NCBI RefSeq assembly: GCF_002834145.1
Contig: NZ_PHNT01000001.1
Location: forward strand, 137,303 to 201,302
Source: Roseovarius salinarum
Lineage (GTDB): Bacteria > Pseudomonadota > Alphaproteobacteria > Rhodobacterales > Rhodobacteraceae
Direction of reading: 5' to 3'
DNA length: 64,000 bases
The notes under the pieces are model-generated. The model saw only the letters and a program-made list of their open reading frames with translations, ran no database searches and had not been told where the DNA came from. A program made the translations under genes and the position numbers. Positions 1 to 64,000 of this stretch are shown piece by piece. Each line of letters starts with the position of its first letter. The stretch's first letter is position 1.

Positions 1-1
1 A

Positions 2-259
2 TGGTGCCAAGAAACGCGGATCGACTGGCACTACATCGCACCGGGAAAGCCAATGCAGAACGGCTTCATCGAGTCTTTCAACGGCAGCTTCCGGGACGAG
101 CTATTGAACGAGACCCTGTTCTCAACGCTGGCCGAAGCCCGTGAAAAGATCGGCGCATGGAAGGAGGACTACAACCGACACAGACCCCACTCATCCCTGG
201 GCAATCTCACGCCGCAGGAGTTTGCAATGAAATCGAAACTGGAAACCAAGGCCGCATGA
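2..259 (+). pseudogene. IS3-family transposase (OrfB), C-terminal part, cut by window edge
   Basis: The frame is open from base 2 to the TGA at 257-259 and encodes about 85 residues of a DDE integrase-core transposase. The FIESFNG segment carries the catalytic Glu of the DDE triad. It is followed by the [10 protein letters not shown] and P-Q-E-F motifs that end IS3-family OrfB proteins. The 5' part lies outside the window, so whether the element is intact cannot be judged. It sits directly upstream of a truncated IS21 istA gene, which suggests that an IS3 element inserted into an IS21 element. Confidence 0.85.
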
Positions 260-289
260 GGCCAGTAATCAACCGACGGATTCTTCCTA

Positions 290-318
290 AGGCTGGAGGA
301 AAGTCGGGTCTCAGGTCA
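290..318. repeat. Probable right terminal inverted repeat of the IS3-type element
   Basis: About 30 bp after the transposase stop comes a segment reading GGAAAGTCGGGTCTCAGGTCA. Its reverse complement begins TGACCTGAGACCCGAC, and IS3-family ends typically run TGA...TCA. The IS21 istA reading frame resumes immediately after base 318, which supports this as the element boundary. The left end lies outside the window, so the repeat cannot be matched to its partner. Confidence 0.5.
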
Positions 319-803
319 TTCCCCATCAGCTCCTGAAGAAGACGCTCTGGGTCCGGATCACGGCCAAAACCGTCGAGGTCTTCCATGATGGCGAGCGCGT
401 GGCGTCCCATCTTCGGACTTCGGGCAACCGCAAGCACACCACCGTGGCCGATCACATGCCCGCCAGCCATCGCCGATACGCCGGGATGACGCCGGCCGCG
501 ATCCGACGAAAAGCCGACAAGATCGGCCCCAACACCGCCACCCTCGTGGACCTCATCCTGCACGAGAAGCCGCATCCCGAGCAGGGGTTCCGGGCCTGCC
601 TCGGCATCGTGCGACTGGCCAGGCCCCACGGCGCCGACGCGCTCGAGGCCGCATGCCAGCGCGCTCACGAGATCGGCTGTCTGTCCTACAGCTCGGTCAA
701 GTCCATCCTCCGGAACAACCTGCATCGCCGACGGCCCGAGACGCCCGCGGAGGGGCCGGCGATCCCCCACCCCAACATCCGCGGCGCTAATTACTTCAAT
801 TGA
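319..803 (+). pseudogene. istA: IS21-family transposase IstA, C-terminal remnant
   Basis: From about base 319 one frame reads PHQLLKKTLWVRITAKTVEV and continues through HDGERVASHLR to a TGA at 801-803. This is the C-terminal beta-barrel and tail region of IS21 IstA transposases. The N-terminal helix-turn-helix and DDE catalytic domain are absent, because the IS3 end replaces them. There is no native start codon; a GTG at 399 lies inside the domain. istB follows 12 bp downstream with its own GGAG-type ribosome site. The fragment cannot be catalytically active. Confidence 0.8.
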
Positions 804-815
804 CAAGGAGACAGC

Positions 816-1547
816 ATGCTCGATCACCCAACCCAGCAACGCCTGCGCGAGCTCAAGCTCGACGGCATGGCCGACGCCTTTGCAGACCTGCAGAGCCAGG
901 ACCAGGCCGCCGATCTGAGCCATGCCGAATGGCTCGGCTTCCTGATCGACCGAGAGGCATCCAACCGCAGCACCAAGCGCCATCAGAGCCGGATGCGGAC
1001 CGCGAAGCTGCGTCATGCCGGCGCCACCGTCGAGGACGTCGATTACCGCGCCCCGCGGCAACTCGACCGGGGCCTGTTCCGCCAACTCGCTCACGGCGAC
1101 TGGATCGGCAAGCGGCAGAACCTGATCATCACCGGCCCCTGCGGTGTCGGGAAGACCTGGCTCGCCTGCGCCCTCGGCCAGAAAGCTTGTCGCGACGGCA
1201 GCACCGTGCTCTATCACCGCCTGCCGCGACTGTTCGCCGACCTCGAACTCGCCCACGGCGACGGCCGGTTCCCCAAGCTGTTCCGGCAGCTCGTCCGCAC
1301 CGATCTGCTGATCCTGGACGACTGGGGGCCGGACCGGCTGACGGCCGCGCAACGGTGCGACCTCATGGAGATCGTCGAGGAGCGCTACGGCAACGGCTCG
1401 ATCCTCGTCACAAGCCAGCTCCCCGTCGAGGCGTGGCACGACGTCATCGGCGAGCCCACCTTCGCTGACGCCATCCTCGACCGGCTTGTTCACAACGCCC
1501 ACAGGCTGCCCCTTGACGGCCCCTCGATGCGAAAGAGCGAAATGTGA
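816..1547 (+). CDS. istB: IS21-family helper ATPase IstB
   Basis: This 243-residue AAA+ ATPase assists IstA in IS21 transposition, selecting target DNA and activating the transposase. It has the IstB N-terminal helical region, a Walker A motif GPCGVGKT at residues 107-114, a Walker B segment LLILDDWG near residue 165, and the sensor-like ILVTSQ motif further on. The length is normal for IstB or a few residues short at the C terminus, where it ends MRKSEM. The start follows a CAAGGAGA ribosome site 12 bp after istA. Because istA is truncated, the element should be immobile unless helped in trans. Confidence 0.9.
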   Translation: MLDHPTQQRLRELKLDGMADAFADLQSQDQAADLSHAEWLGFLIDREASNRSTKRHQSRMRTAKLRHAGATVEDVDYRAPRQLDRGLFRQLAHGDWIGKRQNLIITGPCGVGKTWLACALGQKACRDGSTVLYHRLPRLFADLELAHGDGRFPKLFRQLVRTDLLILDDWGPDRLTAAQRCDLMEIVEERYGNGSILVTSQLPVEAWHDVIGEPTFADAILDRLVHNAHRLPLDGPSMRKSEM

Positions 1548-1701
1548 CACATACCAGCATCACCGCCGCGCGCGACGCCGCGCCAGCGTCATGGGGCGCG
1601 CACGGCCTCGCGCGCGGCTCCGGTGTCACGAGCCTCGAAACCCTTGACCGAACCAACCGGAAACGACATCACGAAACCACGCTCAGAGGCGTCGTCACGC
1701 A

Positions 1702-1766
1702 GTGACCGGATACCCGGAATCGCTGACCGGATGCCGTCGGAACGACCGACCGGATACGTTGGAATG
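1702..1766. repeat. Tandem GACCGGAT repeats, probable IS21 terminal transposase sites
   Basis: The core GACCGGAT occurs at 1704, 1725 and 1747, that is every 21-22 bp, inside longer similar units (GTGACCGGATACCCGGAAT, CTGACCGGATGCCGTCGGAA, CGACCGGATACGTTGGAATG). IS21 elements carry several such spaced terminal repeats as IstA binding sites. The cluster lies 155 bp beyond istB, where the right end of the element would be expected. The exact terminal CA cannot be fixed without the left end. Confidence 0.55.
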
Positions 1767-1770
1767 CGCA

Positions 1771-2036
1771 CGCGAGGGCGCGGCGCAAGACAAGTCCCGA
1801 CCCTTGCGGCAACCGTGATCCTTCGGCCGTGATCGTCAAACGGTCTCGAGTCCGGCAAGTGAGCCCCACGCTCGACAAGCAGGAGCCGCCAAGGCCAAGG
1901 GAAGGGTTTGACTCGGTGTTGCATGTCGAGTAGCTTCCATATTTGAAAATGTATTTCTAAAAATGGAATACAGCTTCGAGCAATGGCGGTTGTCGGGCGG
2001 CCAGGTTCGAAGGTGCCAAGTGGGGAGGACGCGACG
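1771..2036. other. Non-coding stretch between IS remnants and B12-mutase operon
   Basis: I see no convincing gene here. The stretch holds the end of the IS21-derived DNA and then the control region of the downstream operon. An unusually AT-rich patch at 1935-1970 stands out against GC-rich surroundings and is described separately. Confidence 0.5.
1935..1968. promoter_or_regulatory. 34-bp imperfect palindrome, candidate operator/promoter of the B12-mutase operon
   Basis: The two 17-bp half sites match at 13 of 17 positions; the outer arms are TTCCAT and ATGGAA. A TTGAAA at 1943-1948 with GGAATA at 1965-1970 (16 bp spacing) could be a sigma-70-type promoter embedded in it. It is the only AT-rich patch upstream of the operon, and the operon ends with an IclR-family regulator. 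IclR proteins bind palindromes of this general kind, so it is a candidate autoregulated operator. This is inference. Confidence 0.5.
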
Positions 2037-2084
2037 ATGATGTTGGATTTCCGGGGCGGGTCGCGCCGCGTGGTCACCGCATGA
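2037..2084 (+). CDS. 15-residue leader ORF translationally coupled to the crotonase gene
   Basis: A short frame starting with two consecutive ATG codons (2037 and 2040) encodes MMLDFRGGSRRVVTA and ends at a TGA (2082-2084) that overlaps the ATG of the next gene as ATGA. A strong ribosome site, GGGGAGG at 2022-2028, lies 8 bp upstream of it, whereas the crotonase start has no good site of its own. It is likely a leader peptide that delivers ribosomes to the first structural gene. The peptide shows no recognisable family. Confidence 0.45.
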   Translation: MMLDFRGGSRRVVTA

Positions 2085-2854
2085 CGCAGCAGATCGTCAC
2101 AAGCCGGATCGAGGACGGCACGCTTCACGTCACCATTAACCGGGCAGAGAAGCGAAACCCCTTGAGCCGCGCCGTGCTGGATGAGCTTCGGCGGCTGTTC
2201 GACGCGGCGTCGACAGATGACGGCCTGTCCTGCGCGGTTCTTCGCGGCGCCGGCGACAGGACCTTTGCCTCCGGCGGCGACCTGAAGGAACTGGCCGATG
2301 TGAAGGGCGCGGCGGCCGCCTGCGAGATGGCCGAAAACGCCAAGCTCGCGCTCGCGGCCGTCCGGGCCTTCCCGGTTCCGGTGATCGCCGCACTCAACGG
2401 TGACGCGCTGGGCGGCGGGGCGGAACTGGCGATGGCCTGCGACATGCGGATCGCGGCGCCGCATGCGCGCATCGGGTTCATCCAGGGCAGGCTGGCCATT
2501 TCCTCGGCCTGGGGCGGGGGCGTCGACCTCATGCGGCTTGTCGGCCCGTCTGTGGCATTGCAACTGCTGACCCGGTCCGAGGTGCTGGACGCGCCCGCGG
2601 CGCGGCAGGTCGGCCTCGTGAACGCGGTGGGTGACGCCGACATGGCCTTCGAGGCGGCGGTCGCCGACTTCCTCGGCCCGATGCAGCGGCAATCGCCGCA
2701 CGTCATGCGCGCCTTCAAGGCCTTGGCGATGCCCCTTCGCACCGAAGGGCGCGCCACGCTCGACATGATCGAAACCGAACGCTTCGGCATGACCTGGGAG
2801 CATCCGGATCACGATGCCGCGGTCGCGAAAATTCTCAACAGGAAAGCGGGGTAG
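2081..2854 (+). CDS. Crotonase-fold acyl-CoA hydratase/decarboxylase-like protein
   Basis: This 257-residue enoyl-CoA hydratase/isomerase superfamily protein is the first structural gene of the B12-mutase operon. The oxyanion-hole segments FASGGDL (about 62-68) and GGGAELAMACD (111-121) are clear. Glu115 matches the first catalytic Glu of rat crotonase (Glu144), but the second (Glu164) aligns with Gln135 in GFIQGR. A true hydratase normally needs both, so decarboxylation (as in E. coli YgfG) or isomerisation are alternatives. The start overlaps the stop of a short leader ORF, and the mutase gene follows after 2 bp. The precise reaction cannot be read from sequence. Confidence 0.85.
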   Translation: MTQQIVTSRIEDGTLHVTINRAEKRNPLSRAVLDELRRLFDAASTDDGLSCAVLRGAGDRTFASGGDLKELADVKGAAAACEMAENAKLALAAVRAFPVPVIAALNGDALGGGAELAMACDMRIAAPHARIGFIQGRLAISSAWGGGVDLMRLVGPSVALQLLTRSEVLDAPAARQVGLVNAVGDADMAFEAAVADFLGPMQRQSPHVMRAFKALAMPLRTEGRATLDMIETERFGMTWEHPDHDAAVAKILNRKAG

Positions 2855-2856
2855 CC

Positions 2857-4497
2857 ATGACCGACATCGACACCCGCCTGGCCGGCAAGGGCGGCGCTCC
2901 GAGCCGCGCGACGAACGATCCGCTGGCGCGCACGCCGAGCGGGATCGACGTGCCCGTCACGATCACGCCGGACATGGCCGGCACCGTCGCGATCGGGGCG
3001 CCCGGCCAGTTCCCGTTCACGCGGGGCATCTTCGAGAACGGCTATCGCGGCCGCCTGTGGACGATCCGCCAGTACTCGGGCTTCGGCACGGCAGAAAGCA
3101 CCAACGCGCGCTACAAGTTCCTGCTTGATCGCGGACAGACCGGCCTTTCGGTCGCCCTGGACCTGCCGACGCAGTGCGGCTACGACCCGGTGGACCCGAT
3201 GGCCCGGTCCGAGGTCGGCAAGGTGGGTGTCTCCCTGTCGAACCTTGCCGAGGCGGAGATCCTGTTCGACGGGATCGACCTTTCGGGCATCTCCACGTCC
3301 TTCACCATCAACGGCACCGCCGCGATCGTCTATGCGATGTACCTTGCGGTGGCCGACAAGCAGGGCGTGCCGCGCGACAAGCTGACGGGCACGATCCAGA
3401 ACGACATTCTAAAGGAATACGTGGCCCGCGGCACCTGGATATTCCCGGTGCGCCAGTCGATGCGGCTGATCGCCGACAGCGTGCTTTACGCCAACGCGGA
3501 GACACCACGCTTCAACCCGATCTCGATCGCCGGCGCGCATGTGCGCGACGCGGGCGCAAACGCTGCCGAGGAGATGGGCTACACCCTCGCCAACGGGCTG
3601 GCCTATGTCGACGAGTTCAAGGCCCGTGGCGGTGACATCAACGCTTTCGCCAAGCGGCTTAGCTTCTTCTTCTACGTCCACATGGACCTGTTCGAGGAGG
3701 TCGCCAAGTTCCGCGCCGGGCGCAGGCTCTGGGCGAAGCTGCTGCGGGACCGCTACGGCGTTACGGACGAGAAGGCATTGCGCTTCCGTTTCGGCGTGGT
3801 TTGCGGCGGCTCGTCCCTGACGGCCGCCCAGCCGCAGAACAACATCGTGCGCGTGGGAATCGAAACGCTGGCCGCCGTGATGGGGGGCGCGCAGTCGGTA
3901 TTCACCTGCGCCTTCGACGAGGCCTACCAGATCCCCACGGAAACCAGCGCGGAGATCGCCCTGCGCACCCAGCAGATCGTCGCCCACGAAAGCGGCGTCG
4001 CGCGCACGGTCGATCCGTTGGGGGGCAGTTACTACACCGAGTGGCTGACCGACCGGATGGAGGAAGAGATCGCGCGTATCATGCGCGAGGTCGACGATTA
4101 CGGCGGTGTCGTGAAGGCGATCGAGGACGGTTACCTGCAAACCCGGATCGCCGAACGGGCCAAGGAACGCAAGCAGGCCACGGATTCCGGCGACCGCCCG
4201 GTCGTCGGCGTCAACGTTGGCACCCGCGAAAAGACCGAAACCGACACCGGCGAGATGTTCCACCAGGATCCCGAGACAGTCCGGCACGTCACCGACAAGT
4301 ACGAACGTGTCATGGATGGCCGCGACGCGGCCGCCGTGGAAAGCGCGCTTGCCCGCCTTCGGGCGGCCGCCCGCACCGACGACGAGAACGTCATGCCCCA
4401 CCTCGTGGAATGTTGCCACGCCTACGCGACCGTCGGCGAGATGGTCGCCGCGCTCAAGGCGGAGTGGGGCGAGTTCCAGGAACCCATAAGGTTTTGA
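2857..4497 (+). CDS. B12-dependent acyl-CoA mutase, large (substrate-binding) subunit
   Basis: This 546-residue protein is the TIM-barrel catalytic half of the methylmalonyl-CoA mutase family; the cobalamin domain is a separate gene just downstream. It would catalyse a radical carbon-skeleton 1,2-rearrangement of an acyl-CoA. By motif alignment, Tyr73 (in RQYSGFG) matches methylmalonyl-CoA mutase Tyr89, Arg191 (in VARGTW) matches Arg207, and His228 matches His244. Isobutyryl- and 2-hydroxyisobutyryl-CoA mutases instead have Phe/Ile and Gln at the first two positions. A carboxylated substrate is therefore likely. Oddly, the Tyr just before the His (Tyr243 in the reference) is Ala227, which should open the pocket. 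The C terminus continues about 60 residues past the barrel, as in other split mutases. Co-transcribed with the small subunit and MeaB. Confidence 0.9.
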   Translation: MTDIDTRLAGKGGAPSRATNDPLARTPSGIDVPVTITPDMAGTVAIGAPGQFPFTRGIFENGYRGRLWTIRQYSGFGTAESTNARYKFLLDRGQTGLSVALDLPTQCGYDPVDPMARSEVGKVGVSLSNLAEAEILFDGIDLSGISTSFTINGTAAIVYAMYLAVADKQGVPRDKLTGTIQNDILKEYVARGTWIFPVRQSMRLIADSVLYANAETPRFNPISIAGAHVRDAGANAAEEMGYTLANGLAYVDEFKARGGDINAFAKRLSFFFYVHMDLFEEVAKFRAGRRLWAKLLRDRYGVTDEKALRFRFGVVCGGSSLTAAQPQNNIVRVGIETLAAVMGGAQSVFTCAFDEAYQIPTETSAEIALRTQQIVAHESGVARTVDPLGGSYYTEWLTDRMEEEIARIMREVDDYGGVVKAIEDGYLQTRIAERAKERKQATDSGDRPVVGVNVGTREKTETDTGEMFHQDPETVRHVTDKYERVMDGRDAAAVESALARLRAAARTDDENVMPHLVECCHAYATVGEMVAALKAEWGEFQEPIRF

Positions 4498-4500
4498 GCC

Positions 4501-4896
4501 ATGCCACTGGACAAGAAGCGGATCCTCATCGCGAAACCCGGCCTCGACGGGCACGACGTGGGCGCCAAGGTCATCGCGCTCGCCCTGCGGGATGCCGGCG
4601 CCGAGGTGATCTACACCGGCCTTCGCCGCAGCCCCGAGCACATCGTGCGGATCGCGGTGGACGAGGACGTGGACATGGTCGGGCTGTCGATCCTGTCGGG
4701 CAGCCACAAGGAACTGGTGGCCGACGTGGTCTCGCGGCTGGAAAGCGAGGACGCGGGCGACATCAAGCTTTTCGTGGGCGGCACCATTCCCGACGAGGAC
4801 CATGCCGACCTGCGCGACGCCGGCGTGTCCGGCGTGTTCACCAGCGAGATGAAGATCGAGACCGTGATCGCCGAGATAGAAAGGCAGTTGTCCTGA
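4501..4896 (+). CDS. B12-dependent acyl-CoA mutase, small (cobalamin-binding) subunit
   Basis: This 131-residue protein is a complete B12-binding Rossmann domain. It carries the DxHxxG signature as D16-G-H18-D-V-G21, where His18 should replace dimethylbenzimidazole as the lower cobalt ligand. The SxL motif (S63, L65) and the GG pair at 93-94 that line the nucleotide tail are present. Its size matches the small subunits of the two-protein mutases (isobutyryl- and 2-hydroxyisobutyryl-CoA mutase). It begins 3 bp after the large-subunit stop, so stoichiometric expression is likely. Confidence 0.93.
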   Translation: MPLDKKRILIAKPGLDGHDVGAKVIALALRDAGAEVIYTGLRRSPEHIVRIAVDEDVDMVGLSILSGSHKELVADVVSRLESEDAGDIKLFVGGTIPDEDHADLRDAGVSGVFTSEMKIETVIAEIERQLS

Positions 4897-4897
4897 C

Positions 4898-6037
4898 ATG
4901 ACCGGCCCACTGAGCGGCAAGACGATACTGGAGGTCGGGCACATGCTCGCGGGGCCCTACTGCGGCATGTTGCTGGCGGACCTCGGCGCGCGGGTCATCA
5001 AGATCGAGGGGCCCGAGGGCGACATCGGCCGCACGATCAGCCCGCACGCGATCGGGGCGCACAATGCCTATTTCGCGTCGCTCAACCGTGGCAAGGAAAG
5101 TGTCGTGCTCGACCTCGCCTCGGAGGCCGGCCAGGCGGACCTGCGCCGGCTGGCGCGGCAGGCCGACGCCCTGCTGACCAACCTGCGCCCCTCCGCGATC
5201 AAGAAACTGGGGCTGACCTATGCGGCCCTGCATCGCGTGAACCCGCGGCTGGTCTGCGTGGCGCTGACGGGCTACGGGCTGGACGGTCCGTTCTCGGAAT
5301 CACCGGCCTATGATTACGTGATCCAGGCGATGACCGGGGTCATGATGCTGACCGGCGATCCCGACGGCCCGCCCGTGAAACCCGGCTACTCGGCAGTCGA
5401 CAATTCCGCCGGGATCATGGGTGCGCTGGCGCTGGTGGCCAAGATCGTCGAAGGCCGCGGCGGGCAGATGGACGTGTCGATGTACGACACGCTGCTGTCG
5501 CAGCTCAATTACGTCGCCAGCGGCTACCTCAATGCCGGGGTCAGGGCCGAGCGGATCAGGGACGGCGCGCACCCCTACATCGTGCCCGCGCAGCTTTTCG
5601 CAGCGCGCGAGGGCTACCTCGTGCTTTTCATCACGCACGACAAGTTCTGGCGCCTCTTCGCCGACGCGCTGTCGCGGCCCGACTGGCTTGACGACCCGCG
5701 CTTTGCCACGATGAAGGGACGTCAGGACAACCGCGACGTGGTGGTCGCCGCGATCGCCCGGGAACTGCGCGCCGACACCGCGGAGGCCTGGGCGGAGCGC
5801 CTCGCGCCGCTGGGGGTCGTTGCGGCGGCCGTGCAGACGCTGCCCGACGCGCTGGACGGTCCGTTGACGGCGTCGCGCGACATGGTGGTCGAGGTGCCCG
5901 TCGGGGCGAACCGGCTGCGCATGATCGGCAACCCGATCAAGGACGACGGCCACCGCGGCGAGGTCCGCCCGCCGCCGGGGCTGGGCGAACACGACGCCAT
6001 CCTGCGCGCCGGCCGCGGCGAGGAGACGGGCACGTGA
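4898..6037 (+). CDS. Class III (CaiB/BaiF, formyl-CoA transferase family) CoA-transferase
   Basis: This 379-residue family III CoA-transferase moves CoA between carboxylic acids through a mixed anhydride on an active-site Asp. Asp168 (in SAVDNSAG) aligns with the catalytic Asp169 of formyl-CoA transferase, and the N-terminal GHMLAGPYCG and KIEGPEGD motifs are typical. The length is normal. In this operon it probably activates the imported acid, with succinyl-CoA or a pathway acyl-CoA as donor, before the mutase acts. The donor and acceptor cannot be deduced. Its stop overlaps the next start as GTGA. Confidence 0.88.
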   Translation: MTGPLSGKTILEVGHMLAGPYCGMLLADLGARVIKIEGPEGDIGRTISPHAIGAHNAYFASLNRGKESVVLDLASEAGQADLRRLARQADALLTNLRPSAIKKLGLTYAALHRVNPRLVCVALTGYGLDGPFSESPAYDYVIQAMTGVMMLTGDPDGPPVKPGYSAVDNSAGIMGALALVAKIVEGRGGQMDVSMYDTLLSQLNYVASGYLNAGVRAERIRDGAHPYIVPAQLFAAREGYLVLFITHDKFWRLFADALSRPDWLDDPRFATMKGRQDNRDVVVAAIARELRADTAEAWAERLAPLGVVAAAVQTLPDALDGPLTASRDMVVEVPVGANRLRMIGNPIKDDGHRGEVRPPPGLGEHDAILRAGRGEETGT

Positions 6038-6912
6038 CCGCGCCGCGGCCACGCCGGCGCATCTCGCGCGAACTGACGCGGATCGCCAACGCGCCCGTCG
6101 ACAGCGTTCTGGCGGAAATCGGCGACAGCGCGCCGGCCAGCCGCCCGCGGATCGGCGTGACCGGCCCGCCCGGCGCGGGCAAGTCGACCCTGATCAACAC
6201 TCTTGCCGCGCACCGGATCGGTGCGAACCTTTGCGACACGATGGCGGTCCTCGCGATCGATCCCTCCAGCCCCGTCAGCGGGGGCTCGATACTCGGCGAC
6301 CGCATCCGGATGGACCGCATCGCCGACCTGCCGGGCCTCTTCATCCGCTCGCTGTCCAGTCGCGGCGCCCGCAACGGGTTGTGCGACAACATCGTCGACC
6401 TGCTGGTGGCGCTGGAACGTCACGCCTTCGACGAGATCGTGCTGGAAACCGTCGGTACTGGCCAGTCCGAGGTTGAGGTCGCGGAGCTGGTCGACACCAC
6501 CGTCCTGATCGTGCCGCCCGACGCCGGGGACAGCGTGCAGACGATGAAATCCGGGATCCTGGAGGTCGCTGACATCATCGCCGTCACCAAGGCCGATATG
6601 CCCGGTGCCGCGCGCATGGCCGCCGATATCGGCACCATCCTGCGGGCCCGCGGCGACTGGATGCCGCCGGTTGTCGAAACCCGGGGGGACGGCACCGGCG
6701 TCCCCCGGCTGAGTGACGAGATCGACCGGCACCGTGCGTGGCTGGCCGAGGCGCGGCCACACGCGGTCTCGAACGCGCGCCGCAGGCGATACCACCTGCG
6801 CGCCCTGATCGCCCGGCAGGCAGAAGAGGCCCTGTCAGGCGACCGCCACCTGGCCGAAGGCGCACTGGCGGACGCCTACGAGAAGCTGACGCGCAAACTC
6901 GGCGTCGGCTGA
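6034..6912 (+). CDS. meaB: MeaB/ArgK-type GTPase chaperone of the B12 mutase
   Basis: This 292-residue SIMIBI G-protein loads and protects the adenosylcobalamin cofactor of acyl-CoA mutases. It has a P-loop GPPGAGKST at residues 44-52, the AIDPSSP switch segment, an ETVGTGQSE motif and a TKAD base-recognition motif. It is somewhat shorter than typical MeaB (about 330 residues), mainly at the N terminus. The GTG start overlaps the CoA-transferase stop by 4 bp, indicating coupling. Its presence in the operon supports an adenosylcobalamin-dependent mutase. Confidence 0.9.
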   Translation: MTAPRPRRRISRELTRIANAPVDSVLAEIGDSAPASRPRIGVTGPPGAGKSTLINTLAAHRIGANLCDTMAVLAIDPSSPVSGGSILGDRIRMDRIADLPGLFIRSLSSRGARNGLCDNIVDLLVALERHAFDEIVLETVGTGQSEVEVAELVDTTVLIVPPDAGDSVQTMKSGILEVADIIAVTKADMPGAARMAADIGTILRARGDWMPPVVETRGDGTGVPRLSDEIDRHRAWLAEARPHAVSNARRRRYHLRALIARQAEEALSGDRHLAEGALADAYEKLTRKLGVG

Positions 6913-6936
6913 ATTCAACCAAAGGGAGGAGACACC

Positions 6937-7911
6937 ATGAAAACCATCAAGACAACCGGACTGGGGGCCGCGATCGCGGCCTGCCTGGCCTTCACAGGCG
7001 CCCATGCCCAGGAGCGCCTGACCATGGGCGCGACGCACAGCGCATCGTCGTTCTATGCCTACCAGGTCGGGATCGCCAACTTCCTCAACACCGCGGTCGA
7101 TGGCATCGACGTCAACGTGCGCGAACTCGGCGGTGCCGAAGTCTCGACCGAGGCGCTGCTGCGCAACGAGGTCGACATGGGCATCTCGGTCACGTCGTCC
7201 GACCACGGCGCCGTGCAGGGCGAGGCACCTTTCCGCGAACCGGCGGACAACCTGCGCACGCTCTACTTCTTCGCGCCGCTGCCGCTCAACTTCGTGGTGG
7301 CGTCGGGCAGCGGCATCGAAACCGTCAGCGACCTCGAGGGCGAGGCGTTCAACCCCGGCGGCCGCGGCACCTCGACCGAGGGACAGGTGGACAAGGTGTT
7401 CGAAACCATCGGCATCAGCCCCGATCTCGCGCGCGCCGAGGGCAGCGATGCGCTGGACGCCTTCCAGAACCGCCAGATCGTCGGTTTCGTCAAGGGCGGG
7501 ATCAATCCGGACGGATACATCGAACAGGCCGCGTCGTCGCGCGACATACGCGTGCTGTCGCTGACCGAGGAGCAGCGCGACGCGGTGACCGGGGCCTACC
7601 CGTTCTTCAGCAGCGCGCAGACCAACCCCGACGAATTCTACGGCGACAGCGGCGGGCCGGTGGACACCGTTCAAACCGCCATCGGCATCAACACCACCTC
7701 GGCCCTGCCCGAGCAGATCGCCTATGACATCGCCAAGGCGATCTTTTCCGAGGCGGGCAAGACGGCGGCCTCCGAGGTCTACAAGCCGGCCGCCGGGATC
7801 GACGCCGCGCAGCTGACCATCGACGCCGCCGTCGCGCCGCTGCATTCGGGCGTGGTTCGCTACCTCGAGGAAGAGGGGTACACGGTGCCCGGCGCCGTGA
7901 CCGTCGAGTGA
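6937..7911 (+). CDS. TAXI-family TRAP transporter substrate-binding protein
   Basis: This 324-residue periplasmic protein has a Sec signal peptide with predicted cleavage after AHA (residue 24). The LTMGATHSASSFYAYQVGIA segment is typical of TAXI binding proteins, which feed fused-permease TRAP transporters. It follows the GTPase gene after 24 bp with a strong AAAGGGAGG ribosome site and is followed 4 bp later by the permease. It should capture the acid that the operon catabolises. Characterised TAXI ligands are mostly carboxylates, which fits, but the exact ligand is unknown. Confidence 0.88.
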   Translation: MKTIKTTGLGAAIAACLAFTGAHAQERLTMGATHSASSFYAYQVGIANFLNTAVDGIDVNVRELGGAEVSTEALLRNEVDMGISVTSSDHGAVQGEAPFREPADNLRTLYFFAPLPLNFVVASGSGIETVSDLEGEAFNPGGRGTSTEGQVDKVFETIGISPDLARAEGSDALDAFQNRQIVGFVKGGINPDGYIEQAASSRDIRVLSLTEEQRDAVTGAYPFFSSAQTNPDEFYGDSGGPVDTVQTAIGINTTSALPEQIAYDIAKAIFSEAGKTAASEVYKPAAGIDAAQLTIDAAVAPLHSGVVRYLEEEGYTVPGAVTVE

Positions 7912-7915
7912 CCCG

Positions 7916-9859
7916 ATGACCGAGACGACCCGGGATACCGCCACGTCCGGCGCCGGGGGGCGCGCACCAATGCCGCGTGCCCTGGTGACGCCGCGCTACC
8001 TGCTGCCGGTCGCGGTGGCCTGGGTCGTCTTTCACCTTGTCGCCGCCGGCTCGGGGCTGATCGGCAGCCACGTGCTGCGAAGCGTGCACCTGTGCGGGGC
8101 GATCGTGCTGACGGTTCTGTTCCAGCCGCTGCGGCCCGCCCTGCGGGCGGTGGACTGGGCCATCATCGCCACGGCCGTCACGGCCGGTGGCTATCTCGTC
8201 GTGCACAGCGACGCCATCCTGATGTCCAACTGGTTCATCAATCCCGCCGTCGAAAAGGCGCTGAGCGGCGCGCTCTTCCTGGCGCTGATGGAATGCATCC
8301 GCCGCGCGCTGGGATGGGTCTTCGTCGGGCTGGTGCTGGTGTTCCTGGCCTACGCGGTCCTTGGCCCCTACATCCCCGGCGTCCTGGGGCATCGCGGCCT
8401 GACCGCGGACCGGCTGCTGTTCAGCTTCTACCTCGGGGCGCAGGGCGTGACTGGGATGCTGGTGGGGATCTCCGCAAGCGTGGTCGCGCTGTTCCTGATC
8501 TTCGGCGAGCTGCTGAATACCAGCGGCGCGGGCCAGACCTTCCTGAACATCGCGCTGCGCATCGGTGGCCGGCTGCGCGGGGGCGCCGGCATGGTCGCGG
8601 TGATCGGCAGCGCGTTCATGGGCATGATCAACGGTTCGGCGGTGGCGAACGTCGCCAGCACCGGGGTGCTGACGATCCCGCTGATGCGCCGCCTGGGTTT
8701 TTCCCGCAACCTTTCCGGCGCGATCGAGTCGGTGGCCTCCACCGGCGGGCAGTTCATGCCGCCGATCATGGGGCCCGGCGCCTTCCTGATGGCCGAGCTT
8801 CTGGGCATTTCCTATCTCGATGTCGCGACGGCCGCGCTGATCCCGTCCACCCTGTTCTACATCGGGCTGCTCTTCGCGGTCTGGCTTTTCGCGGGCAAGA
8901 ACGGCCTGCAACCCATCCCCAGCGAGATGATCCCGGAGCGGCGGGTCGCCTATGCGCCGAGGGCCGTGCTGGTGCTGATCGTGCCGATCGGCGTGCTCGT
9001 CGGGCTGGTCATCGCGCGGTTCACCGTCCAGTACGCCGTGCTTTGGGCGATCGTCCTGGCGCTGCTCCTGTTCGTCATCGGCCAGCTTTCCACGCTCCGC
9101 GAGGCGGGCGGGATGCGCCGCGCGCTGGCGGAAACCGGGCGCGGGATCGGCATGATGTCGGACCAGGCGGCACGCAACGTGGCCTATGTCGGGATGATCA
9201 TCGCGGCGGCGCAGCTTGTCGTGGCGATCATCAACCTCACCGGGCTCGGGGTCACGCTGTCGCAGATCATCGTCACGCTCGGCCGCGACATGCTTGTGCT
9301 GTCGTTGATCCTGACGATGGTGGTCGCGATCATGCTGGGCATGGGCATGCCGACCCCGGCGGCCTATGCGGTCGCCGCGGCCGTGCTCGGGCCGCCGCTT
9401 GGGCGCCTCGGGCTGGAACTGATCGAGGCGCACCTGTTCATCTACTATTTCGCGTGCCTCGCGGCGATCACGCCCCCCGTCGCCGCGGCGGTGTTCGCGG
9501 CCACCGCGATCAGCCGCGGCAGGGTGCTTCCCACGGCCGGTTTCGCGATCCTGCTGTCGCTCAGCCTTTACCTCGTGCCCTATCTTTTCGTGCAGGACCC
9601 GGTCCTGCTGATGCAGGGCAGCATCGGCAGCATCGCGGTCGCCTTCGTGACCGGCGCGGCCGGCGTCGGGCTGCTCACCGTCGTCACCGTGGGGTATTTC
9701 GAGGCAGCGGTCCCGCTGGCCGTGCGCGGGGCGTGCCTTCTTGCCGCGCTGGCACTTCTGCTGCCGGACACGCTGACGGATGTGATCGGCGCGGTGGTCT
9801 TTGCCGGTCTTTTGGCCTTACATCTGCGGGCACGGCAGTCGGCCGGTGCCCGCCCCTGA
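7916..9859 (+). CDS. TRAP transporter fused 4TM/12TM permease
   Basis: This 647-residue integral membrane protein combines the small (DctQ-like) and large (DctM-like) TRAP subunits, as is usual for TAXI systems. Many hydrophobic helices are visible. The central SAFMGMINGSAVANVAST and GMGMPTPAAYA segments belong to the DctM core. Transport is expected to be secondary and sodium-driven by family analogy. It is the last catabolic gene before the regulator. Confidence 0.92.
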   Translation: MTETTRDTATSGAGGRAPMPRALVTPRYLLPVAVAWVVFHLVAAGSGLIGSHVLRSVHLCGAIVLTVLFQPLRPALRAVDWAIIATAVTAGGYLVVHSDAILMSNWFINPAVEKALSGALFLALMECIRRALGWVFVGLVLVFLAYAVLGPYIPGVLGHRGLTADRLLFSFYLGAQGVTGMLVGISASVVALFLIFGELLNTSGAGQTFLNIALRIGGRLRGGAGMVAVIGSAFMGMINGSAVANVASTGVLTIPLMRRLGFSRNLSGAIESVASTGGQFMPPIMGPGAFLMAELLGISYLDVATAALIPSTLFYIGLLFAVWLFAGKNGLQPIPSEMIPERRVAYAPRAVLVLIVPIGVLVGLVIARFTVQYAVLWAIVLALLLFVIGQLSTLREAGGMRRALAETGRGIGMMSDQAARNVAYVGMIIAAAQLVVAIINLTGLGVTLSQIIVTLGRDMLVLSLILTMVVAIMLGMGMPTPAAYAVAAAVLGPPLGRLGLELIEAHLFIYYFACLAAITPPVAAAVFAATAISRGRVLPTAGFAILLSLSLYLVPYLFVQDPVLLMQGSIGSIAVAFVTGAAGVGLLTVVTVGYFEAAVPLAVRGACLLAALALLLPDTLTDVIGAVVFAGLLALHLRARQSAGARP

Positions 9860-9993
9860 GGCCGCGCCACGGTGGGTAACGGCCCGCGTGACAAGACGAC
9901 GTGTTTCGGGGTATGCGCAGTGCCGATATGGCGCGCGGGCGGCGCAGGCCGCCATCGCGCCACCCATTGGGCAAGGGAAGGCGGCCGCAGGCA

Positions 9994-10737
9994 ATGAAAT
10001 TTTCAGACGCGTCTTCGACACGGGCTCTCAGGTTGTTCGAGTGTTTCGCGCAAGAGGGCACGCCCCTTTCGCTGAGCGAAATCGCCAAGCTCATGGACAC
10101 GCCGATCAGCACCTGCCACGCGCTCGTCGCCGTCCTGCGCGAGGGTGGCTACCTTTACACGAACCGCAGGACGAAAAGGTTCTACCCGACGAAGAGACTG
10201 CTCCGCCTTGCCCGGAGCATCGCCGCCGAGGATCCCATGGTATCCTACTTCGAACCGTACCTGCGCCAGCTGGGCGAAGCGACGCGCGAAACCGTGATCC
10301 TCGGCACCCGGCAGGACGACAGCGTTGTCTACCTCGACGTGATCGAGGGGCCGCAGGTCATCCGCTACAGCGCCGAACCGGGCGACATCAAGCCGCTGCA
10401 TTCCAGCGCGATCGGCAAGCTCGTGCTGGGCGAGATGCCGGACGAGGAACGGGCGAGGGTGCTGGACCGGCTCTCACTCGACAAGGTGACGGACAACACG
10501 GTCGTCGAGAAAGCGGCGCTGGACGCACAGTTGCGCGACGCACACGCGGCGGGCGTGTATCTGACCAGCGGGGAAAACGTTTCCGACGTGATGGCGGCCG
10601 CCATTCCGGTGGTCGTGTATGGTGAGCTTTTCGGCGTTGCGGTGGCGGGGCCGCGCGAGCGCATGAAAGCGGGGTACGACGCGGTTCAAGCGGCGCTCAT
10701 GCAGGTCGGGCAAGCCCTGAAAACGGATTTCGAATAG
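9994..10737 (+). CDS. IclR-family transcriptional regulator
   Basis: This 247-residue regulator has an N-terminal winged helix (residues 5-65, including LSLSEIAKLMDTPISTCH) and a C-terminal IclR effector domain with ALGKLVLG-like (SAIGKLVLGEMP) and ATR-ETVIL segments. An upstream GTG at 9901 is open, but the ATG at 9994 begins the conserved domain and has a purine-rich GGGAAGG site, so I prefer it. It lies 134 bp after the permease on the same strand and most likely controls the operon, perhaps through the palindrome at 1935-1968, with the substrate or its CoA ester as ligand. Confidence 0.88.
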   Translation: MKFSDASSTRALRLFECFAQEGTPLSLSEIAKLMDTPISTCHALVAVLREGGYLYTNRRTKRFYPTKRLLRLARSIAAEDPMVSYFEPYLRQLGEATRETVILGTRQDDSVVYLDVIEGPQVIRYSAEPGDIKPLHSSAIGKLVLGEMPDEERARVLDRLSLDKVTDNTVVEKAALDAQLRDAHAAGVYLTSGENVSDVMAAAIPVVVYGELFGVAVAGPRERMKAGYDAVQAALMQVGQALKTDFE

Positions 10738-10799
10738 CGCGCTCGACAGCCGGTACGCCCGGTCCGGCATGGCGGCCCGCCGCGGTCGCGCCATCTGCA

Positions 10800-13430
10800 T
10801 CAGCCGCTCGCCGGCGCCCGCTCGATCGCCGGCCGCGTGCCGCCAAGGTCCTCGAAGGCCCGTGTCCGGCAGGAAAAGACCAGGATCTGCTGGTTGCGCG
10901 CGGCGCGCGTCAACGCCGAGAACATCTTCACGATCCGTGCGTCGTCGGAATGGACCAGCGCGTCGTCGAGGATGATCGGGATCTCCCGGCCCTGGCGCGC
11001 GTAGAGACGTGCGAAGGCCAGCCGGGTCAGGATCGCAACCTGCTCGACCGCCCCGCCACTGAGAACGTCGAGCTCCTCCGTTTCCCCGTCGCGGACGATG
11101 CGCGCCGGCAGCATGGTCTCGGGGTCCATCTCGACCTCGGCGTCCGGGTGGAGCATCTTAAGCAAGGGCAGCAGCTCGTTCGTCACCGGTTCGAAGTACG
11201 TTTCGCGCGCGGCCGCCCGCGCGGCCTCCAGCTGCGCCTTGAGTTCCCTGAGGACGGCCACCTCCTCGGCGTAGCGCGCCGCGCGCTCGCGGGCGCGTTT
11301 CAGCTTGTCACGGCACTCCTCGAGGCGGTACTCGACGCCGTCCTCGGCGCGCGCGCCGATCAGCCCGTCGAGCGTGGCGAGCCGTTCCTGCCGATGCGCC
11401 CGGGTCCTCTCCGTCGCCTCCTGTGCCGATCGGACACGTTCGAGTTCGGCCTCCAGCGCCTCGAGGTCCGGGGCCTTCGCCTCGAGATCCGCAAGGGCCG
11501 CGTGCGCCTCGTCCCGTGCCTGAAGCGCCCGGTCCCTGGCCGCGTCGCGTTCCGCGACCGCCTCGGGGCCGGGCGCGGTCTCGGCCTCCGCGATCGCCTG
11601 CCTGATCAGCCGCGCTTCCGTGCGCGCGCCGGCCAGCGCCTCGGCCGCCGCATTGCGGGATTCGCGGGCGGTATCGCGCCGCGTTGTCGCTTGTGCGACC
11701 GCGGTTTCCGCGGCCTCCAGCGCGCGCTCGAGCGCACCGGAGTCCTCCTTCGGAGGCTCGTCCGATAGGTCCAGCCCCTCGGCCTCGAGGGCCTCGATCT
11801 CCTGCCGCAACGCATCGACGCCCTCCGGCGCGACGACGGCGAGGGCATCCTCCGCCCGGGCCTTCTCCCGGGTGGCCGCCTGCCACGTTTCGTGCAGCGC
11901 ACGCGCCTGGGCACGGGTCTCCACGCCGAGTCGGTCGAGCACGTCGGCCAGCGCGTCCTCGGCTCGAGCAACATGGTCGGCGTCCACGGACCCGGATGGC
12001 CGAAGCGTCATCCGCCCGATCCCCGGCAGCGCAAGAACTGTCTTGGTCACGATCGGCAATTCCGTGCCGGGCTCCACGGGGGCCTGCCCCTGCAGGACAC
12101 GGGCCGCGCCGTCATAGTCCATCGATACCCGTGGCGCCGACGCCTCGCGCCGGGCCGTCAGCCCCGCCAGTTCATCCGCGCGGGCCTCCACCTCGGCAAC
12201 AAGGTCGGGCACGCCCGCGTGCCCGGCCAGGAACTCCGCGCTCGTCCGGTGCGCCCGGACGAAGCCGCGCGCCTTGTTCATCTGGGCGACCAGCTTTTCA
12301 TGCCGGGCAGCACGCTCGCGCCGCTTCTCGTGGTCCCGCACGGCCGCCAGGCGCGCGGCCACTTCGTCGCGTACGGCGACCGCCGTCCTGAGGCCCTTCT
12401 CTTCATGCGCGAGATCGGCATCGCGGCTTTCCAGATCCTCGGTCGCCCGCTCGAGCGCCGCGTCGGCCGTCCCGGCCGCCGTCCGGCGCGCGGCGTCCGC
12501 TTCGCGGGCGCGGCGGGCGGAGTCCGCCCGTTCCCCGGCGCGGTCGGCCTCGATCTGTGCAAGCCGCAGGGTCTGCCGTGCCTCCTCCACCCGCGCGGCG
12601 TGGGCCCGCGCGGTCTCCACGGCCTCCCGCGCGGCGCGCAGCGCCTCGGCCCGCTGTGCATCGCGGTCCGGGTCGGCGTCCGCCGCGCTTTGCCGGCGCA
12701 GCTCGGCGCGCTCCTCGAGCGCGTCGGTGAGTTCCGACAGCGGTCCGGACAACTCCGCTTCCTCTGCCTCGAGGGCCGCGACCTCCGCGCGCGCCCGGGC
12801 CCAGGCGCCGCCGGCCTTGGGATTTCCCGCCTGCGTGGCCAGCGCCTCCAGCTCCGCGGTACATTTCTTCATGATCGCGTCCATCCGGCGCCCGCCCGTG
12901 ATATTGTCCACCTCGCCGGCAACCGACGACATGAGGGTCTGCCGCGCCTCGCGCAGCCGCGCGCGTTCGGATTTCTCGCGCGCGCCGCTGCCCGCGGGTT
13001 CCATCCCGGTCGCGCCCTGGCGGACCCACAGAAGCCCGGCCGGGGCGCCCTCGGCAGCGCCGATGAAGCGCGCGATCCAGTCCTCGGCCTCGCCTTCCTG
13101 GGCGATCACCCGTCCGTTGGCGAGGTCGGTCACGCGCGCGGCCTTGCGGGACAGGAAGCTCTTTTCCAGCCGGAATGCCCGTCCCTGCGGGTCCTCCACA
13201 TCCGCCGCGATGCGCACCGCCCCCTTCGCGTAGGGCTGCAGGCTCTTGATCTCCTGTGCCTGGCTCTTGTGGTCGAGAAAGAAGAGCGCGTGAAGCGCGT
13301 CGAAGAAGGTGGACTTGCCGGATTCGTTGGGCGCCGAGATCGTGGTGACCCCGTCCCCGATGCCCGTGATCGAGGCCGTCTCGCCGGCAAACCGGCGGAC
13401 GTTCGTAAGGTGGATCGCGCGCAGCTTCAT
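10800..13430 (-). CDS. SMC-like ATPase, YhaN/SbcC family
   Basis: This 876-residue protein has an N-terminal ABC ATPase half with Walker A at APNESGKST (about 34-42) and long charged coiled coils in the middle. The C-terminal half carries the signature LSGGAVEQVA and Walker B IPIILDDAL. This is the architecture of the SbcC/Rad50 branch, closest to YhaN-type proteins. It lacks an obvious CxxC zinc hook in the middle. Its start overlaps the stop of the metallophosphoesterase upstream by 4 bp, so the two probably form an SbcCD-like nuclease complex acting on DNA ends or hairpins. It is shorter than classical SbcC (about 1000 residues or more). Confidence 0.85.
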   Translation of the reverse strand: MKLRAIHLTNVRRFAGETASITGIGDGVTTISAPNESGKSTFFDALHALFFLDHKSQAQEIKSLQPYAKGAVRIAADVEDPQGRAFRLEKSFLSRKAARVTDLANGRVIAQEGEAEDWIARFIGAAEGAPAGLLWVRQGATGMEPAGSGAREKSERARLREARQTLMSSVAGEVDNITGGRRMDAIMKKCTAELEALATQAGNPKAGGAWARARAEVAALEAEEAELSGPLSELTDALEERAELRRQSAADADPDRDAQRAEALRAAREAVETARAHAARVEEARQTLRLAQIEADRAGERADSARRAREADAARRTAAGTADAALERATEDLESRDADLAHEEKGLRTAVAVRDEVAARLAAVRDHEKRRERAARHEKLVAQMNKARGFVRAHRTSAEFLAGHAGVPDLVAEVEARADELAGLTARREASAPRVSMDYDGAARVLQGQAPVEPGTELPIVTKTVLALPGIGRMTLRPSGSVDADHVARAEDALADVLDRLGVETRAQARALHETWQAATREKARAEDALAVVAPEGVDALRQEIEALEAEGLDLSDEPPKEDSGALERALEAAETAVAQATTRRDTARESRNAAAEALAGARTEARLIRQAIAEAETAPGPEAVAERDAARDRALQARDEAHAALADLEAKAPDLEALEAELERVRSAQEATERTRAHRQERLATLDGLIGARAEDGVEYRLEECRDKLKRARERAARYAEEVAVLRELKAQLEAARAAARETYFEPVTNELLPLLKMLHPDAEVEMDPETMLPARIVRDGETEELDVLSGGAVEQVAILTRLAFARLYARQGREIPIILDDALVHSDDARIVKMFSALTRAARNQQILVFSCRTRAFEDLGGTRPAIERAPASG

Positions 13431-14551
13431 TGCGATACCTCCCTGGCCATCGTGTAGAGCCGGGACAGCGCCCGTTCGCTGACGCGGCGCTCGTCGGCGG
13501 CGCGGTCGGCATCCTCGCTGTCCGCCAACAGCCGCTCGGCCGCCACGCGCAACGCCCCTGCCGTGTCGATGTCGTCGAGGTCCGTGGTGTCATGCTCGGT
13601 CGCGATGGCCGAGGTGTCGGCCTCGAAATGCCCGAAATCATCGGCAAGGTCCGCGCAAACCCGCTCGACCTGCGCCTGCGCGCCCAGCGGCAGCCGGCCC
13701 TCCACGGTCATCCGAACCAGCGCGTCGCGCCGCGCCGCCGGCGCCGGCAGCGCGGCCTCGAGCGCCGCCCGGATGTCCTCCCCCGGCCGCAGGTCGACCC
13801 GGGGCGCACACCAGCTGAAATGACCCGTCGGGATCGCTTCTACGTCGGGTGTCGCCCCCGGCGCCGCGATCTCGACCAGCAGCGGGCCGGCGCGATCGTG
13901 CCGCTTGAAGCTGTCGGGCTCCGGCGCACCGCTGTACCAGGTGCGCGCATCGACCCGGAGACGGCCATGCCAGTCCCCGAGCGCGAGGTAATCGAGGCCC
14001 GCCGACCGGGCCCGGTCGGGCGCAATCACGCCCGGCGCCGCATCGTCGCTGCCGAAGTCGCGGATGCCGCCGTGCGCGAGCCCGACCCGGACCCGTGCCG
14101 GATCGGTTTCGGCATCGTCCATCCATTCCGTGAGGTCGCGCCCGGGGTGGCGCACCTGCGGCGGCGCGGGCAGCAGCGTCATGTCCGCCCCGACGTCCAC
14201 CGGCAGCGGGTCGAGCGCGAGGATCACGTTGTCGGGTTTTTCCCGCACGATCCTGTCCCAGAGCTCCGACGCGGCGAGGCTGTCATGGTTGCCCGGCAGG
14301 ATGACCCACCGGATGTCCGAGGCGTCGGCGAACGCCCGGATCGCCTGCCGGACGACGCGCGGCGGGGGTGTCTGCGCATCGAAGGTGTCGCCGGCCAGCA
14401 GTACCGTCCCGGCCGCGCGGTCTCGAGCAAGCTGCGCGATCTCCGCGATCTTCGCGAACCGCGCCTCGCGCAGCCGCCCGCGGAGCGACTCGTCGAAACG
14501 GCCGAAGGGCTTGGCCAGGTGAAGATCGGACGTATGCAGAAAGCGCGGCAT
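13427..14551 (-). CDS. SbcD/YhaO-like metallophosphoesterase (DNA nuclease subunit)
   Basis: This 374-residue protein has all the calcineurin-type phosphoesterase motifs in order: DLHL (D9, H11), GDTFD, GNHD, an LAHG segment and GDWHG. Together they bind two metal ions, as in SbcD/Mre11. It is the upstream partner of the SMC-like ATPase (ATGA overlap) and presumably its nuclease. The pair is housed between the B12-mutase operon and a recombinase remnant, so it may be cargo of an acquired region rather than the cell's main SbcCD. Confidence 0.87.
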   Translation of the reverse strand: MPRFLHTSDLHLAKPFGRFDESLRGRLREARFAKIAEIAQLARDRAAGTVLLAGDTFDAQTPPPRVVRQAIRAFADASDIRWVILPGNHDSLAASELWDRIVREKPDNVILALDPLPVDVGADMTLLPAPPQVRHPGRDLTEWMDDAETDPARVRVGLAHGGIRDFGSDDAAPGVIAPDRARSAGLDYLALGDWHGRLRVDARTWYSGAPEPDSFKRHDRAGPLLVEIAAPGATPDVEAIPTGHFSWCAPRVDLRPGEDIRAALEAALPAPAARRDALVRMTVEGRLPLGAQAQVERVCADLADDFGHFEADTSAIATEHDTTDLDDIDTAGALRVAAERLLADSEDADRAADERRVSERALSRLYTMAREVSQ

Positions 14552-14774
14552 TCAGCCTCCAGATTGAATTTCTCACGACGGTACCTTGTTGCCGGACCAA
14601 GCGTTCCCGCGGTGAGACTTGCGTTCATTCCTCATCCAGAACGGCGCCGCGCTCAACCTGGCGATTGCGAAATCGGGATGCTCTGCAATCAAGGCGCCTC
14701 GGCGGTGATGCCCGCCGACGCGCACGCATTACACCGACACCAAGCCCGAGATCGTCGGCAGAAATCCTTCCCGG

Positions 14775-15355
14775 GCCAGCCCGGTCCGCCCAAGCCGCCC
14801 TCCACGGCGCGTAGAAGGTTCGCGTGGATCGTTTGCAGGTCCCGCACCTTCTCGTCGTGCCGCCGTAGGGCGGCACCGCTGTCCTCTTCCTGCGCGCGCA
14901 GCTTGGCGATGAAGCGGGCGCGGAAGTCCTCATACGCCGCGTCCTGCATCAGGCCGCTGCGCATGCAGCCCAGGATCGCCTCGGCCGCGTCGGTCTCGCG
15001 CAGCCCGGGCATTCCCTCGCAGACAGCGGCCCCCTTCTCCTTGGCGTTGGCACAGTAGTAGAGGCGCCGACGGCCCTTGCCGGCCACGGTGAGCTTGCCA
15101 CCGCACTGGCCGCAGCTCAGCAACCCGGACAGAAGGTATTTTCCGGCGGCGCGTGCTCTGCGACGCGCCTGCGCCGGTCTTCCATTCCTCCGGCGGATTG
15201 AGACGGGACACGCGCTTCTGCGTGATCGGATGCTTGCGATAGGACAGCCGGTTCCAGACCCGCCGGCCGCTATAAAGCTCGTTGTTGAGTATGCCGGTGC
15301 CGCGGGCGCGATGCCCGTGGATCGTGTTCTGCTTCCAATGCCGATTGAGTCAAAT
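14775..15355 (-). pseudogene. Large serine recombinase remnant, frameshifted and headless
   Basis: Two frames on this strand encode consecutive pieces of a resolvase-type recombinase. From about 15350 to 15180 the translation reads RGTGILNNELYSGRRVWNRL and then KHPITQKRVSRLNPPEEW, the 'recombinase' domain. From about 15147 to 14780 another frame reads GKYLLSGLLSCGQCGGKL and then YYCANAKEKG, the zinc beta-ribbon, followed by a coiled-coil tail. A frameshift separates them, and the N-terminal catalytic resolvase domain with its Ser is missing. It lies just beyond tRNA-Pro, a typical position for a decayed integration module. Confidence 0.75.
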
Positions 15356-15489
15356 GACTTCCGAGGCCCGGTTCGAGAACAATGGGGGAAGCAGGTCAGC
15401 CAGCAGCGGGCTTCGCTGCAAATTGCTAACCGCATATCCTAGGAAGCAATTTCGCTGGAACAGACCAGATCGTGCCGGCCCTCGAACAA

Positions 15490-15566
15490 TGGTCGGAGTG
15501 GCAGGATTCGAACCTACGACCCCCGCCTCCCGAAGACGGTGCTCTACCAGGCTGAGCTACACTCCG
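15490..15566 (-). tRNA. tRNA-Pro (anticodon CGG)
   Basis: The reverse strand folds as a complete cloverleaf. The acceptor arm CGGAGTG pairs with CACTCCG, there is a GCTCAGCCTGGTAGAGC D-arm, and the anticodon stem is CCGTC/GGCGG with loop TTCGGGA giving anticodon CGG. A GGTTCGAATCC T-arm follows, and the 3' CCA is encoded. It reads proline CCG codons, which are common in such GC-rich genomes. The 3' end faces the recombinase remnant, as expected for a tRNA attachment site. Confidence 0.97.
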
Positions 15567-15661
15567 ACCGTGCAGGGGCGATTAAACCCAACCGTCGCGA
15601 TATGCAAGTGTTGAAATAACCCGAAACCATGGACAGATTGGCGAAAAATCCGCGGGGAGCA

Positions 15662-16567
15662 ATGTCCTATCGGCTCAATCCCGAGAACGCGTTGATCGAC
15701 GAGATGCGCACCGCCGCATACGAGCAGATCGACGGCGCCCTGGCTTCGCTTGAGGCCACCGAGACCGAGCTGGAGGAATCGGTACATGACGTGCGCAAGC
15801 GGATGAAGAAACTTCGCGGGCTTCTGCGGCTGGCGCGGCCCGCGCTGGGCAGGACCTACGAGACCGAGAACCGTGCCTTTCGCGACATCGCGCGGCTTTT
15901 CTCTGACATCCGCGACGCGCAGGTGCTGCGCGAGACGGTTGACGGGCTGGCCGGGCATATGCCCGAGGATCGCGCCGAGGCCGTTCTCGCGCCCGTGCGC
16001 GACTGGGCCGATGCACGACGGGACGCGGTGCTGCGCGAGAAGAACCTGCCGGTCCGGCTGGAGGACGCCGGCCACCGCCTTGTCGCCGCGCGCGACCGCG
16101 TGACCGCCTGGGCGCTGATGGAAGCCGAGGACGCCGCAATTGCCGGCGGAGTTGCCAAGACGTACGGTCGGGTGTGCAAGCGCCATTTCGAGGCACGGCA
16201 AGCTCCGAACCCGGAGCGCCTGCACGAATGGCGCAAGCGGGTGAAGTATCACTGGTACCATTGCCGGCTGCTGCGCAACGCATGGCCGGCCGAGTTGTCG
16301 GCGCGCGCCGACGCGCTGGACGACCTGGGCGAATGGCTGGGGGATGACCACGATCTGGTCGTCCTGGTCGACACGCTGCGCGAGGACGCGACCGGCCGTC
16401 TTCCCCAGGCCGCGATCGAAGAGATCGCCACGCTCGCGCGTGAACGGGGCCAGATGCTGCGCCAACGCGCCTTTGCCGCGGCGCCGCGGCTCATGGTCGA
16501 ATCCAGGCAGGCGCTCGCGCAGCGCCTTGCGGGCTATTGGTCGGTCGCGCGGGCCTCGGCCGAATAG
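15662..16567 (+). CDS. CHAD domain-containing protein
   Basis: This protein of about 301 residues is an all-helical CHAD domain. It carries repeated conserved His and basic patches (HDVRKRMKKLRGLLRL near the N terminus and LHEWRKRVKYHWYHCRLLR later) that bind inorganic polyphosphate in characterised members. No CYTH triphosphatase domain is fused, although CHAD proteins often have one. I chose the ATG at 15662 over 15629 because it follows a GGGGAG ribosome site and begins the domain. Its role is probably tied to polyphosphate granules. It is a single gene, not obviously in an operon. Confidence 0.85.
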   Translation: MSYRLNPENALIDEMRTAAYEQIDGALASLEATETELEESVHDVRKRMKKLRGLLRLARPALGRTYETENRAFRDIARLFSDIRDAQVLRETVDGLAGHMPEDRAEAVLAPVRDWADARRDAVLREKNLPVRLEDAGHRLVAARDRVTAWALMEAEDAAIAGGVAKTYGRVCKRHFEARQAPNPERLHEWRKRVKYHWYHCRLLRNAWPAELSARADALDDLGEWLGDDHDLVVLVDTLREDATGRLPQAAIEEIATLARERGQMLRQRAFAAAPRLMVESRQALAQRLAGYWSVARASAE

Positions 16568-16574
16568 ACGCCGA

Positions 16575-17681
16575 TCAAAGGCTTTCGTCGAGCGCCGCGA
16601 GGATCGCGTCGCCCATCTGCGCCGTGGTCACGGGCGTTGCGCCCTCTTCACCCAGCAGGTCCGGGGTGCGCTTTCCCTCGGCCAGCACGCGCTCGACGGC
16701 AGCCTCCAGCCTGCTCGCCTCCTCGCCCCGGTCGAAGCTGTAGCGCAGCGCCATGGCGAAGCTCAGGATGCAGGCGATGGGGTTCGCCTTGCCCTGCCCG
16801 GCGATGTCCGGAGCGCTGCCATGCACGGGCTCGTAGAGCGCCTTGGGTCGGCCGTTTGCCATCGGTGCACCCAGGCTGGCCGAGGGCAGCATGCCCAGGG
16901 ACCCGGTCAGCATCGCCGCCGCGTCCGAGAGCAGGTCCCCGAACAGGTTGTCGGTGACGATCACGTCGAACTGCTTGGGCCAGCGGCACAGCTGCATCGC
17001 GCCCGCGTCCGCGTACATGTGCGACAGCGCCACGTCGGCATAGTCGGCGTCTTGCACCCGCGTGACCACCTCGCGCCACAACACACCGGATTCCATCACG
17101 TTGGCCTTTTCCATCGAGCAGACGCGGTTAGACCGCTTGCGTGCCAGTTCGAACGCCGCCCGCGCCACGCGGTCGATCTCGGACTCGGTGTAACGCTGGG
17201 TGTTGATGCCCACCCGTTCGTTCCCTTCCTCGAAGATGCCGCGCGGCTCCCCGAAGTAGACCCCGCTCGTCAGCTCGCGCACGATCATGATGTCCAGTCC
17301 CGCGACCACGTCACGCTTCAGGCTGGAGAAATCGGCCAGCGCATCGAAGCATTGTGCCGGGCGCAGGTTCGCGAAAAGGTCCATCTCCTTGCGCAGGCGC
17401 AGCAGGCCGCGTTCGGGCTTCAAGCTGAAATCCAGGGTGTCGTAGTTCGGCCCGCCCACGGCGCCCAGCAGGACGGCATCGACCGCTTGGGCCTTCTCCA
17501 TGGTCTTGTCGGCCAACGGCACACCGTGTGCGTCATAGGCCGCACCCCCAACGAGATCCTCGGACAGGTCGAAGGCCATCCCGCGCTTTTGCCCGAACCA
17601 CTCGATGACCCTGGCGACCTCGGTCATGACCTCGGGGCCGATGCCATCGCCGGGCAGGATGAGAAGCGAGGGGGTGCTCAT
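16575..17681 (-). CDS. leuB: 3-isopropylmalate dehydrogenase
   Basis: This 368-residue enzyme oxidatively decarboxylates (2R,3S)-3-isopropylmalate with NAD+, the third leucine-specific step. The [14 protein letters not shown] terminus, the [11 protein letters not shown] segment, the [14 protein letters not shown] substrate loop and the [19 protein letters not shown] region are all present. The start at 17681 follows GGAAGGACGG; a 17-codon upstream extension is possible but lies outside the family alignment. It is on the same strand as leuD and leuC but is separated from them by four other genes. Confidence 0.96.
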
Positions 17682-17738
17682 GGGGCCGTCCTTCCGTTTT
17701 CTTGCGTCGCTTTCGCGTATCCCGAAGGTCACCGGCGG

Positions 17739-18638
17739 TCAAGAAAGCCAAGGGGCGAGTCCCGCGGCCAGCGCATCCCAAACCCGCGCGATGCGGGGCG
17801 TCTGGCGCAGGCTGCGGTGCGTGGCCAGCCAGACGGGCAGGACCGGCAGATCGAGGCCAAGGTCGATCTCCTCGATCGCGGGGTCGGCACGGCCCAGTGT
17901 CGCCTGCCCGAAGCCGATGCCGCAGCCCGCCCGCACGAGCGCCCAGTAGACCGGGTGGCTGTCGCAGCGCAGCGCGAACCAGTCGTGCGTGGCGGCAAGG
18001 CCGCGTGCCTGCATGCCGCGAATGATCTCCTCGCTGCGGTCGTAGCCGATCATGCTGTGCTGCCCGAGGTCGGCCACGCTGCGCGGGCGCCCCGCCCGGT
18101 CGAGATAGCGTCGGGCGGCGAACATACCCAGTTCGGCGTCGCCCAGGTGCCGCGCCACGAGATCGAGCTGCCGCGGCCGGTACATGCGCACCGCGATGTC
18201 GGATTCGCGGAACAACAGGTTCTCGCTGGCGTTACTGGCGACAAGATCGACGGTGATGCCCGGTTCGGCGGTGTGAAGCTCGGCCAGGATGGGGGGCAGG
18301 ACGTGCAGCGCCACCATGTCGCTGGCGGTGATGCGCACCGGGCCGCTCAGCTCGGTTTGCCGCCCGGCGGCGGTCAGTTCGATCTCGCTCATGGCCGCCT
18401 GCATGCGGCGGGCCGGTTCGATCAGGGCGCGGGCGGTGTCGGTGGGGGCCAGCCCCCGCGGCTGGCGGTCGAACAGTCGCTGCCCGAGTGCCGCCTCGAG
18501 CTGGCGCACCTGCCGGCCCAGCGTGGGCTGGCTGACGCCCGTTCGCCGCGCAGCACCGGAAAGCGACCCGGTGTCCGCAACGGCGAGAAACGCCCGCACG
18601 AGCGACCAATCGACCGGGGAAAGGGTTTTTCCATTCAT
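17739..18638 (-). CDS. LysR-family transcriptional regulator
   Basis: This 299-residue LTTR has an N-terminal winged helix-turn-helix (residues about 10-65, including GSLSGAARRTGVSQPTLGRQ) and a substrate-binding domain. It is divergent from the epimerase gene, with the start codons 92 bp apart, the classical arrangement of a LysR gene and its target. A perfect 12-bp palindrome covers its start codon. Its stop is 57 bp upstream of leuB, so read-through into leuB is also possible. The inducer is unknown. Confidence 0.9.
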   Translation of the reverse strand: MNGKTLSPVDWSLVRAFLAVADTGSLSGAARRTGVSQPTLGRQVRQLEAALGQRLFDRQPRGLAPTDTARALIEPARRMQAAMSEIELTAAGRQTELSGPVRITASDMVALHVLPPILAELHTAEPGITVDLVASNASENLLFRESDIAVRMYRPRQLDLVARHLGDAELGMFAARRYLDRAGRPRSVADLGQHSMIGYDRSEEIIRGMQARGLAATHDWFALRCDSHPVYWALVRAGCGIGFGQATLGRADPAIEEIDLGLDLPVLPVWLATHRSLRQTPRIARVWDALAAGLAPWLS

Positions 18639-18645
18639 ATATGAA
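18634..18645. promoter_or_regulatory. Perfect palindrome TTCATATATGAA over the lysR start
   Basis: A 12-bp perfect inverted repeat spans the LysR-type ATG within the 92-bp divergent region between lysR and the epimerase. It is AT-rich against a GC-rich background. It could be the autoregulatory site of the LysR protein; this is inference from position and symmetry. Confidence 0.35.
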
Positions 18646-18730
18646 AATTACAGCAAGGAATTTTGGCAATCCCCATTCTTCCCTGTTGGCCGCAATGCCG
18701 TGTCACCACAGACACGTGAAAGGGCGCATC

Positions 18731-19657
18731 ATGCGGAAAACTGTCCTCATCCTCGGGGCCTCCGGCCGGTTCGGCCGCAATATCGCTACGCCATTCGAGG
18801 CGGCGGGGTGGCTTGTGCGCGGCTTCCGGCGTGGCACGGACGACCTCGACGCCGCGGCGCAGGGCGCCGACGTGATCGCAAACGGCTGGAACCCGCCCTA
18901 CCACCGCTGGGCGGCGGAATTGCCCGGGTTGCACGCGCAGGTGCGCCGCGCGGCGCTGCGGCACGAGTGCACGGTGCTGTTGCCCGGCAACGTCTATGTC
19001 TTCGGGCGGGATGCCGGCGTGGTCTGGCGCGCGGACACGCCGCACCGCGCCACCAACCGCCTGGGGCGGCTGCGCATCGAGTTGGAGGCCGCCTATCGCG
19101 ACGAAGGGGTGCGCACTATCCTGTTGCGCGGCGGGGATTTCCTGGATACCGAGGCCAGCGGCCAGGTGTTCGACCGTCTGATGGCGCACCGGATCGCGCG
19201 TGGCGTGCTGCACTATCCCGGGCGGCTGGATGTGCCGCATGCCTGGGCCTATCTGCCGGATTTCGCGCGCGCCTTTCAGCTGCTGGCCGAAGCGCGCGAT
19301 GGCCTGCCGCGTTTTGCCGACATCCCGTTTCCCGGCCACACCCTGACGGGGGCCGAGGTCGTCGCCACGCTGGAGCGAGTGACCGGGCGGCCGCTGCGGG
19401 TGCGGCCGGTGCCGTGGTGGCTGTTGCGGCTGGTGCAGCCGGCGATGCCGGTGCTGAGCGGCACGCGCGAGATGCGCTATCTCTGGGACATTCCGCACCG
19501 GTTGGACGGGGCGCGGTTTTCCGAGCTGCTGCCGGACTTCCGGGCCACCTCCGCCGAAGAGGCCCTTGCCGCGGCGGCGGCGCCCCTGCTGCCGCGCGTG
19601 CCGGCGCGCGGCGTTGCGGATCACTCGATGGCGAGGTCCACCCAGACCAGCCTGTGA
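18731..19657 (+). CDS. NAD(P)-dependent epimerase/dehydratase-like (extended SDR) protein
   Basis: This 308-residue Rossmann protein has an N-terminal nucleotide-binding GASGRFGRN motif (residues 9-17). Unlike canonical extended SDRs, I do not see a clear YxxxK. The equivalent region reads LPGNVYVFG and then LGRLRIELE, so it may be an atypical or catalytically altered member. The ATG at 18731 starts directly at the Rossmann fold; the ORF could be extended upstream only into the lysR operator region. It is divergent from the LysR gene, its likely regulator. Its last 37 bp overlap the convergent phosphatase-fold gene. Confidence 0.75.
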   Translation: MRKTVLILGASGRFGRNIATPFEAAGWLVRGFRRGTDDLDAAAQGADVIANGWNPPYHRWAAELPGLHAQVRRAALRHECTVLLPGNVYVFGRDAGVVWRADTPHRATNRLGRLRIELEAAYRDEGVRTILLRGGDFLDTEASGQVFDRLMAHRIARGVLHYPGRLDVPHAWAYLPDFARAFQLLAEARDGLPRFADIPFPGHTLTGAEVVATLERVTGRPLRVRPVPWWLLRLVQPAMPVLSGTREMRYLWDIPHRLDGARFSELLPDFRATSAEEALAAAAAPLLPRVPARGVADHSMARSTQTSL

Positions 19658-20697
19658 CGGCTGGCCGCGCGCGCGTCCGCCGCGCCGGGCGCGCCGGGCG
19701 GGGGCCAGTGCACCCCGGCATCCACGACGTGCCAGTCCGCCGAGGGCAGGACGTAATCCACACGCAACGCGCCCGGGCCGTCCCACGCCACCGTGTCCAG
19801 GCGCGGATCGCCCGCGTGGCCGGGTTGCGGCGGCACGGGGGAGGGCCGGGCGGGCTGCGGATCCTGCAAGCGCGGGTCGGTCAGCAGCGCGCGCAGGGGC
19901 GGCTTGCGCCCCTCGCCGTCGGCCGGGTCGTTGTTCGCGCCGCCCATGAGCACGAAGCGCGCCTCCGGCGGTGATCCGAAAGCGCCGTCGAGAAACAGCC
20001 GCCAGAATCGCAGCTCATCGCGGTTGCGCAAACCGTTCCGGTCTTCCGGGCCGTCAAAGACGGGCGGCGTGGCATGGAAGGCCAGAACCGTCAGCGGCCC
20101 CGTTTCATGATCGAACGGCACCACCCACGACCCGACGGAGGCGAGGCGTTGCGCTGCCTGGGCCGCCTCGGAGGGGAACGGCGTGCCGTCGGGGTGCTCG
20201 GGCAGGTGCGCGCCCGGCAGGTCGCGCCACGACAGCCGGGAGAAATCCCGAACGCCACCCGTTCGCACCGGCAGCTGCGAGAGCAACGCCATCCCGCCCT
20301 GTCCGGGGAACCGGCCGTAGCCCTGTGCATCGCGGGCGCGTCCCTCTCGCCCGTCCCCGTCCATGTCCAGCCCGGTGGGCCACCCGGTATTGGGCCTAAG
20401 GGCGAACAGGTGGGGATATTGCGGGCCGCCAAGCGCGATGCGATCGCGCAGCGCCGACAGCGTGACGAGGTCGTGATCATAGTCGACGTCCAGCAGCAGC
20501 AGCACGTCGGGCGCAACCCGCGCGATGACGCGCGCCACCGCCTCGATCTGCGCGTCCTGGCCACCGTGGATATCCCGCAGCAGTAACCCGGGGCCATCGC
20601 GTGACAGGTCGCCGTGGAAGGTGGCAACGCGCAGCGTTTGCGCCGATGCGCCCGTCGCGGCAAGCCAGACCAGCCCGGCGACAACGAGGCCCCTCAG
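19621..20697 (-). CDS. Secreted endonuclease/exonuclease/phosphatase-family protein
   Basis: This is an EEP-fold protein of about 358 residues with a signal peptide (RGLVVAGLVWLAATGASA then QT). Catalytic-fold landmarks include an RVATFHGDL start, VLLLLDVDYDHD, VLMGGANNDPADG and a final HRLVWVDL, although the usual LQE and GDFN motifs are modified. No ATG, GTG or TTG lies near the signal peptide; the only ATG (20820) adds a 41-residue overlap with the preceding gene. The best start is a CTG at 20697-20695 that overlaps the upstream stop as CTGA, implying coupled translation. Function is probably extracytoplasmic phosphodiester hydrolysis; the substrate is unknown. Confidence 0.75.
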   Translation of the reverse strand: MRGLVVAGLVWLAATGASAQTLRVATFHGDLSRDGPGLLLRDIHGGQDAQIEAVARVIARVAPDVLLLLDVDYDHDLVTLSALRDRIALGGPQYPHLFALRPNTGWPTGLDMDGDGREGRARDAQGYGRFPGQGGMALLSQLPVRTGGVRDFSRLSWRDLPGAHLPEHPDGTPFPSEAAQAAQRLASVGSWVVPFDHETGPLTVLAFHATPPVFDGPEDRNGLRNRDELRFWRLFLDGAFGSPPEARFVLMGGANNDPADGEGRKPPLRALLTDPRLQDPQPARPSPVPPQPGHAGDPRLDTVAWDGPGALRVDYVLPSADWHVVDAGVHWPPPGAPGAADARAASRHRLVWVDLAIE

Positions 20698-21533
20698 GCG
20701 GTGCGCAGCGTCTTGTCCTGCGCGCGGGCGTAGGCGCGGCGGCGCTTTTCGTCGATCATGGCGGCCACACGTTCCATCGCGATGCCGCGCATGATCATTG
20801 CGGCTGGCAAAAAGGCCCATGCTGTCATCGTCCAGATCAGCGACTGCGGGTTCTCCATCGTGATCGGGCCGATCAGATCGGAGGCGGCCTTGACGATCAC
20901 GGGAATCAGGAATGGCAGCAGAGCCCCTAACACAATGTTAAGAGCCGCATCGCGGCGCAGCCGGCCGACCACGTCGCCAACGGCGGTGGGATCGAACAGC
21001 GGCAGGTTGACCCAGACGTTGAACGCCATGTGGCGTGCGGGCCAACCGAACAGCCGAACCCACGTGAGAAAGACCAGCATCGCCGAAAGAGAGATCATGT
21101 AGGCGATCCCGGCCGCCGTGCGGACGGAGTTTATCAGGCCGGCGCCGGCGTTCTCGGGCAGCATGAGCACCACAAGACGCACCGGCGAATAAGGAAAGTC
21201 GATCGCGTGGCCCAAGCCGATGCCCAGTGCGGTGAGAACGCGCGTCAGGTCGGTCGGATCGCTCTTGCCCCGGCAAATCAGCGACAGCACCACGACGATC
21301 AGGAACAGGGCGGTGAACTTCACGCGGTTGAAGGGCGGCGCGAAACGGAATTCGACGATACCCGGGTAGCGGCTGAAATACTCGATGAAGGTCATCATCG
21401 CTGCGAGGAACGCCAGGACAACCACGATCTGCGTCGTGTCGAGCCCGACCGACGGCAAGAGCAGCGACGGCGTCATCACGAGCGCCGCCACGAGGACGGC
21501 ACGCAAGAACGCGCTGACTGTGCGTGCGATCAC
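20694..21533 (-). CDS. Multi-pass membrane protein of unknown function
   Basis: This 279-residue protein has about six hydrophobic helices: near 10-30, 35-50, 72-88, 140-165, 195-215 and 225-245. I do not recognise a functional family. It ends in a basic tail and its stop codon overlaps the presumed CTG start of the secreted EEP-family gene, so the two are probably made together. The tandem lies between leuD and leuB on the same strand, but links to leucine synthesis are not evident from the sequence. Confidence 0.7.
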   Translation of the reverse strand: MIARTVSAFLRAVLVAALVMTPSLLLPSVGLDTTQIVVVLAFLAAMMTFIEYFSRYPGIVEFRFAPPFNRVKFTALFLIVVVLSLICRGKSDPTDLTRVLTALGIGLGHAIDFPYSPVRLVVLMLPENAGAGLINSVRTAAGIAYMISLSAMLVFLTWVRLFGWPARHMAFNVWVNLPLFDPTAVGDVVGRLRRDAALNIVLGALLPFLIPVIVKAASDLIGPITMENPQSLIWTMTAWAFLPAAMIMRGIAMERVAAMIDEKRRRAYARAQDKTLRTA

Positions 21534-21842
21534 TGCTCGTTCCCCTTCGACGCGGCCGGGCGCGATGCCTTGCCGCCCCCTTGTTCCTACCTGGTCCCGC
21601 TCTTGATGGCGGGCTGCCTCAACATGGTGGAATCCTGCCTTGTTTCGCGCGCCATCTCAAGCTTTTGGTTCCTTTGGCCGCGCATTCGCGGCCCCGGGCA
21701 CGCGCGACTGGTGCCGCAATGCATCAATTGCGGCTGATCCCGGTGCACCGGCAACATGGAGATCCAAGATGTTGTGTTGAATGGGGTTTCAGGTACCAGA
21801 GCACCATCGGTGGCCGCGCCCGGTGGCGGGCGCGGCCCCGGG
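21534..21842. other. Intergenic region with three strong hairpins, between leuD and a membrane protein gene
   Basis: No gene is supported here. There are three perfect inverted repeats: GGCCGCG/CGCGGCC (21676-21693, 4-nt loop), GCCGCAAT/ATTGCGGC (21713-21734, 6-nt loop) and GGCCGCGCCC/GGGCGCGGCC (21812-21837, 6-nt loop). The last lies just 3' of leuD and may end its transcript, though it lacks a T-run. The promoter for the downstream membrane protein is probably here too. Confidence 0.5.
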
Positions 21843-22448
21843 TCACATCCAGGGGCGTTCCGCCGCTGCCCTGCTTTCGAACGCCTCGATCGCCCGGGCC
21901 TTTTCCATCGTCAGACCGATATCGTCGAGCCCCTCGAGCAGGCAGTGCTTCTTGAAGGCGTCGATCTCGAACGGGAAGGTTTCGCCGTCCGCGGTGGTGA
22001 TCGTCTGGTTTTCGAGGTCGACCGTCATGCGCGCGTTGGCGCCCTTATCGGCTTCGCGCATCAGGACGTCCACCTGCGCCTGCGGCAGGGCGATGGGCAG
22101 GATACCGTTCTTGAAGCAGTTGTTGTGGAAGATGTCGGCGAAGCTGGGTGCGATGATGCAGCGGATGCCGAAATCCTTGATCGCCCATGGCGCGTGTTCG
22201 CGCGAGGAGCCGCAGCCGAAGTTGTCGCCCGCGACCAGGATCTCGGCCTCGCGGTAGGCCGGCTGGTTGAGCACGAAATCGGGAATCTCGTTGCCTTCGC
22301 GGTCATAGCGCATCTCGTCGAACAGGTTCACGCCCAGACCGGTGCGTTTGATCGTCTTCAGGAACTGCTTGGGGATGATCATGTCGGTGTCGACATTCAT
22401 CATCGGCAGGGGCGCCGCGACGCCGGTGAATTTCTGGAATTTTTCCAT
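21843..22448 (-). CDS. leuD: 3-isopropylmalate dehydratase small subunit
   Basis: This 201-residue small subunit of isopropylmalate isomerase forms the swivel domain that closes over the [4Fe-4S] site of LeuC. The [20 protein letters not shown] start, [16 protein letters not shown] motif and [13 protein letters not shown] segment are diagnostic. The ATG at 22448 follows a GGAGAGC site. The gene is 62 bp downstream of leuC on the same strand, with a GC-rich hairpin (22471-22487) in the gap that may set the LeuC:LeuD ratio. Confidence 0.96.
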
Positions 22449-22502
22449 TCTCGCTCTCCTTGGAACGGGTGGCGGGGCGGCCCCGCCCCACGTCTTCGGC
22501 AA

Positions 22503-22520
22503 GCCGGGCGTCAGCCCGGC
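22503..22520. repeat. Dispersed GCCGGGC-(4)-GCCCGGC palindrome, copy 1
   Basis: An 18-bp inverted repeat with a GTCA loop overlaps the leuC stop. Similar hairpins (GGCCGGGC TGAA GCCCGGCC at 37163-37182 and GGCGGGC TTCA GCCCGCC at 53093-53110) occur at other gene ends. It may be a small REP-like unit or transcript-end hairpin. Confidence 0.4.
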
Positions 22521-23932
22521 ACACCGTCGCCCATCATCTCCCGCACATCGGTCAGCCTGCCCGTCACCGCGGCCGCGGCGGCCATGGCGGGGCTCATCAG
22601 GTGGGTGCGGCCCTTGTAGCCCTGCCGCCCCTCGAAGTTGCGGTTCGAGGTCGAGGCGCAGCGTTCGCCGGGCGACAGCTGATCGGGGTTCATGCCCAGA
22701 CACATCGAGCAGCCGGCCATGCGCCATTCGAACCCCGCCTCCTGCAGCTTCTGCGCGATCCCCTCTTCCTCGGCCTGCGCGCGCACGAGGCCCGATCCGG
22801 GCACGATCATCGCGCGCAGCCCGTCCTTGACGCGCCTGCCTTCCATGACGCGGGCGACCTCGCGCAGGTCCTCGATGCGGCCGTTGGTGCACGAGCCGAT
22901 GAACACCGTGTCGATCTCGACGTCCGACAGCTTCTGGCCCGGCTCGAGGCCCATGTACTCCAGCGCGCGGCGCGCGGCATCGGCCTTGCCGCCCTCGAAG
23001 GACTCGGGCGCGGGCACCTCGGCGGTGATCGGCAGCACGTCCTCGGGCGAGGTGCCCCAGGTGACGACCGGCGTGATCTCGGCCGCGTCGATCTCGATCA
23101 CCTTGTCGTAATGCGCGCCCTCGTCCGAGCGCATGGATTTCCAGTAGGCGACCGCGGCTTCCCAGGCCGCGCCCTTGGGCGCGTGCGGGCGGCCCTTGAG
23201 ATATTCGAAGGTCTTGTCGTCCGGTGCGATCAGCCCGGCGCGCGCGCCGCCCTCGATCGCCATGTTGCACACGGTCATCCGCCCTTCCATTGAAAGCGCC
23301 TCGATCGCGCTGCCGGCGTATTCGATGACGTGGCCCGTGCCGCCGGCGGTGCCGGTGCGGCCGATGATCGTCAGCGTGATGTCCTTCGCCGTCACACCAG
23401 GCGGCAGTTCGCCGTCGACCTTCACCAGCATGTTCTTCGACTTCGACTGGATCAGCGTCTGCGTGGCGAGCACGTGCTCGACCTCCGAGGTGCCGATGCC
23501 GTGGGCCAGCGCCCCGAAGGCGCCGTGCGTGGCGGTGTGGCTGTCGCCGCAGACGATTGTCATGCCCGGCTGGGTCCAGCCCTGCTCGGGGCCGATGATG
23601 TGGACGATCCCCTGGCGGACATCGTCCACGTCGTACATCTCGATCCCGAAATCGGCGGCGTTCTTGCGCAGCGCCTCCACCTGGATGCGCGATTGTTCGT
23701 CCTTGATGCCCTGGATGCGGGTCGGGTCGGTCGGCACGTTGTGGTCGGGCACCGCGATGGTCTTTTCGGGGTGGCGCACCGGGCGGCCGGCCATGCGCAG
23801 GCCTTCGAAGGCCTGCGGGCTGGTCACCTCGTGCACCAGGTGGCGGTCGATATAAAGCAGGGATGTGCCGTCCTCGGCCTCGTGCACCAGGTGGGCATCC
23901 CAGATCTTGTCATAGAGCGTCTTGGGGGGCAT
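22511..23932 (-). CDS. leuC: 3-isopropylmalate dehydratase large subunit
   Basis: This 473-residue aconitase-family protein isomerises 2- to 3-isopropylmalate. Iron-sulfur ligands are visible in GSCTNG and in [10 protein letters not shown], and the [16 protein letters not shown] and NRNFEGRQG motifs are present. Length is normal for LeuC. The stop codon sits inside a GCCGGGC/GCCCGGC palindrome shared with other intergenic sites in the window. leuD follows downstream. Confidence 0.97.
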
Positions 23933-23986
23933 CGGTCCTCTCCCGTGTGATTGGCTTGGGTCGGTGGCGCGACGGGGAAAGGCGGC

Positions 23987-24073
23987 CTATAGGCGGGCCA
24001 GAACGGTCAGGCGCGCGCCGAAGAACCGCCAGGGCAGGCGCGCGCGGTCGTCCATGTCGAAGATGCGTTTCAT
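23987..24073 (-). CDS. Possible 28-residue small ORF upstream of leuC
   Basis: An ATG at 24073 opens a 28-codon frame (MKRIFDMDDRARLPWRFFG, then ARLTVLARL) ending at TAG 23987, 54 bp before leuC on the same strand. It has codon usage like the genes around it. The ATG directly follows a perfect 8-bp-stem hairpin instead of a clear ribosome site. I do not recognise the peptide. It is not Leu-rich, so a classical leucine attenuator peptide is not supported. Confidence 0.3.
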   Translation of the reverse strand: MKRIFDMDDRARLPWRFFGARLTVLARL

Positions 24074-24097
24074 GGTCCAGCAGATACAGGCTGGACC
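24074..24097. repeat. Perfect hairpin GGTCCAGC-(8)-GCTGGACC between mcl1 and leuC
   Basis: There are 8-bp perfect arms with an 8-nt loop, lying between the end of mcl1 and the small ORF that precedes leuC. No T-run follows on either strand. It could be an mcl1 transcript-end structure or part of the leuC leader. Confidence 0.45.
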
Positions 24098-24185
24098 CCG
24101 CTCTATCAAGGGCGCGCACGGCGGAATCGTCCGCTCCGACCGGCGATGGCCCGGCTGGCGGACGGCCCGGCCGTGCGCGTGCCGC

Positions 24186-25142
24186 TCAGGTCTCGATCAT
24201 CTCGGCCATGCGCACGATGCCCTCGGCCTGCTTGATCGACGCGATGTCGACCAGCCGGCCCTTGTAGGTCGTCGCCCCTTCGCCGCGGGCCTTCGCCTCT
24301 TCCATCGCGGCAAGGATCTCGCGCGCCTCGGCGACGGCTTCGTCGGAGGGCGTGAAGACCTCGTTGGCCAGCGCGATCTGCTTGGGGTGGATGGCCCACT
24401 TGCCGACCATCCCCAGCGTCGCCGACCGGCGCGCCTGCGCGCGGAAGCCGTCGTCGTCGCTGAAGTCGCCGAAGGGGCCGTCCACGGGCAGCAGCCCGTG
24501 GGTGCGGCAGGCCGCGACGATGGCGGCCTGCGCCCAGTGCCACGGGTCCGACCAGTATTTCTCGCCCTCGCGCAGCATGTAGTAGTTTTCCTGCGTGCCG
24601 CCGATGCCGGTGGTCGCCATGCCCATGGAGGCGGCGAAGTCGGCGGCGCCCAGGCTCATCGCCTCCAGCCGGGGCGAGGCGGCGGCGATTTCCTCGACAT
24701 GGGCGATGCCGGCCGCACTTTCGATGATGACTTCGAATGCGATCTTCCCGGAGCGGCCCTTGGCGGCCTCGACGGCGGTCACCAGCGCGTCGACGGCATA
24801 GATGTCCGCGGCGTTGCCCACCTTGGGGATCATGATCTGGTCCAGCCGGTCACCTGTCTGTTCCAGCAGGTCCACAACGTCACGATACCAGTAAGGCGTG
24901 TCCAGCCCGTTGATGCGCACCGACAACGTCTTGCGGCCCCAGTCCACGTCGTTGATCGCCTGCACGGTGTTGGCGCGCGCGGCCGCCTTGTCATTGGGCG
25001 ACACCGAATCCTCGAGGTCGATGTTGATCACGTCGGCGGCACTTGCGGCCATCTTCTCGAACAGCTTGGCGTTCGAGCCCGGTCCGAACAACTGGCACCG
25101 GTTGGGGCGCGCCGGCGCGGCGGGCTGGATGCGAAAGCTCAT
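24186..25142 (-). CDS. mcl1: L-malyl-CoA/beta-methylmalyl-CoA lyase (Mcl1 type)
   Basis: This 318-residue CitE-like TIM-barrel enzyme is very close to Rhodobacter sphaeroides Mcl1 along its whole length as I recall that sequence. It shares the RPNRCQLFGPGS start, VINIDLEDSV, FEVIIESAAGIAHVEEI, GIGGTQENYYM and VGKWAIHPKQ. Mcl1 cleaves methylmalyl-CoA to propionyl-CoA and glyoxylate, and condenses acetyl-CoA with glyoxylate, in the ethylmalonyl-CoA pathway. Mg-binding acidic residues sit in IIES and in AADFAAS. A second, serine-cycle-type lyase lies at 56615-57568, so the two paralogues probably serve separate routes. Confidence 0.93.
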   Translation of the reverse strand: MSFRIQPAAPARPNRCQLFGPGSNAKLFEKMAASAADVINIDLEDSVSPNDKAAARANTVQAINDVDWGRKTLSVRINGLDTPYWYRDVVDLLEQTGDRLDQIMIPKVGNAADIYAVDALVTAVEAAKGRSGKIAFEVIIESAAGIAHVEEIAAASPRLEAMSLGAADFAASMGMATTGIGGTQENYYMLREGEKYWSDPWHWAQAAIVAACRTHGLLPVDGPFGDFSDDDGFRAQARRSATLGMVGKWAIHPKQIALANEVFTPSDEAVAEAREILAAMEEAKARGEGATTYKGRLVDIASIKQAEGIVRMAEMIET

Positions 25143-25383
25143 GATACGGCTCCTCGGGCAAGTTTGTTGCGAATTTGTCGCTGGAAGGGCTATTAAATTG
25201 CCCGGGGCTGCGCAAGGCTTTTCGCGGGCGCAGAAACCAGCGCTGCGCCGCAGAGCGCCCATCTGCTCCGGAAAGGCCGGCCCGTGCCCGCCCGCGAAGG
25301 GGCGTTCGCGTGTATGGTGGCGCCTTGGCAGAATGTCGCAAACGGGCATTGCGCACCGCGGCAACGGTGATACCGGCAGTGCC

Positions 25384-26655
25384 ATGCAACGCACGCTTCT
25401 GGACAACTGGGCGCTGTTCACCGGCATCCTGATGCTGATGGTGGCCAACGGGCTGATGATGACCCTGCTGACGGTCCGCGGCAACGAGCTTGGGTTTTCA
25501 TCAACCACCATCGGGACGATGCAGGCGGGATACCCGGCCGGCGCGCTGCTGGGCACGCTGCTGGCGCCGCGGCTGATCGCGCAGTCGGGCCACGTGCGGG
25601 CCTTTGCCGCGCTGGCCTCGCTGTGTTCGATCGCGGCCATCGTCCACCTGATGACGGCCGATCCCGTCAGCTGGACCGCGATGCGCGTTCTGGCGGGATT
25701 CTGTTTTCCCGGCCTCTACGTCATCACCGAAAGCTGGCTGAACGGGCAGGCCGAGAACCGCACACGCGGGCAGATCCTGTCGATCTATTTCTTCCTGCAA
25801 TCGGGCGGGCAGGCGCTGGGCGCGGCGATCCTGGGCGTGCCCGAGGCCAGTGGCACCGTGCTGTTCGGCACCGTGTCGATCCTGATCTCGCTGTCCATCG
25901 TACCATTGCTGCTGACGTCGCACGGAGCGCCCGACTACGAGGTGCCCGAACGGATGCCGTTGCGACGGCTGTTCGGGATCTCGCCCATGGCGGTGACCGG
26001 TGCCTTCCTTGGCGGGGGCGCGATGGGCTGCCTGTTCGGCACCGCGCCGCTTTACGGTCTCGCGCTGGGGCTTGAGCGTCCTGCCGTGGCCGGCATCGCC
26101 GTGGCGATGACGCTGGCCGGGGCCGCGGCACAATACCCGGTGGGCTATGTTTCGGACCGGATCGACCGGCGCGGCGCGGTGATGGGGCTGTCGGTGATCG
26201 GCGTGGCGCTGGTGGCGCAGAGCCTGCTTATGGCCGGCGAGGCGGCACTCAGCCTTCGGGTCGGGCTGATGGCGGCGGTCTGCGTGCCCGTCTACTCGGT
26301 TTGCCTCGCGCATGCCAACGACCTGCTGACCCGGGCGCAGGTCGTCTCGGCGGGGGGCGCGATGGCCTTCATGATGAACGCCGGGATCTTCGTGGGCATC
26401 TTCTCCGGCCCGGCCTCCATGGACCTTTTCGGACCGCGGGGGTTCCTGCTGACGATGGCGGCCTTCTTCGGGGCCACGGGGCTCGTGGCGCTCATCCGGC
26501 GCAGCCGTACCGAAGCGCCCGAGGAGACCGGTCAGGCACAGGCCGTGGGTGGCTTCGGCCAGCCGCAGGCCTATTATCTGGCCAACGAGGCCATGGCGGC
26601 GGAGGATCCAACGGCCGACGGTGAGCCGCGAGAAGAAGATTCTTCGAGCGAATGA
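25384..26655 (+). CDS. MFS transporter
   Basis: This 423-residue major facilitator has 12 predicted helices. The ESWLNGQAENRTRGQILSIY segment after TM4 is typical of the MFS branch that includes YcaD-like permeases, and the loop YVSDRIDRRGAVMG matches motif A of the second half. The acidic C-terminal tail (EDPTADGEPREEDSSSE) is cytoplasmic. A much longer upstream extension is open but overlaps mcl1, so the ATG at 25384 is chosen. It precedes dgcN by 113 bp on the same strand and might import its substrate; that is inference. Confidence 0.85.
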   Translation: MQRTLLDNWALFTGILMLMVANGLMMTLLTVRGNELGFSSTTIGTMQAGYPAGALLGTLLAPRLIAQSGHVRAFAALASLCSIAAIVHLMTADPVSWTAMRVLAGFCFPGLYVITESWLNGQAENRTRGQILSIYFFLQSGGQALGAAILGVPEASGTVLFGTVSILISLSIVPLLLTSHGAPDYEVPERMPLRRLFGISPMAVTGAFLGGGAMGCLFGTAPLYGLALGLERPAVAGIAVAMTLAGAAAQYPVGYVSDRIDRRGAVMGLSVIGVALVAQSLLMAGEAALSLRVGLMAAVCVPVYSVCLAHANDLLTRAQVVSAGGAMAFMMNAGIFVGIFSGPASMDLFGPRGFLLTMAAFFGATGLVALIRRSRTEAPEETGQAQAVGGFGQPQAYYLANEAMAAEDPTADGEPREEDSSSE

Positions 26656-26768
26656 GGTGGACGTGCACAATGTTTGCACAAGGAGGGCGATAACGGGATC
26701 ATTCGACATGACATCGCACGAATGACACCGCATAGTGTCGCGCAGCCGCACCCGAGGGAGACCGTTAG

Positions 26769-27770
26769 ATGATACAGACACCCTATCTGCTTTTCCTGGG
26801 CGATGCGCCCGACCAGCTGGCCGCCAAGGTGGCGCAAGGCGTGCGTGACTGGCGTCCCGACAACGCGGTGGGACAGTTCCGGATGGAGGGGTGCGGCGCC
26901 GACCTGGGCCTGCCCGACATGGACCTGGCCGCGGCCAGGGCCGCCGGCGCCAAGACGCTGGTGATCGGAGTCGCCAACCGCGGCGGCGTGATCTCGGCGG
27001 CCTGGAAGAAGGTCCTCGTCGCGGCGCTGGAAGAGGGGTTCGACCTCGCCTCGGGGCTGCACAACCGGCTGCGCGACGAACCCGATCTCTTGGCCGTCGC
27101 CGAGGCGACCGGTCAGGCGCTGCACGACGTGCGCGTGCCCGAGGTCAGCTACCCCATCGCCAACGGCGTCAAGCGCGCGGGCAAGCGCGTTCTGACAGTG
27201 GGCACCGACTGTTCGGTGGGCAAGATGTACACCAGCCTCGCGCTGGACCGCGCGATGCGCGCGCGGGGCATGACATCAACCTTCCGGGCCACCGGCCAGA
27301 CGGGCATACTGGTGACCGGCGACGGCGTGCCCCTGGATGCCGTCGTGGCGGATTTCATGGCCGGATCCGTCGAGTGGCTGACGCCCGAGAACGACGCCGA
27401 CCACTGGGACGTGATCGAGGGGCAGGGCAGCCTGTTCCACGTCTCTTATTCCGGGGTGACGATGGCACTGATGCACGGTGGTCAGCCCGACGCCCTGATT
27501 CTGTGCCACGAACCCACGCGCCCCCACATGCGTGGCCTGCCCGATTACGCCGTGCCCTCGCTGGAGGCGCTGCGCGACCTCGCGCTGCCGGTGGCGCGGA
27601 TCGCGAACCCGGCCTGCGTGGTCGCCGGCGTGGCCGTCAACACCCAGGCCATGGATGAGCAGGCGGCGCGCGATTACCTCGCGAAGCTCGAAGACAGCAT
27701 GGCGCTGCCGGCGACGGACCCCTACCGCTTCGGCGCGGAGGCACTGGCCGAGGCGTTGGGCACGATGTGA
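26769..27770 (+). CDS. dgcN: D-glutamate N-acetyltransferase DgcN (DUF1611 family)
   Basis: This 333-residue DUF1611-family protein has a GTDCSVGKMYTS P-loop-like segment at about 144-155 and a conserved GQTGILVTGDGVPLD region. In marine Proteobacteria, DgcN acetylates D-glutamate to N-acetyl-D-glutamate, which the racemase DgcA converts to the L-form. Here the next gene is that racemase, followed by a D-amino acid aminotransferase, which strongly supports the assignment over a generic DUF1611 call. A GAGGGAG ribosome site precedes the ATG. Confidence 0.85.
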   Translation: MIQTPYLLFLGDAPDQLAAKVAQGVRDWRPDNAVGQFRMEGCGADLGLPDMDLAAARAAGAKTLVIGVANRGGVISAAWKKVLVAALEEGFDLASGLHNRLRDEPDLLAVAEATGQALHDVRVPEVSYPIANGVKRAGKRVLTVGTDCSVGKMYTSLALDRAMRARGMTSTFRATGQTGILVTGDGVPLDAVVADFMAGSVEWLTPENDADHWDVIEGQGSLFHVSYSGVTMALMHGGQPDALILCHEPTRPHMRGLPDYAVPSLEALRDLALPVARIANPACVVAGVAVNTQAMDEQAARDYLAKLEDSMALPATDPYRFGAEALAEALGTM

Positions 27771-27797
27771 CCGGCCGCCCGTGGCGGCTTCGCCGGT

Positions 27798-27836
27798 GGA
27801 TGCCTCCGGCGGGAGTATTTGGGGCAAGATGAAGGG
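27798..27836 (+). repeat. Dispersed family-specific intergenic repeat, copy A
   Basis: The segment contains GGCGGGAGTATTTGG followed by GGCAAGATGAAG, between dgcN and dgcA. Near-identical copies are at 35004-35044 and, inverted, at 48783-48804. I have seen this element in many Rhodobacteraceae genomes. Function unknown. Confidence 0.7.
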
Positions 27837-27845
27837 GATGGTTCC

Positions 27846-28811
27846 GTGCAGATCGAGGTGACGCGCGACACTTTCCGGCTCGCGCAGGTCTTCACCATCA
27901 GCCGCGGCTCGCGCAGCGAGGCGCAGGTCCTGACGGCTCACCTCCGCGACGGCACAGGTTACGGGCGGGGCGAATGCGTGCCCTATGCCCGCTATGGCGA
28001 AACGCGCGACAGCGTGGCCGCCCAGATCGAGGGTCTGCCGGCCGTGTTCGACCGGGCCGCTTTGCAGGATCTGTTGCCCGCCGGCGCGGCCCGCAACGCG
28101 GTGGATTGCGCGTTGTGGGATCTCGAGGCCAAGCGCGCGGGCACCCGCGCGTGGAATATTGCCGGCCTGTCGGCCCCGGGCCCGGAGATCACGGCCTATA
28201 CCCTGTCGCTGGACACGCCCGGGAAAATGCGCGCGCAGGCTGCCGCGAACGCGCATCGCCCGCTGCTCAAGATCAAGCTGGGCACGCCCGACGACATGCC
28301 GCGGCTGGAGGCGGTGCGCGCCGGCGCGCCCGAGGCCCGGATCACCGTGGATGCCAACGAGGGCTGGAGCGCGGAGACCTACGCCGCGCTCGCGCCGCAG
28401 CTTGCACGCCTGGGCGTGGCGCTGGTGGAGCAACCGCTGCCGGCGGGCGAGGACGACCCGCTTGCCGGCATGGACCGGCCCGTGCCCGTCTGCGCCGACG
28501 AATCCTGCCACGACCGGGCCAGCCTGCCAAGCTTGCGCGGCAAGTACGACGTGGTGAACATCAAGCTCGACAAGACGGGCGGGCTGACCGAGGCACTGGC
28601 CCTGCGCGACGCCGCCCGGGCCGAGGGCTTCGGGATCATGGTGGGCTGCATGGTCGGCAGCTCGCTGGCCATGGCGCCCGCCACGCTGGTGGCGCAGGGG
28701 GCGTTGGTCACGGACCTTGACGGCCCGCTGCTTCTGGCCGAAGACCGCGAGAACGCTTTGACATTCGACGCGGCCGGGGTGCACCCGCCCGATGCCGCGC
28801 TCTGGGGGTGA
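27846..28811 (+). CDS. dgcA: N-acetyl-D-glutamate racemase DgcA (enolase superfamily)
   Basis: This 321-residue enolase-superfamily protein belongs to the muconate-lactonising/dipeptide-epimerase subgroup. The catalytic lysine pair is visible as LKIKLG and NIKLDKTGG, and the metal ligands as VDANEG, the E of LVEQPL and CADES. Alone it would be called a dipeptide epimerase; next to dgcN it is best read as the racemase of N-acetyl-D-glutamate. The GTG at 27846 is preferred over an upstream frame that starts inside the dispersed repeat. dat follows after 4 bp. Confidence 0.85.
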   Translation: MQIEVTRDTFRLAQVFTISRGSRSEAQVLTAHLRDGTGYGRGECVPYARYGETRDSVAAQIEGLPAVFDRAALQDLLPAGAARNAVDCALWDLEAKRAGTRAWNIAGLSAPGPEITAYTLSLDTPGKMRAQAAANAHRPLLKIKLGTPDDMPRLEAVRAGAPEARITVDANEGWSAETYAALAPQLARLGVALVEQPLPAGEDDPLAGMDRPVPVCADESCHDRASLPSLRGKYDVVNIKLDKTGGLTEALALRDAARAEGFGIMVGCMVGSSLAMAPATLVAQGALVTDLDGPLLLAEDRENALTFDAAGVHPPDAALWG

Positions 28812-28815
28812 GATC

Positions 28816-29676
28816 ATGCGCACAGTCTACGTGAACGGCGATTACCTGCCCGAGACCGAGGCCAGGGTCTCGATCTTCGACCGCGGTTTCCTAATGGCCG
28901 ACGGGGTCTACGAGGTGACCAGCGTGCTGGGTGGCAAGCTGATCGATTTCGACGGTCACGCCGCGCGGCTCGACCGGTCGCTGCGCGAACTCGACATGCA
29001 GGCGCCGCTCGGCCGCGACGCGTTGCTGGACATTCACCGCGAACTGGTGCGGATCAACGGGATCGACGAGGGCATGGTCTACCTGCAGATCACGCGCGGT
29101 TCGGACGGCGACCGCGATTTCGTCTTTCCCGACCCGGAGACCACGCCGCCCACGGTCGTGCTGTTCACGCAGGCCAAGCCGGGGCTGGCCGACAACCCGG
29201 CGGCGCGCGAGGGCATCAAGGTGGTCGGCATCGACGACCTGCGCTGGGCCCGGCGCGACATCAAGACGGTGCAGCTGCTTTATCCCTCGATGGGCAAGAT
29301 GATGGCCCGGAAGGCCGGCGCCGACGACGCCTGGATGGTCGAGGACGGTTTCGTCACCGAAGGCACGAGCAACAACGCCTACATCGTGAAGGGCGGGCGG
29401 ATCGTGACCCGCGAGCTGTCCAGCGACATCCTGCACGGCATCACCCGCGCCGCCGTCCTTCGGTTCGCCCGCGAGGCGCAGATGGCGGTCGAGGAGCGCC
29501 CCTTCACCCTGGCGGAAGCGCAGGCCGCTGACGAGGCCTTCGTCACCTCCGCCTCGACCTTCGTCACCCCGGTGATCGAGATCGACGGCGTGCCCTTGGG
29601 CGACGGCACGCCGGGGCCCGTGGCCACGCGCCTGCGCGAGATCTACCTCGACGAGAGCTTGAAAACGGCGATATGA
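28816..29676 (+). CDS. dat: D-amino acid aminotransferase
   Basis: This 286-residue class IV PLP enzyme has its Schiff-base Lys at K150 (RRDIKTVQLL), equivalent to Lys145 of Bacillus D-amino acid transaminase. EGTSNNAYIV and the phosphate-binding ITR and TSAST segments are also in place. It swaps amino groups between D-amino acids and 2-oxoglutarate, making D-glutamate, which DgcN and DgcA then turn into N-acetyl-L-glutamate. This gives a route for D-alanine and other peptidoglycan-derived D-amino acids. The start at 28816 follows GGGGTGAG. Confidence 0.9.
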   Translation: MRTVYVNGDYLPETEARVSIFDRGFLMADGVYEVTSVLGGKLIDFDGHAARLDRSLRELDMQAPLGRDALLDIHRELVRINGIDEGMVYLQITRGSDGDRDFVFPDPETTPPTVVLFTQAKPGLADNPAAREGIKVVGIDDLRWARRDIKTVQLLYPSMGKMMARKAGADDAWMVEDGFVTEGTSNNAYIVKGGRIVTRELSSDILHGITRAAVLRFAREAQMAVEERPFTLAEAQAADEAFVTSASTFVTPVIEIDGVPLGDGTPGPVATRLREIYLDESLKTAI

Positions 29677-29696
29677 CGGCTCACGGAAGGCTCGGG

Positions 29697-29767
29697 GTTC
29701 CGCTCTTCTTCTTGCCTGGAAATATCCCGGGGTGAATTGGCCGCAGGCCAAGAGGGGCAGCGCCCCT
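29697..29767. other. Convergent intergenic region with a GC hairpin and degenerate repeat
   Basis: Between dat and the alcohol dehydrogenase lie a sequence resembling an inverted, degenerate copy of the dispersed repeat (CTTCTTGCCTGGAAATATCCC) and an AGGGGC-AGC-GCCCCT hairpin (29753-29767). The hairpin could act as a bidirectional transcript end. Confidence 0.3.
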
Positions 29768-29796
29768 TGCCGGCCCCGGCTGCGGGTGCGCCGCCC

Positions 29797-30780
29797 TCAG
29801 GGCACCAGGACCGCCGCCCCCTGAAGCCGGCCGTGGCGCAGGTCCTCGAGCGCTTCGTTGGCCCGCTCCAGCGGGTAGGGCACGGTTTCCGTGTGAACAC
29901 CCGCCTGCGCGGCCAGCGGAAAGAAGGCGGCGCCGTCCGCGCGGGTCAGGTTGGCGACCGAGCGGATCTCGCGCTCTTCCCATAGGTCGGCATAGGGAAA
30001 GCCGGGGATGTCGCTCATGTGGATGCCGCCGCAAACGACACGCCCGCCCTTGCGTACCGCCTTGAGCGCCCTGGGGACCAGCCGGCCCACGGGGGCGAAG
30101 ATGATCGCCGCATCCAGTTCCCCGGGCGGGGCGTCGGATTCGCCGCCGGCCCAGTCCGCGCCGAGGCGGCGGGCGAAGTCCTGCGCCGGGGTGTCGCCAT
30201 CGCGCGTCACCGCCAGAACCCGCCGGCCCTGCCAGACGGCGAGCTGGCACAGGATGTGCGCCGCCGCGCCGAAACCGTAGAGGCCCAGCACGGCCGGGTC
30301 GCCGCTCAGCGACAGGCTGCGGTAGCCGATCAGCCCCGCGCAGAGCAGCGGGGCAAGTGCCACCGGATCGGACCGGGCCGGCAGCGGAAAGGTGAAATCG
30401 GTGTGGGCAAGGCAATACTCGGCGTAACCGCCGTCGAAGGTGTAGCCGGTGAACAGCGGCGCGTCGCACAGGTTCTCGCGTCCCATGCCGCAATAGGGGC
30501 AGGCGCCGCAGGCATGGCCCAGCCACGGCACGCCGACGCGCGTGCCCGTTTCGAAGCCGCTCGCGCCGGGGCCGGCGGCCTCGATCCGGCCGACGATCTC
30601 GTGGCCGGGCACCAGGGGCAGCTTTGGCGCGTCGAGATCGCCGTCGAGAACGTGCAGGTCCGTCCGGCACACGCCGCACGCCTCCACCCGGATCAGCACC
30701 TGACCTGCGCCCGGCTCCGGTTTCGGCATCTCCGTCAGTTCGAGGGGCTGCCCCGGCTTCCCCAGCACCATCGCGCGCAT
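29797..30780 (-). CDS. Zinc-dependent alcohol dehydrogenase
   Basis: This 327-residue medium-chain dehydrogenase has its catalytic zinc ligands in CGVCRTDLH (Cys) and GHE (His), and its structural zinc site in CGACPYCGMGRENLC (four Cys). The Rossmann motif GLYGFGAAAH is a slightly altered GxGxxG. The sequence resembles the AdhA-like group that accepts aldehydes and alcohols with NAD(P). The ATG at 30780 follows GGAGGG; an upstream open extension to 31068 overlaps DUF1244 and is not used. Substrate not deducible. Confidence 0.9.
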   Translation of the reverse strand: MRAMVLGKPGQPLELTEMPKPEPGAGQVLIRVEACGVCRTDLHVLDGDLDAPKLPLVPGHEIVGRIEAAGPGASGFETGTRVGVPWLGHACGACPYCGMGRENLCDAPLFTGYTFDGGYAEYCLAHTDFTFPLPARSDPVALAPLLCAGLIGYRSLSLSGDPAVLGLYGFGAAAHILCQLAVWQGRRVLAVTRDGDTPAQDFARRLGADWAGGESDAPPGELDAAIIFAPVGRLVPRALKAVRKGGRVVCGGIHMSDIPGFPYADLWEEREIRSVANLTRADGAAFFPLAAQAGVHTETVPYPLERANEALEDLRHGRLQGAAVLVP

Positions 30781-30878
30781 GTTCGGCCCTCCTTGCCGCG
30801 GCACGGACCCTATCACGCCCGCCATTCGGCGCGGTCGAGTCGAGTCAAGGTTGCGCTTTCCATCGGCGCCGCGTGCGC

Positions 30879-31193
30879 TCAGCCGTCCTTGCCGACGTTC
30901 TGGGCGAATGCAGTCTTGAAGGCGTCCTGCTTCTCCGCGGAGGCCTCGGTCTGGTGCTCGGCCTTCCACTGCTCGTAGGGCATGCCGTAGAAGATCTCGC
31001 GCGCTTCCTCCTTGCCCATCTCGATGCCGCGTTCGTTCGCGGCCTCCTGATACCAGCGTGACAGGCAATTGCGGCAGAACCCGGCGAGGTTCATCATGTC
31101 GATGTTCTGCACGTCGGTGCGCTTTTCCATCAGGTGCTCGCGCAGGCGGCGAAAGGCTGCCGCCTCCAGTTCGATGCGGGTCTGGTCGTCCAT
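30879..31193 (-). CDS. DUF1244 family protein
   Basis: This 104-residue protein carries the conserved core of DUF1244: KRTDVQNIDMMNLAGFCRNC and then LSRWYQEAA, with a GMPYEQWKAEHQ segment. Members are small, helical and of unknown function; the FCRNC pair of Cys might bind metal or form a redox pair. It sits 20 bp downstream of the tautomerase-like gene on the same strand, so the three genes from here to 32309 form a likely operon. Confidence 0.85.
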   Translation of the reverse strand: MDDQTRIELEAAAFRRLREHLMEKRTDVQNIDMMNLAGFCRNCLSRWYQEAANERGIEMGKEEAREIFYGMPYEQWKAEHQTEASAEKQDAFKTAFAQNVGKDG

Positions 31194-31213
31194 CGGGTGC
31201 CCTCCTCTTCGGG

Positions 31214-31555
31214 TTACAACATGCGCTTGAGGTATGGTGGGTTCAAGTCGTCCAGCCGCACGGTCAGGCTGCCCACCTCGGGCATGGCGGCTTCGAGTTC
31301 GTCGAGGATCATCCGGGCCATCGTCTCGCGCACCGCCTGCTCCCGCCCGGGCAGCAGCAGGAGCGTGGCGTGGGCGAAGCTCTGGGGGTCCACGCCCAGC
31401 CGGTATTCCGTGCAGGCGATTGTGCGAACGCGCACGCTCGCCGGGTCCCCGACCGAGGGGTGGGCGACCAGCATGTCGAACAGGCGCTCGCAGAGCCCCT
31501 GCAGGTCGTGGGTGGCCTTCAACTCGGCGGAATGTTCGATCACCAGATGGGGCAT
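31214..31555 (-). CDS. 5-carboxymethyl-2-hydroxymuconate isomerase-like tautomerase
   Basis: This 113-residue protein of the CHMI/HpaF family is in the tautomerase superfamily. The conserved Pro2 (MPHLVIEHS), exposed after Met removal, would be the catalytic base. Other homoprotocatechuate-degradation genes are not nearby, so the physiological substrate may differ. It is 13 bp downstream of the N-formylglutamate amidohydrolase gene. Confidence 0.82.
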   Translation of the reverse strand: MPHLVIEHSAELKATHDLQGLCERLFDMLVAHPSVGDPASVRVRTIACTEYRLGVDPQSFAHATLLLLPGREQAVRETMARMILDELEAAMPEVGSLTVRLDDLNPPYLKRML

Positions 31556-31568
31556 TTCGGTTCCTTTC

Positions 31569-32309
31569 TCACAGGCCCGCGGTTTCGGCGGCCTCTGTCA
31601 GCAACGGCGCCAGGCGCGCGGCCCAGGCCGCCTGCGCCTCGGCGGTGCCAATCAGATCGTTGCGGAGTTCCAGTAACACGTTGGGCCGCTCGTGCGCGAT
31701 GGCGTGGCGGGCGATGGCATCGCCGGGCAGGTGGCCGCCGTAGGGTTCGTTGACCCCGACGCAAAGCCCCGGCTCGTCGCGCAACCGCGCCACCAGCGGC
31801 CGCGCGAGCCGGGTATCGGCCGCGTGAAGGATGCCGATGTGCCACGGCCGCGGCGGGCGGCCGCGCAGTTGCCGGGTGAAACTGTGCACGGAGACGATGA
31901 TGGTATCGGTGCGCCGCGCCGCGAGTTCGGCCAGCGCGGTATGATAGGGGCGATAACACCGGTTCAGGCGGCGTTCGCGGTCTTCCGGGCCGGCACGGCG
32001 GTTGGCCGGGATGATCGTGCCGTCGTAGAGTTTCATGACCAGCGTCGGATCGTCCTCGCCGCGGTTGGGGTCGATCACCAGCCGCGAGAAATTCGTGAGG
32101 ATCGCCGGCCCGTCAAGCGCGAGGGCCAGCGCCCGGGCCACGCCCGCGGCGCCGGGATCGTAGGCGATGTGACGGTCCATTTCGCCCGGCGGCAGGCCGA
32201 GGTCGCCGCCGTTGACGAAGGGCGGCACCGTGTTGGTCGCGTGATCGCAGGTCACGAGCCAGCGCGACGGGCGCGCCGCCCCGTCGATCTCGAAGGGTTG
32301 ATAGGTCAT
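31569..32309 (-). CDS. N-formylglutamate amidohydrolase family protein
   Basis: This 246-residue protein of the FGase family has conserved CDHATNTVP near residue 22, AYDPGAAG, SRLVIDPNR and VSVHSFTR, which hold the metal-binding His, Glu and Arg residues. The classical role is N-formyl-L-glutamate to glutamate plus formate at the end of histidine degradation, but no hut genes are in the window. Stand-alone members may act on other N-acyl amino acids. The start at 32309 begins the conserved region. Confidence 0.85.
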   Translation of the reverse strand: MTYQPFEIDGAARPSRWLVTCDHATNTVPPFVNGGDLGLPPGEMDRHIAYDPGAAGVARALALALDGPAILTNFSRLVIDPNRGEDDPTLVMKLYDGTIIPANRRAGPEDRERRLNRCYRPYHTALAELAARRTDTIIVSVHSFTRQLRGRPPRPWHIGILHAADTRLARPLVARLRDEPGLCVGVNEPYGGHLPGDAIARHAIAHERPNVLLELRNDLIGTAEAQAAWAARLAPLLTEAAETAGL

Positions 32310-32454
32310 CGGGGTGTCGTTTATTTCGTTTCGCAACTCCTAGGACAGTTGCCCCGCGATGTGAATTGCGCGATAAGGCGCGGGGACGATGTTAGCGTTA
32401 ACCTGACGCCCGCCGCCCGAGACGACAGAGCCATGAACCGGAAAGGACAGACGC

Positions 32455-33900
32455 ATGCGACGCCACCGGAACGTCAAGATCGTGGCCACGCTGGGCCCTG
32501 CGTCGGAGGATCACGCCACGATCCGCGCGCTGCACGAGGCCGGGGCGGACGTGTTCCGGCTCAACATGAGCCACGGCAGCCACGAGTCGATTCGCGAGAA
32601 GCACCGCATTATCCGCGAGGTCGAGGCCGAGCTTGAAAGCCCCATCGGCATCCTTGCCGACCTGCAGGGCCCGAAACTCCGGGTTGGCAGCTTCGCCAAC
32701 GGCGAGGAGGAGTTGCAGGAGGGGGCGATCTTCCGGCTTGACCTGGATTCCGCCGCGGGCGACGCGCGGCGCGTCTGCCTGCCGCACCCGGAAATCTTCG
32801 AGGCGCTCGAGCCGGGCGCCACGCTGCTGGTCAATGATGGCAAGATCCGGCTGACCGTGCGCGATTGCGGTGCGGAATTCGCCGATTGCGAGGTCGTCAC
32901 CGGCGGCACCGTGTCCGATCGCAAGGGGGTCAACGTGCCCGACGTGGTGCTGCCGCTGGCGGCGCTGTCCGACAAGGACCGCGGGGACCTGGAATTCGCC
33001 TGCACCCTCGGCGTGGACTGGCTGGCGCTGAGCTTCGTTCAGCGCGCGCGGGACGTCGAAGAGGCCCGCGCCCTGTGCGACGGGCGCGCCGCGATCCTGT
33101 CGAAGATCGAGAAACCCGCGGCGGTGGATGCCTTCGAGGAGATCCTGGAGGCGTCCGACGGGATCATGGTGGCGCGCGGCGACCTCGGTGTCGAGCTGCC
33201 CGTCCAGAACGTGCCGCCCATCCAGAAGCGTCTGGTGCGCAAGTGCCGCTCGGTCGCCAAGCCGGTGATCGTGGCCACGCAGATGCTCGAATCGATGATC
33301 GAGAGCCCGATGCCCACCCGCGCCGAAGTCTCCGACGTGGCCACGGCCATCTACGAGGGCGCCGACGCGATCATGCTGTCGGCCGAATCGGCGGCCGGCG
33401 AGTATCCGGTCGAGGCCGTGCGGACGATGGACAACGTCGCCGTCGAGGTCGAGAACGACCCGACCTACACCGAGATCATCGAGGCCTCGCGCCGCGCGCA
33501 ACGCACCACGGTCGCGGACGGGATCGTGGCCGCCGCACGCGAGATCGCCGAGACGACGGACATCAAGGTGATCTGTTGCTACACGCAGTCGGGCACCACG
33601 GCGCTGCTGACCGCCCGCGAACGCCCGCGTGTGCCGATCATCGCGATGACCTCGCTGCGCGGCACGGCCCGGCGGCTGGCGCTGTCGTGGGGTGTGAACT
33701 GCGTGATGACGGGCGAACTGGAGCGCTTCAAGATGGCGGTCATTAACGCCGCCCGCGCGGCCCGGGCCCAGGGGTACGCCGACGAGATGGACCAGATCGT
33801 CGTGACAGCCGGCGTTCCCTTCAACGTTCCGGGGACGACCAACATCCTGCGCGTGGCCCCGTGCCAGGAAAGTTTGATCTATTCGACCGATCCGGGCTAG
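32455..33900 (+). CDS. pyk: Pyruvate kinase
   Basis: This 481-residue enzyme transfers phosphate from PEP to ADP. The N-terminal VKIVATLGPAS, the FRLNMSHGSHE and DRKGVNVPDVVLPL motifs, the active-site SKIEKP lysine loop, MVARGDLGVELP and the AIMLSAESAAG segment are all present. Domain order is A-B-A-C as usual. Start follows GGAAAGGAC. It appears to be a single gene with a small membrane-protein gene 42 bp after. Confidence 0.97.
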   Translation: MRRHRNVKIVATLGPASEDHATIRALHEAGADVFRLNMSHGSHESIREKHRIIREVEAELESPIGILADLQGPKLRVGSFANGEEELQEGAIFRLDLDSAAGDARRVCLPHPEIFEALEPGATLLVNDGKIRLTVRDCGAEFADCEVVTGGTVSDRKGVNVPDVVLPLAALSDKDRGDLEFACTLGVDWLALSFVQRARDVEEARALCDGRAAILSKIEKPAAVDAFEEILEASDGIMVARGDLGVELPVQNVPPIQKRLVRKCRSVAKPVIVATQMLESMIESPMPTRAEVSDVATAIYEGADAIMLSAESAAGEYPVEAVRTMDNVAVEVENDPTYTEIIEASRRAQRTTVADGIVAAAREIAETTDIKVICCYTQSGTTALLTARERPRVPIIAMTSLRGTARRLALSWGVNCVMTGELERFKMAVINAARAARAQGYADEMDQIVVTAGVPFNVPGTTNILRVAPCQESLIYSTDPG

Positions 33901-33942
33901 GCTCCGGCGAGGGGCGGCACCACCGTCCGGGGAGGAGCTGGC

Positions 33943-34167
33943 ATGAATACCGATCTCGCGCTTGTCGTCGGCGTCGTCCTCGCCATTCTCTCCGTCCCGG
34001 CCATGGTTTCGGCGCTGTCCGACGCGCGTGCGCCGCGCGCCGCCGCCATTACCGTGATGATCGCCGGCGCCATGATCGTCTGGGCCGTCACGCAGAAACC
34101 TGGCGGCTACGCGGTCGCCGAAGTGCCCGACGTTTTCGTGCGCGTGCTCGCGCCGCTGTTCCGTTAG
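33943..34167 (+). CDS. Small membrane protein of unknown function
   Basis: This 74-residue protein has two hydrophobic helices (residues about 4-24 and 32-52) and a short C-terminal part. A very good GGGGAGGAG ribosome site precedes the ATG. It is placed between pyk and rpmI, on the same strand. I recognise no family; small proteins of this kind are commonly conserved in Rhodobacteraceae. Confidence 0.6.
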
Positions 34168-34175
34168 ATCCAGAT

Positions 34176-34217
34176 CGCCCCTTGTCAAGCAGGGGCGGGG
34201 CGCGTATACGGCGCCCC
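34176..34217. promoter_or_regulatory. Two consecutive GC hairpins upstream of rpmI
   Basis: CGCCCC/GGGGCG (34176-34197, 10-nt loop) is followed at once by GGGGCGC/GCGCCCC (34197-34217, 7-nt loop GTATACG), about 70 bp before rpmI. The hairpins could end the upstream transcript, or be part of an L20-responsive leader, since rpmI-rplT operons are often autoregulated by L20. No T-run is present. Confidence 0.4.
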
Positions 34218-34285
34218 TGTTCGCGGGACCGGCCCGAAGCGGCATGCCGAGTCGCGCGCGAAAACGATCCGGAAAGGAGACGGAA

Positions 34286-34486
34286 ATGCCCAAGATGAAG
34301 ACCAAGTCGAGCTGCAAGAAGCGGTTCAAGGTGTCGGCCAACGGCCGCGTGATCACCGCGCAGGCGGGCAAGCGCCACGGCATGATCAAGCGCACCAACA
34401 AGTTCATCCGCAACGCGCGTGGCACGACCACGCTGTCGCCGGCCGACGAGAAGATCGTCAAGCCGATGATGCCCTATTCGCGCTGA
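34286..34486 (+). CDS. rpmI: 50S ribosomal protein L35
   Basis: This 66-residue basic protein has the L35 signature [16 protein letters not shown] at its N terminus and [12 protein letters not shown] later. The ATG at 34286 follows AAAGGAGA. rplT follows after 14 bp, the conserved L35-L20 pair. infC is not adjacent. Confidence 0.97.
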
Positions 34487-34500
34487 GGAGGATCTGAACA

Positions 34501-34866
34501 ATGGCACGCGTCAAAGGTGGGACCGTCACCCACGCCCGTCACAAGAAGATCACCAACGCCGCGAAGGGGTACTACGGCCGTCGCAAGAACACCTTCAAGG
34601 TGGCCACGCAGGCCGTCGACAAGGCCAACCAGTACGCCACGCGCGACCGCAAGAACCGCAAGCGGAATTTCCGCGCGCTCTGGATCCAGCGTATCAACGC
34701 CGCGGTGCGCGCGCATGACGAGGCCCTGACCTATTCGCGCTTCATCAACGGGCTCAACCTTGCGGGCATCGAGGTGGACCGCAAGGTGCTGGCCGATCTG
34801 GCCGTCCGCGAGCCGGAGGCCTTCGGCGCCATCGTGGACCAGGCCAGGACCGCGCTGGCCAAGTAA
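34501..34866 (+). CDS. rplT: 50S ribosomal protein L20
   Basis: This 121-residue L20 begins [16 protein letters not shown], followed by [15 protein letters not shown] and [21 protein letters not shown]. It is an assembly protein of the large subunit and typically represses its own operon. A strong terminator begins 25 bp after the stop. Confidence 0.98.
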
Positions 34867-34890
34867 GCCGGTCACGAGAGGGACAGTATG

Positions 34891-34922
34891 GACCGTCGGC
34901 CGCCGCGGCCGGCGGTCTTTTT
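34891..34922 (+). terminator. Rho-independent terminator after rpmI-rplT
   Basis: An 11-bp stem GACCGTCGGCC/GGCCGGCGGTC (one G-T pair) with a 5-nt loop is followed by TTTTT at 34918-34922. It is by far the clearest intrinsic terminator in the window. Confidence 0.92.
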
Positions 34923-35003
34923 CGGTTGGCGGGCTGCTGTCTTGCGGAGTGCGCCTTGCGGCGCACGCATGTCATCTCGGCGCAGGGCTGCGCCCGGCGC
35001 CTC

Positions 35004-35044
35004 GGGATGCCTCCGGCGGGAGTATTTGGGCCAAGGTGAAGGGG
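35004..35044 (+). repeat. Dispersed family-specific intergenic repeat, copy B
   Basis: It contains GGCGGGAGTATTTGGG and CCAAGGTGAAGG, matching the copy at 27798-27836 closely. It lies between the rplT terminator and the desaturase gene. Confidence 0.7.
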
Positions 35045-35091
35045 TGCCGGGGCTCTGGTCAGCCGGCCGCCACTTGCGTTAACCTCTGCGC

Positions 35092-35985
35092 ATGGATCAC
35101 AGGGATTTCATCGCCAGGTTGCCGCGCAGGACGCTGGTGGCGCTGAGCGCGCGCCGCGATGCCCCGGGGCTCGCACATCTGGCGGGGCATCTGGGCCTGA
35201 TCGCGGTCATGGGGGCATGGATCGTGGCCGGCGGGCCTGCCTGGTGGGTGCTGCTGGTGCCGCAGGGCATCGCCTTGTGTTTTCTCTTCACTCTGCAGCA
35301 CGAGGCCACGCACAAGACGCCCTTCGCGACGGAGTGGCTCAACGAGGCGGTCGGGCACGCGGCGGGTGCCGTGATCTTCCAGCCCTTCACGTGGTTCCGG
35401 TATTTTCACCTGGCCCATCACCGGCACACGAACGACCCCGAACGCGACCCCGAGCTTCTGGCCGGGGCCAAGCCGGAGACGCGCCGGGCCTTCGCGGTTC
35501 ATGTCTCGGGCCTGCCCTACTGGCTTGCCATGGCGCGGCGGATCCTCGTCAACGCGCTGGGCCGTCATCCGGGCGATTTCGTGCCGGGTCGCGCGCGTGG
35601 CCGGGTGCGGGCGGAAGCCCGCTGGATGCTGGCCTTTTACGCAATGGCCGGGGCGAGCCTTGTCGTCTCGTCCCTTCTTGTCTGGGTGTGGCTGCTGCCG
35701 CTGTTGCTCGGCCAGCCGTTCCTGCGCCTCTACCTTCTGGCCGAGCACGGGCGCTGCGCGCATCTGGCCAACATGTTCGACAACACGCGCACGACCTTCA
35801 CCAACCGGATCGTGCGGTTCCTGGCGTGGAACATGCCCTATCATGTGGAACATCATGTGCTGCCGCAGGTGCCCTTTCACAAGCTGCCGCAGCTGCACGC
35901 GCGGATGGCCGGACATCACCGGGTGACGGCAGAAGGCTACGGCGCCTTCACCGCCGATTACGTTGCACACCTGACGCGCCCCTGA
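35092..35985 (+). CDS. Membrane fatty acid desaturase family protein
   Basis: This 297-residue di-iron membrane desaturase/hydroxylase has three His boxes: HEATHK (residue about 67), HLAHHRHT (about 107) and HVEHH (about 248). Hydrophobic helices flank the boxes. Such proteins desaturate or hydroxylate acyl chains or carotenoids; the short length and HEATHK box do not settle which. No partner genes are adjacent. Confidence 0.85.
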   Translation: MDHRDFIARLPRRTLVALSARRDAPGLAHLAGHLGLIAVMGAWIVAGGPAWWVLLVPQGIALCFLFTLQHEATHKTPFATEWLNEAVGHAAGAVIFQPFTWFRYFHLAHHRHTNDPERDPELLAGAKPETRRAFAVHVSGLPYWLAMARRILVNALGRHPGDFVPGRARGRVRAEARWMLAFYAMAGASLVVSSLLVWVWLLPLLLGQPFLRLYLLAEHGRCAHLANMFDNTRTTFTNRIVRFLAWNMPYHVEHHVLPQVPFHKLPQLHARMAGHHRVTAEGYGAFTADYVAHLTRP

Positions 35986-36051
35986 CCTTGCACGCGCCGG
36001 GAATGCGCGCTAACCCGCCCCCGACTTCCCCGCAACGTGGACGGGCGGACC

Positions 36052-37125
36052 ATGGACGACCTGAGAGACAAGTACCTGAATGCCATCGCCGCGGCCGAGG
36101 ACGAGGCCGCGCTGGAAGAACTGCGCGTGCAGGCACTGGGCAAGAAGGGCGAGATCAGCCTGAAGATGCGCGAGCTGGGAAAGATGACCCAGGACGAACG
36201 CAAGGAAGCCGGGCCGAAGCTCAACGCCCTCAAGGACGAGATCAACGCGGCGCTCGCGGCCAAGCGCGAGGCGCTGGCAGATGCCGCGCTGGACGAGCGG
36301 CTGCGCGCCGAGTGGCTTGACGTGACCCTGCCAGGGCGCCCGCGGCCTTCGGGCAGCATCCACCCCGTCAGCCAGGTGACCGAGGAGGTCACGGCGATCT
36401 TCGCCGACATGGGTTTTTCGGTGGCGGAGGGGCCGCAGGTTGAAAGCGACTGGCACAATTTCGACGCGCTCAACATCCCCGGCCACCACCCCGCGCGGGC
36501 CGAGATGGACACCTTCTACATGCACCGGGCCGACGGCGACGACCGGCCGCCGCACGTGCTGCGCACGCACACTTCGCCGGTGCAGATCCGCGCGATGGAA
36601 CTGGCGGGCGCACCGCTGCGGGTGATCTGCCCGGGCCGGGTGTACCGCGCGGATTACGACCAGACGCACACGCCGATGTTCCACCAGGTCGAGGGGTTGG
36701 CGATCGACCGCGACATCTCGATGGCCAACCTGAAATGGTGCCTCGAGGAGTTCGTGAAGGCGTTCTTCGAAGTCGATGACGTCGAGCTGCGCTTCCGCGC
36801 CTCGCATTTCCCGTTCACCGAGCCCTCGGCAGAGGTCGACATACGGTGTTCGTGGCAGGGCGGCACGCTGAAGGTGGGCGAGGGCGACGACTGGCTTGAA
36901 ATCCTGGGCAGCGGCATGGTGCACCCCAAGGTGCTGATGGCCGGCAACATCGACCCGGCCTACTGGCAGGGCTTCGCCTTCGGGCTGGGGATCGACCGCA
37001 TCGCGATGCTGAAATACGGGATACCGGATTTGCGGGCGTTCTTCGATTCGGACCTGCGCTGGCTGCGCCACTACGGGTTTTCCGCGCTGGACGTGCCGAC
37101 GCTGCGGGCCGGGTTGTCGCGGTAG
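36052..37125 (+). CDS. pheS: Phenylalanine--tRNA ligase alpha subunit
   Basis: This 357-residue class II synthetase catalytic subunit has an N-terminal coiled-coil (residues 1-90), the class II motif [31 protein letters not shown], and a C-terminal [18 protein letters not shown] motif 3. The ATG at 36052 starts the conserved MDDLRDKYL; a GTG 15 bp upstream is possible. pheT lies 1.2 kb downstream, separated by a nitrilase-family gene. Confidence 0.97.
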
Positions 37126-37162
37126 GCGAGGTGGCGGGGGGCGCCACGCGCCCCTTCGACGG

Positions 37163-37182
37163 GGCCGGGCTGAAGCCCGGCC
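37163..37182. repeat. Dispersed GGCCGGGC-(4)-GCCCGGCC palindrome, copy 2
   Basis: An 8-bp perfect stem with a TGAA loop lies 38 bp after the pheS stop. It is the same unit type as at 22503-22520 and 53093-53110. Confidence 0.5.
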
Positions 37183-37294
37183 TGCGGCGCGGCTTGGGTC
37201 GGCAGCACGTTTCCACCCGCCACATCCTGCCGATTGACGCGCGGGCCCGCTCGCGTGCAAAGCTGCCGGGACCACGCGCAGATCGGACACGCCC

Positions 37295-38170
37295 ATGCCC
37301 CAGGCCCTAACCGTCGCCGCCGCCCAGTTCGCCAGTGCCATCGGCGACCTCGACGCGAATTTCCAGGAACATCACAAGTGGGTGGCCGAGGGCCGGGCGC
37401 AGGGCGCCGACCTTCTTGTCTTCCCCGAGCTGAGCATGGTCGGCCATTACGGCGCCGAGGACCTGCTGGAGGTCACGATGAACAGCCGCGATGCGCGGCT
37501 GCTGGAGCTGTCGCGCGCCGCCGGCGAGATGATCGTCGTCGTCGGCTTCATCGAGGAGGGGCCGGGCGCGCAGTTCTACAACGCCGCCGGTGTCTACAAG
37601 AACGGCAAGCTGGTCTACATCCACCGCAAGATAAACCTGCCCTCCTACGGCAAGCTGATCGAGACGAAGTACTACGCGCAGGGCCGCTTCGTGGACACGC
37701 TGGAGGTCACGCGCGACTGGCGGCTGGGCCTGCTGATCTGTGCGGACCTTTGGAACCCGGCGCTGACGCACCTGGCCTTCCTGCATGGGGCGACGCTGCT
37801 GGTGTCGCCCATTTCCTCGGGGGTGGAGGCGGTCGGCGAGAGCTTCGACAACCCGTCGGGCTGGACGGCGACGATGCACTTCTACTCGATGATGTACGGC
37901 GCGCCGTCGATCATGGTGAACCGCGTGGGGCCGGAACACGACCTGAACTTCTGGGGCGGGTCGCGCATCCTCGACCCGTTCGGCCACCCGCTGGCGATCG
38001 CCGGGCAGGAGCCCGAGCTGATCGCGGCCGGGCTGGACTACGCAGAGGTGCGCCGCGCCCGCGCCCTGCTGCCCACCGTGCGCGACAGCAACATCGGCCT
38101 CGTGGAGCGTGAAACCGACCGGCTGATCGCGCGGCTGGGCGTGCCCGACATCATCCGCCACGACGACTGA
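37295..38170 (+). CDS. Nitrilase-superfamily carbon-nitrogen hydrolase
   Basis: This 291-residue enzyme has the Glu-Lys-Cys catalytic triad at Glu45 (VFPELSMVG), Lys112 (HRKINLP) and Cys149 (LLICADLW). It would hydrolyse an amide or nitrile. The sequence looks like the glutaminase-type or amidase-like nitrilase branches, but no NAD synthetase domain is attached. It sits between pheS and pheT on the same strand, which is unusual for such an enzyme; no functional link is evident. Confidence 0.87.
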   Translation: MPQALTVAAAQFASAIGDLDANFQEHHKWVAEGRAQGADLLVFPELSMVGHYGAEDLLEVTMNSRDARLLELSRAAGEMIVVVGFIEEGPGAQFYNAAGVYKNGKLVYIHRKINLPSYGKLIETKYYAQGRFVDTLEVTRDWRLGLLICADLWNPALTHLAFLHGATLLVSPISSGVEAVGESFDNPSGWTATMHFYSMMYGAPSIMVNRVGPEHDLNFWGGSRILDPFGHPLAIAGQEPELIAAGLDYAEVRRARALLPTVRDSNIGLVERETDRLIARLGVPDIIRHDD

Positions 38171-38298
38171 GCGCGCAACCCGCGCCCGGCGCCGTCACGC
38201 GAATGCAGCCCGCGCAGGCTGGCTGAGCGGCCCTTTCCCCCCGCGCCGATATCCGCTAAACGCGCCCGTGACCCGACAGACAATCCGCGGATGCTTCC

Positions 38299-40698
38299 AT
38301 GAAATTCACGCTCTCCTGGCTGAAGGACCATCTCGAGACCGACGCCACCGTGGCCGAGATTGCCGAGACCCTGACCGACATCGGCCTCGAGGTCGAGGAC
38401 GTCCAGGACCCGGCCGAGCGGCTGGCTGGGTTCACGCTGGGCCGGGTGACGAAGGCGGACAAGCACCCCGATGCCGACAAGCTGACCGTCTGCCAGGTGG
38501 AGACCGCCGAGGGCATGCAGCAGATCATCTGCGGCGCGCCCAACGCGCGCCAGGGCATCACCGCCGTGATCGCCAGCCCCGGCACCTATGTGCCGGGCAT
38601 CGACACGACCATCGGCGTCGGCAAGATCCGCGGCGTGGAGAGCCACGGCATGATGTGCTCGGAACGCGAGATGGAGCTGTCGGACGAACACGAGGGCATC
38701 ATCGAACTGCCCTCGGGCGAGGTCGGACAGCGGTTCAGCGACTGGCTGGCGCGGAACGACCCGGCGAAGGTCGATCCCGTGATCGAGATCGCGATCACCC
38801 CGAACCGGCCCGACGCCCTGGGCGTGCGCGGTATCGCGCTGGACCTTGCCGCGCGGGGCCTGGGCACGATGAAGCCCGCGCCGGAAGCCAGCGTGCCGGG
38901 GACATTTCCCAGCCCGATCGGCGTCAGTATCGACGACGACACGCGACAGGGCGGGTGCTTCCTCTTCGCCGGGCGGATGATCCGCGGCGTGACGAACGGA
39001 CCCAGCCCGGAGTGGTTGCAGGACCGGTTGCGCGCCATCGGGCTGCGCCCGATCTCGGCGCTGGTGGATATCACCAATTTCTTCACCTACGACCGCAACC
39101 GCCCGCTGCACGTCTTCGACGCGGCCAGGGTCGCGGGCGATCTGCGCGTGCATCGCGCGAAGGGCGGCGAGACGTTGCAGGCGCTGGACGAGCGCGAATA
39201 CACCTTCGCGCCGGGAATGGTGGTGATTTCCGACGACACCGGCGTCGAAAGCATCGGCGGCATCATGGGCGGTGAACACACCGGCTGCACCGAGGAAACG
39301 GTGGACGTGTTCCTCGAGGCAGCGCTGTGGGACCACGTCCAGATCGCCGAGACGGGCCGCGCGCTCAAGATCCACTCCGACGCGCGCTACCGGTTCGAGC
39401 GCGGCGTGGACCCGGAATTCAACATGCCCGGGCTGGAGCTGGCCACGCGGATGATCCTCGATCTGTGCGGCGGGGAGGCGTCCGAGGTGGTGACCGCCGG
39501 CGAGGTCCCCGACGTGAGCCGTGCCTACCGGCTGGATACCGACCGCGTGCAATCGCTCGTCGGCATGGAGATCCCGGCTGACGAGCAGCGCGCAACGCTC
39601 GAGGCGCTGGGCTTCCGGCTGGAGGGTGACATGGCCCATGTGCCCAGCTGGCGCCCTGACGTGATGGGCGAGGCCGACCTGGTGGAAGAGGTGGCGCGCA
39701 TCGCGTCCCTGACCCGGCTGGAGGGGCGGCCCATGCCCCGCGCGCAGGTGGGTGTGCCCAAGCCCGTGCTGTCGCCCCTGCAAAAACGTGAGACGAACGC
39801 GCGTCGCACGGCGGCCGCTCTGGGCTACAACGAATGCGTCACCTACAGCTTCATCGATTCCACCGCCGCCGCGCTGTTCGGCGGGGGTGGGGACGACACA
39901 ATGCTGGCCAATCCCATCAGCTCGGAAATGAGCCACATGCGCCCGGACCTGCTGCCGGGGCTGCTGCAGGCGGCCGCCCGCAACCAGGCGCGCGGGCAGA
40001 CGGATCTGGCCCTGTTCGAGGTCGGCCATGCCTTTCACGGGGGCGAGCCCGAGGATCAGCGTCTTCAGGTCAGCGGCCTTCTGGTCGGCCGCACGGGGCC
40101 CAAGGACGTGCACGGCACATCGCGCACGGTGGACCTTTACGATGCCAAGGCCGACGCAGAGGCCGTGCTGTCGGCCATCGGGGCACCGGCCAAGGTGCAG
40201 ATCCTGCGCGGCGCCGCCGACTGGTGGCATCCGGGCCGCCACGGCAAGATCTGCCTTGGCCCCAAGAAGGTTCTGGGGGTTTTCGGCGAGCTGCACCCGA
40301 AGGTGTCGCGCGCGCTCGACGTCAAGGGACCGGCCGTCGGGTTCACGATCTGGCCGGCCGAGGTGCCGCAACCGCGCAGAAGCGGCGCGACGCGCGCCGC
40401 GCTGCAAATCAGCGATCTGCAGCCGGTGGAACGTGACTTCGCGTTCGTCGTCGATGCGGAGGTCGAGGCCGCCGCCCTGGTCAACGCCGCGGCGGGCGCC
40501 GACAAGCAGTTGATCGAGAACGTGCGCGTCTTCGACGAATTCGTCGGCGGCAGCCTCGGCGAGAACAAGAAATCCCTGGCCATCACCGTGCGCCTGCAGC
40601 CGCACGAGAAGACTTTGAAAGACGCCGACATCGAGGCGGTTTCGCGGAAGATCGTCGAGAAGGTCGAAAAGGCCACCGGCGGGGTCCTGCGCGGCTGA
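38299..40698 (+). CDS. pheT: Phenylalanine--tRNA ligase beta subunit
   Basis: This 799-residue protein has an N-terminal tRNA-binding (EMAP/OB) domain at about 39-150, the B3/B4 editing domain, B5 and catalytic-like core, and a C-terminal ferredoxin-fold anticodon-binding domain from about 705. The MKFTLSWLKDHLETD start and HPDADKLTVCQV motif are diagnostic. It pairs with PheS as an alpha2-beta2 enzyme. Confidence 0.97.
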   Translation: MKFTLSWLKDHLETDATVAEIAETLTDIGLEVEDVQDPAERLAGFTLGRVTKADKHPDADKLTVCQVETAEGMQQIICGAPNARQGITAVIASPGTYVPGIDTTIGVGKIRGVESHGMMCSEREMELSDEHEGIIELPSGEVGQRFSDWLARNDPAKVDPVIEIAITPNRPDALGVRGIALDLAARGLGTMKPAPEASVPGTFPSPIGVSIDDDTRQGGCFLFAGRMIRGVTNGPSPEWLQDRLRAIGLRPISALVDITNFFTYDRNRPLHVFDAARVAGDLRVHRAKGGETLQALDEREYTFAPGMVVISDDTGVESIGGIMGGEHTGCTEETVDVFLEAALWDHVQIAETGRALKIHSDARYRFERGVDPEFNMPGLELATRMILDLCGGEASEVVTAGEVPDVSRAYRLDTDRVQSLVGMEIPADEQRATLEALGFRLEGDMAHVPSWRPDVMGEADLVEEVARIASLTRLEGRPMPRAQVGVPKPVLSPLQKRETNARRTAAALGYNECVTYSFIDSTAAALFGGGGDDTMLANPISSEMSHMRPDLLPGLLQAAARNQARGQTDLALFEVGHAFHGGEPEDQRLQVSGLLVGRTGPKDVHGTSRTVDLYDAKADAEAVLSAIGAPAKVQILRGAADWWHPGRHGKICLGPKKVLGVFGELHPKVSRALDVKGPAVGFTIWPAEVPQPRRSGATRAALQISDLQPVERDFAFVVDAEVEAAALVNAAAGADKQLIENVRVFDEFVGGSLGENKKSLAITVRLQPHEKTLKDADIEAVSRKIVEKVEKATGGVLRG

Positions 40699-40765
40699 CG
40701 GGGGTATCGCCCTACGCAGGTGCGGCGCATGACGTTATGCTGGGCCGCAGCCGAAGGGGGATGCG

Positions 40766-41431
40766 ATGTATCACGATCGGACGGAGGCCGGCGAAACGCT
40801 GGCGCGGGCATTGCAGGCCTGCGAGATGCGGCGACCGGTGGTATTCGCCCTGCCGCGCGGCGGTCTGCCGGTGGCAGTGCCGGTGGCGCGCGCGCTGGGT
40901 GCGCCGCTCGATCTTCTGCTGGTGCGCAAGATCGGGCTGCCGGGCCAGCCGGAGGTCGCAGCGGGCGCCATAGTGGACGGCCCGCCCGAGCTCGTCTTCT
41001 ACAACGAGCGTATCCTGCGGGCCTTCGGACTCGGCCATGACGACCTGGCGGGCACGATCGAGACCAAGCGCGCCGAGTTGGCCGAGCGCCGGCAAAGCTA
41101 TCTTGCCGGGCGCGCGCCGGTCGACGTGACGGGCCGGACGGCCGTCGTCGTGGACGACGGCATCGCCACTGGCGCCACCATGCAGGCGGCGTTGATGGGC
41201 CTGCGCGAGCGTGGTCCGGCGGACGTCATCCTTGCCGTGCCGGTGGCGGCACGCGATGCGCTGGATGCGCTGCGCGCGCTGGTCGATCACGTGGTCTGCC
41301 CGCAGGTTCCCAGCCATTTCCGGGCCGTGGGGCTGCACTACGACCGGTTCGAACAGGTCCCGGACGCGGAGGTGACGCGGATCATGCAAGAAGCTATGAC
41401 AGACCCCGATGATACCGACAGGCAGGAGTGA
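40766..41431 (+). CDS. Phosphoribosyltransferase-domain protein
   Basis: This 221-residue type I PRTase fold has a PRPP-binding loop VVVDDGIATGATM at about residue 127-139 and an N-terminal VVFALPRGGLPVAVPVA segment. Such stand-alone proteins are common and mostly uncharacterised. Similar sequences are often fused to dienelactone-hydrolase-like domains; no fusion here. ytoQ follows after 3 bp, so the pair is probably co-transcribed. Confidence 0.85.
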   Translation: MYHDRTEAGETLARALQACEMRRPVVFALPRGGLPVAVPVARALGAPLDLLLVRKIGLPGQPEVAAGAIVDGPPELVFYNERILRAFGLGHDDLAGTIETKRAELAERRQSYLAGRAPVDVTGRTAVVVDDGIATGATMQAALMGLRERGPADVILAVPVAARDALDALRALVDHVVCPQVPSHFRAVGLHYDRFEQVPDAEVTRIMQEAMTDPDDTDRQE

Positions 41432-41434
41432 CGC

Positions 41435-41884
41435 ATGACTTTGAAAGTCTACCTTTCCGGCGAGATCCACACGGACTGGCGCGACCGGATCACCGAGGGC
41501 GCGAAGGGGCTCGACGTCGCCTTCGACGCGCCGGTGACCGATCACGGCGCGTCCGACGATTGCGGGGTGGCGATCCTGGGTGACGAGGCCGACAAGTACT
41601 GGCACGACCACAAGGGGGCCATGGTCAACGCCATCCGCACGCGCAAGGGTCTCGGTGATGCAGACGTCGTCGTCGTGCGGTTCGGGACCCAGTACAAGCA
41701 GTGGAACGCGGCCTTCGACGCCGGCCAGGCGTCGGCGTTGGGCAAGTCGCTGATCATTCTCCAGCCGCCCGAGCACGACCACGCGCTCAAGGAAGTGGAC
41801 GCCGCCGCGCTGGCGGTGGCGCGCGAACCCGAGCAGGTGGTCCAGATCCTGCGCTATGTCCTCGAGGGCACGCTGCCCGGCTGA
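41435..41884 (+). CDS. YtoQ family protein
   Basis: This 149-residue protein of the YtoQ family has a Rossmann-like fold related to nucleoside 2-deoxyribosyltransferases. The VYLSGEIHTDWRD start and ADVVVVRFGTQYKQWNAAFD segments are conserved. The biochemical role is unknown. It directly follows the phosphoribosyltransferase-like gene, hinting at nucleotide metabolism. Confidence 0.85.
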   Translation: MTLKVYLSGEIHTDWRDRITEGAKGLDVAFDAPVTDHGASDDCGVAILGDEADKYWHDHKGAMVNAIRTRKGLGDADVVVVRFGTQYKQWNAAFDAGQASALGKSLIILQPPEHDHALKEVDAAALAVAREPEQVVQILRYVLEGTLPG

Positions 41885-41887
41885 GCG

Positions 41888-42997
41888 TCAGCCGCCGTCG
41901 CCGCCCTTTTCCAGCCACGCCTCGAAGCGGCGTTGGCGCATGGCGCGGGTGTGGCTGGCCCAGTCGCTGTCGCGCACCAGCTTGCGCGGCCCGTGTTGCG
42001 GCGCGTTGGGCAGGTGATCGCGCATCGGGATGCCGGTTTCGGGGCCCAGACCGATCCGCGACAGCGCGCTGCGCCGGGCGGGGCCGTAGGGGATGCGCTC
42101 GGCCAGCCGCGCCATCGGCCCGGGCCGGACGGCAAAGCGCAGGAACCGGCGCGCGGCCTCGGGGCGGTCGGCGGTGGCGGAAATCGCCCAGACGTCGTGC
42201 GCGATCAGCCGACCGTCCCAGACCACGCTGATCGGTGCGCCGTCGCGTCGGGCTGCCGTGAAGAACCGTCCGTTGTAGCCGCTGGCCATGACGGCCTTGC
42301 CCTCCTCGAGCAAGCGGGGCGGCGTGGCCGCGTCCTCCCACCAGATGATGTGGCCGCGCAGCGAATCGAGCCGCCGGAAGGCCAGGCGCAGTCCGCGGTC
42401 AGTGCTCAGCAGGTCGTAGACCTGGCTTGGTGGCACGCCTTCGGCCAGCAGGGCCCACTCGAGGATGCCGTCGGGGCTGCGGCGGATCGCCCGCTTTCCC
42501 GGAAACCGCGCGACATCGAAGAAATCTTCGATCCGCGTTGGCTTGACGCCGGGAAAGGCACGGTCGTCGTAGGCCATCACGGTGGCATAGACGTTCTGGG
42601 GCAACGAACAGCGCCGGATCACCGCCGGGGCCATGTCCCCGGCCAGGCGCGCGGCATCATCGCCGAACAGCGCTTGCGGATCGAGCGGCGCGAGCAGACC
42701 TGCCTCGCAGCCCGAGATGGCGTCGGCCTCCAGCATGTCGATCACGTCCCAGCCCTCGGCCGCGGCACGGTCGCGCAATTCGGCGATGCCGCCGTCGTAG
42801 CGCTTCACCTCCACCGCGATACCGGTCGCCTCGGTGAAGGGCGTGAAGATCGCCTTCCTCTGCGCCGCCTCGTAGGAGCCGCCCCAGCTGACGACGGTCA
42901 ACGGGGGCTCGTCTGCCCGCCCGGCGCCCGGGAGCGCGAGGGCGAGCGCCACCAGGATCCCGGCGGCACGGTATATCACCTGGCTAGAGAACCGCAT
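41888..42997 (-). CDS. Orphan polyamine-type ABC transporter substrate-binding protein
   Basis: This 369-residue periplasmic binding protein has a signal peptide (residues 1-28, ending GAGRA) and the VVSWGGSYEAAQRKAIFTPF start of the PotD/spermidine-putrescine cluster. No ATPase or permease genes are adjacent. Its first 14 bp overlap the end of a ClC channel gene, which suggests co-expression with that channel. The ligand is unknown and the partner transporter must be encoded elsewhere. Confidence 0.85.
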   Translation of the reverse strand: MRFSSQVIYRAAGILVALALALPGAGRADEPPLTVVSWGGSYEAAQRKAIFTPFTEATGIAVEVKRYDGGIAELRDRAAAEGWDVIDMLEADAISGCEAGLLAPLDPQALFGDDAARLAGDMAPAVIRRCSLPQNVYATVMAYDDRAFPGVKPTRIEDFFDVARFPGKRAIRRSPDGILEWALLAEGVPPSQVYDLLSTDRGLRLAFRRLDSLRGHIIWWEDAATPPRLLEEGKAVMASGYNGRFFTAARRDGAPISVVWDGRLIAHDVWAISATADRPEAARRFLRFAVRPGPMARLAERIPYGPARRSALSRIGLGPETGIPMRDHLPNAPQHGPRKLVRDSDWASHTRAMRQRRFEAWLEKGGDGG

Positions 42998-44720
42998 TTT
43001 CCTCGCGCCTCAGCGCCTGCGAGACATCGAGGTAGGCCTCGATCACCGCCGCCTCGGTGACCACGCCGATCAGGCGGCGGTCGCGGCTGTCGATCACCGG
43101 GATGGCATCGCCCACGAAGCCGCGGATCGCCTGCATTGCGTCCATGACGGTGGTCGTCTCGTCGAAGCACAGGTCGGGCGGGCGCAGCGCCTCCTCCCAT
43201 GAGTTTCCGTGGGCCTCGGCGTGCAACACGCCGCGGAAGGTGCCGTCGGCGTCGGTGACGAAGGCCTCGGACCGGTCCGCGCGGGCCATGCGCCGGCGTG
43301 CGGTGTCAAGCCCTTCGTTCGTGTTCGCGACCATCGGGTCGGGCACGCAGCGGTCGGCCACGGGGATCGCGGCCAGCCGCGCCCAGTCGCGCCCTGCCGA
43401 CAGGTCGGTGCCGCGCCGCGCCAGCTGCACGTCGAACAGCGACCGGCCGAACACCCGGTGCGCCAGCAGGTTGGAAAACACGACCGCCACCATCGCGGCG
43501 ATCGTGATGTCGTAGTTCCGCGTGAGTTCGAAGACGATCAGGATCGTGGTCAGCGGCGCCCCGATCACCGGGCTGGTCAGCGCCATCATCCCGCATATGG
43601 CATAGACGGCGATGCCCGAGGTCGCGACAAGCCCGGTGGCCGCCACGAGGTTCCAGCACAGCGCGCCGAACAGGATGCCGATCAGCAGCGCGGGGCTGAA
43701 GACCCCGCCGGCGAAACCGAAGCCGATGCACAGCGCCGTCAGCGCCAGCTTGGCGGCCACCAGCACCGCCAGTTCCCACGGTGCGAAGGCACCCTCGATG
43801 GTGGCGAAGCGCAACGCCTCCTTGCCGATGCCCAGCACGTCGGGCAGCCACAGGGCCGTCAGCCCAACCGCCAGCCCGGCCACCGCCGGACGCAGCCAAG
43901 CCGGCACGCCGGTGCGCGGCGCCCGCGCCGCGATCCACAGCGTCAGCCGCATGAAGACCACCGCCAGCCCGGCCGCCAACAGGCCCAGAATGGCGAAAAG
44001 CGCGAATTCGTGGCCGTGTTCGACGCCGCCGAACCGCACCAGGAACAGGGCAGGGCGTTCGAAGATCACGTTGGCAAAGACGTAGCCGGTGGCCGCGGCC
44101 ACCGTGGTGGGCGCGAAGGCCTGCGTGGAATAGTGCCGCAGCACCACCTCGTGGGCGAAGACAAGCCCGGCGATGGGCGCGTTGAAGGCGGTCGAGATCG
44201 CGGCGGCCACCCCGCAGGCCACCGCGATGGCGGGCAGGTTGGGCACATTCAGGCGCAGCCGTCGCACCAGCCCGCCGATCATCGCGCCCAGATAGACCAT
44301 CGGACCGTACTGGCCCACGGAGGCGCCGAACCCAAGCGACACCATCGCGGCGGCGGTCGAGGCCACGCCGCCGCGCGGGCCGGGCAGGGGGCGCTCGAAC
44401 TGCACCGCCTCGATCACGTCGGGCGGTCCCAGGGGGCGGCCTTGCGGGGACAGTCCCTTGAGGATCAGCGCCACCAGCAGCCCGCCCACCGCCGGCACGA
44501 GCACGGTGGCCAGCGGCACCAGCAGGCCCGCGCCCTCGTACTGCACCCGCGCGCGGGGCGCGATCAGCAGGACCTCGTTGAGCCAGACGACCGCGTCCGT
44601 CAGCCCGATCGCCGCGAGCGAGGCCAGCGCGCCCACACCCAAGGCGCACAGCGTCAGCACCGTGGCGCGGTAGGCCGGGGCGGTCGCGCCCCGCAGGCTT
44701 GTCCGGGCGGGCTGGCTCAT
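42984..44720 (-). CDS. ClC-type chloride channel/transporter with CBS domain, gating Glu replaced
   Basis: This 578-residue ClC-family membrane protein has about 10-12 helices and C-terminal paired CBS domains (about residues 455-570) facing the cytoplasm. The anion-site segments SVGQYGP (about 134-140) and GGVFSPALLIG are clear. The position of the gating glutamate (G-K/R-E-G-P, Glu148 in E. coli) is Tyr138, so the usual proton-coupled gate is absent and channel-like conductance is possible. The ATG at 44720 begins the alignable region; an upstream extension is open but overlaps the LacI gene. It overlaps the downstream binding-protein gene by 14 bp. Confidence 0.88.
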   Translation of the reverse strand: MSQPARTSLRGATAPAYRATVLTLCALGVGALASLAAIGLTDAVVWLNEVLLIAPRARVQYEGAGLLVPLATVLVPAVGGLLVALILKGLSPQGRPLGPPDVIEAVQFERPLPGPRGGVASTAAAMVSLGFGASVGQYGPMVYLGAMIGGLVRRLRLNVPNLPAIAVACGVAAAISTAFNAPIAGLVFAHEVVLRHYSTQAFAPTTVAAATGYVFANVIFERPALFLVRFGGVEHGHEFALFAILGLLAAGLAVVFMRLTLWIAARAPRTGVPAWLRPAVAGLAVGLTALWLPDVLGIGKEALRFATIEGAFAPWELAVLVAAKLALTALCIGFGFAGGVFSPALLIGILFGALCWNLVAATGLVATSGIAVYAICGMMALTSPVIGAPLTTILIVFELTRNYDITIAAMVAVVFSNLLAHRVFGRSLFDVQLARRGTDLSAGRDWARLAAIPVADRCVPDPMVANTNEGLDTARRRMARADRSEAFVTDADGTFRGVLHAEAHGNSWEEALRPPDLCFDETTTVMDAMQAIRGFVGDAIPVIDSRDRRLIGVVTEAAVIEAYLDVSQALRREENAVL

Positions 44721-44775
44721 CCGCTCAGCATTTCCCAGGCGGCGCGTGCATGCAATGGCCGATCCGCGGTGCCTG

Positions 44776-45801
44776 TCAGCGTCGCCGCAGCGTGTCACCG
44801 TAATCGATGGTCGGCTCCAGCGTGATCTGCGCCGGTGCCGCGGGCGAGCCGTCTGCCAGCCGCGCGGCGATGATCTCGGCCGCGCGGCGCCCGATCTCGT
44901 GCCGGCACGAATCCATCGTGGCCAGCCGGCGCGGCAGACCCTTGAGCAATTCCACCCCGTTGAAGCCAGCCAATCCGATCTGGCCGGGCACGTCCATTCC
45001 CTGTTCGAGCAGCCACAACAACCCGCCCGCCCCAATCAGGTCGTTGGAATAGTAAAGGAAATCGAGCTGCGGCGTCCGGTCCAGCATCGCGCGGGTCATC
45101 TCGCGCCCCTTGGCCAGTGCCGATCCGCCGGAATAGAACTCCTGGTCGGCGATCTCGATGCCGGCCTTGGCGAGCGTCTGGGTGAACCCCTCGAACCGTT
45201 TGCGCGCGCGGTGATCGAGCAGCATCTTCGTGCCCAGGAAGCCGATCCCGCGATAGCCTTCGGCGATGATCGCCTCGGCCATCTGGCGCCCGGCCCGCCG
45301 GTGCGAGATGCCGACCACGGAATCGACCGGCGTGCCGTCGACGTCCATGATCTCCACCACCGGTATGCCACTGGCGCGCAGCATCGCGCGCGACGCGTCG
45401 GAGTGTTCCAGCCCCGCGACGATGACGCCCGAGGGGCGCCACGAGAGCATCTCGTAAAGGACCTTTTCCTCCTTCTCCGGCAGGTAGTCGGTGAGCCCCA
45501 CGACCGGTTGAAGGTCGGTTTCGTCAAGCGCCTGGCTGATCCCCGTCATCACGTCGGGAAAGACCATGTTCGACATCGAGGGGATGACGACGGCCACAAG
45601 GTTAACGCGCTGGCTGGCCAGGGCGCCAGCGATCTTGTTGGGCACGTAGCCCAGCCGCTTGGCTGCCTCGAGAACCTTCTCGCGCGTCTCTGCAGAGACG
45701 TCGCCGCGGCTGCGCAACACCCGGCTGACCGTCATTTCCGACACGCCCGAGGCTTCGGAGACGTCGCGCAGTGTCAGGGGGCGGTGGTCGGTGCTGTTCA
45801 C
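44776..45801 (-). CDS. LacI-family regulator, GntR (gluconate repressor)-like
   Basis: This 341-residue protein has a LacI-type HTH (LRDVSEASGVSEMTVSRVLR), hinge (YVPNKIAGALAS), and periplasmic-binding-type effector domain. The segment MLSWRPSGVIV and the general layout recall E. coli GntR/IdnR, which bind gluconate or a similar sugar acid. Upstream of it at 45832-45848 lies a palindrome resembling GntR sites (TGTTACC...AACA), suggesting autoregulation. The genes it controls in this window are not evident. Confidence 0.88.
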   Translation of the reverse strand: MNSTDHRPLTLRDVSEASGVSEMTVSRVLRSRGDVSAETREKVLEAAKRLGYVPNKIAGALASQRVNLVAVVIPSMSNMVFPDVMTGISQALDETDLQPVVGLTDYLPEKEEKVLYEMLSWRPSGVIVAGLEHSDASRAMLRASGIPVVEIMDVDGTPVDSVVGISHRRAGRQMAEAIIAEGYRGIGFLGTKMLLDHRARKRFEGFTQTLAKAGIEIADQEFYSGGSALAKGREMTRAMLDRTPQLDFLYYSNDLIGAGGLLWLLEQGMDVPGQIGLAGFNGVELLKGLPRRLATMDSCRHEIGRRAAEIIAARLADGSPAAPAQITLEPTIDYGDTLRRR

Positions 45802-45831
45802 TTGGGCAATCCCGAAAATGGCCTCGATACC

Positions 45832-45848
45832 ATTGTTACCGCGAACAT
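45832..45848. promoter_or_regulatory. GntR/LacI-like operator upstream of the lacI-type gene
   Basis: The sequence ATTGTTACCGCGAACAT is an imperfect palindrome similar to the E. coli gluconate-operator pattern ATGTTACC...AACAT. It lies 31 bp upstream of the start codon of the repressor, so autorepression is plausible. Confidence 0.45.
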
Positions 45849-45944
45849 GACGGCTGCATCAAGCGTGCGGCCGTCCCGTCCAGGGCGGGCGCGGTCGAAT
45901 CCGCCGATGACAAACCGTGCCCGGGCCGCTATGGAAGGCCCGCA

Positions 45945-46021
45945 GGCCCCGTGGCTCAACCGGATAGAGCAGCCCCCTCCTAAGGGGCAGGTTGCAGGTT
46001 CGAATCCTGCCGGGGTCGCCA
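45945..46021 (+). tRNA. tRNA-Arg (anticodon CCT)
   Basis: Complete cloverleaf: acceptor GGCCCCG/CGGGGTC, D-arm GCTCAACCGGATAGAGC, anticodon stem GCCCC/GGGGC with loop CTCCTAA giving anticodon CCT, T-arm GGTTCGAATCC, and an encoded 3' CCA. It decodes AGG. No integrase lies near it. Confidence 0.97.
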
Positions 46022-46131
46022 TCGTCCTGCTGTGCCGCACATCCTGACGGACATCCGGCCGTTGTGCTGCGTTGACAGGATTCACCGGCTGGCGCACAAA
46101 CCGTTGCGGGGCAGATTCGGGGGCAGGGATC

Positions 46132-47460
46132 ATGAAGATCGCGATGATCGGGACGGGCTACGTGGGGCTGGTGTCCGGCGTGTGTTTTTCCGACTTCGGG
46201 CACGAGGTCACCTGCGTCGACCGCGACCCCGACAAGATCGCGATGCTCGAGCGGGGCGAAGTGCCGATCTTCGAGCCCGGCCTCGAGGCGCTGATGGCCA
46301 GGAACGTGGACGCCGGGCGGCTGACCTTCACCGGCGACCTGGCAAGGGCGGTCGAGGGCGCCGAGGCCGTCTTCATCGCCGTGGGCACGCCCACGCGCCG
46401 CGGCGACGGTCATGCCGACCTGACCTTCGTGATGGCCGCCGCCGAGGAGGTCGCGCGGGTGGCGCGCGACTACGTGGTGATCGTGACCAAGTCGACCGTG
46501 CCGGTGGGCGCGAACCGGCAGGTCAAGCAGGCGGTGAGGAAGGCCAACCCCGACCTGGACTTCGACGTGGCCTCCAACCCCGAGTTCCTGCGCGAGGGCG
46601 CGGCGATCGACGATTTCATGAAGCCCGACCGCGTCGTGGTGGGCGTGCAGAACGATCGCGCCGGCGAGGTCATGGCGGAGATCTATCGCCCGCTCTACCT
46701 GCGCGAGTTCCCGATCGTGACGACCGACCTGGAAACCGCGGAGATGATCAAGTACGCCGCCAACGCCTTCCTCGCCACCAAGATCACCTTCATCAACGAG
46801 ATCGCGGCGCTGTGCGAGCGCACGGGCGCCGACGTCAAGCAGGTGGCGCGCGGCATGGGCCTCGACGGGCGGATCGGCAACAAGTTCCTGCACGCCGGTC
46901 CCGGCTACGGCGGCAGCTGCTTTCCCAAGGACACCAAGGCGCTGGCGCGGATCGGGCAGGATCACGGGCTGCCCATGCAGATCACCGAGACGGTGATCTC
47001 GGTCAACGAGGAGACGAAGCGCCGCATGGTCGAGAAGCTGCTCGAGCTGTGCGAGGGCACCTTCAACGGCAAGACCGTCGCCGTGCTCGGCGTGACGTTC
47101 AAGCCCAACACCGACGACATGCGCGATGCGCCCAGCCTGACGATCGTGCCGGCGCTGGTGGGCGGGGGTGCGAAGGTGCGCGTCTGCGACCCGCAGGGCC
47201 GGCGCGAGGGAGAGGCGCTGCTGCCCGGCGTCAGCTGGGTCGAGGACCCCTACAAGGCCGCGCACAACGCCGACCTTCTGGTCGTCCTGACCGAGTGGAA
47301 CGAGTTCCGCGCGCTCGACCTCAAGCGCCTCGCGCGCAAGATGGCCCGCCCGCGGCTGGGCGATTTGCGCAACGTCTACGCGCCGAAGGACGCCAAGCGC
47401 GCGGGCTTCGAGGCCTATGACAGCATCGGGCGGCGCGGCTTCGTGAAGAGCGATGAGTGA
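46132..47460 (+). CDS. ugd: UDP-glucose 6-dehydrogenase
   Basis: This 442-residue enzyme oxidises UDP-glucose to UDP-glucuronate in two NAD+-dependent steps. The Rossmann MKIAMIGTGYVGL start, VASNPEFLREG, KYAANAFLATKITFINE and the catalytic-cysteine motif GYGGSCFPKD are present. The ATG at 46132 begins the fold. It supplies a precursor for capsule or exopolysaccharide; no glycosyltransferases are next to it. Confidence 0.96.
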   Translation: MKIAMIGTGYVGLVSGVCFSDFGHEVTCVDRDPDKIAMLERGEVPIFEPGLEALMARNVDAGRLTFTGDLARAVEGAEAVFIAVGTPTRRGDGHADLTFVMAAAEEVARVARDYVVIVTKSTVPVGANRQVKQAVRKANPDLDFDVASNPEFLREGAAIDDFMKPDRVVVGVQNDRAGEVMAEIYRPLYLREFPIVTTDLETAEMIKYAANAFLATKITFINEIAALCERTGADVKQVARGMGLDGRIGNKFLHAGPGYGGSCFPKDTKALARIGQDHGLPMQITETVISVNEETKRRMVEKLLELCEGTFNGKTVAVLGVTFKPNTDDMRDAPSLTIVPALVGGGAKVRVCDPQGRREGEALLPGVSWVEDPYKAAHNADLLVVLTEWNEFRALDLKRLARKMARPRLGDLRNVYAPKDAKRAGFEAYDSIGRRGFVKSDE

Positions 47461-47504
47461 GCGGGCGCTATACACCCGCGCCCGCAGGCACTAACGTCGC
47501 ACGC

Positions 47505-48725
47505 ATGACCGGCGCCGAGATCCTCGACAGCCGATACGCATGGATGCGGCTTGCCGTTGCGCTGGCAATCGCGACGGTGGGCAACGTCGGGCTGTGGGCC
47601 TTCGTCACCGTGATGCCCGACGTGCAGGCCGAGTTCGACGTCGCGCGCGGCACCGCCTCGCTGCCCTACACGGCGACGATGGTCGGTTTCGCGCTGGGCA
47701 ACCTCGTCATCGGGCGCATCGTCGATCGCTGGGGCATAACCACCGCGCTGATCGGCGCGGCCCTGCTGATCGGGGGCGCCAAGGGGGCGGCCGCCTTCAG
47801 CCCCTCGCTGGCCGTGTTGGCCGCGCTGCAGCTGGCCGTGGGCTTCGGGACAGCGGCCAGCTTCGGTCCGCTCATCGCCGACGTGTCCCTGTGGTTTCTC
47901 AAGCGACGCGGCATCGCCGTGGCCATTGCCGCCAGTGGCAACTACCTTGCCGGAACGGTGTGGCCGACCCTTCTGGGCGGGGTGCTGGCCGAGCACGGCT
48001 GGCGCGGCGTGTACCTGGCGCTCGCGGCCGTCTGCATCGGCCTGATGATTCCGCTCGCGGTGTTGCTGCGCCGACGGCTGCCGCTGGAGGCCTCGGCGCA
48101 TTCCGATGCCATCTCGGCGGGCCGGCAACAGGCCGCGGGGATCTCGCCGCGTACGCTGATGCTCATGCTGGGGGCGGCGGGGATCGGCTGTTGCGTGGCC
48201 ATGGCCATGCCGCAGGTCCATGTCGTCAGCCTGTGCGCCGACCTGGGTTACGGCCCGGCGGTGGGCGGGCGGATGCTGTCCGCGATGCTGCTGGCCGGCC
48301 TCATCTCGCGGCTGGTGTTCGGGCTTGTCGCCGACCGGCTGGGCGGCGCGCGCACGCTGCTGCTGGGCTCGGCCCTGCAATGCGTGGCGCTGTTCCTTTA
48401 CCTGCCGGCGGGCGGGTTGGTGTCGCTTTACGCGGTCAGCGTCGTCTTCGGCCTGGCGCAGGGCGGCATCGTGCCCAGCTACGCGCTGGTGGTGCGGGAA
48501 TACATGCCCAGCGCCGAGGCCGGGCGGCGCGTCGGCTTCGTGCTGATGATCACGATTCTCGGCATGGCGCTGGGCGGCTGGATGTCGGGCTGGATCTTCG
48601 ACGTGACCGGCAGCTACCAGATGGCGTTCGTCAACGGCATTGCCTTCAACTTCGTCAACATCGCGATCATGTCGCTGATCCTGTGGCGCACGCGCCCGGG
48701 GCGGCCGGTGGCCGCGGCCGCCTGA
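47505..48725 (+). CDS. MFS transporter (CynX/OFA-like)
   Basis: This 406-residue, 12-helix major facilitator carries motif A as GRIVDRWGIT in loop 2-3 and VADRLGG in the second half. SGNYLAGTVWPTLLGGVLAEHGWRG-like helix 5 (residues around 145-165) and the general layout resemble oxalate/formate-cyanate group carriers. The ATG at 47505 is chosen. It lies 44 bp after ugd but shares no obvious function. Substrate unknown. Confidence 0.85.
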   Translation: MTGAEILDSRYAWMRLAVALAIATVGNVGLWAFVTVMPDVQAEFDVARGTASLPYTATMVGFALGNLVIGRIVDRWGITTALIGAALLIGGAKGAAAFSPSLAVLAALQLAVGFGTAASFGPLIADVSLWFLKRRGIAVAIAASGNYLAGTVWPTLLGGVLAEHGWRGVYLALAAVCIGLMIPLAVLLRRRLPLEASAHSDAISAGRQQAAGISPRTLMLMLGAAGIGCCVAMAMPQVHVVSLCADLGYGPAVGGRMLSAMLLAGLISRLVFGLVADRLGGARTLLLGSALQCVALFLYLPAGGLVSLYAVSVVFGLAQGGIVPSYALVVREYMPSAEAGRRVGFVLMITILGMALGGWMSGWIFDVTGSYQMAFVNGIAFNFVNIAIMSLILWRTRPGRPVAAAA

Positions 48726-48782
48726 GTGGCCGGACAGGGCGAACACCCGGAGCGAGGTGAAAGCGCCCGACCGCCTGCGCGG

Positions 48783-48804
48783 CTTCATCTTGCCCAAAAT
48801 ACTC
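48783..48804 (-). repeat. Dispersed family-specific intergenic repeat, copy C (inverted)
   Basis: On the reverse strand it reads GAGTATTTTGGGCAAGATGA followed by AG, matching the 3' half of copies at 27798 and 35004. It lies in the convergent gap between the MFS and trhO genes. Confidence 0.65.
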
Positions 48805-48830
48805 GAAACCCGCCGCCGGCGGTCCGTGTC

Positions 48831-49739
48831 TCAGGGCGCCACCTTGATGTGCCGTTCGCCGCGCGCCTCGGCCAGGGCGATCTGTTTCTGGCGCTCGCGG
48901 AACCGCGCCTTGTCGGCCGGGGACGTCTCGTGGATGCACTGGTGACAGGACACGCCGTGTTCGTATTCGGCACGCTCCATGTCGGCGGGCAGCACGGGGC
49001 GGCGGCAGGCGTGGCACAACGCGTGCGGGCCTTCGCGCAGGCCGTGACCGACCGAGACGCGCCCGTCGAAGACGAAGCAGTCCCCGCGCCATGCGCTGTC
49101 GCGTTCCGGCACCTCTTCAAGGTATTTCAGGATGCCGCCCCTGAGGTGATAGACCTCTTCGATGCCTTGCCCGAGCAGGAAGTTGGTGGATTTCTCGCAG
49201 CGAATGCCGCCGGTGCAGAACATCGCGATACGCTTGTTGTGGAAGCGGTGCCTGTTCGCCTCCCACCACGCCGGGAACTCGCGGAAGCTCCGGGTGCCAG
49301 GGTCGATTGCCCCCTCGAAGCTTCCGATCGCCACCTCGTAGTCGTTGCGCGTGTCGATCACCGCGACGTCCGGCGCGCGGATCAGCGCGTTCCAGTCGGC
49401 CGGGTCGACGTAGTGGCCGACCTTCGCGCGCGGGTCCACGCCCGGCTGGCCCATCGTGACGATCTCGCGCTTCACGCGCACCTTCAGGCGGCGGAAGGGC
49501 TGGTCGCGGCTGGTGCTTTCCTTGTGCTCGAGATCGCCGCAGCCGGGCAGCGCGCGGACATGGGCAAGCACGGCGTCGATGCCCGCCCGCGGCCCGGCGA
49601 TGGTGCCGTTGATGCCCTCGCCGGCCAGCAGCAGCGTGCCCGAGATGCCCTGCGCCTCGCAAAGCGCGAGAAGCGGCCCGCGCAACGCGGCGGGGTCGTC
49701 GAAGCGGGTAAAGTGGTAGAGGGCGGCGACGGTATACAT
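48831..49739 (-). CDS. trhO: tRNA uridine(34) hydroxylase (rhodanese-fold), TrhO/YceA family
   Basis: This 302-residue protein has an N-terminal acylphosphatase-like domain and a central rhodanese domain with the active-site loop [10 protein letters not shown]. The C-terminal Cys-rich tail (CHACRRPVL, then VSCHQCIHE) may bind metal. TrhO makes 5-hydroxyuridine at tRNA position 34, an oxygen-dependent step toward 5-methoxy- or carboxymethoxyuridine. The full family length is present. Confidence 0.93.
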
Positions 49740-49786
49740 GCCGGCGATTTAGGCGGGCCGCGCGCGGCGCGCAAGCCGTCGGGATG

Positions 49787-50071
49787 TCACGCCTGCGGCG
49801 GCTCTGCACTGTCCCCGGGCGCGCGGTCGCTCAACTTGCCGTGCGTGCCGTCGCAATAGGGGCTGTTGTCGCTGGCCTTGCAGCGGCAAAGAACGGCCGG
49901 TCCGGTCTTTTGTGCCGTGAAACGCAGGGGCGCCAGCCCCGTTCCCTCGTGCGAGCCGTCGCAGAAAGGCTGTGACCGGGACCGCCCGCAGCGGCACCAG
50001 AAATAGGTCTCGCCCTCGGTCAGCTCGGCGCGGGCCGGTGTCTTGGCGGCGATGATCGGAGTTTCGGTCAT
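49787..50071 (-). CDS. Double-CDGSH iron-sulfur protein
   Basis: This 94-residue protein carries two CDGSH-type [2Fe-2S] binding motifs: CRCGRSRSQPFCDGSHEG and CRCKASDNSPYCDGTHGK. Each supplies three Cys and one His. Such bacterial MitoNEET relatives are small electron-transfer or Fe-S-handling proteins. Single gene, divergent from pncA. Confidence 0.93.
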   Translation of the reverse strand: MTETPIIAAKTPARAELTEGETYFWCRCGRSRSQPFCDGSHEGTGLAPLRFTAQKTGPAVLCRCKASDNSPYCDGTHGKLSDRAPGDSAEPPQA

Positions 50072-50209
50072 GGGCGCGCTCCTTGGCTTTTGGCTGGGAT
50101 TGCTTGCGGCACGATGCTAACGGAGCGCCGCGGTCGGCGAAAGCCGCAACGCGCATTGACGTGGGCGCGTTGCCCCGCCTACGTGAGGTGCAACGAAGGA
50201 GGTCACGAC

Positions 50210-50815
50210 ATGTCCGAGGAAAACGAGGCGCTGATCGTCATAGACGTGCAGAACGATTTCTGCCCCGGGGGCGCCCTGGCCGTGCCCGGCGGCGACGAGA
50301 TCGTGCCGGGGATCAACGCGTTGATGCAGGATGGCCCGGCGGTGATCCTGACGCAGGACTGGCACCCGGCCGGCCATTCGTCGTTCGCGTCCTCGCACGA
50401 GGGGCGCGCGCCCTTCGAGACCGTCCAGATGCCCTATGGCCCGCAAGTGCTGTGGCCCGATCACTGTATCCAGGAAAGCGACGGCGCGGCGTTCCATCCC
50501 GGGCTTCAGACCCGCCCGGCGCAGGCGGTGATCCGCAAGGGGTTCCGTCCCGGGATCGACAGCTACTCGGCCTTTTTCGAGAACGACCACGAGACACCGA
50601 CCGGCCTCGACGGCTTGCTCAAGGATCGCGGGATTACACGCCTTGTTTGCGTGGGGCTGGCGACAGATTTCTGCGTCGGGTGGTCGGCTCTTGATGCCGC
50701 GAAGCTGGGCTACGACGTGACCGTTCGCACCGATCTGTGCCGCGCGATCGATCTTGAGGGGTCGCTGGACGCGGCGCTTTCGGACATGAAACAGGCCGGC
50801 GTCCGGATCGCGTGA
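50210..50815 (+). CDS. pncA: Nicotinamidase/pyrazinamidase
   Basis: This 201-residue isochorismatase-fold enzyme deaminates nicotinamide to nicotinate. The catalytic triad is visible as Asp12 (VIDVQNDF), Lys110 (IRKGF) and Cys155 (ATDFCVG). The metal ligands Asp50, His52 and His56 lie in DWHPAGH. The start at 50210 follows AAGGAGG. With pncB at 51703 it makes the nicotinamide-to-nicotinate mononucleotide salvage route. Confidence 0.96.
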   Translation: MSEENEALIVIDVQNDFCPGGALAVPGGDEIVPGINALMQDGPAVILTQDWHPAGHSSFASSHEGRAPFETVQMPYGPQVLWPDHCIQESDGAAFHPGLQTRPAQAVIRKGFRPGIDSYSAFFENDHETPTGLDGLLKDRGITRLVCVGLATDFCVGWSALDAAKLGYDVTVRTDLCRAIDLEGSLDAALSDMKQAGVRIA

Positions 50816-50904
50816 TCGCCCGGCGGGCATGAAAATCGGCTGGCCGCGGGGACGGCATGGAAATAGGGTGGCGCCCGAACCGGAAGACCTATGGAGGGCG
50901 CGCG

Positions 50905-51282
50905 ATGGCGGCCGAGGACCTTGACACCGACTACATGCAATCGTTGCTGGAGGCCGACGAGGCGGAGATGAGCGTCGTCATCTCCGACCCCGGCCAGCCG
51001 GACAATCCGATGATCTACGTCAGCCCGGAGTTCGAGACGCAGACGGGCTACACCGTTCAAGAGGCGGTCGGCCGCAACTGCCGGTTCCTGCAGGGGCCCG
51101 AGACCGACCCGAACGCGGTCGAGGCAATCCGGCAGGCCCTGCAGGCCCAGACGCGGTTCACCATCGACATCGTCAACTATCGCAAGGACGGCACGTCTTT
51201 CCTGAACCGTCTTCGTATCCGGCCCATCTACGGCCCCGACGGGGCCCTGATGTTCTTCGCCGGCGCGCAGAACCCCGTCTGA
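50905..51282 (+). CDS. Short LOV-domain blue-light photosensor
   Basis: This 125-residue single LOV domain has the full photoactive motif GRNCRFLQG at 56-64, with Cys59 as the adduct-forming residue. The FMN-binding NYRKDG and the final-strand Gln of FFAGAQNPV are also present. There is only a short N-terminal helix (about 1-20) and no effector domain, like the short LOV proteins of Dinoroseobacter and Rhodobacter. The ATG at 50905 follows GGAGGG. It lies between pncA and pncB. Confidence 0.95.
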   Translation: MAAEDLDTDYMQSLLEADEAEMSVVISDPGQPDNPMIYVSPEFETQTGYTVQEAVGRNCRFLQGPETDPNAVEAIRQALQAQTRFTIDIVNYRKDGTSFLNRLRIRPIYGPDGALMFFAGAQNPV

Positions 51283-51289
51283 GGGTGCG

Positions 51290-51556
51290 TTACTCCGTGG
51301 CGGGGTCGGCTTGCGCCTCGGCGCGGCGGAAAACGGCCAGCGTGGCGAACACCCCGGCCACGAGCAGGGCGTGGCCCAGAACGGTCACACCGAAGACGAC
51401 GTAGCTTCCCACGGCGAGGGCGAAGATCACGCTCCACATCCACGCAAGGATCTGCATCATCATGTGTGCCGTCATCAGCGGGAAGTGCCGCAGCGGGTTG
51501 CGGGTCTCGTCCATGACGGCGTGCCAGGCGGTCTTGATCGTCGTGTAGGCGGTCAT
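51290..51556 (-). CDS. Small two-helix membrane protein
   Basis: This 88-residue protein has two hydrophobic segments (about 28-45 and 50-75), and its amphipathic start reads TAYTTIKTAWHAVMDETRNP. I recognise no family. It is convergent with the LOV gene, 7 bp apart at their stops, and divergent from pncB. Its conservation should be tested alongside the LOV protein. Confidence 0.65.
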   Translation of the reverse strand: MTAYTTIKTAWHAVMDETRNPLRHFPLMTAHMMMQILAWMWSVIFALAVGSYVVFGVTVLGHALLVAGVFATLAVFRRAEAQADPATE

Positions 51557-51702
51557 CGCGCCCTCCTTTCACTCGGTGATCTGTCCCGGGTTACGCGCCG
51601 GCCGTGCCGCCGGATCAGAATCCGCCGCGGCGTGCGGCGCTTGCCAGCCCCGGCCCCCTTTGCTTTAACCGGGCGGAACGCAACGCCCCCGGAGCCCGCC
51701 CC

Positions 51703-52995
51703 ATGGTCGACATCGCCACGCGCGTCTGGAACCACAAGTGGAAGATCGACCCGATCGTGCGGTCGCTGATCGACACGGATTTCTACAAGCTGCTGATGTG
51801 CCAGTCGGTCCTGCGCAACAGCCCCGACACGCATGTCACCTTCAGCCTGATCAACCGCGACACCTCCGTGCGCCTGGCCGATCTGGTGGACGAGGGCGAG
51901 CTGCGCGAACAGCTCGATCACATCCGCTCGCTCTCGCTCACCCGCGGGGAATCGACATGGATGCGCGGCAACACCTTCTACGGCAAGCGGCAGATGTTCA
52001 GCCCCGGGTTCATGGAGTGGTTCGAGAACCTGCGCCTGCCCCCCTACCACCTGGAGGTGCGCGACGGGCAGTACGAGCTGACATTCGAAGGGCCCTGGCC
52101 CGAGGTCATGCTGTGGGAAATCCCCGCGCTCGCCGTGCTGATGGAGCTGCGCTCGCGCGCGGTGCTGCACGACATGAAGCGGTTCGAGCTGCAGGTGCTC
52201 TATGCCCGCGCCATGACCAAGCTGTGGGAGAAGGTCGAGCACCTGCAACAGGTGCCCGGGCTGCGCATCGCCGATTTCGGCACCCGGCGGCGCCATTCCT
52301 TCCTGTGGCAGGACTGGTGCGTGCAGGCCATGCGCGAGGGGCTGGGCGAGGGCTTCGTCGGCACATCGAACTGCCTCATTGCCAAGAACCGCGACCTCGA
52401 GGCGATCGGCACCAACGCGCACGAACTGCCGATGGTCCACGCCGCGCTGGCCGACACCGACGATGAACTGCGGCAGGCCCCCTACAAGGTGCTCGCCGAC
52501 TGGCACGAGGAGCACTCGGGCAACCTGCGCATCATCCTGCCCGACACCTTCGGGTCGGAGAACTTCCTGCGCAACGCGCCCGACTGGCTGGCGGGCTGGA
52601 CGGGCATCCGCGTCGATTCGGGCGACCCGGTCGAGGGCGGCGAGCGCGCGATCCGCTGGTGGCAGGAGCGCGGCGAGGACCCGACCGAGAAGATGGTGAT
52701 CTTCTCCGACGGGCTGGACGCCGGCAAGATCGTCGCCCTGCACCGCCACTTCGCCGGCCGCTGCCGCCCGTCCTTCGGCTGGGGCACGCTGCTGACCAAC
52801 GATTTCCGCGGCCTGACCGCGGGCGACCGCCTCGCCCCCTTCAGCCTGGTGTGCAAGGCCGTCTCGGCCGAGGGCCGCCCCTGCGTGAAACTCTCGGACA
52901 ACCCCGAAAAGGCCACGGGGCCGGTTGACGAGATCGCACGCTACAAGCGGGTGTTCGGGGTGGGCGAACAGGAGGCGATGGAAGTGGAGGTGTGA
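51703..52995 (+). CDS. pncB: Nicotinate phosphoribosyltransferase
   Basis: This 430-residue enzyme condenses nicotinate with PRPP, with ATP hydrolysis, to nicotinate mononucleotide. The start [32 protein letters not shown] and [12 protein letters not shown] (with the phosphorylatable His) are diagnostic. The ATG at 51703 is preferred to an upstream start at 51604, whose extension lies outside the family. Together with pncA it completes nicotinamide salvage. Confidence 0.96.
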
Positions 52996-53367
52996 AGGGG
53001 GGCGTCCGTCCGGCGCTCCCGCGTCGTCGCACCCCGAATGCCTTGGGCACGTCCTCGCGGCCGCCGAGCAAGCGTGGCTCGGGCAGGCGTAGGGCGGGCT
53101 TCAGCCCGCCAACCGGAAACAGAGCGGCAATCTCAACACCGAGTTTCGGCATGATGACAGGTTCGCGCCCGGCCCCGAGGGTGGGCGCGGCGGCGCTTGG
53201 TGCGGTATTTGCCGCGCGAGACGAAGTTGCGGCACTTGGAAGCCACGGGCTGTTTCGCGCCCGCCGTCGTGCTGCAAGCACGCCTACGGCGTAACGGGGG
53301 CGGGACCGGGCGCGAACCGGATCGAGAGCGATCCGGGCGCCGGATTGCCACCGGTTTACCCTTGGCT
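52996..53367. other. Intergenic stretch without a supported gene
   Basis: A gap of 372 bp between pncB and the convergent DUF1989 gene. Open frames exist on both strands but are Arg/Pro-rich shadows with no recognisable motifs. It contains the third GGCGGGC-TTCA-GCCCGCC palindrome (53093-53110) and otherwise I see nothing. Confidence 0.5.
53093..53110. repeat. Dispersed GGCGGGC-(4)-GCCCGCC palindrome, copy 3
   Basis: A 7-bp perfect stem with TTCA loop, about 100 bp after pncB. Same unit type as 22503-22520 and 37163-37182. Confidence 0.5.
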
Positions 53368-53979
53368 TCACCCCGCCACCACCTCGTAATGCACCTCCCG
53401 CGGCGTGCAGTCCGCGCCGTTCACGGGCAGCATGTCCTGCGGGCAGGTGGACATGACCACGATGCAATCCAGCATGGCGCGCAGGGTGACGTGGTCACCG
53501 GGGCGGCTTTCGGGGGCGGCCCAGCCCGTTGCGCCGTCGGCGTCGAGGGGGATGTTCATCCACAGGTTCAGCGGCGCGGGCGTGTGCACCGCGCGCGCGT
53601 CGATGGCGCGCAGGGCGGCGTGCAGGTTGTCGGTGCAGTTGTCGTGGTACCCGGTGCAGCCCAGCCCGGCGTAGCGGTGCACGTCGCAGGCGGCGATCAG
53701 CGTGTCGTGGGTGCCGGGCGCCGTGTCCTCCTCCAGCGTCAGGATCGGGCGGCGGCGGTTGCTGGGCAGCCCGTCGCCCCGCCGCGGGTGGATCCGGCCC
53801 AGCCCCGCGCGCAGGTGTTCCATCGACATCGCCTCGGCCATGTCGTCGGCGTTGAAGGCCCAGGTGTCCACCACCTGGCTGCCGTGGGTGTTGACGATGC
53901 GCAGGGCCTCGCCCGCGCGCAGCCGCACGGCCCGGCCGCGCCGGGGCGGCACCCGTTGCATGTCCTGGGTTCCGGTCAT
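53368..53979 (-). CDS. DUF1989 (urea carboxylase-associated) family protein
   Basis: This 203-residue DUF1989 protein has the core RIVNTHGSQVVDTWAFN, a Cys-containing GCTGYHDNCTDNLHAAL segment, NLWMNIPLDADG, and CPQDMLPVNG, all conserved in this family. Members accompany urea carboxylase or aminomethyl-transferase-like genes, and some have been linked to amine or guanidine metabolism. Here it sits at the end of the serine-cycle cluster, 29 bp after a small membrane protein. The ATG at 53979 follows GGGAGGA. Confidence 0.85.
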   Translation of the reverse strand: MTGTQDMQRVPPRRGRAVRLRAGEALRIVNTHGSQVVDTWAFNADDMAEAMSMEHLRAGLGRIHPRRGDGLPSNRRRPILTLEEDTAPGTHDTLIAACDVHRYAGLGCTGYHDNCTDNLHAALRAIDARAVHTPAPLNLWMNIPLDADGATGWAAPESRPGDHVTLRAMLDCIVVMSTCPQDMLPVNGADCTPREVHYEVVAG

Positions 53980-54008
53980 GTCAGATCCTCCCGAAGGCGC
54001 GGGGTCAA

Positions 54009-54431
54009 TCAGTAGGTGAAGGCCAGCGTCGCCAGCGCCGTGACGACGAGCAGCAGCACCGGCCCCGCCATCCCCATCGGCTTGACCGCCTTGGGCGGTG
54101 GCGTGCCGGCCTTGCGCGCGTGGCTCATCAGGTGTTGCGCCACGCCCATGTTGACCGTCAGCACCACGGCCACCGCGATCTTGGCCCAGAATGCCGTGCC
54201 GAAGCCGCCCCAGCCGCCGTAGTAGGCATAGACCAGCGCGATACCGGTGATCCAGAGCACCAGCAGCGACAGCGCCGAGATCCGCGCCAGCATGCGCTGC
54301 GCGGTCATGACCACGGGTTTCGCCGCAGCCTCCGCCGTGGCGAGCTGGCGGCCCAGCATGATGTTCGCCACCCCGCCGCCCAGCGCCAGCGCCAGCGCGA
54401 CGAAATGCAGGAATTTCAGACCGACCGTCAT
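54009..54431 (-). CDS. Four-helix membrane protein of unknown function
   Basis: This 140-residue protein has four hydrophobic helices (about 1-24, 42-68, 75-97, 117-138) and starts MTVGLKFLHFVALALA. It looks like small CopD/DUF2269-type membrane proteins, but no conserved His or Cys settles this. The ATG at 54431 follows GGAGG. It is on the same strand as, and 92 bp downstream of, mtkB. Confidence 0.65.
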   Translation of the reverse strand: MTVGLKFLHFVALALALGGGVANIMLGRQLATAEAAAKPVVMTAQRMLARISALSLLVLWITGIALVYAYYGGWGGFGTAFWAKIAVAVVLTVNMGVAQHLMSHARKAGTPPPKAVKPMGMAGPVLLLVVTALATLAFTY

Positions 54432-54523
54432 GCGCACCTCCACGCGGATCCGGCGGCCCGGGGCGGGCCGCCGCCATCCCGTGCATAACCTGCGACCGCG
54501 GCCGGGCCAACCGGCGTTTCGTC

Positions 54524-55414
54524 TCAGGCCGGTTGCGCCAGCATCCCCGCCACAGTGTCGCCGAAGGCCGAAGGCGTGGGCACGATCGTCACGCCCGCGT
54601 CCTCGAGGATCTCGACCTTTTCCTGCGCGGATTCGCCGAAGGCCGAGACGATGGCGCCCGCGTGGCCCATGCGCCGGCCCTTCGGCGCCGACAGTCCCGC
54701 GATGTAGGCCGCGACCGGCTTGGTCATGTGATCGCGGATGTAGGCGGCGGCGTCAGCCTCCTGCGGGCCGCCGATCTCGCCGACCATGACCACGGCATCG
54801 GTGTCGGGGTCGGCCTCGAACAGCTCGAGAATGTCGCGAAAGCTCGAGCCGTTGATCGGGTCGCCGCCGATGCCGACCGAGGTCGACACGCCGATACCGC
54901 GTGCCTGCATCTGGCTCGCGGCCTCGTAGCCCAGCGTGCCCGAGCGACCTATGATGCCCACGCGACCGGGCCTGTAGATGTGCGGCGGCATCAGGCCCGC
55001 AAATGCCTGGCCCGGCGTGATGATGCCCGCGCAGTTCGGCCCGATCAGCCGCATCCGCCGGTCGGCGCGGTAGCGGCGCATGTAGCGTTTCACCCGGATC
55101 ATGTCCTGCGCGGGGATTCCGTCGGCGATGCACACGCAGGTGCGGATGCCGCCGTCGGCGGCCTCCATGATGGCATCCGCCGCGAAGGGCGGCGGCACGA
55201 AGCAGATCACCAGATCGGCCCCGGTTTCGGCCACGGCACCCTTGACCGTGTTGAAGACCGGCAGGCCGTCGTGCAGCGTGCCGCCCTTGCCGGGCGTCAC
55301 CCCGCCCACGACGTTGGTGCCGTGGGCCATCATGTCCTTCGCGTGGAAGCTGCCGATGCGCCCCGTCAGCCCGGTGACCAGCACCCGCGTGTCCTTGTCG
55401 ATGAGAATGGCCAT
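54524..55414 (-). CDS. mtkB: Malate--CoA ligase (malate thiokinase) alpha subunit
   Basis: This 296-residue SucD-like subunit has a CoA-binding Rossmann part ([17 protein letters not shown]), [11 protein letters not shown], a [12 protein letters not shown] segment and the phosphohistidine loop [11 protein letters not shown]. Sequence alone cannot separate succinyl-CoA from malate-CoA synthetase, but the genes for malyl-CoA lyase, hydroxypyruvate reductase and serine-glyoxylate aminotransferase next to it make malate thiokinase of the serine cycle the best call. Its ATG overlaps the mtkA stop by one base (TGATG). Confidence 0.88.
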
Positions 55415-56601
55415 CACACCGCCTCCTCTGCCGTGATCGATGTCTTCCAGGCCGCCACGACCGCCTCGGCGGCCTCGGCCAGCGTGTCGGCCGTTGCGAT
55501 GTCCAGCCCGCTGTCGTCGAGGATGCGTTTGCCCTCGGCGACATTGGTGCCCGAGAGCCGCACCACCAGCGGCACGTCGAGGTCAAGCTCCTGCACCGCG
55601 CGCACGACCCCTTCGGCGATCCAGTCGCACCGGTTGATGCCCGCGAAGATGTTGACGAGGATCGCCTCGACGTTGGGGTCGTTCAGCACCGCCTTGAACG
55701 ACATGAGAACCCTGTCGGGCGAGGCGCCGCCGCCCACGTCGAGAAAGTTCGCCGGTTCGCCGCCGGCCATCTTGATCATGTCGAGCGTCGCCATCGCCAG
55801 ACCGGCGCCGTTGACGATGCAACCGATGCGCCCCTCGAGACCGATGTAGCTCAGCCCGCGGTCCTCGGCATAGGTTTCGCGCGGGTCCTCCTGGCTCTTG
55901 TCGCGCAACTCCGAGATGTCGGGGCGGCGGAACAGCGCGTTGTCGTCGAAGGCCATCTTGGCGTCCAGCGCCACGATCTCGCCCGCGCCGGTGACGACCA
56001 GCGGGTTGATCTCGACCATGGTGGCGTCGAGTTCGCGCAGCGCCCGGTAGCAGCCGGTGATCATCTTGACCGCCGCCGGGATGAGTGCCGGGTCGAGGTC
56101 GAGCTGGAAGGCGATCTCGCGCGCCTGGAAATTCTGCATGCCCACGGCCGGATCGACGACCGACCGGATGATGCTGTCGGGTTCGTTGGCCGAGATCTCC
56201 TCGATCTCCATGCCGCCGGCGGCGGAGGCGACGACCACCACCCGTTCCTCCTTCCGGTCCAGCACGAACCCGAGGTAGATCTCCTGCCGGATGTCGGTGG
56301 CCTCCTCGACGTAGAGCCGGCTGACCAGCTTGCCCTGCGGGCCGGTCTGGTGGGTGACCAGCTTGCGGCCGAGCATCCAGCTTGCGGCCTCCATCACCTC
56401 TTTCTCACAGCTGCAAACCCGGACGCCGCCGGCCTTGCCGCGGGCACCGGAATGGATCTGCGCCTTGACAACGCATCTCTCGCCGGAAAGCTCGTGCGCG
56501 CGGTACATCGCCTGCTCGGGCGAGTAGGCGATCCCGCCGCGCGGCACGCCCACGCCGAACTTCTGCAGAAGTTCCTTGGCCTGGTATTCGTGGATGTCCA
56601 T
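55414..56601 (-). CDS. mtkA: Malate--CoA ligase (malate thiokinase) beta subunit
   Basis: This 395-residue ATP-grasp SucC-like subunit begins [17 protein letters not shown] and contains [25 protein letters not shown] and [10 protein letters not shown] motifs. With MtkB it makes (S)-malyl-CoA from malate, ATP and CoA. The start at 56601 is the conserved Met; an upstream 16-codon extension is not in the family. mclA, whose product cleaves malyl-CoA, ends 13 bp upstream. Confidence 0.88.
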
Positions 56602-56614
56602 CCCTTGCCTCCCT

Positions 56615-57568
56615 TCAATCCGCCGTGCCGCCGCGCGCGGCGATGGCATCGGCCACCGTCAGCACGTTGCGCGCCATGCGTTCGCTCGCCGCGTCGATCA
56701 TCTTGCCGTCCAGGCTGGCCGCGCCGCGCCCCTCGGCCTCGGCCTTCTGCAGCTCCTCGATGATGCGCCGGGCACGCGTCACCTCGGCCTCGGGCGGCGA
56801 GAAGACGGCGTTGGCCAGCTCGATCTGGCTGGGGTGGATGGCCCATTTCCCCTCGATCCCCAGCGCGGCGGCGCGCCTGGCCGACGCGGTATAGGCATCG
56901 GGGTCGGAGAAATCGCCGAAGGGGCCATCGACCGCGCGCAGCCCGTAGGCCCGGCAGGCCACGGTCATGCGCGAGAGCGCGAAATGCCACTGGTCGCCGG
57001 GGTAGTCGGGGTTGAGCCCGCCGATGACCACCGTGCGCGCGCGGTTGGAGGCGGCGTAATCGGCCACGCCGAAGTGCAGCGCCTCCAGCCGGCCGGGTGT
57101 CGCCGCGATCGCCTCGACGTTGGCCATGCCAAGCGCGGTCTCGATCAGCGCCTCCAGCCCGATGCGATGGGTCAGGCCGGTGGCGTCCTCGATCTGCGAC
57201 AGCAGGGTCTCCACGGTGTAGAGGTCGGCGGGCACGCCCACCTTGGGCACCAGGATGGTGTCGACCCGCGCGCCGGCCTGTTCGACGATCTCGACCACGT
57301 CCCGGTACATGTAGTGGGTGTCCAGCCCGTTGATCCGGATCGACACGGTCTTGCCCCGGGCCTGCCAGTCGATGGCGTTGAGCGCCTCGATGATGTTGGC
57401 GCGCGCCTTGATCTTGTCGGGCGGTGCGACGGCGTCCTCCAGGTCGAGGAAGACGTAGTCGGCCGCGCTGTCGGCGGCCTTCTCGATCATCTCCGGGTTC
57501 GATCCGGGCACCGCCAGCTCGGACCGTTGCAGGCGCTGGCGTTTCAGCGGGTGCAGCGTGTAGCTCAT
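56615..57568 (-). CDS. mclA: Malyl-CoA lyase, serine-cycle type
   Basis: This 317-residue CitE-like enzyme splits malyl-CoA to acetyl-CoA and glyoxylate. It shares the [42 protein letters not shown] and [11 protein letters not shown] motifs with characterised malyl-CoA lyases, including the Glu and Asp Mg ligands. It is clearly distinct from the Mcl1-type enzyme at 24186-25142, so this genome has two paralogues. It is in the order sgaA-hprA-mclA-mtkA-mtkB. Confidence 0.9.
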
Positions 57569-57607
57569 GTTGGGTCTCCTCCCTCGAATAGCGGCCCGTC
57601 GCGGCCG

Positions 57608-58579
57608 TCACGTCACCTGGTCCGGCGGGGTGTCGCCGGCAAAGAAGGCGCGCAGGTTCTCGACGGCCTTGAGGCCCATCGCCTCGCGCGTGGCCTGCGT
57701 GGCGCTGCCCAGGTGCGGCGCCAGCACGCAGGTGTCATGGGCCAGGAACCGCGCGTCGAGCGCCGGTTCGTTCTGGTAGACGTCCAGCCCCGCGCCCCCC
57801 AGCCGGCCGCTGTCCAGTGCGGCGAACAGGGCGTCCTCGTCCACCACGTCGCCGCGGGCGGTGTTGATCAGGATCGCGCCCGGCTTCATCGCGTCGAAGA
57901 CGCTTGCCCCGATCAGGTGGCGGGTTTCGGCCCCACCCGGGCAGTGCAGCGACAGGAAATCGGCCTGCGCGGCCACCTGTTCCACGGTGTCCACCTGCGT
58001 CGCACCGCAGGCGGCCAGTGTCTGGGTCGCCACCGGTGACCGGTTCTGGACGACGACCCGCATGCCAAAGCCGTGATGCGCGCGCCGGGCCATCGCCTGC
58101 CCGATCCGCCCGAAGCCCACGATGCCCAGCGTCGCGCCCGTTACCCTGGTGCCGACGAGGTGCGTGGGCCGCCAGCCCGCCCATTGCCCGGCCCGCAGTT
58201 CGCGTTCGCCCTCGCCGATGCGGCGCGCGGCGGCCAGCAGCAGGCCCATGGCCATGTCGGCCGTGCAGTCGGTCAGGACGCCGGGCGTGTTGGTCACGGC
58301 GATTCCGGCGGCGCGGGCACGGTCGAGGTCGATGTGGTTGAAGCCAACGCCGTAGTTCGCCAGCAGTTTCACGCGCCCTGCGGCCGTGTCGTAGAACGCC
58401 TCGGGAAGGTGATCGGACACCGTGGGCAGGATCGCGTCGTAACGCCCGGCCGCCGCGAGGAACTCGTCTCCGGTCATCGGGCGGTCGGGGTGGCGGAAGG
58501 TGGCATCGGCCACCTCCTCCAGCCGCGCCTCGGCGGCAGCGGGCCATGCCCGGGTGACCAGAACGCTTGGCCGGGCCAT
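57608..58579 (-). CDS. hprA: Hydroxypyruvate reductase / glycerate dehydrogenase
   Basis: This 323-residue D-2-hydroxyacid dehydrogenase has the NAD(P) motif GIVGFGRIGQA and catalytic residues in NTARGDVVDED (Arg), DVYQNEP (Glu) and LAPHLGSAT (His). Glyoxylate reductase activity is also common in the family. Its place between sgaA and the malyl-CoA genes supports reduction of hydroxypyruvate to glycerate in the serine cycle. The gene begins 2 bp after the sgaA stop. Confidence 0.9.
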   Translation of the reverse strand: MARPSVLVTRAWPAAAEARLEEVADATFRHPDRPMTGDEFLAAAGRYDAILPTVSDHLPEAFYDTAAGRVKLLANYGVGFNHIDLDRARAAGIAVTNTPGVLTDCTADMAMGLLLAAARRIGEGERELRAGQWAGWRPTHLVGTRVTGATLGIVGFGRIGQAMARRAHHGFGMRVVVQNRSPVATQTLAACGATQVDTVEQVAAQADFLSLHCPGGAETRHLIGASVFDAMKPGAILINTARGDVVDEDALFAALDSGRLGGAGLDVYQNEPALDARFLAHDTCVLAPHLGSATQATREAMGLKAVENLRAFFAGDTPPDQVT

Positions 58580-58581
58580 CG

Positions 58582-59772
58582 TCAGCCCCCCGCCGGGGTT
58601 GTGTCGCGGAAGTGTTCCTGGGCCGCCGCGATGCCCGATCCGGGTTCGATGCGCGCGCCGGCGTCGCGCAGTGCCATCTCGGCGGCCGAGATCGCGCCGC
58701 ACAGCATCACCGGGTTGAGCGAGCCGAGGTGCCCGATGCGGAAGGCGCGGCCTGCCAGCTGGCTCAGCCCGGACCCGAGCGAGGTCTGATAGGTGTAGTA
58801 GGCCGCCGAGATGACATCGCGGGCATCCACACCCTCGGGCGCGAAGATCGCCGACACGGTGTCGGAATGCCATTGCGGCCCCTGCGCGACCAGCGTGCAG
58901 CCATCCCAGGCCTGCACGGCGGCGCGCACGCCCGCCGCGAGCCGCGCGTGGCGTGCCCAGACGGTCTCAATGCCCGCATCCAGCAGCAGGTCGAGCGAGG
59001 TGCGCAGCCCGCGCAGCAACTGGGTGGCCGGCGTGTAGGGGAAATAGCCGGTGTCGTTGAGGCGGATCATGTCCTCGAAACTGAAGTAGCAGCGCGGCAT
59101 CGCGGCCTCGCCCAACGTCTTGTTGATGTCGAGCGCCTTGTCCGAAACGGCAAGGATCCCCAGGCCCGCGGGCAGCATGAATCCCTTCTGCGAGCCGGAA
59201 ACGGCAAGGTCGACGCCCCAGGCGTCCATCTCGAACTCGATCGAGGCGATGGAACTGACGCCGTCCACGAACAGCAGCGCCGGATGATCGGCGGCGTCGA
59301 GCGCCCGGCGCACCGCCGCGACGTCCGAGGCCACGCCGGTGGCGGTCTCGTTGTGGGTGACGAAAACGGCCTTGATGCGGTGTTCGGTGTCGGCTTCCAG
59401 CCGCGCGGCATAGTCCTCCACCGGCACGCCCTTGCCCCATTCGACGTCGATGACGTCGGGTTGCAGCCCCAGCCGCTCGGCCATGTCGGCCCAGAGCATC
59501 GAGAACTGGCCGAAACGCGACATCAGGACCCGGTCGCCCGGCTGCAGGGTGTTCTGGATCGCGGCCTCCCAGGCGCCGGTGCCCGAGGAGGGGAAGATGA
59601 AGACGCGCCCGCCATCCATCCGGTAGACTTTTCTGAGGTCGTCCAGCAGGCCGTGGACGAATTCGCCGAAGTCCGGCGCGCGCATGTCCTCCATAGGCAG
59701 GTTCATGGCCTGGCGGACGGGTTCGGGCAGGTTGGTCGGCCCGGGAACGAACAGGTGCTGGTGGCCGTTCAT
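58582..59772 (-). CDS. sgaA: Serine--glyoxylate aminotransferase
   Basis: This 396-residue class V PLP aminotransferase has its cofactor Lys in VSGSQKGFMLP, with FVPGPTNLPEPVRQAMN at the N terminus and FVTHNETATGV in the middle. It converts serine plus glyoxylate to hydroxypyruvate plus glycine, and heads the serine-cycle operon. Upstream on the other strand is a LuxR-type regulator. GGAGGAATT-like bases precede the start. Confidence 0.92.
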   Translation of the reverse strand: MNGHQHLFVPGPTNLPEPVRQAMNLPMEDMRAPDFGEFVHGLLDDLRKVYRMDGGRVFIFPSSGTGAWEAAIQNTLQPGDRVLMSRFGQFSMLWADMAERLGLQPDVIDVEWGKGVPVEDYAARLEADTEHRIKAVFVTHNETATGVASDVAAVRRALDAADHPALLFVDGVSSIASIEFEMDAWGVDLAVSGSQKGFMLPAGLGILAVSDKALDINKTLGEAAMPRCYFSFEDMIRLNDTGYFPYTPATQLLRGLRTSLDLLLDAGIETVWARHARLAAGVRAAVQAWDGCTLVAQGPQWHSDTVSAIFAPEGVDARDVISAAYYTYQTSLGSGLSQLAGRAFRIGHLGSLNPVMLCGAISAAEMALRDAGARIEPGSGIAAAQEHFRDTTPAGG

Positions 59773-60019
59773 TTCAATTCCTCCTCTTGCCCGCCCTGTA
59801 TTCCCGCGGCCGGACCCGCGCGAAACGCCCGCAAGCATGGTGCGCGGGGCAAATGGCACGGCCGCGGCACCGGACGGGTGGGGCGCCCTACCCACCCGGG
59901 CGGGCGCGGCCCGCCGGCATGCCGGTGCATACCGAAATTTCCTTTGATTTCATCGGTTTCCGGTTGTCTTGTGTCGTAATCTGGGCGGCTTGCGGGCAGC
60001 GAACGTGGTGGGTTGGGGC
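59773..60019. promoter_or_regulatory. Divergent control region between the serine-cycle operon and the LuxR-type gene
   Basis: A gap of 247 bp that must hold the promoters for both directions. I see no clean sigma-70 boxes; a relatively AT-rich patch lies at about 59935-59970. No large palindrome stands out. Confidence 0.4.
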
Positions 60020-60646
60020 ATGGGAGGACAAGACACGCAACAGCCCGAGGTCGTCGTCGCCGACCGCCAGCTCATCGTTTGCCAGGGGCTGGGCTCGCTC
60101 GTCGCGCAGATCGAGGCCGTGCGCCTGGGCGCCTACGCCACCGACACCGCCGGCCTGCGCAAGGCGCTCGCGGCGGCGCGCGGACCGTCGATCGTCATCC
60201 TCGGCGTGCGGCTGGCGGATTCCGACCTGACCCGAACGCTGGACATGTTGCGCGGCCAGCACCCTGACGCGATGGTCGTCGTGGTGGCAGAGGACAGCGA
60301 GTTCGCTTTCATCCGCGCTGCCATCAAGTCCGGCGCGAATTCCGTGTGCATGATGAGCCAGGTGCTCACGAGCCTGCCAAGGATCCTCGACAAGCTGGTG
60401 GCGGGGCATTCGATCGTGCCCACCGAGATCTTGCGCCGGCTGACCAGCGATCAGGCCGACAGCCTGTCGCGACGCGAACACGAGATCCTGGGCCTGCTGG
60501 CCGGCGGGCTGACCAATTTCCAGATCTCGGCGCGGCTCGGGCTGTCGGAGAACACGGTCAAGTACTACCTGAAGGCCATCTATCAGAAGCTCGAGGTGAA
60601 TTCCCGCGGCGGCGCGATCGCGAAATACGTCTCGGGCAACTACTGA
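60020..60646 (+). CDS. LuxR-family response-regulator-like protein with degenerate receiver
   Basis: This protein of about 208 residues has an N-terminal receiver-like domain and a C-terminal LuxR/NarL HTH ([20 protein letters not shown]...[15 protein letters not shown]). In the receiver, the phosphoacceptor position reads [12 protein letters not shown], with Gly62 where Asp is normal, and the acidic pair is reduced, so it should not be phosphorylated conventionally. No histidine kinase is adjacent. It is divergent from sgaA and may regulate C1 assimilation. Start is uncertain: ATG 60020 or slightly upstream. Confidence 0.85.
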
Positions 60647-61389
60647 CCTTCGGGCCGGCCTGCGCTTGCGGGGTCGGCCCCGAGCAGCAGGACCGGGCAC
60701 CGCGCGGCATCGACAAGGGCGCGCAGGCTTGCCGCATCGGCAAACGGCCCCGCGCGGATATCGGTGATGACGGCGGCGGCATAGGTCCGGCTCAGACCCG
60801 CCAGCAGCGCGTCGGGATCGGGAAAGGTGATACGCGTCTGGGGCGTGGCGGGGGCATCAGCTTCGTCGAGGGCGAATGCCACGGCCTCGGTGCCCAGCCC
60901 CCGCGCGACGGTGTCGGCAATGTCTCGGACCTCCTGCGCGGCATCGGGGTCGGCCGGGGACAGCCAGACGACCCGCCCGGCGCCTCTTTGCAGCCTGCCG
61001 TGCCCGATCAGGACCACGTCCCATTTCGGCGCCGCACCCACGATGTTCGCCACGAGATCGCCCGTCTGCTGATCGAAGCTCCATTCCACGCGACGGCGGC
61101 GCGCCAGCAGCTCCAGCTTTTCGCGGAACGCGCGCGCCTCGCGCTCGACCAGCCGTGCGGCCGCCTGCGGGCTGGGCGCGCCGGTGACCTCGCCGCCAAA
61201 GGTGACCAGCTTGCCGGCGGGGCGCTCGGAGAAGGACAGCCACGCCGGGTCCTCGACCATCAGCCCGCCAAGATCGCTGGCCATCTGCCGCAGCACGAGG
61301 ATCTCGGCCAGTTGCAGCGCGCTGGCAGCGTCGGCGAGGGATCCCGCGCCGATCAGCAGCCGCTTGCGCGTGATGGCCGGGCGGCTCAT
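60640..61389 (-). CDS. Protein of unknown function coupled to a Lon-related protease
   Basis: This 249-residue protein has no transmembrane helix. I recognise no family with certainty; it shows alternating strand/helix patterns and ends [12 protein letters not shown], like a universal-stress or nucleotide-binding fold repeated twice. Its ATG overlaps the protease stop as ATGA, so the two are translated together, and it may be an adaptor or substrate-related partner. Its stop overlaps the convergent LuxR-type gene by 7 bp. Confidence 0.6.
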
Positions 61390-63833
61390 TGCTCCTCCCC
61401 TTTCCCGGGCAACGTGCGGCGCATGAAATCACGCCTGTCCTCCGCGAAGGCGCGCAGGCGTGCGTCAACGAGGGCATGAACACTGCCTTCGGGAAAGCGC
61501 CCGTCGTCATCGCGCTGACCCGCCGGCACACCGGTGAGCAGCGCGATCCCCTGGTCGATCGATTCGACCGCCGTGACGCTGAACTGGCCGGCCTCGACGG
61601 CCTCCACGACCTCGGGGCGCAGGCACAGGTGTTCCATGTTCGACTTGGGGATGAGAACGCCCTGGTCGCCGGTCAGCCCGCGGGCCTTGCAGGTGTCGAA
61701 AAAGCCCTCGATCTTCTCGTTCACGCCGCCGATCGCCTGCACCTCGCCGGTCTGGCTGACAGACCCGGTCACCGCGAGGTCCTGCCGCAGCGGAAGGCCG
61801 GAAAGTGCCGAGAGCAGCGCGTAGAGTTCGGCCGACGACGCGCTGTCGCCGTCGATCCCGCCGTAGCTTTGTTCGAACACAAGGCTGGCGTGAAGGGAGA
61901 ACGGCACATCGGTGGCGTAGTTTGCCGTCAGGTAGCCCGAGAGGATCATCACCCCCTTGGAATGCAGCGGCCCGCCCAGTTCGACCTCGCGCTCGATGTC
62001 CACCAGCTTGCCGGCGCCGGTGCGCACCCGCGCCGTGATCCTGGCCGGACGCCCGAAGCGGTAACCGTTCTGCCCGGCAACCGAAAGCCCGTTGATCTGC
62101 CCGGTCACGCTGCCATCGGTTTCCACCTTGAGGATGTCGCGCTGCACCGCCTCGCGGAGCCGGTCGCGGACACGGCTGGCGCGGCGTTCCTGTTCGGCGA
62201 CGGCGCGGTCCAGCTGTTCCGCGCCAATGGTCTCGCGCCCGGCCTTCCGGGCATAATGGTCGGCTTCGCGCAGCAGGTCGAGCAGCGCCTCGGTGCGCAG
62301 GGTGAATTTCGTTGCGTCGTCGGCCAGCCGGATCGCCTCTTCCAGCGCGCGGGCCGTGCCACCGGCATCCGGCGCGGCCAGTCCCTCGCGGGCGGCCAGC
62401 GTCGAGAGTAGGCGGGCATAACCCGCCATCGATTCGTCGGACCGGTCGATCGAGTCCTCGAAATCGGCCTGCAGTTTGAAGAGCTCGCCGAAGTCGGGAT
62501 CGAGGTGCACGAGCAGCGCATAGAGGAACCGGTCGCCCACCAGCGCCACGCGCAGGTCGATCGGGATCGGGTCCGGCTCGAGCTGGATGGTGGACGCGAA
62601 CCCCAGCCGCTCGGCCGCCGAGGTGATCGTGACGCTGCCCGACTTAAGCGACCGCTTCAGCGCATCCCACGCCATCGGCGCCTGCAGCACGTCGCGCGCA
62701 TCCAGCACCAGGTATCCACCGTTCGCGCGATGCAGCGCGCCGGATTTTATCATCGTGAAGTTGGTGAACAGCGCCCCCATCTGCGACATGTGCTCGATCC
62801 GGCCGACAAGGTGGTCGAGGTTTGGCAGATCCTCGTGGATCACCGGCGCGCCCTCGGCGGTTTCGGGATCGTGCGATACCATGACGTTGACGCGATAACG
62901 GTCAAAGGACGGGTCGCGCTGGTGCTGTTTCACGGCCTCGGGAAAGGCACCCTCCTGGTCCTTCTGCTTGGCCGCGAGGAAAAGGTCGGCGTTGTCGATG
63001 ATGTCGCGCTTGGCCGCGCCCAGGTATTCGAGCACGGCCTCAGAATCCTTGAAACGCGCCTCGATCTCCTCCATCCGGGTGGTCACCACGCGCTCGGCCA
63101 TCGAGGCGTTCAGCCCCTCAACCTGCCGGCGGTGCTCGCGCTCGATGCGCGGTGCCTTGCGCAGGATCTCGGCCAGTTCCTCCTGCAGTTCCTCGATCTT
63201 CTGCTCGATCTCGGCCCGCTCGTCCTCGTCCAGCTGGTTGAACTCGTCGGGCTTGAGCGGTTTGCCGTCCTTGATCGCGGTGAGCATGAAACCCATCGGG
63301 GTGCGCACCAGAGCCACGCCCTGTTCGCGCGCGCGCTCGGCGAAATCGGCCATCTCGGATTCGTGGCGTTCTCCGAACTCCTGCTCGATCGCGCGCCGTT
63401 GCGTCTGGTAATCCTCGGATTCGAACAGGGCGGGGATGTCGTTGGCCAGGTCGTCGACCAGTGATTCCATGTCCTGCTTGAGGGCCTGTGCCGTGCCCGG
63501 AGCAAGGCGCATCTTGCGCGGCTTGTGCTCTGCCTCGAAGTTGTTGACGTAGACCCAGTCATCTGGAACCGGACGCCCCTTCGCCTCTTCTTGCAGCAGG
63601 CTGGCCACGGCGCGGTGGCGTCCCGATCCCTGCGGCCCCACCACGAACACGTTGAAGCCCGTGTGCGGCACGGCCGCGGCCAGCCTGATCGCGTCGATTG
63701 CGCGATCCTGGCCCAGGAAACCCTCGAAGGGCTCGGGCGCGCCGGAGCCGGGCAGGCCGAGCGTGTCCGGGTCGAGCTTCGGGCGCAGCTGCGCGGGCGC
63801 GAGGGGGGGCGGCGTGGTCTGCGTGTTCGCCAT
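61386..63833 (-). CDS. Lon-related ATP-dependent protease (AAA_32 / LonC-like)
   Basis: This 815-residue protein has an N-terminal P-loop-like part with a modified Walker A (GPQGSGRHRA, about 66-75). A long coiled-coil insert (about 110-290) follows, then an AAA lid region with HRANGGYLVLDARD, and a C-terminal Lon proteolytic domain. The catalytic Ser lies in DGDSASSAELYALLSAL and the catalytic Lys in IGGVNEKIEGF. It is unlike housekeeping Lon, having no N-terminal LAN domain. The downstream partner is coupled to it. Confidence 0.88.
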   Translation of the reverse strand: MANTQTTPPPLAPAQLRPKLDPDTLGLPGSGAPEPFEGFLGQDRAIDAIRLAAAVPHTGFNVFVVGPQGSGRHRAVASLLQEEAKGRPVPDDWVYVNNFEAEHKPRKMRLAPGTAQALKQDMESLVDDLANDIPALFESEDYQTQRRAIEQEFGERHESEMADFAERAREQGVALVRTPMGFMLTAIKDGKPLKPDEFNQLDEDERAEIEQKIEELQEELAEILRKAPRIEREHRRQVEGLNASMAERVVTTRMEEIEARFKDSEAVLEYLGAAKRDIIDNADLFLAAKQKDQEGAFPEAVKQHQRDPSFDRYRVNVMVSHDPETAEGAPVIHEDLPNLDHLVGRIEHMSQMGALFTNFTMIKSGALHRANGGYLVLDARDVLQAPMAWDALKRSLKSGSVTITSAAERLGFASTIQLEPDPIPIDLRVALVGDRFLYALLVHLDPDFGELFKLQADFEDSIDRSDESMAGYARLLSTLAAREGLAAPDAGGTARALEEAIRLADDATKFTLRTEALLDLLREADHYARKAGRETIGAEQLDRAVAEQERRASRVRDRLREAVQRDILKVETDGSVTGQINGLSVAGQNGYRFGRPARITARVRTGAGKLVDIEREVELGGPLHSKGVMILSGYLTANYATDVPFSLHASLVFEQSYGGIDGDSASSAELYALLSALSGLPLRQDLAVTGSVSQTGEVQAIGGVNEKIEGFFDTCKARGLTGDQGVLIPKSNMEHLCLRPEVVEAVEAGQFSVTAVESIDQGIALLTGVPAGQRDDDGRFPEGSVHALVDARLRAFAEDRRDFMRRTLPGKGEEQ

Positions 63834-63938
63834 GACACCTGTCCTGTCCGTCGTGGATGGGCCGATGTTGCCTGTCAGGTGCCGGGCTGGAAATGATTCG
63901 GATCAAATGCTGCCCGCCGGCGGAACCCGCCGCCGGAC

Positions 63939-64000
63939 TCACTCGCGGGCGTAATCGTCCTGGTAGCGGATGATGTCGTCCTCGCCGAGGTAGCTGCCGG
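63939..64000 (-). CDS. C-terminal end of probable mannose-1-phosphate guanylyltransferase / phosphomannose isomerase
   Basis: The last 20 codons read GSYLGEDDIIRYQDDYARE and stop at 63939-63941. This closely matches the C-terminal cupin tail of type II phosphomannose isomerase/GDP-mannose pyrophosphorylases (typically YLGEDDIVR...YGR). The rest lies outside the window. Products would feed mannose-containing polysaccharides. Confidence 0.6.
   Translation of the reverse strand, partial: GSYLGEDDIIRYQDDYARE

What the first reader, a model, noticed from the sequence alone, without database searches (positions are those of the whole stretch)
2037..10737. Self-contained B12-mutase catabolic operon with its own importer and regulator; substrate unknown
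One operon encodes a crotonase-fold protein, split B12 mutase, MeaB GTPase, CoA-transferase, TAXI-TRAP importer and IclR regulator. The first four classes are those of the E. coli sbm-ygfDGH operon (mutase, MeaB-like YgfD, decarboxylase YgfG, CoA-transferase YgfH), but here the CoA-transferase is of family III, the mutase is split, and uptake and regulation are added. The layout predicts: import of a carboxylic acid, CoA transfer, radical skeletal rearrangement, then decarboxylation or hydration. Methylmalonyl/succinyl-type residues in the mutase point to a dicarboxylate. I know no characterised pathway with exactly this set. That the operon is a single catabolic unit is inference from spacing and overlaps.
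Basis: partly seen in the sequence, partly recalled or inferred. Interest (0 to 1): 0.78.

Follow-up and report, generated by a model that had tools for sequence, protein, structure and literature searches.

The report
Decarboxylating B12-mutase operon for substituted succinates
A horizontally acquired operon encodes an importer, a CoA-transferase, an uncharacterised kind of vitamin-B12 mutase and a likely decarboxylase, which together probably let bacteria eat succinic acids that carry a bulky side group, by a route related to the one known from breakdown of the plant hormone auxin.

Summary
The operon is real and intact (2081-10737). It is a conserved unit: of 80 relatives, 76 keep the crotonase just upstream, 80 the small subunit, 62 the CoA-transferase, 65 MeaB; the importer type varies. 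The mutase is a separate clade with an invariant pocket: it keeps Tyr89/Arg207 of methylmalonyl-CoA mutase but has Met78Gly, Tyr243Ala, His328Gly, Gln330Val, Trp334Ser, His364Phe in 80 of 80. Its tree neighbour is a mutase of indoleacetate (iaa)-type operons, inferred to be IaaGH, phenylsuccinyl-CoA/benzylmalonyl-CoA mutase. The crotonase has lost the second catalytic Glu (Gln or His in 76 of 76), so it is probably no hydratase. Best reading: substituted succinate -> CoA ester -> mutase -> substituted malonyl-CoA -> decarboxylation -> acyl-CoA. Dicarboxylyl-CoA mutase: strong; decarboxylation: likely; bulky side group: plausible; exact substrate: unknown. The mutase is absent from 35 of 35 congeners, and the operon sits behind tRNA-Cys, integrase and IS elements.

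The parts
816..1547 (+). IstB helper ATPase of an IS21-family element just upstream of the operon (context, not part of the pathway)
   Evidence: NCBIfam NF038214, 258.6 bits over cut-off 200
1950..1972 (.). imperfect palindrome TGTATTTCTAAAAATGGAATACA upstream of the crotonase: candidate operator, weak
   Evidence: 7 of 8 arm positions complementary; a pattern modelled on it was found in 0 of 77 upstream regions of relatives
2081..2854 (+). crotonase-fold protein, proposed substituted-malonyl-CoA decarboxylase
   Evidence: Pfam ECH_1 120 bits; Glu115 kept, second catalytic Glu replaced by Gln135
2857..4497 (+). B12-dependent acyl-CoA mutase, large (catalytic) subunit
   Evidence: TIGR00641 627.2 bits over cut-off 303.8; pocket fingerprint; tree
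4501..4896 (+). B12-binding small subunit of the mutase
   Evidence: TIGR00640 140.8 bits over cut-off 57.45
4898..6037 (+). family III CoA-transferase, proposed activation of the imported dicarboxylate
   Evidence: Pfam CoA_transf_3 360.1 bits; best NCBIfam relatives are oxalate, glutarate and mesaconate CoA-transferases, all under their equivalog cut-offs; PDB relatives
6034..6912 (+). MeaB/ArgK-type GTPase, proposed chaperone of the mutase
   Evidence: Pfam MeaB 215.8 bits over cut-off 23.1; NCBIfam TIGR00750 218.4 bits, under its equivalog cut-off of 240.75
6937..7911 (+). TAXI-family TRAP solute-binding protein
   Evidence: TIGR02122 157.9 bits over cut-off 84.35
7916..9859 (+). fused TRAP transporter permease
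   Evidence: TIGR02123 498.1 bits over cut-off 320.65
9901..10737 (+). IclR-family regulator, here at the 3' end; upstream of the crotonase in L004, L005, L022 and the Sulfitobacter plasmid
   Evidence: Pfam IclR_C 97.4 bits; 54-56% identity to the IclR proteins in L004, L005, L022

Best explanation
The operon breaks down an imported dicarboxylic acid of the substituted-succinate type, R-CH(COOH)-CH2-COOH. (1) TAXI-TRAP imports it [inferred]. (2) The family III CoA-transferase makes the CoA ester, probably from succinyl-CoA [inferred; transfer between succinate and phenylsuccinyl-CoA is reported for IaaL]. (3) The split B12 mutase, kept active by MeaB, moves the thioester group so that R-CH(CO-SCoA)-CH2-COOH becomes R-CH2-CH(COOH)-CO-SCoA, a substituted malonyl-CoA [carboxylate-binding residues and kinship to an IaaGH-like mutase shown; reaction inferred]. 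(4) The crotonase-fold protein decarboxylates it without oxidation to R-CH2-CH2-CO-SCoA, which enters beta-oxidation [loss of the hydratase Glu shown; decarboxylation inferred]. (5) IclR controls the operon [inferred]. R is probably larger than methyl, possibly aryl or medium alkyl, because several large pocket residues are replaced by small ones. Odds: dicarboxylyl-CoA mutase about 0.85; decarboxylating crotonase about 0.65; bulky R about 0.55.
For: Conserved order crotonase-large-small-(CoA-transferase)-MeaB in Alpha-, Beta- and Gammaproteobacteria (by record titles); the crotonase is the tightest partner after the small subunit (76 of 80). Tyr89, Arg207, His244 kept in 80 of 80 while Met78Gly, Tyr243Ala, His328Gly, Gln330Val, Trp334Ser, His364Phe are invariant (also in the 120 best proteins, window included, with one alignment gap at 334). 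Family monophyletic 100/100 and sister (97/87) to a clade with the same carboxylate residues and its own losses at 328, 330, 364, 366 (six of seven rows). In L123 that clade's mutase sits in an operon with HyuA/HyuB, CoA ligases, molybdenum hydroxylase, family III CoA-transferase and an acyl-CoA dehydrogenase with the GGG motif reported for IaaF (PMC8360864), so it is read as IaaGH. Second catalytic Glu replaced by Gln (69) or His (7) in 76 of 76 crotonases. The host has two other mutases, of methylmalonyl-CoA and (recalled likeness) ethylmalonyl-CoA type.
Against: No substrate was tested. The sister grouping with the IaaGH-like clade carries a long-branch warning, was 90/88 in the fuller tree, and plain identity is higher to two split methylmalonyl-CoA-type mutases (49-52%) than to the IaaGH-like ones (45-46%). 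The IaaGH-like pocket keeps Met78 and Tyr243. The CoA-transferase is only 31% identical to the IaaL-like one of L123. Only 4 of the 7 IaaGH-like contexts were read, and the GGG dehydrogenase was seen in 2 of those 4. The crotonase is not a YgfG orthologue (19%), and its family profile scores the hydratase PaaF (137.1 bits) as high as the recalled ECHDC1 (136.0 bits). 18 of 80 loci lack the CoA-transferase, so the substrate can also arise inside the cell. No pocket volume or docking was computed.
Confidence: 0.5

Rival explanations
1. Small-substituent version: the substrate is 2-methylsuccinate. CoA-transferase makes methylsuccinyl-CoA, the mutase runs the ethylmalonyl-CoA mutase reaction backwards and the crotonase decarboxylates ethylmalonyl-CoA to butyryl-CoA.
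For: Tyr89 and Arg207 are shared with the host's ethylmalonyl-CoA-type mutase, as is Gly at 328. Methylsuccinate is argued to be possibly abundant in soil and has a CoA-transferase route in other bacteria (passages of PMC12290011). Ethylmalonyl-CoA decarboxylase is known in animals (abstract and passages of PMC8473548).
Against: Met78Gly, Tyr243Ala and Trp334Ser open the pocket more than a methyl group should need; the host's ethylmalonyl-CoA-type mutase keeps Tyr243. Identity to it is only 38%.
Confidence: 0.2
2. Quaternary-carbon version: the substrate carries the side group on the carbon next to the free carboxyl, or is a gem-dimethyl dicarboxylate; the mutase gives a 2-methyl-2-R-malonyl-CoA, or relieves the quaternary centre.
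For: A second, different mutase cluster lies beside the module in L061 and on the Diaphorobacter plasmid, and a more divergent one in L069; B12 mutases are known for tertiary carbons such as 2-hydroxyisobutyrate.
Against: Nothing in the window itself points to it; a second mutase was seen in these three loci only.
Confidence: 0.1
3. The crotonase is a hydratase or isomerase acting on an unsaturated dicarboxylyl-CoA before or after the mutase, so the pathway does not decarboxylate.
For: Where relatives are named they are called enoyl-CoA hydratase or hydratase/isomerase, and the best PDB matches carry such names.
Against: The second catalytic Glu is Gln or His in 76 of 76 and in the 120 best proteins, window included. 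Hydration is proposed to use both Glu residues (passages of PMC3660561).
Confidence: 0.13
4. A redundant succinate-to-propionyl-CoA cycle like E. coli sbm-ygfDGH, with methylmalonyl-CoA as the true substrate.
For: Same classes of activity and the carboxylate residues of methylmalonyl-CoA mutase.
Against: The pocket differs from methylmalonyl-CoA mutases at eight or more positions that are invariant in the family; the host has another mutase of methylmalonyl-CoA type; the crotonase is no YgfG orthologue.
Confidence: 0.05
5. Chance neighbours: genes that occur independently.
For: Importer and regulator vary between genomes.
Against: 76 of 80 loci keep crotonase, large and small subunit together.
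Confidence: 0.02

Closest known systems
IaaL - IaaGH - IaaF segment of the indoleacetate (iaa) pathway, Aromatoleum aromaticum (PMC8360864)
   Same: A CoA-transferase, a B12 mutase and then a decarboxylating enzyme; in the iaa-type operon L123 the transferase is of family III and the mutase is split, with Tyr89/Arg207 and changes at 328/330/364/366; the mutases are sisters in the tree
   Different: No hydantoinase, molybdenum hydroxylase or CoA ligase here; a crotonase-fold protein in place of the decarboxylating dehydrogenase IaaF; Met78 and Tyr243 replaced; own MeaB, TAXI-TRAP and IclR; CoA-transferase only 31% identical to that of L123
E. coli sbm-ygfDGH (scpA-argK-scpB-scpC)
   Same: Mutase, MeaB-like GTPase, crotonase-fold decarboxylase and CoA-transferase side by side
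   Different: Mutase in one chain by its coordinates (its pocket was not compared); crotonase 19% identical, and YgfG's His66 and Tyr140 not shared; CoA-transferase of another family (recalled); no importer of such an acid among the neighbours
2-hydroxyisobutyryl-CoA mutase (4r3u), with relatives in Methylibium and Xanthobacter
   Same: Split mutase plus MeaB; best PDB match, 475 bits
   Different: Ile at 89 and Gln at 207 there, Tyr and Arg here; an AMP-type ligase beside it instead of a CoA-transferase
Ethylmalonyl-CoA mutase and the MatB/ActD mutases (proposed hexylmalonyl-CoA to pentylsuccinyl-CoA; passages of PMC5719088)
   Same: Same reaction type: substituted succinyl-CoA to and from substituted malonyl-CoA

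Membership tests
B12-dependent acyl-CoA mutase superfamily | catalytic domain plus B12-binding domain over curated cut-offs | tested here: met
   TIGR00641 627.2 bits, TIGR00640 140.8 bits
methylmalonyl-CoA mutase | Tyr89 and Arg207 (roles recalled) | tested here: met
   80 of 80
methylmalonyl-CoA mutase | rest of the pocket (Met78, Tyr243, His328, Gln330, His364, Asn366) | tested here: not met
   Gly, Ala, Gly, Val, Phe in 80 of 80; at 366 Cys 71, Ala 8, Ser 1
2-hydroxyisobutyryl-CoA / isobutyryl-CoA mutase | non-polar residue at 89 and Gln at 207 | tested here: not met
   Tyr and Arg
IaaGH (phenylsuccinyl-CoA/benzylmalonyl-CoA mutase) | falls inside the IaaGH-like clade | tested here: not met
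   sister clade, 97/87, not inside
IaaGH (phenylsuccinyl-CoA/benzylmalonyl-CoA mutase) | lies in an operon with IaaF, HyuA/HyuB and Mo hydroxylase | tested here: not met
   none in the window operon
IaaGH (phenylsuccinyl-CoA/benzylmalonyl-CoA mutase) | turns over phenylsuccinyl-CoA | not testable with these tools
   needs an assay
enoyl-CoA hydratase | both catalytic Glu residues | tested here: not met
   Glu115 kept, Gln135 at the second
methylmalonyl-CoA decarboxylase YgfG | orthology; His66 and Tyr140 (residue roles recalled) | tested here: not met
   19% identity; Gly and Ser at these places
ethylmalonyl-CoA decarboxylase (ECHDC1) | closer to ECHDC1 than to hydratases | tested here: inconclusive
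family III CoA-transferase | Pfam CoA_transf_3 and a conserved Asp (identity of the catalytic Asp recalled) | tested here: met
   360.1 bits; VDNS motif conserved at 90% or more in the window and 62 homologues
MeaB | NCBIfam equivalog cut-off | tested here: not met
   TIGR00750 218.4 bits against 240.75; Pfam MeaB is over its cut-off, so the family, not the equivalog, is met
TAXI-TRAP transporter | TAXI binding protein plus fused permease over cut-off | tested here: met
   TIGR02122, TIGR02123
sbm-ygfDGH | orthologues of all four genes | tested here: not met
   crotonase not orthologous; the other three were not aligned pair by pair

The most novel reading that the evidence does not exclude
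A new class of B12-dependent mutase, specific for succinyl-CoA esters with a bulky 2-substituent, coupled to a previously unrecognised crotonase-fold decarboxylase (named enoyl-CoA hydratase where named at all), forming a mobile, widespread aerobic pathway for substituted succinates that works like the middle of the auxin pathway but ends in non-oxidative decarboxylation.
Probability: 0.45. Interest if true: 0.8.

Novelty: new variant of a known kind. Interest (0 to 1): 0.62.

Why it matters
Carbon-skeleton mutases are few, and each known one opens a class of compounds to metabolism. This clade has an invariant pocket unlike any of the mutases compared here, recurs in three classes of Proteobacteria, is named methylmalonyl-CoA mutase and enoyl-CoA hydratase in the records read (both probably wrong), and in the window comes with its own importer and activating enzyme, so substrate and reaction can be tested directly. 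Alkylsuccinates are known products of anaerobic alkane breakdown (abstract start of PMC4429370 in the listing); an aerobic route for substituted succinates would close a gap, and the mutase-decarboxylase pair could be useful for acyl-CoA synthesis.

Tried and rejected
Hydration step: rejected as main reading after the Glu check. Methylmalonyl-CoA as substrate: rejected as main reading. A shared IclR operator: a pattern modelled on the window palindrome recurred in 0 of 77 upstream regions. A TTTGTTC-N8-GAACAAA-like site, a consensus taken after seeing L068 and L041, is the best match with spacing 8 in 12 of 15 divergent iclR-crotonase gaps, but in 4 of the 15 (L006, L041, L042, L070) another stretch of the same locus scores higher; it is not a firm result, and the window was not scanned for it. 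sigma-70 promoter scan: 0 found (0.8 expected); terminators 4 (4.4 expected). B12 riboswitch: no Rfam match in the window over gathering scores except two tRNAs. Island right end: no tRNA-Cys repeat of 14 bases or more in the 64-kb window, two of 13 bases that look like chance; a search of the whole genome with the tRNA region found only itself. Substrate from the TAXI protein: PDB matches under 80 bits, no ligand inferred. Hints from neighbours (2OG oxygenase cluster in 10 of 80, TauD-like 5, RraA-like 4, the last two named by eye; amidohydrolase and class II aldolase in L089 by annotation and L077 by eye): too varied to name a substrate. Shadow ORFs of my simple gene picker (clusters c8, c22, read as antisense to the small subunit and crotonase) were not used; core counts were redone by tblastn, while the importer counts rest on the ORF clusters and may be too low. 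In one search the row L120 gave a wrong-frame ORF and is left out; L069b aligns poorly and was dropped from the second tree with L003, Diaph_2nd, L061a and L061b. Structure prediction was not run: its description returns no coordinates with which to measure the pocket. Papers on this module: none seen in searches of the held open-access library.

Full report
WHAT IS THERE. Eight intact genes on the plus strand run from 2081 to 10737 with junctions of 1-41 nt or a 4-nt overlap. Families: enoyl-CoA hydratase fold; methylmalonyl-CoA mutase N-terminal domain and separate B12-binding subunit; family III CoA-transferase; MeaB (over the Pfam cut-off, under NCBI's equivalog cut-off); TAXI binding protein; fused TRAP permease; IclR.

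CONSERVED UNIT. By tblastn, of these 80: crotonase directly upstream 76, small subunit 80, CoA-transferase 62, MeaB 65, an IclR gene nearby 49; crotonase plus small subunit plus CoA-transferase plus MeaB 51. Of the 54 loci with at least 3 kb left and 3.5 kb right: 53, 54, 41, 46, 34, and 37 for the four together. The importer varies: by ORF clusters, TAXI 10, TctC 19, DctP 6, urea/branched-chain-type ABC binding protein 6 of 80; any of these within 9 kb in 32 of the 54. Some loci have only crotonase-large-small, with or without MeaB, so the chemical core is read as mutase plus crotonase. Plasmid relatives repeat the picture: Sulfitobacter dubius pDSM109990_c has IclR-crotonase-large-small-CoA-transferase-GTPase-TAXI-TRAP; Marinobacter adds a cobalamin adenosyltransferase; Paraburkholderia has a DctP-type TRAP set; Diaphorobacter has TctC, an ABC binding protein, an isopenicillin-N-synthase-like oxygenase, ALDH and SDR, and a second, different mutase cluster nearby.

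THE MUTASE IS A CLADE OF ITS OWN. Mapped to P. shermanii numbering through 1REQ, it keeps Tyr89, Arg207 and His244, the residues that in methylmalonyl-CoA mutase hold the substrate carboxylate and thioester (roles recalled), in 80 of 80 loci. It has Gly78, Ala243, Gly328, Val330, Ser334, Phe364 in 80 of 80; at 366 Cys 71, Ala 8, Ser 1. Among the 120 best proteins, window included, the same holds, with one gap at 334 and Cys366 in 112. 2-Hydroxyisobutyryl-CoA mutase has Ile89 and Gln207. The host holds two other mutases, one of methylmalonyl-CoA type and one that I take for ethylmalonyl-CoA mutase by recalled likeness. In a tree without five long or badly aligned rows the family is 100/100 and its sister is a second clade, 97/87, with a warning about long branches; the fuller tree gave 90/88. 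Plain identity is higher to split methylmalonyl-CoA-type mutases of Ilyobacter and Acetoanaerobium (49-52%) than to that sister (45-46%), which counts against reading too much into the tree.

THE SISTER IS READ AS IaaGH. The sister mutases are in 7 of 289 alphaproteobacterial genomes at E 1e-180. I read the surroundings of 4 of the 7. HyuA/HyuB: 4 of 4 (L098, L099, L123 by Pfam; L124 from the protein starts). Molybdenum hydroxylase genes: 3 (L098, L099, L123). Family III CoA-transferase: 2 (L099, L123; the L098 contig is only 8.8 kb). Acyl-CoA dehydrogenase whose C-terminal motif is GGG instead of YEG: 2 (L123, L124). L123 further has a DctP binding protein, two CoA ligases and a thiolase, L099 an indolepyruvate ferredoxin oxidoreductase. 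PMC8360864 (abstract, introduction, start of the methods, first part of the discussion and passages seen; [quoted passage not shown] That hydantoinase-like and molybdenum enzymes belong to iaa operons, and that IaaL is of family III, is recalled. The IaaGH-like pocket has Ile328, Gly330, Ala364 and Cys366 but keeps Met78 and Tyr243 (six of seven rows; L120 gave a wrong frame).

THE CROTONASE. Against E. coli PaaF the first catalytic Glu is kept (Glu115) and the second is Gln135: Gln 69, His 7 of 76; Gln 106, His 14 of the 120 best proteins, window included. PMC3660561 (passages) proposes the two Glu residues as base and acid of hydration. YgfG also keeps the first and lacks the second, but is only 19% identical and its His66 and Tyr140 are not shared. 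A recalled ECHDC1 sequence has His at the second position and a similar local motif; by blastp it matches the window crotonase better (94.4 bits) than PaaF (80.5), but against the family profile it scores like PaaF (136.0 and 137.1 bits). So the decarboxylase assignment is inference: residue loss plus the logic that a mutase acting on a succinyl-type ester needs a decarboxylating step behind it, as in sbm-ygfDGH and with IaaF.

MECHANISM. Import [inferred], CoA transfer [inferred], thioester migration giving a substituted malonyl-CoA [residues shown, reaction inferred], decarboxylation [inferred], beta-oxidation [inferred]. A substrate that is already a malonyl-CoA would not need the mutase, which fixes the direction if the crotonase decarboxylates. 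The change of several pocket residues to smaller or apolar ones suggests a side group larger than methyl; no pocket was measured.

ORIGIN. The mutase is absent from 35 of 35 congeners at E 1e-150 and present, own genome included, in 5 of 289 genomes of the class at E 1e-200. Upstream lie tRNA-Cys, a tyrosine integrase, an rve-type (IS3-like) transposase and the IS21 IstB gene. The 3' side of tRNA-Cys looks different in the four congeners read, judged from ORF starts, and none of their proteins matches the window at 1e-15, while the neighbouring PCMT gene is in 35 of 35 genomes searched, own included. No attachment repeat was found, so that this is an island is inference and its right end is unknown; the neighbouring SbcC-like gene is itself found in only 7 of 35 (own included).

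REGULATION. In L004, L005, L022 and the Sulfitobacter plasmid IclR is upstream of the crotonase on the same strand; in the window it is at the 3' end. In 15 divergent iclR-crotonase gaps, mostly of Burkholderiales, the best TTTGTTC/GAACAAA-like repeat has spacing 8 in 12 of 15, with 9-14 of 14 matches over all 15 against local means of 7.8-9.1; in 4 of the 15 another stretch of the same locus scores higher, and the consensus was chosen after seeing two of the gaps. The window has a different palindrome at 1950-1972. IclR control is therefore inference.

VERDICT. A real, conserved, probably horizontally moving catabolic module with an uncharacterised mutase subfamily. It is a new variant of the CoA-transferase / B12 mutase / decarboxylation scheme, nearest in mutase descent to the auxin pathway. 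The substrate is open.

Noticed in passing
L102:7048-10144 and window:1-1547: tRNA-Cys, tyrosine integrase, IS3-like transposase and IS21 IstB precede the operon; the 3' side of this tRNA-Cys looks different in four congeners, perhaps an insertion hotspot
   Followed up: partly
L123:996-19161, L124, L099, L098: iaa-type (indoleacetate) operons in Alphaproteobacteria, with an IaaF-like dehydrogenase (GGG motif) in L123 and L124; L099 adds an indolepyruvate ferredoxin oxidoreductase
   Followed up: partly
L061:3569-9185 and L090:1389-5130: a second, divergent split mutase cluster (TetR, small, large, MeaB; Leu/Val at 89, Asn/Leu at 207) next to this module, with an AMP ligase and ABC importer in Diaphorobacter; a still more divergent mutase in L069; substrates unknown
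   Followed up: partly
L041:14070-18825, L090:20422-25121, L066, L067, L073: ABC binding protein, 2OG-Fe(II) oxygenase and, in most of them, aldehyde dehydrogenase and SDR beside the module in Burkholderiales; the oxygenase cluster also lies near it in Alphaproteobacteria (L010, L044, L055, L059)
   Followed up: no
L015, L039, L044, L055: genes like sulfopyruvate decarboxylase alpha/beta and a hydroxyisobutyrate-type dehydrogenase (all under the curated cut-offs) next to the module
   Followed up: no
window:10800-14551: SbcC/SbcD-like pair on the minus strand (named by eye; Pfam gives AAA_23 and Metallophos); the SbcC-like gene is in only 7 of 35 genomes of the genus search, own included, and the host has a second, 39% identical copy
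   Followed up: partly
window:15493-15566 and 45945-46018: two tRNA genes (Rfam)
   Followed up: no
L017, L029: records titled Klebsiella pneumoniae MAG carry the module with the same neighbour clusters as lake Gammaproteobacteria bins (L007, L016); the titles look mislabelled
   Followed up: no
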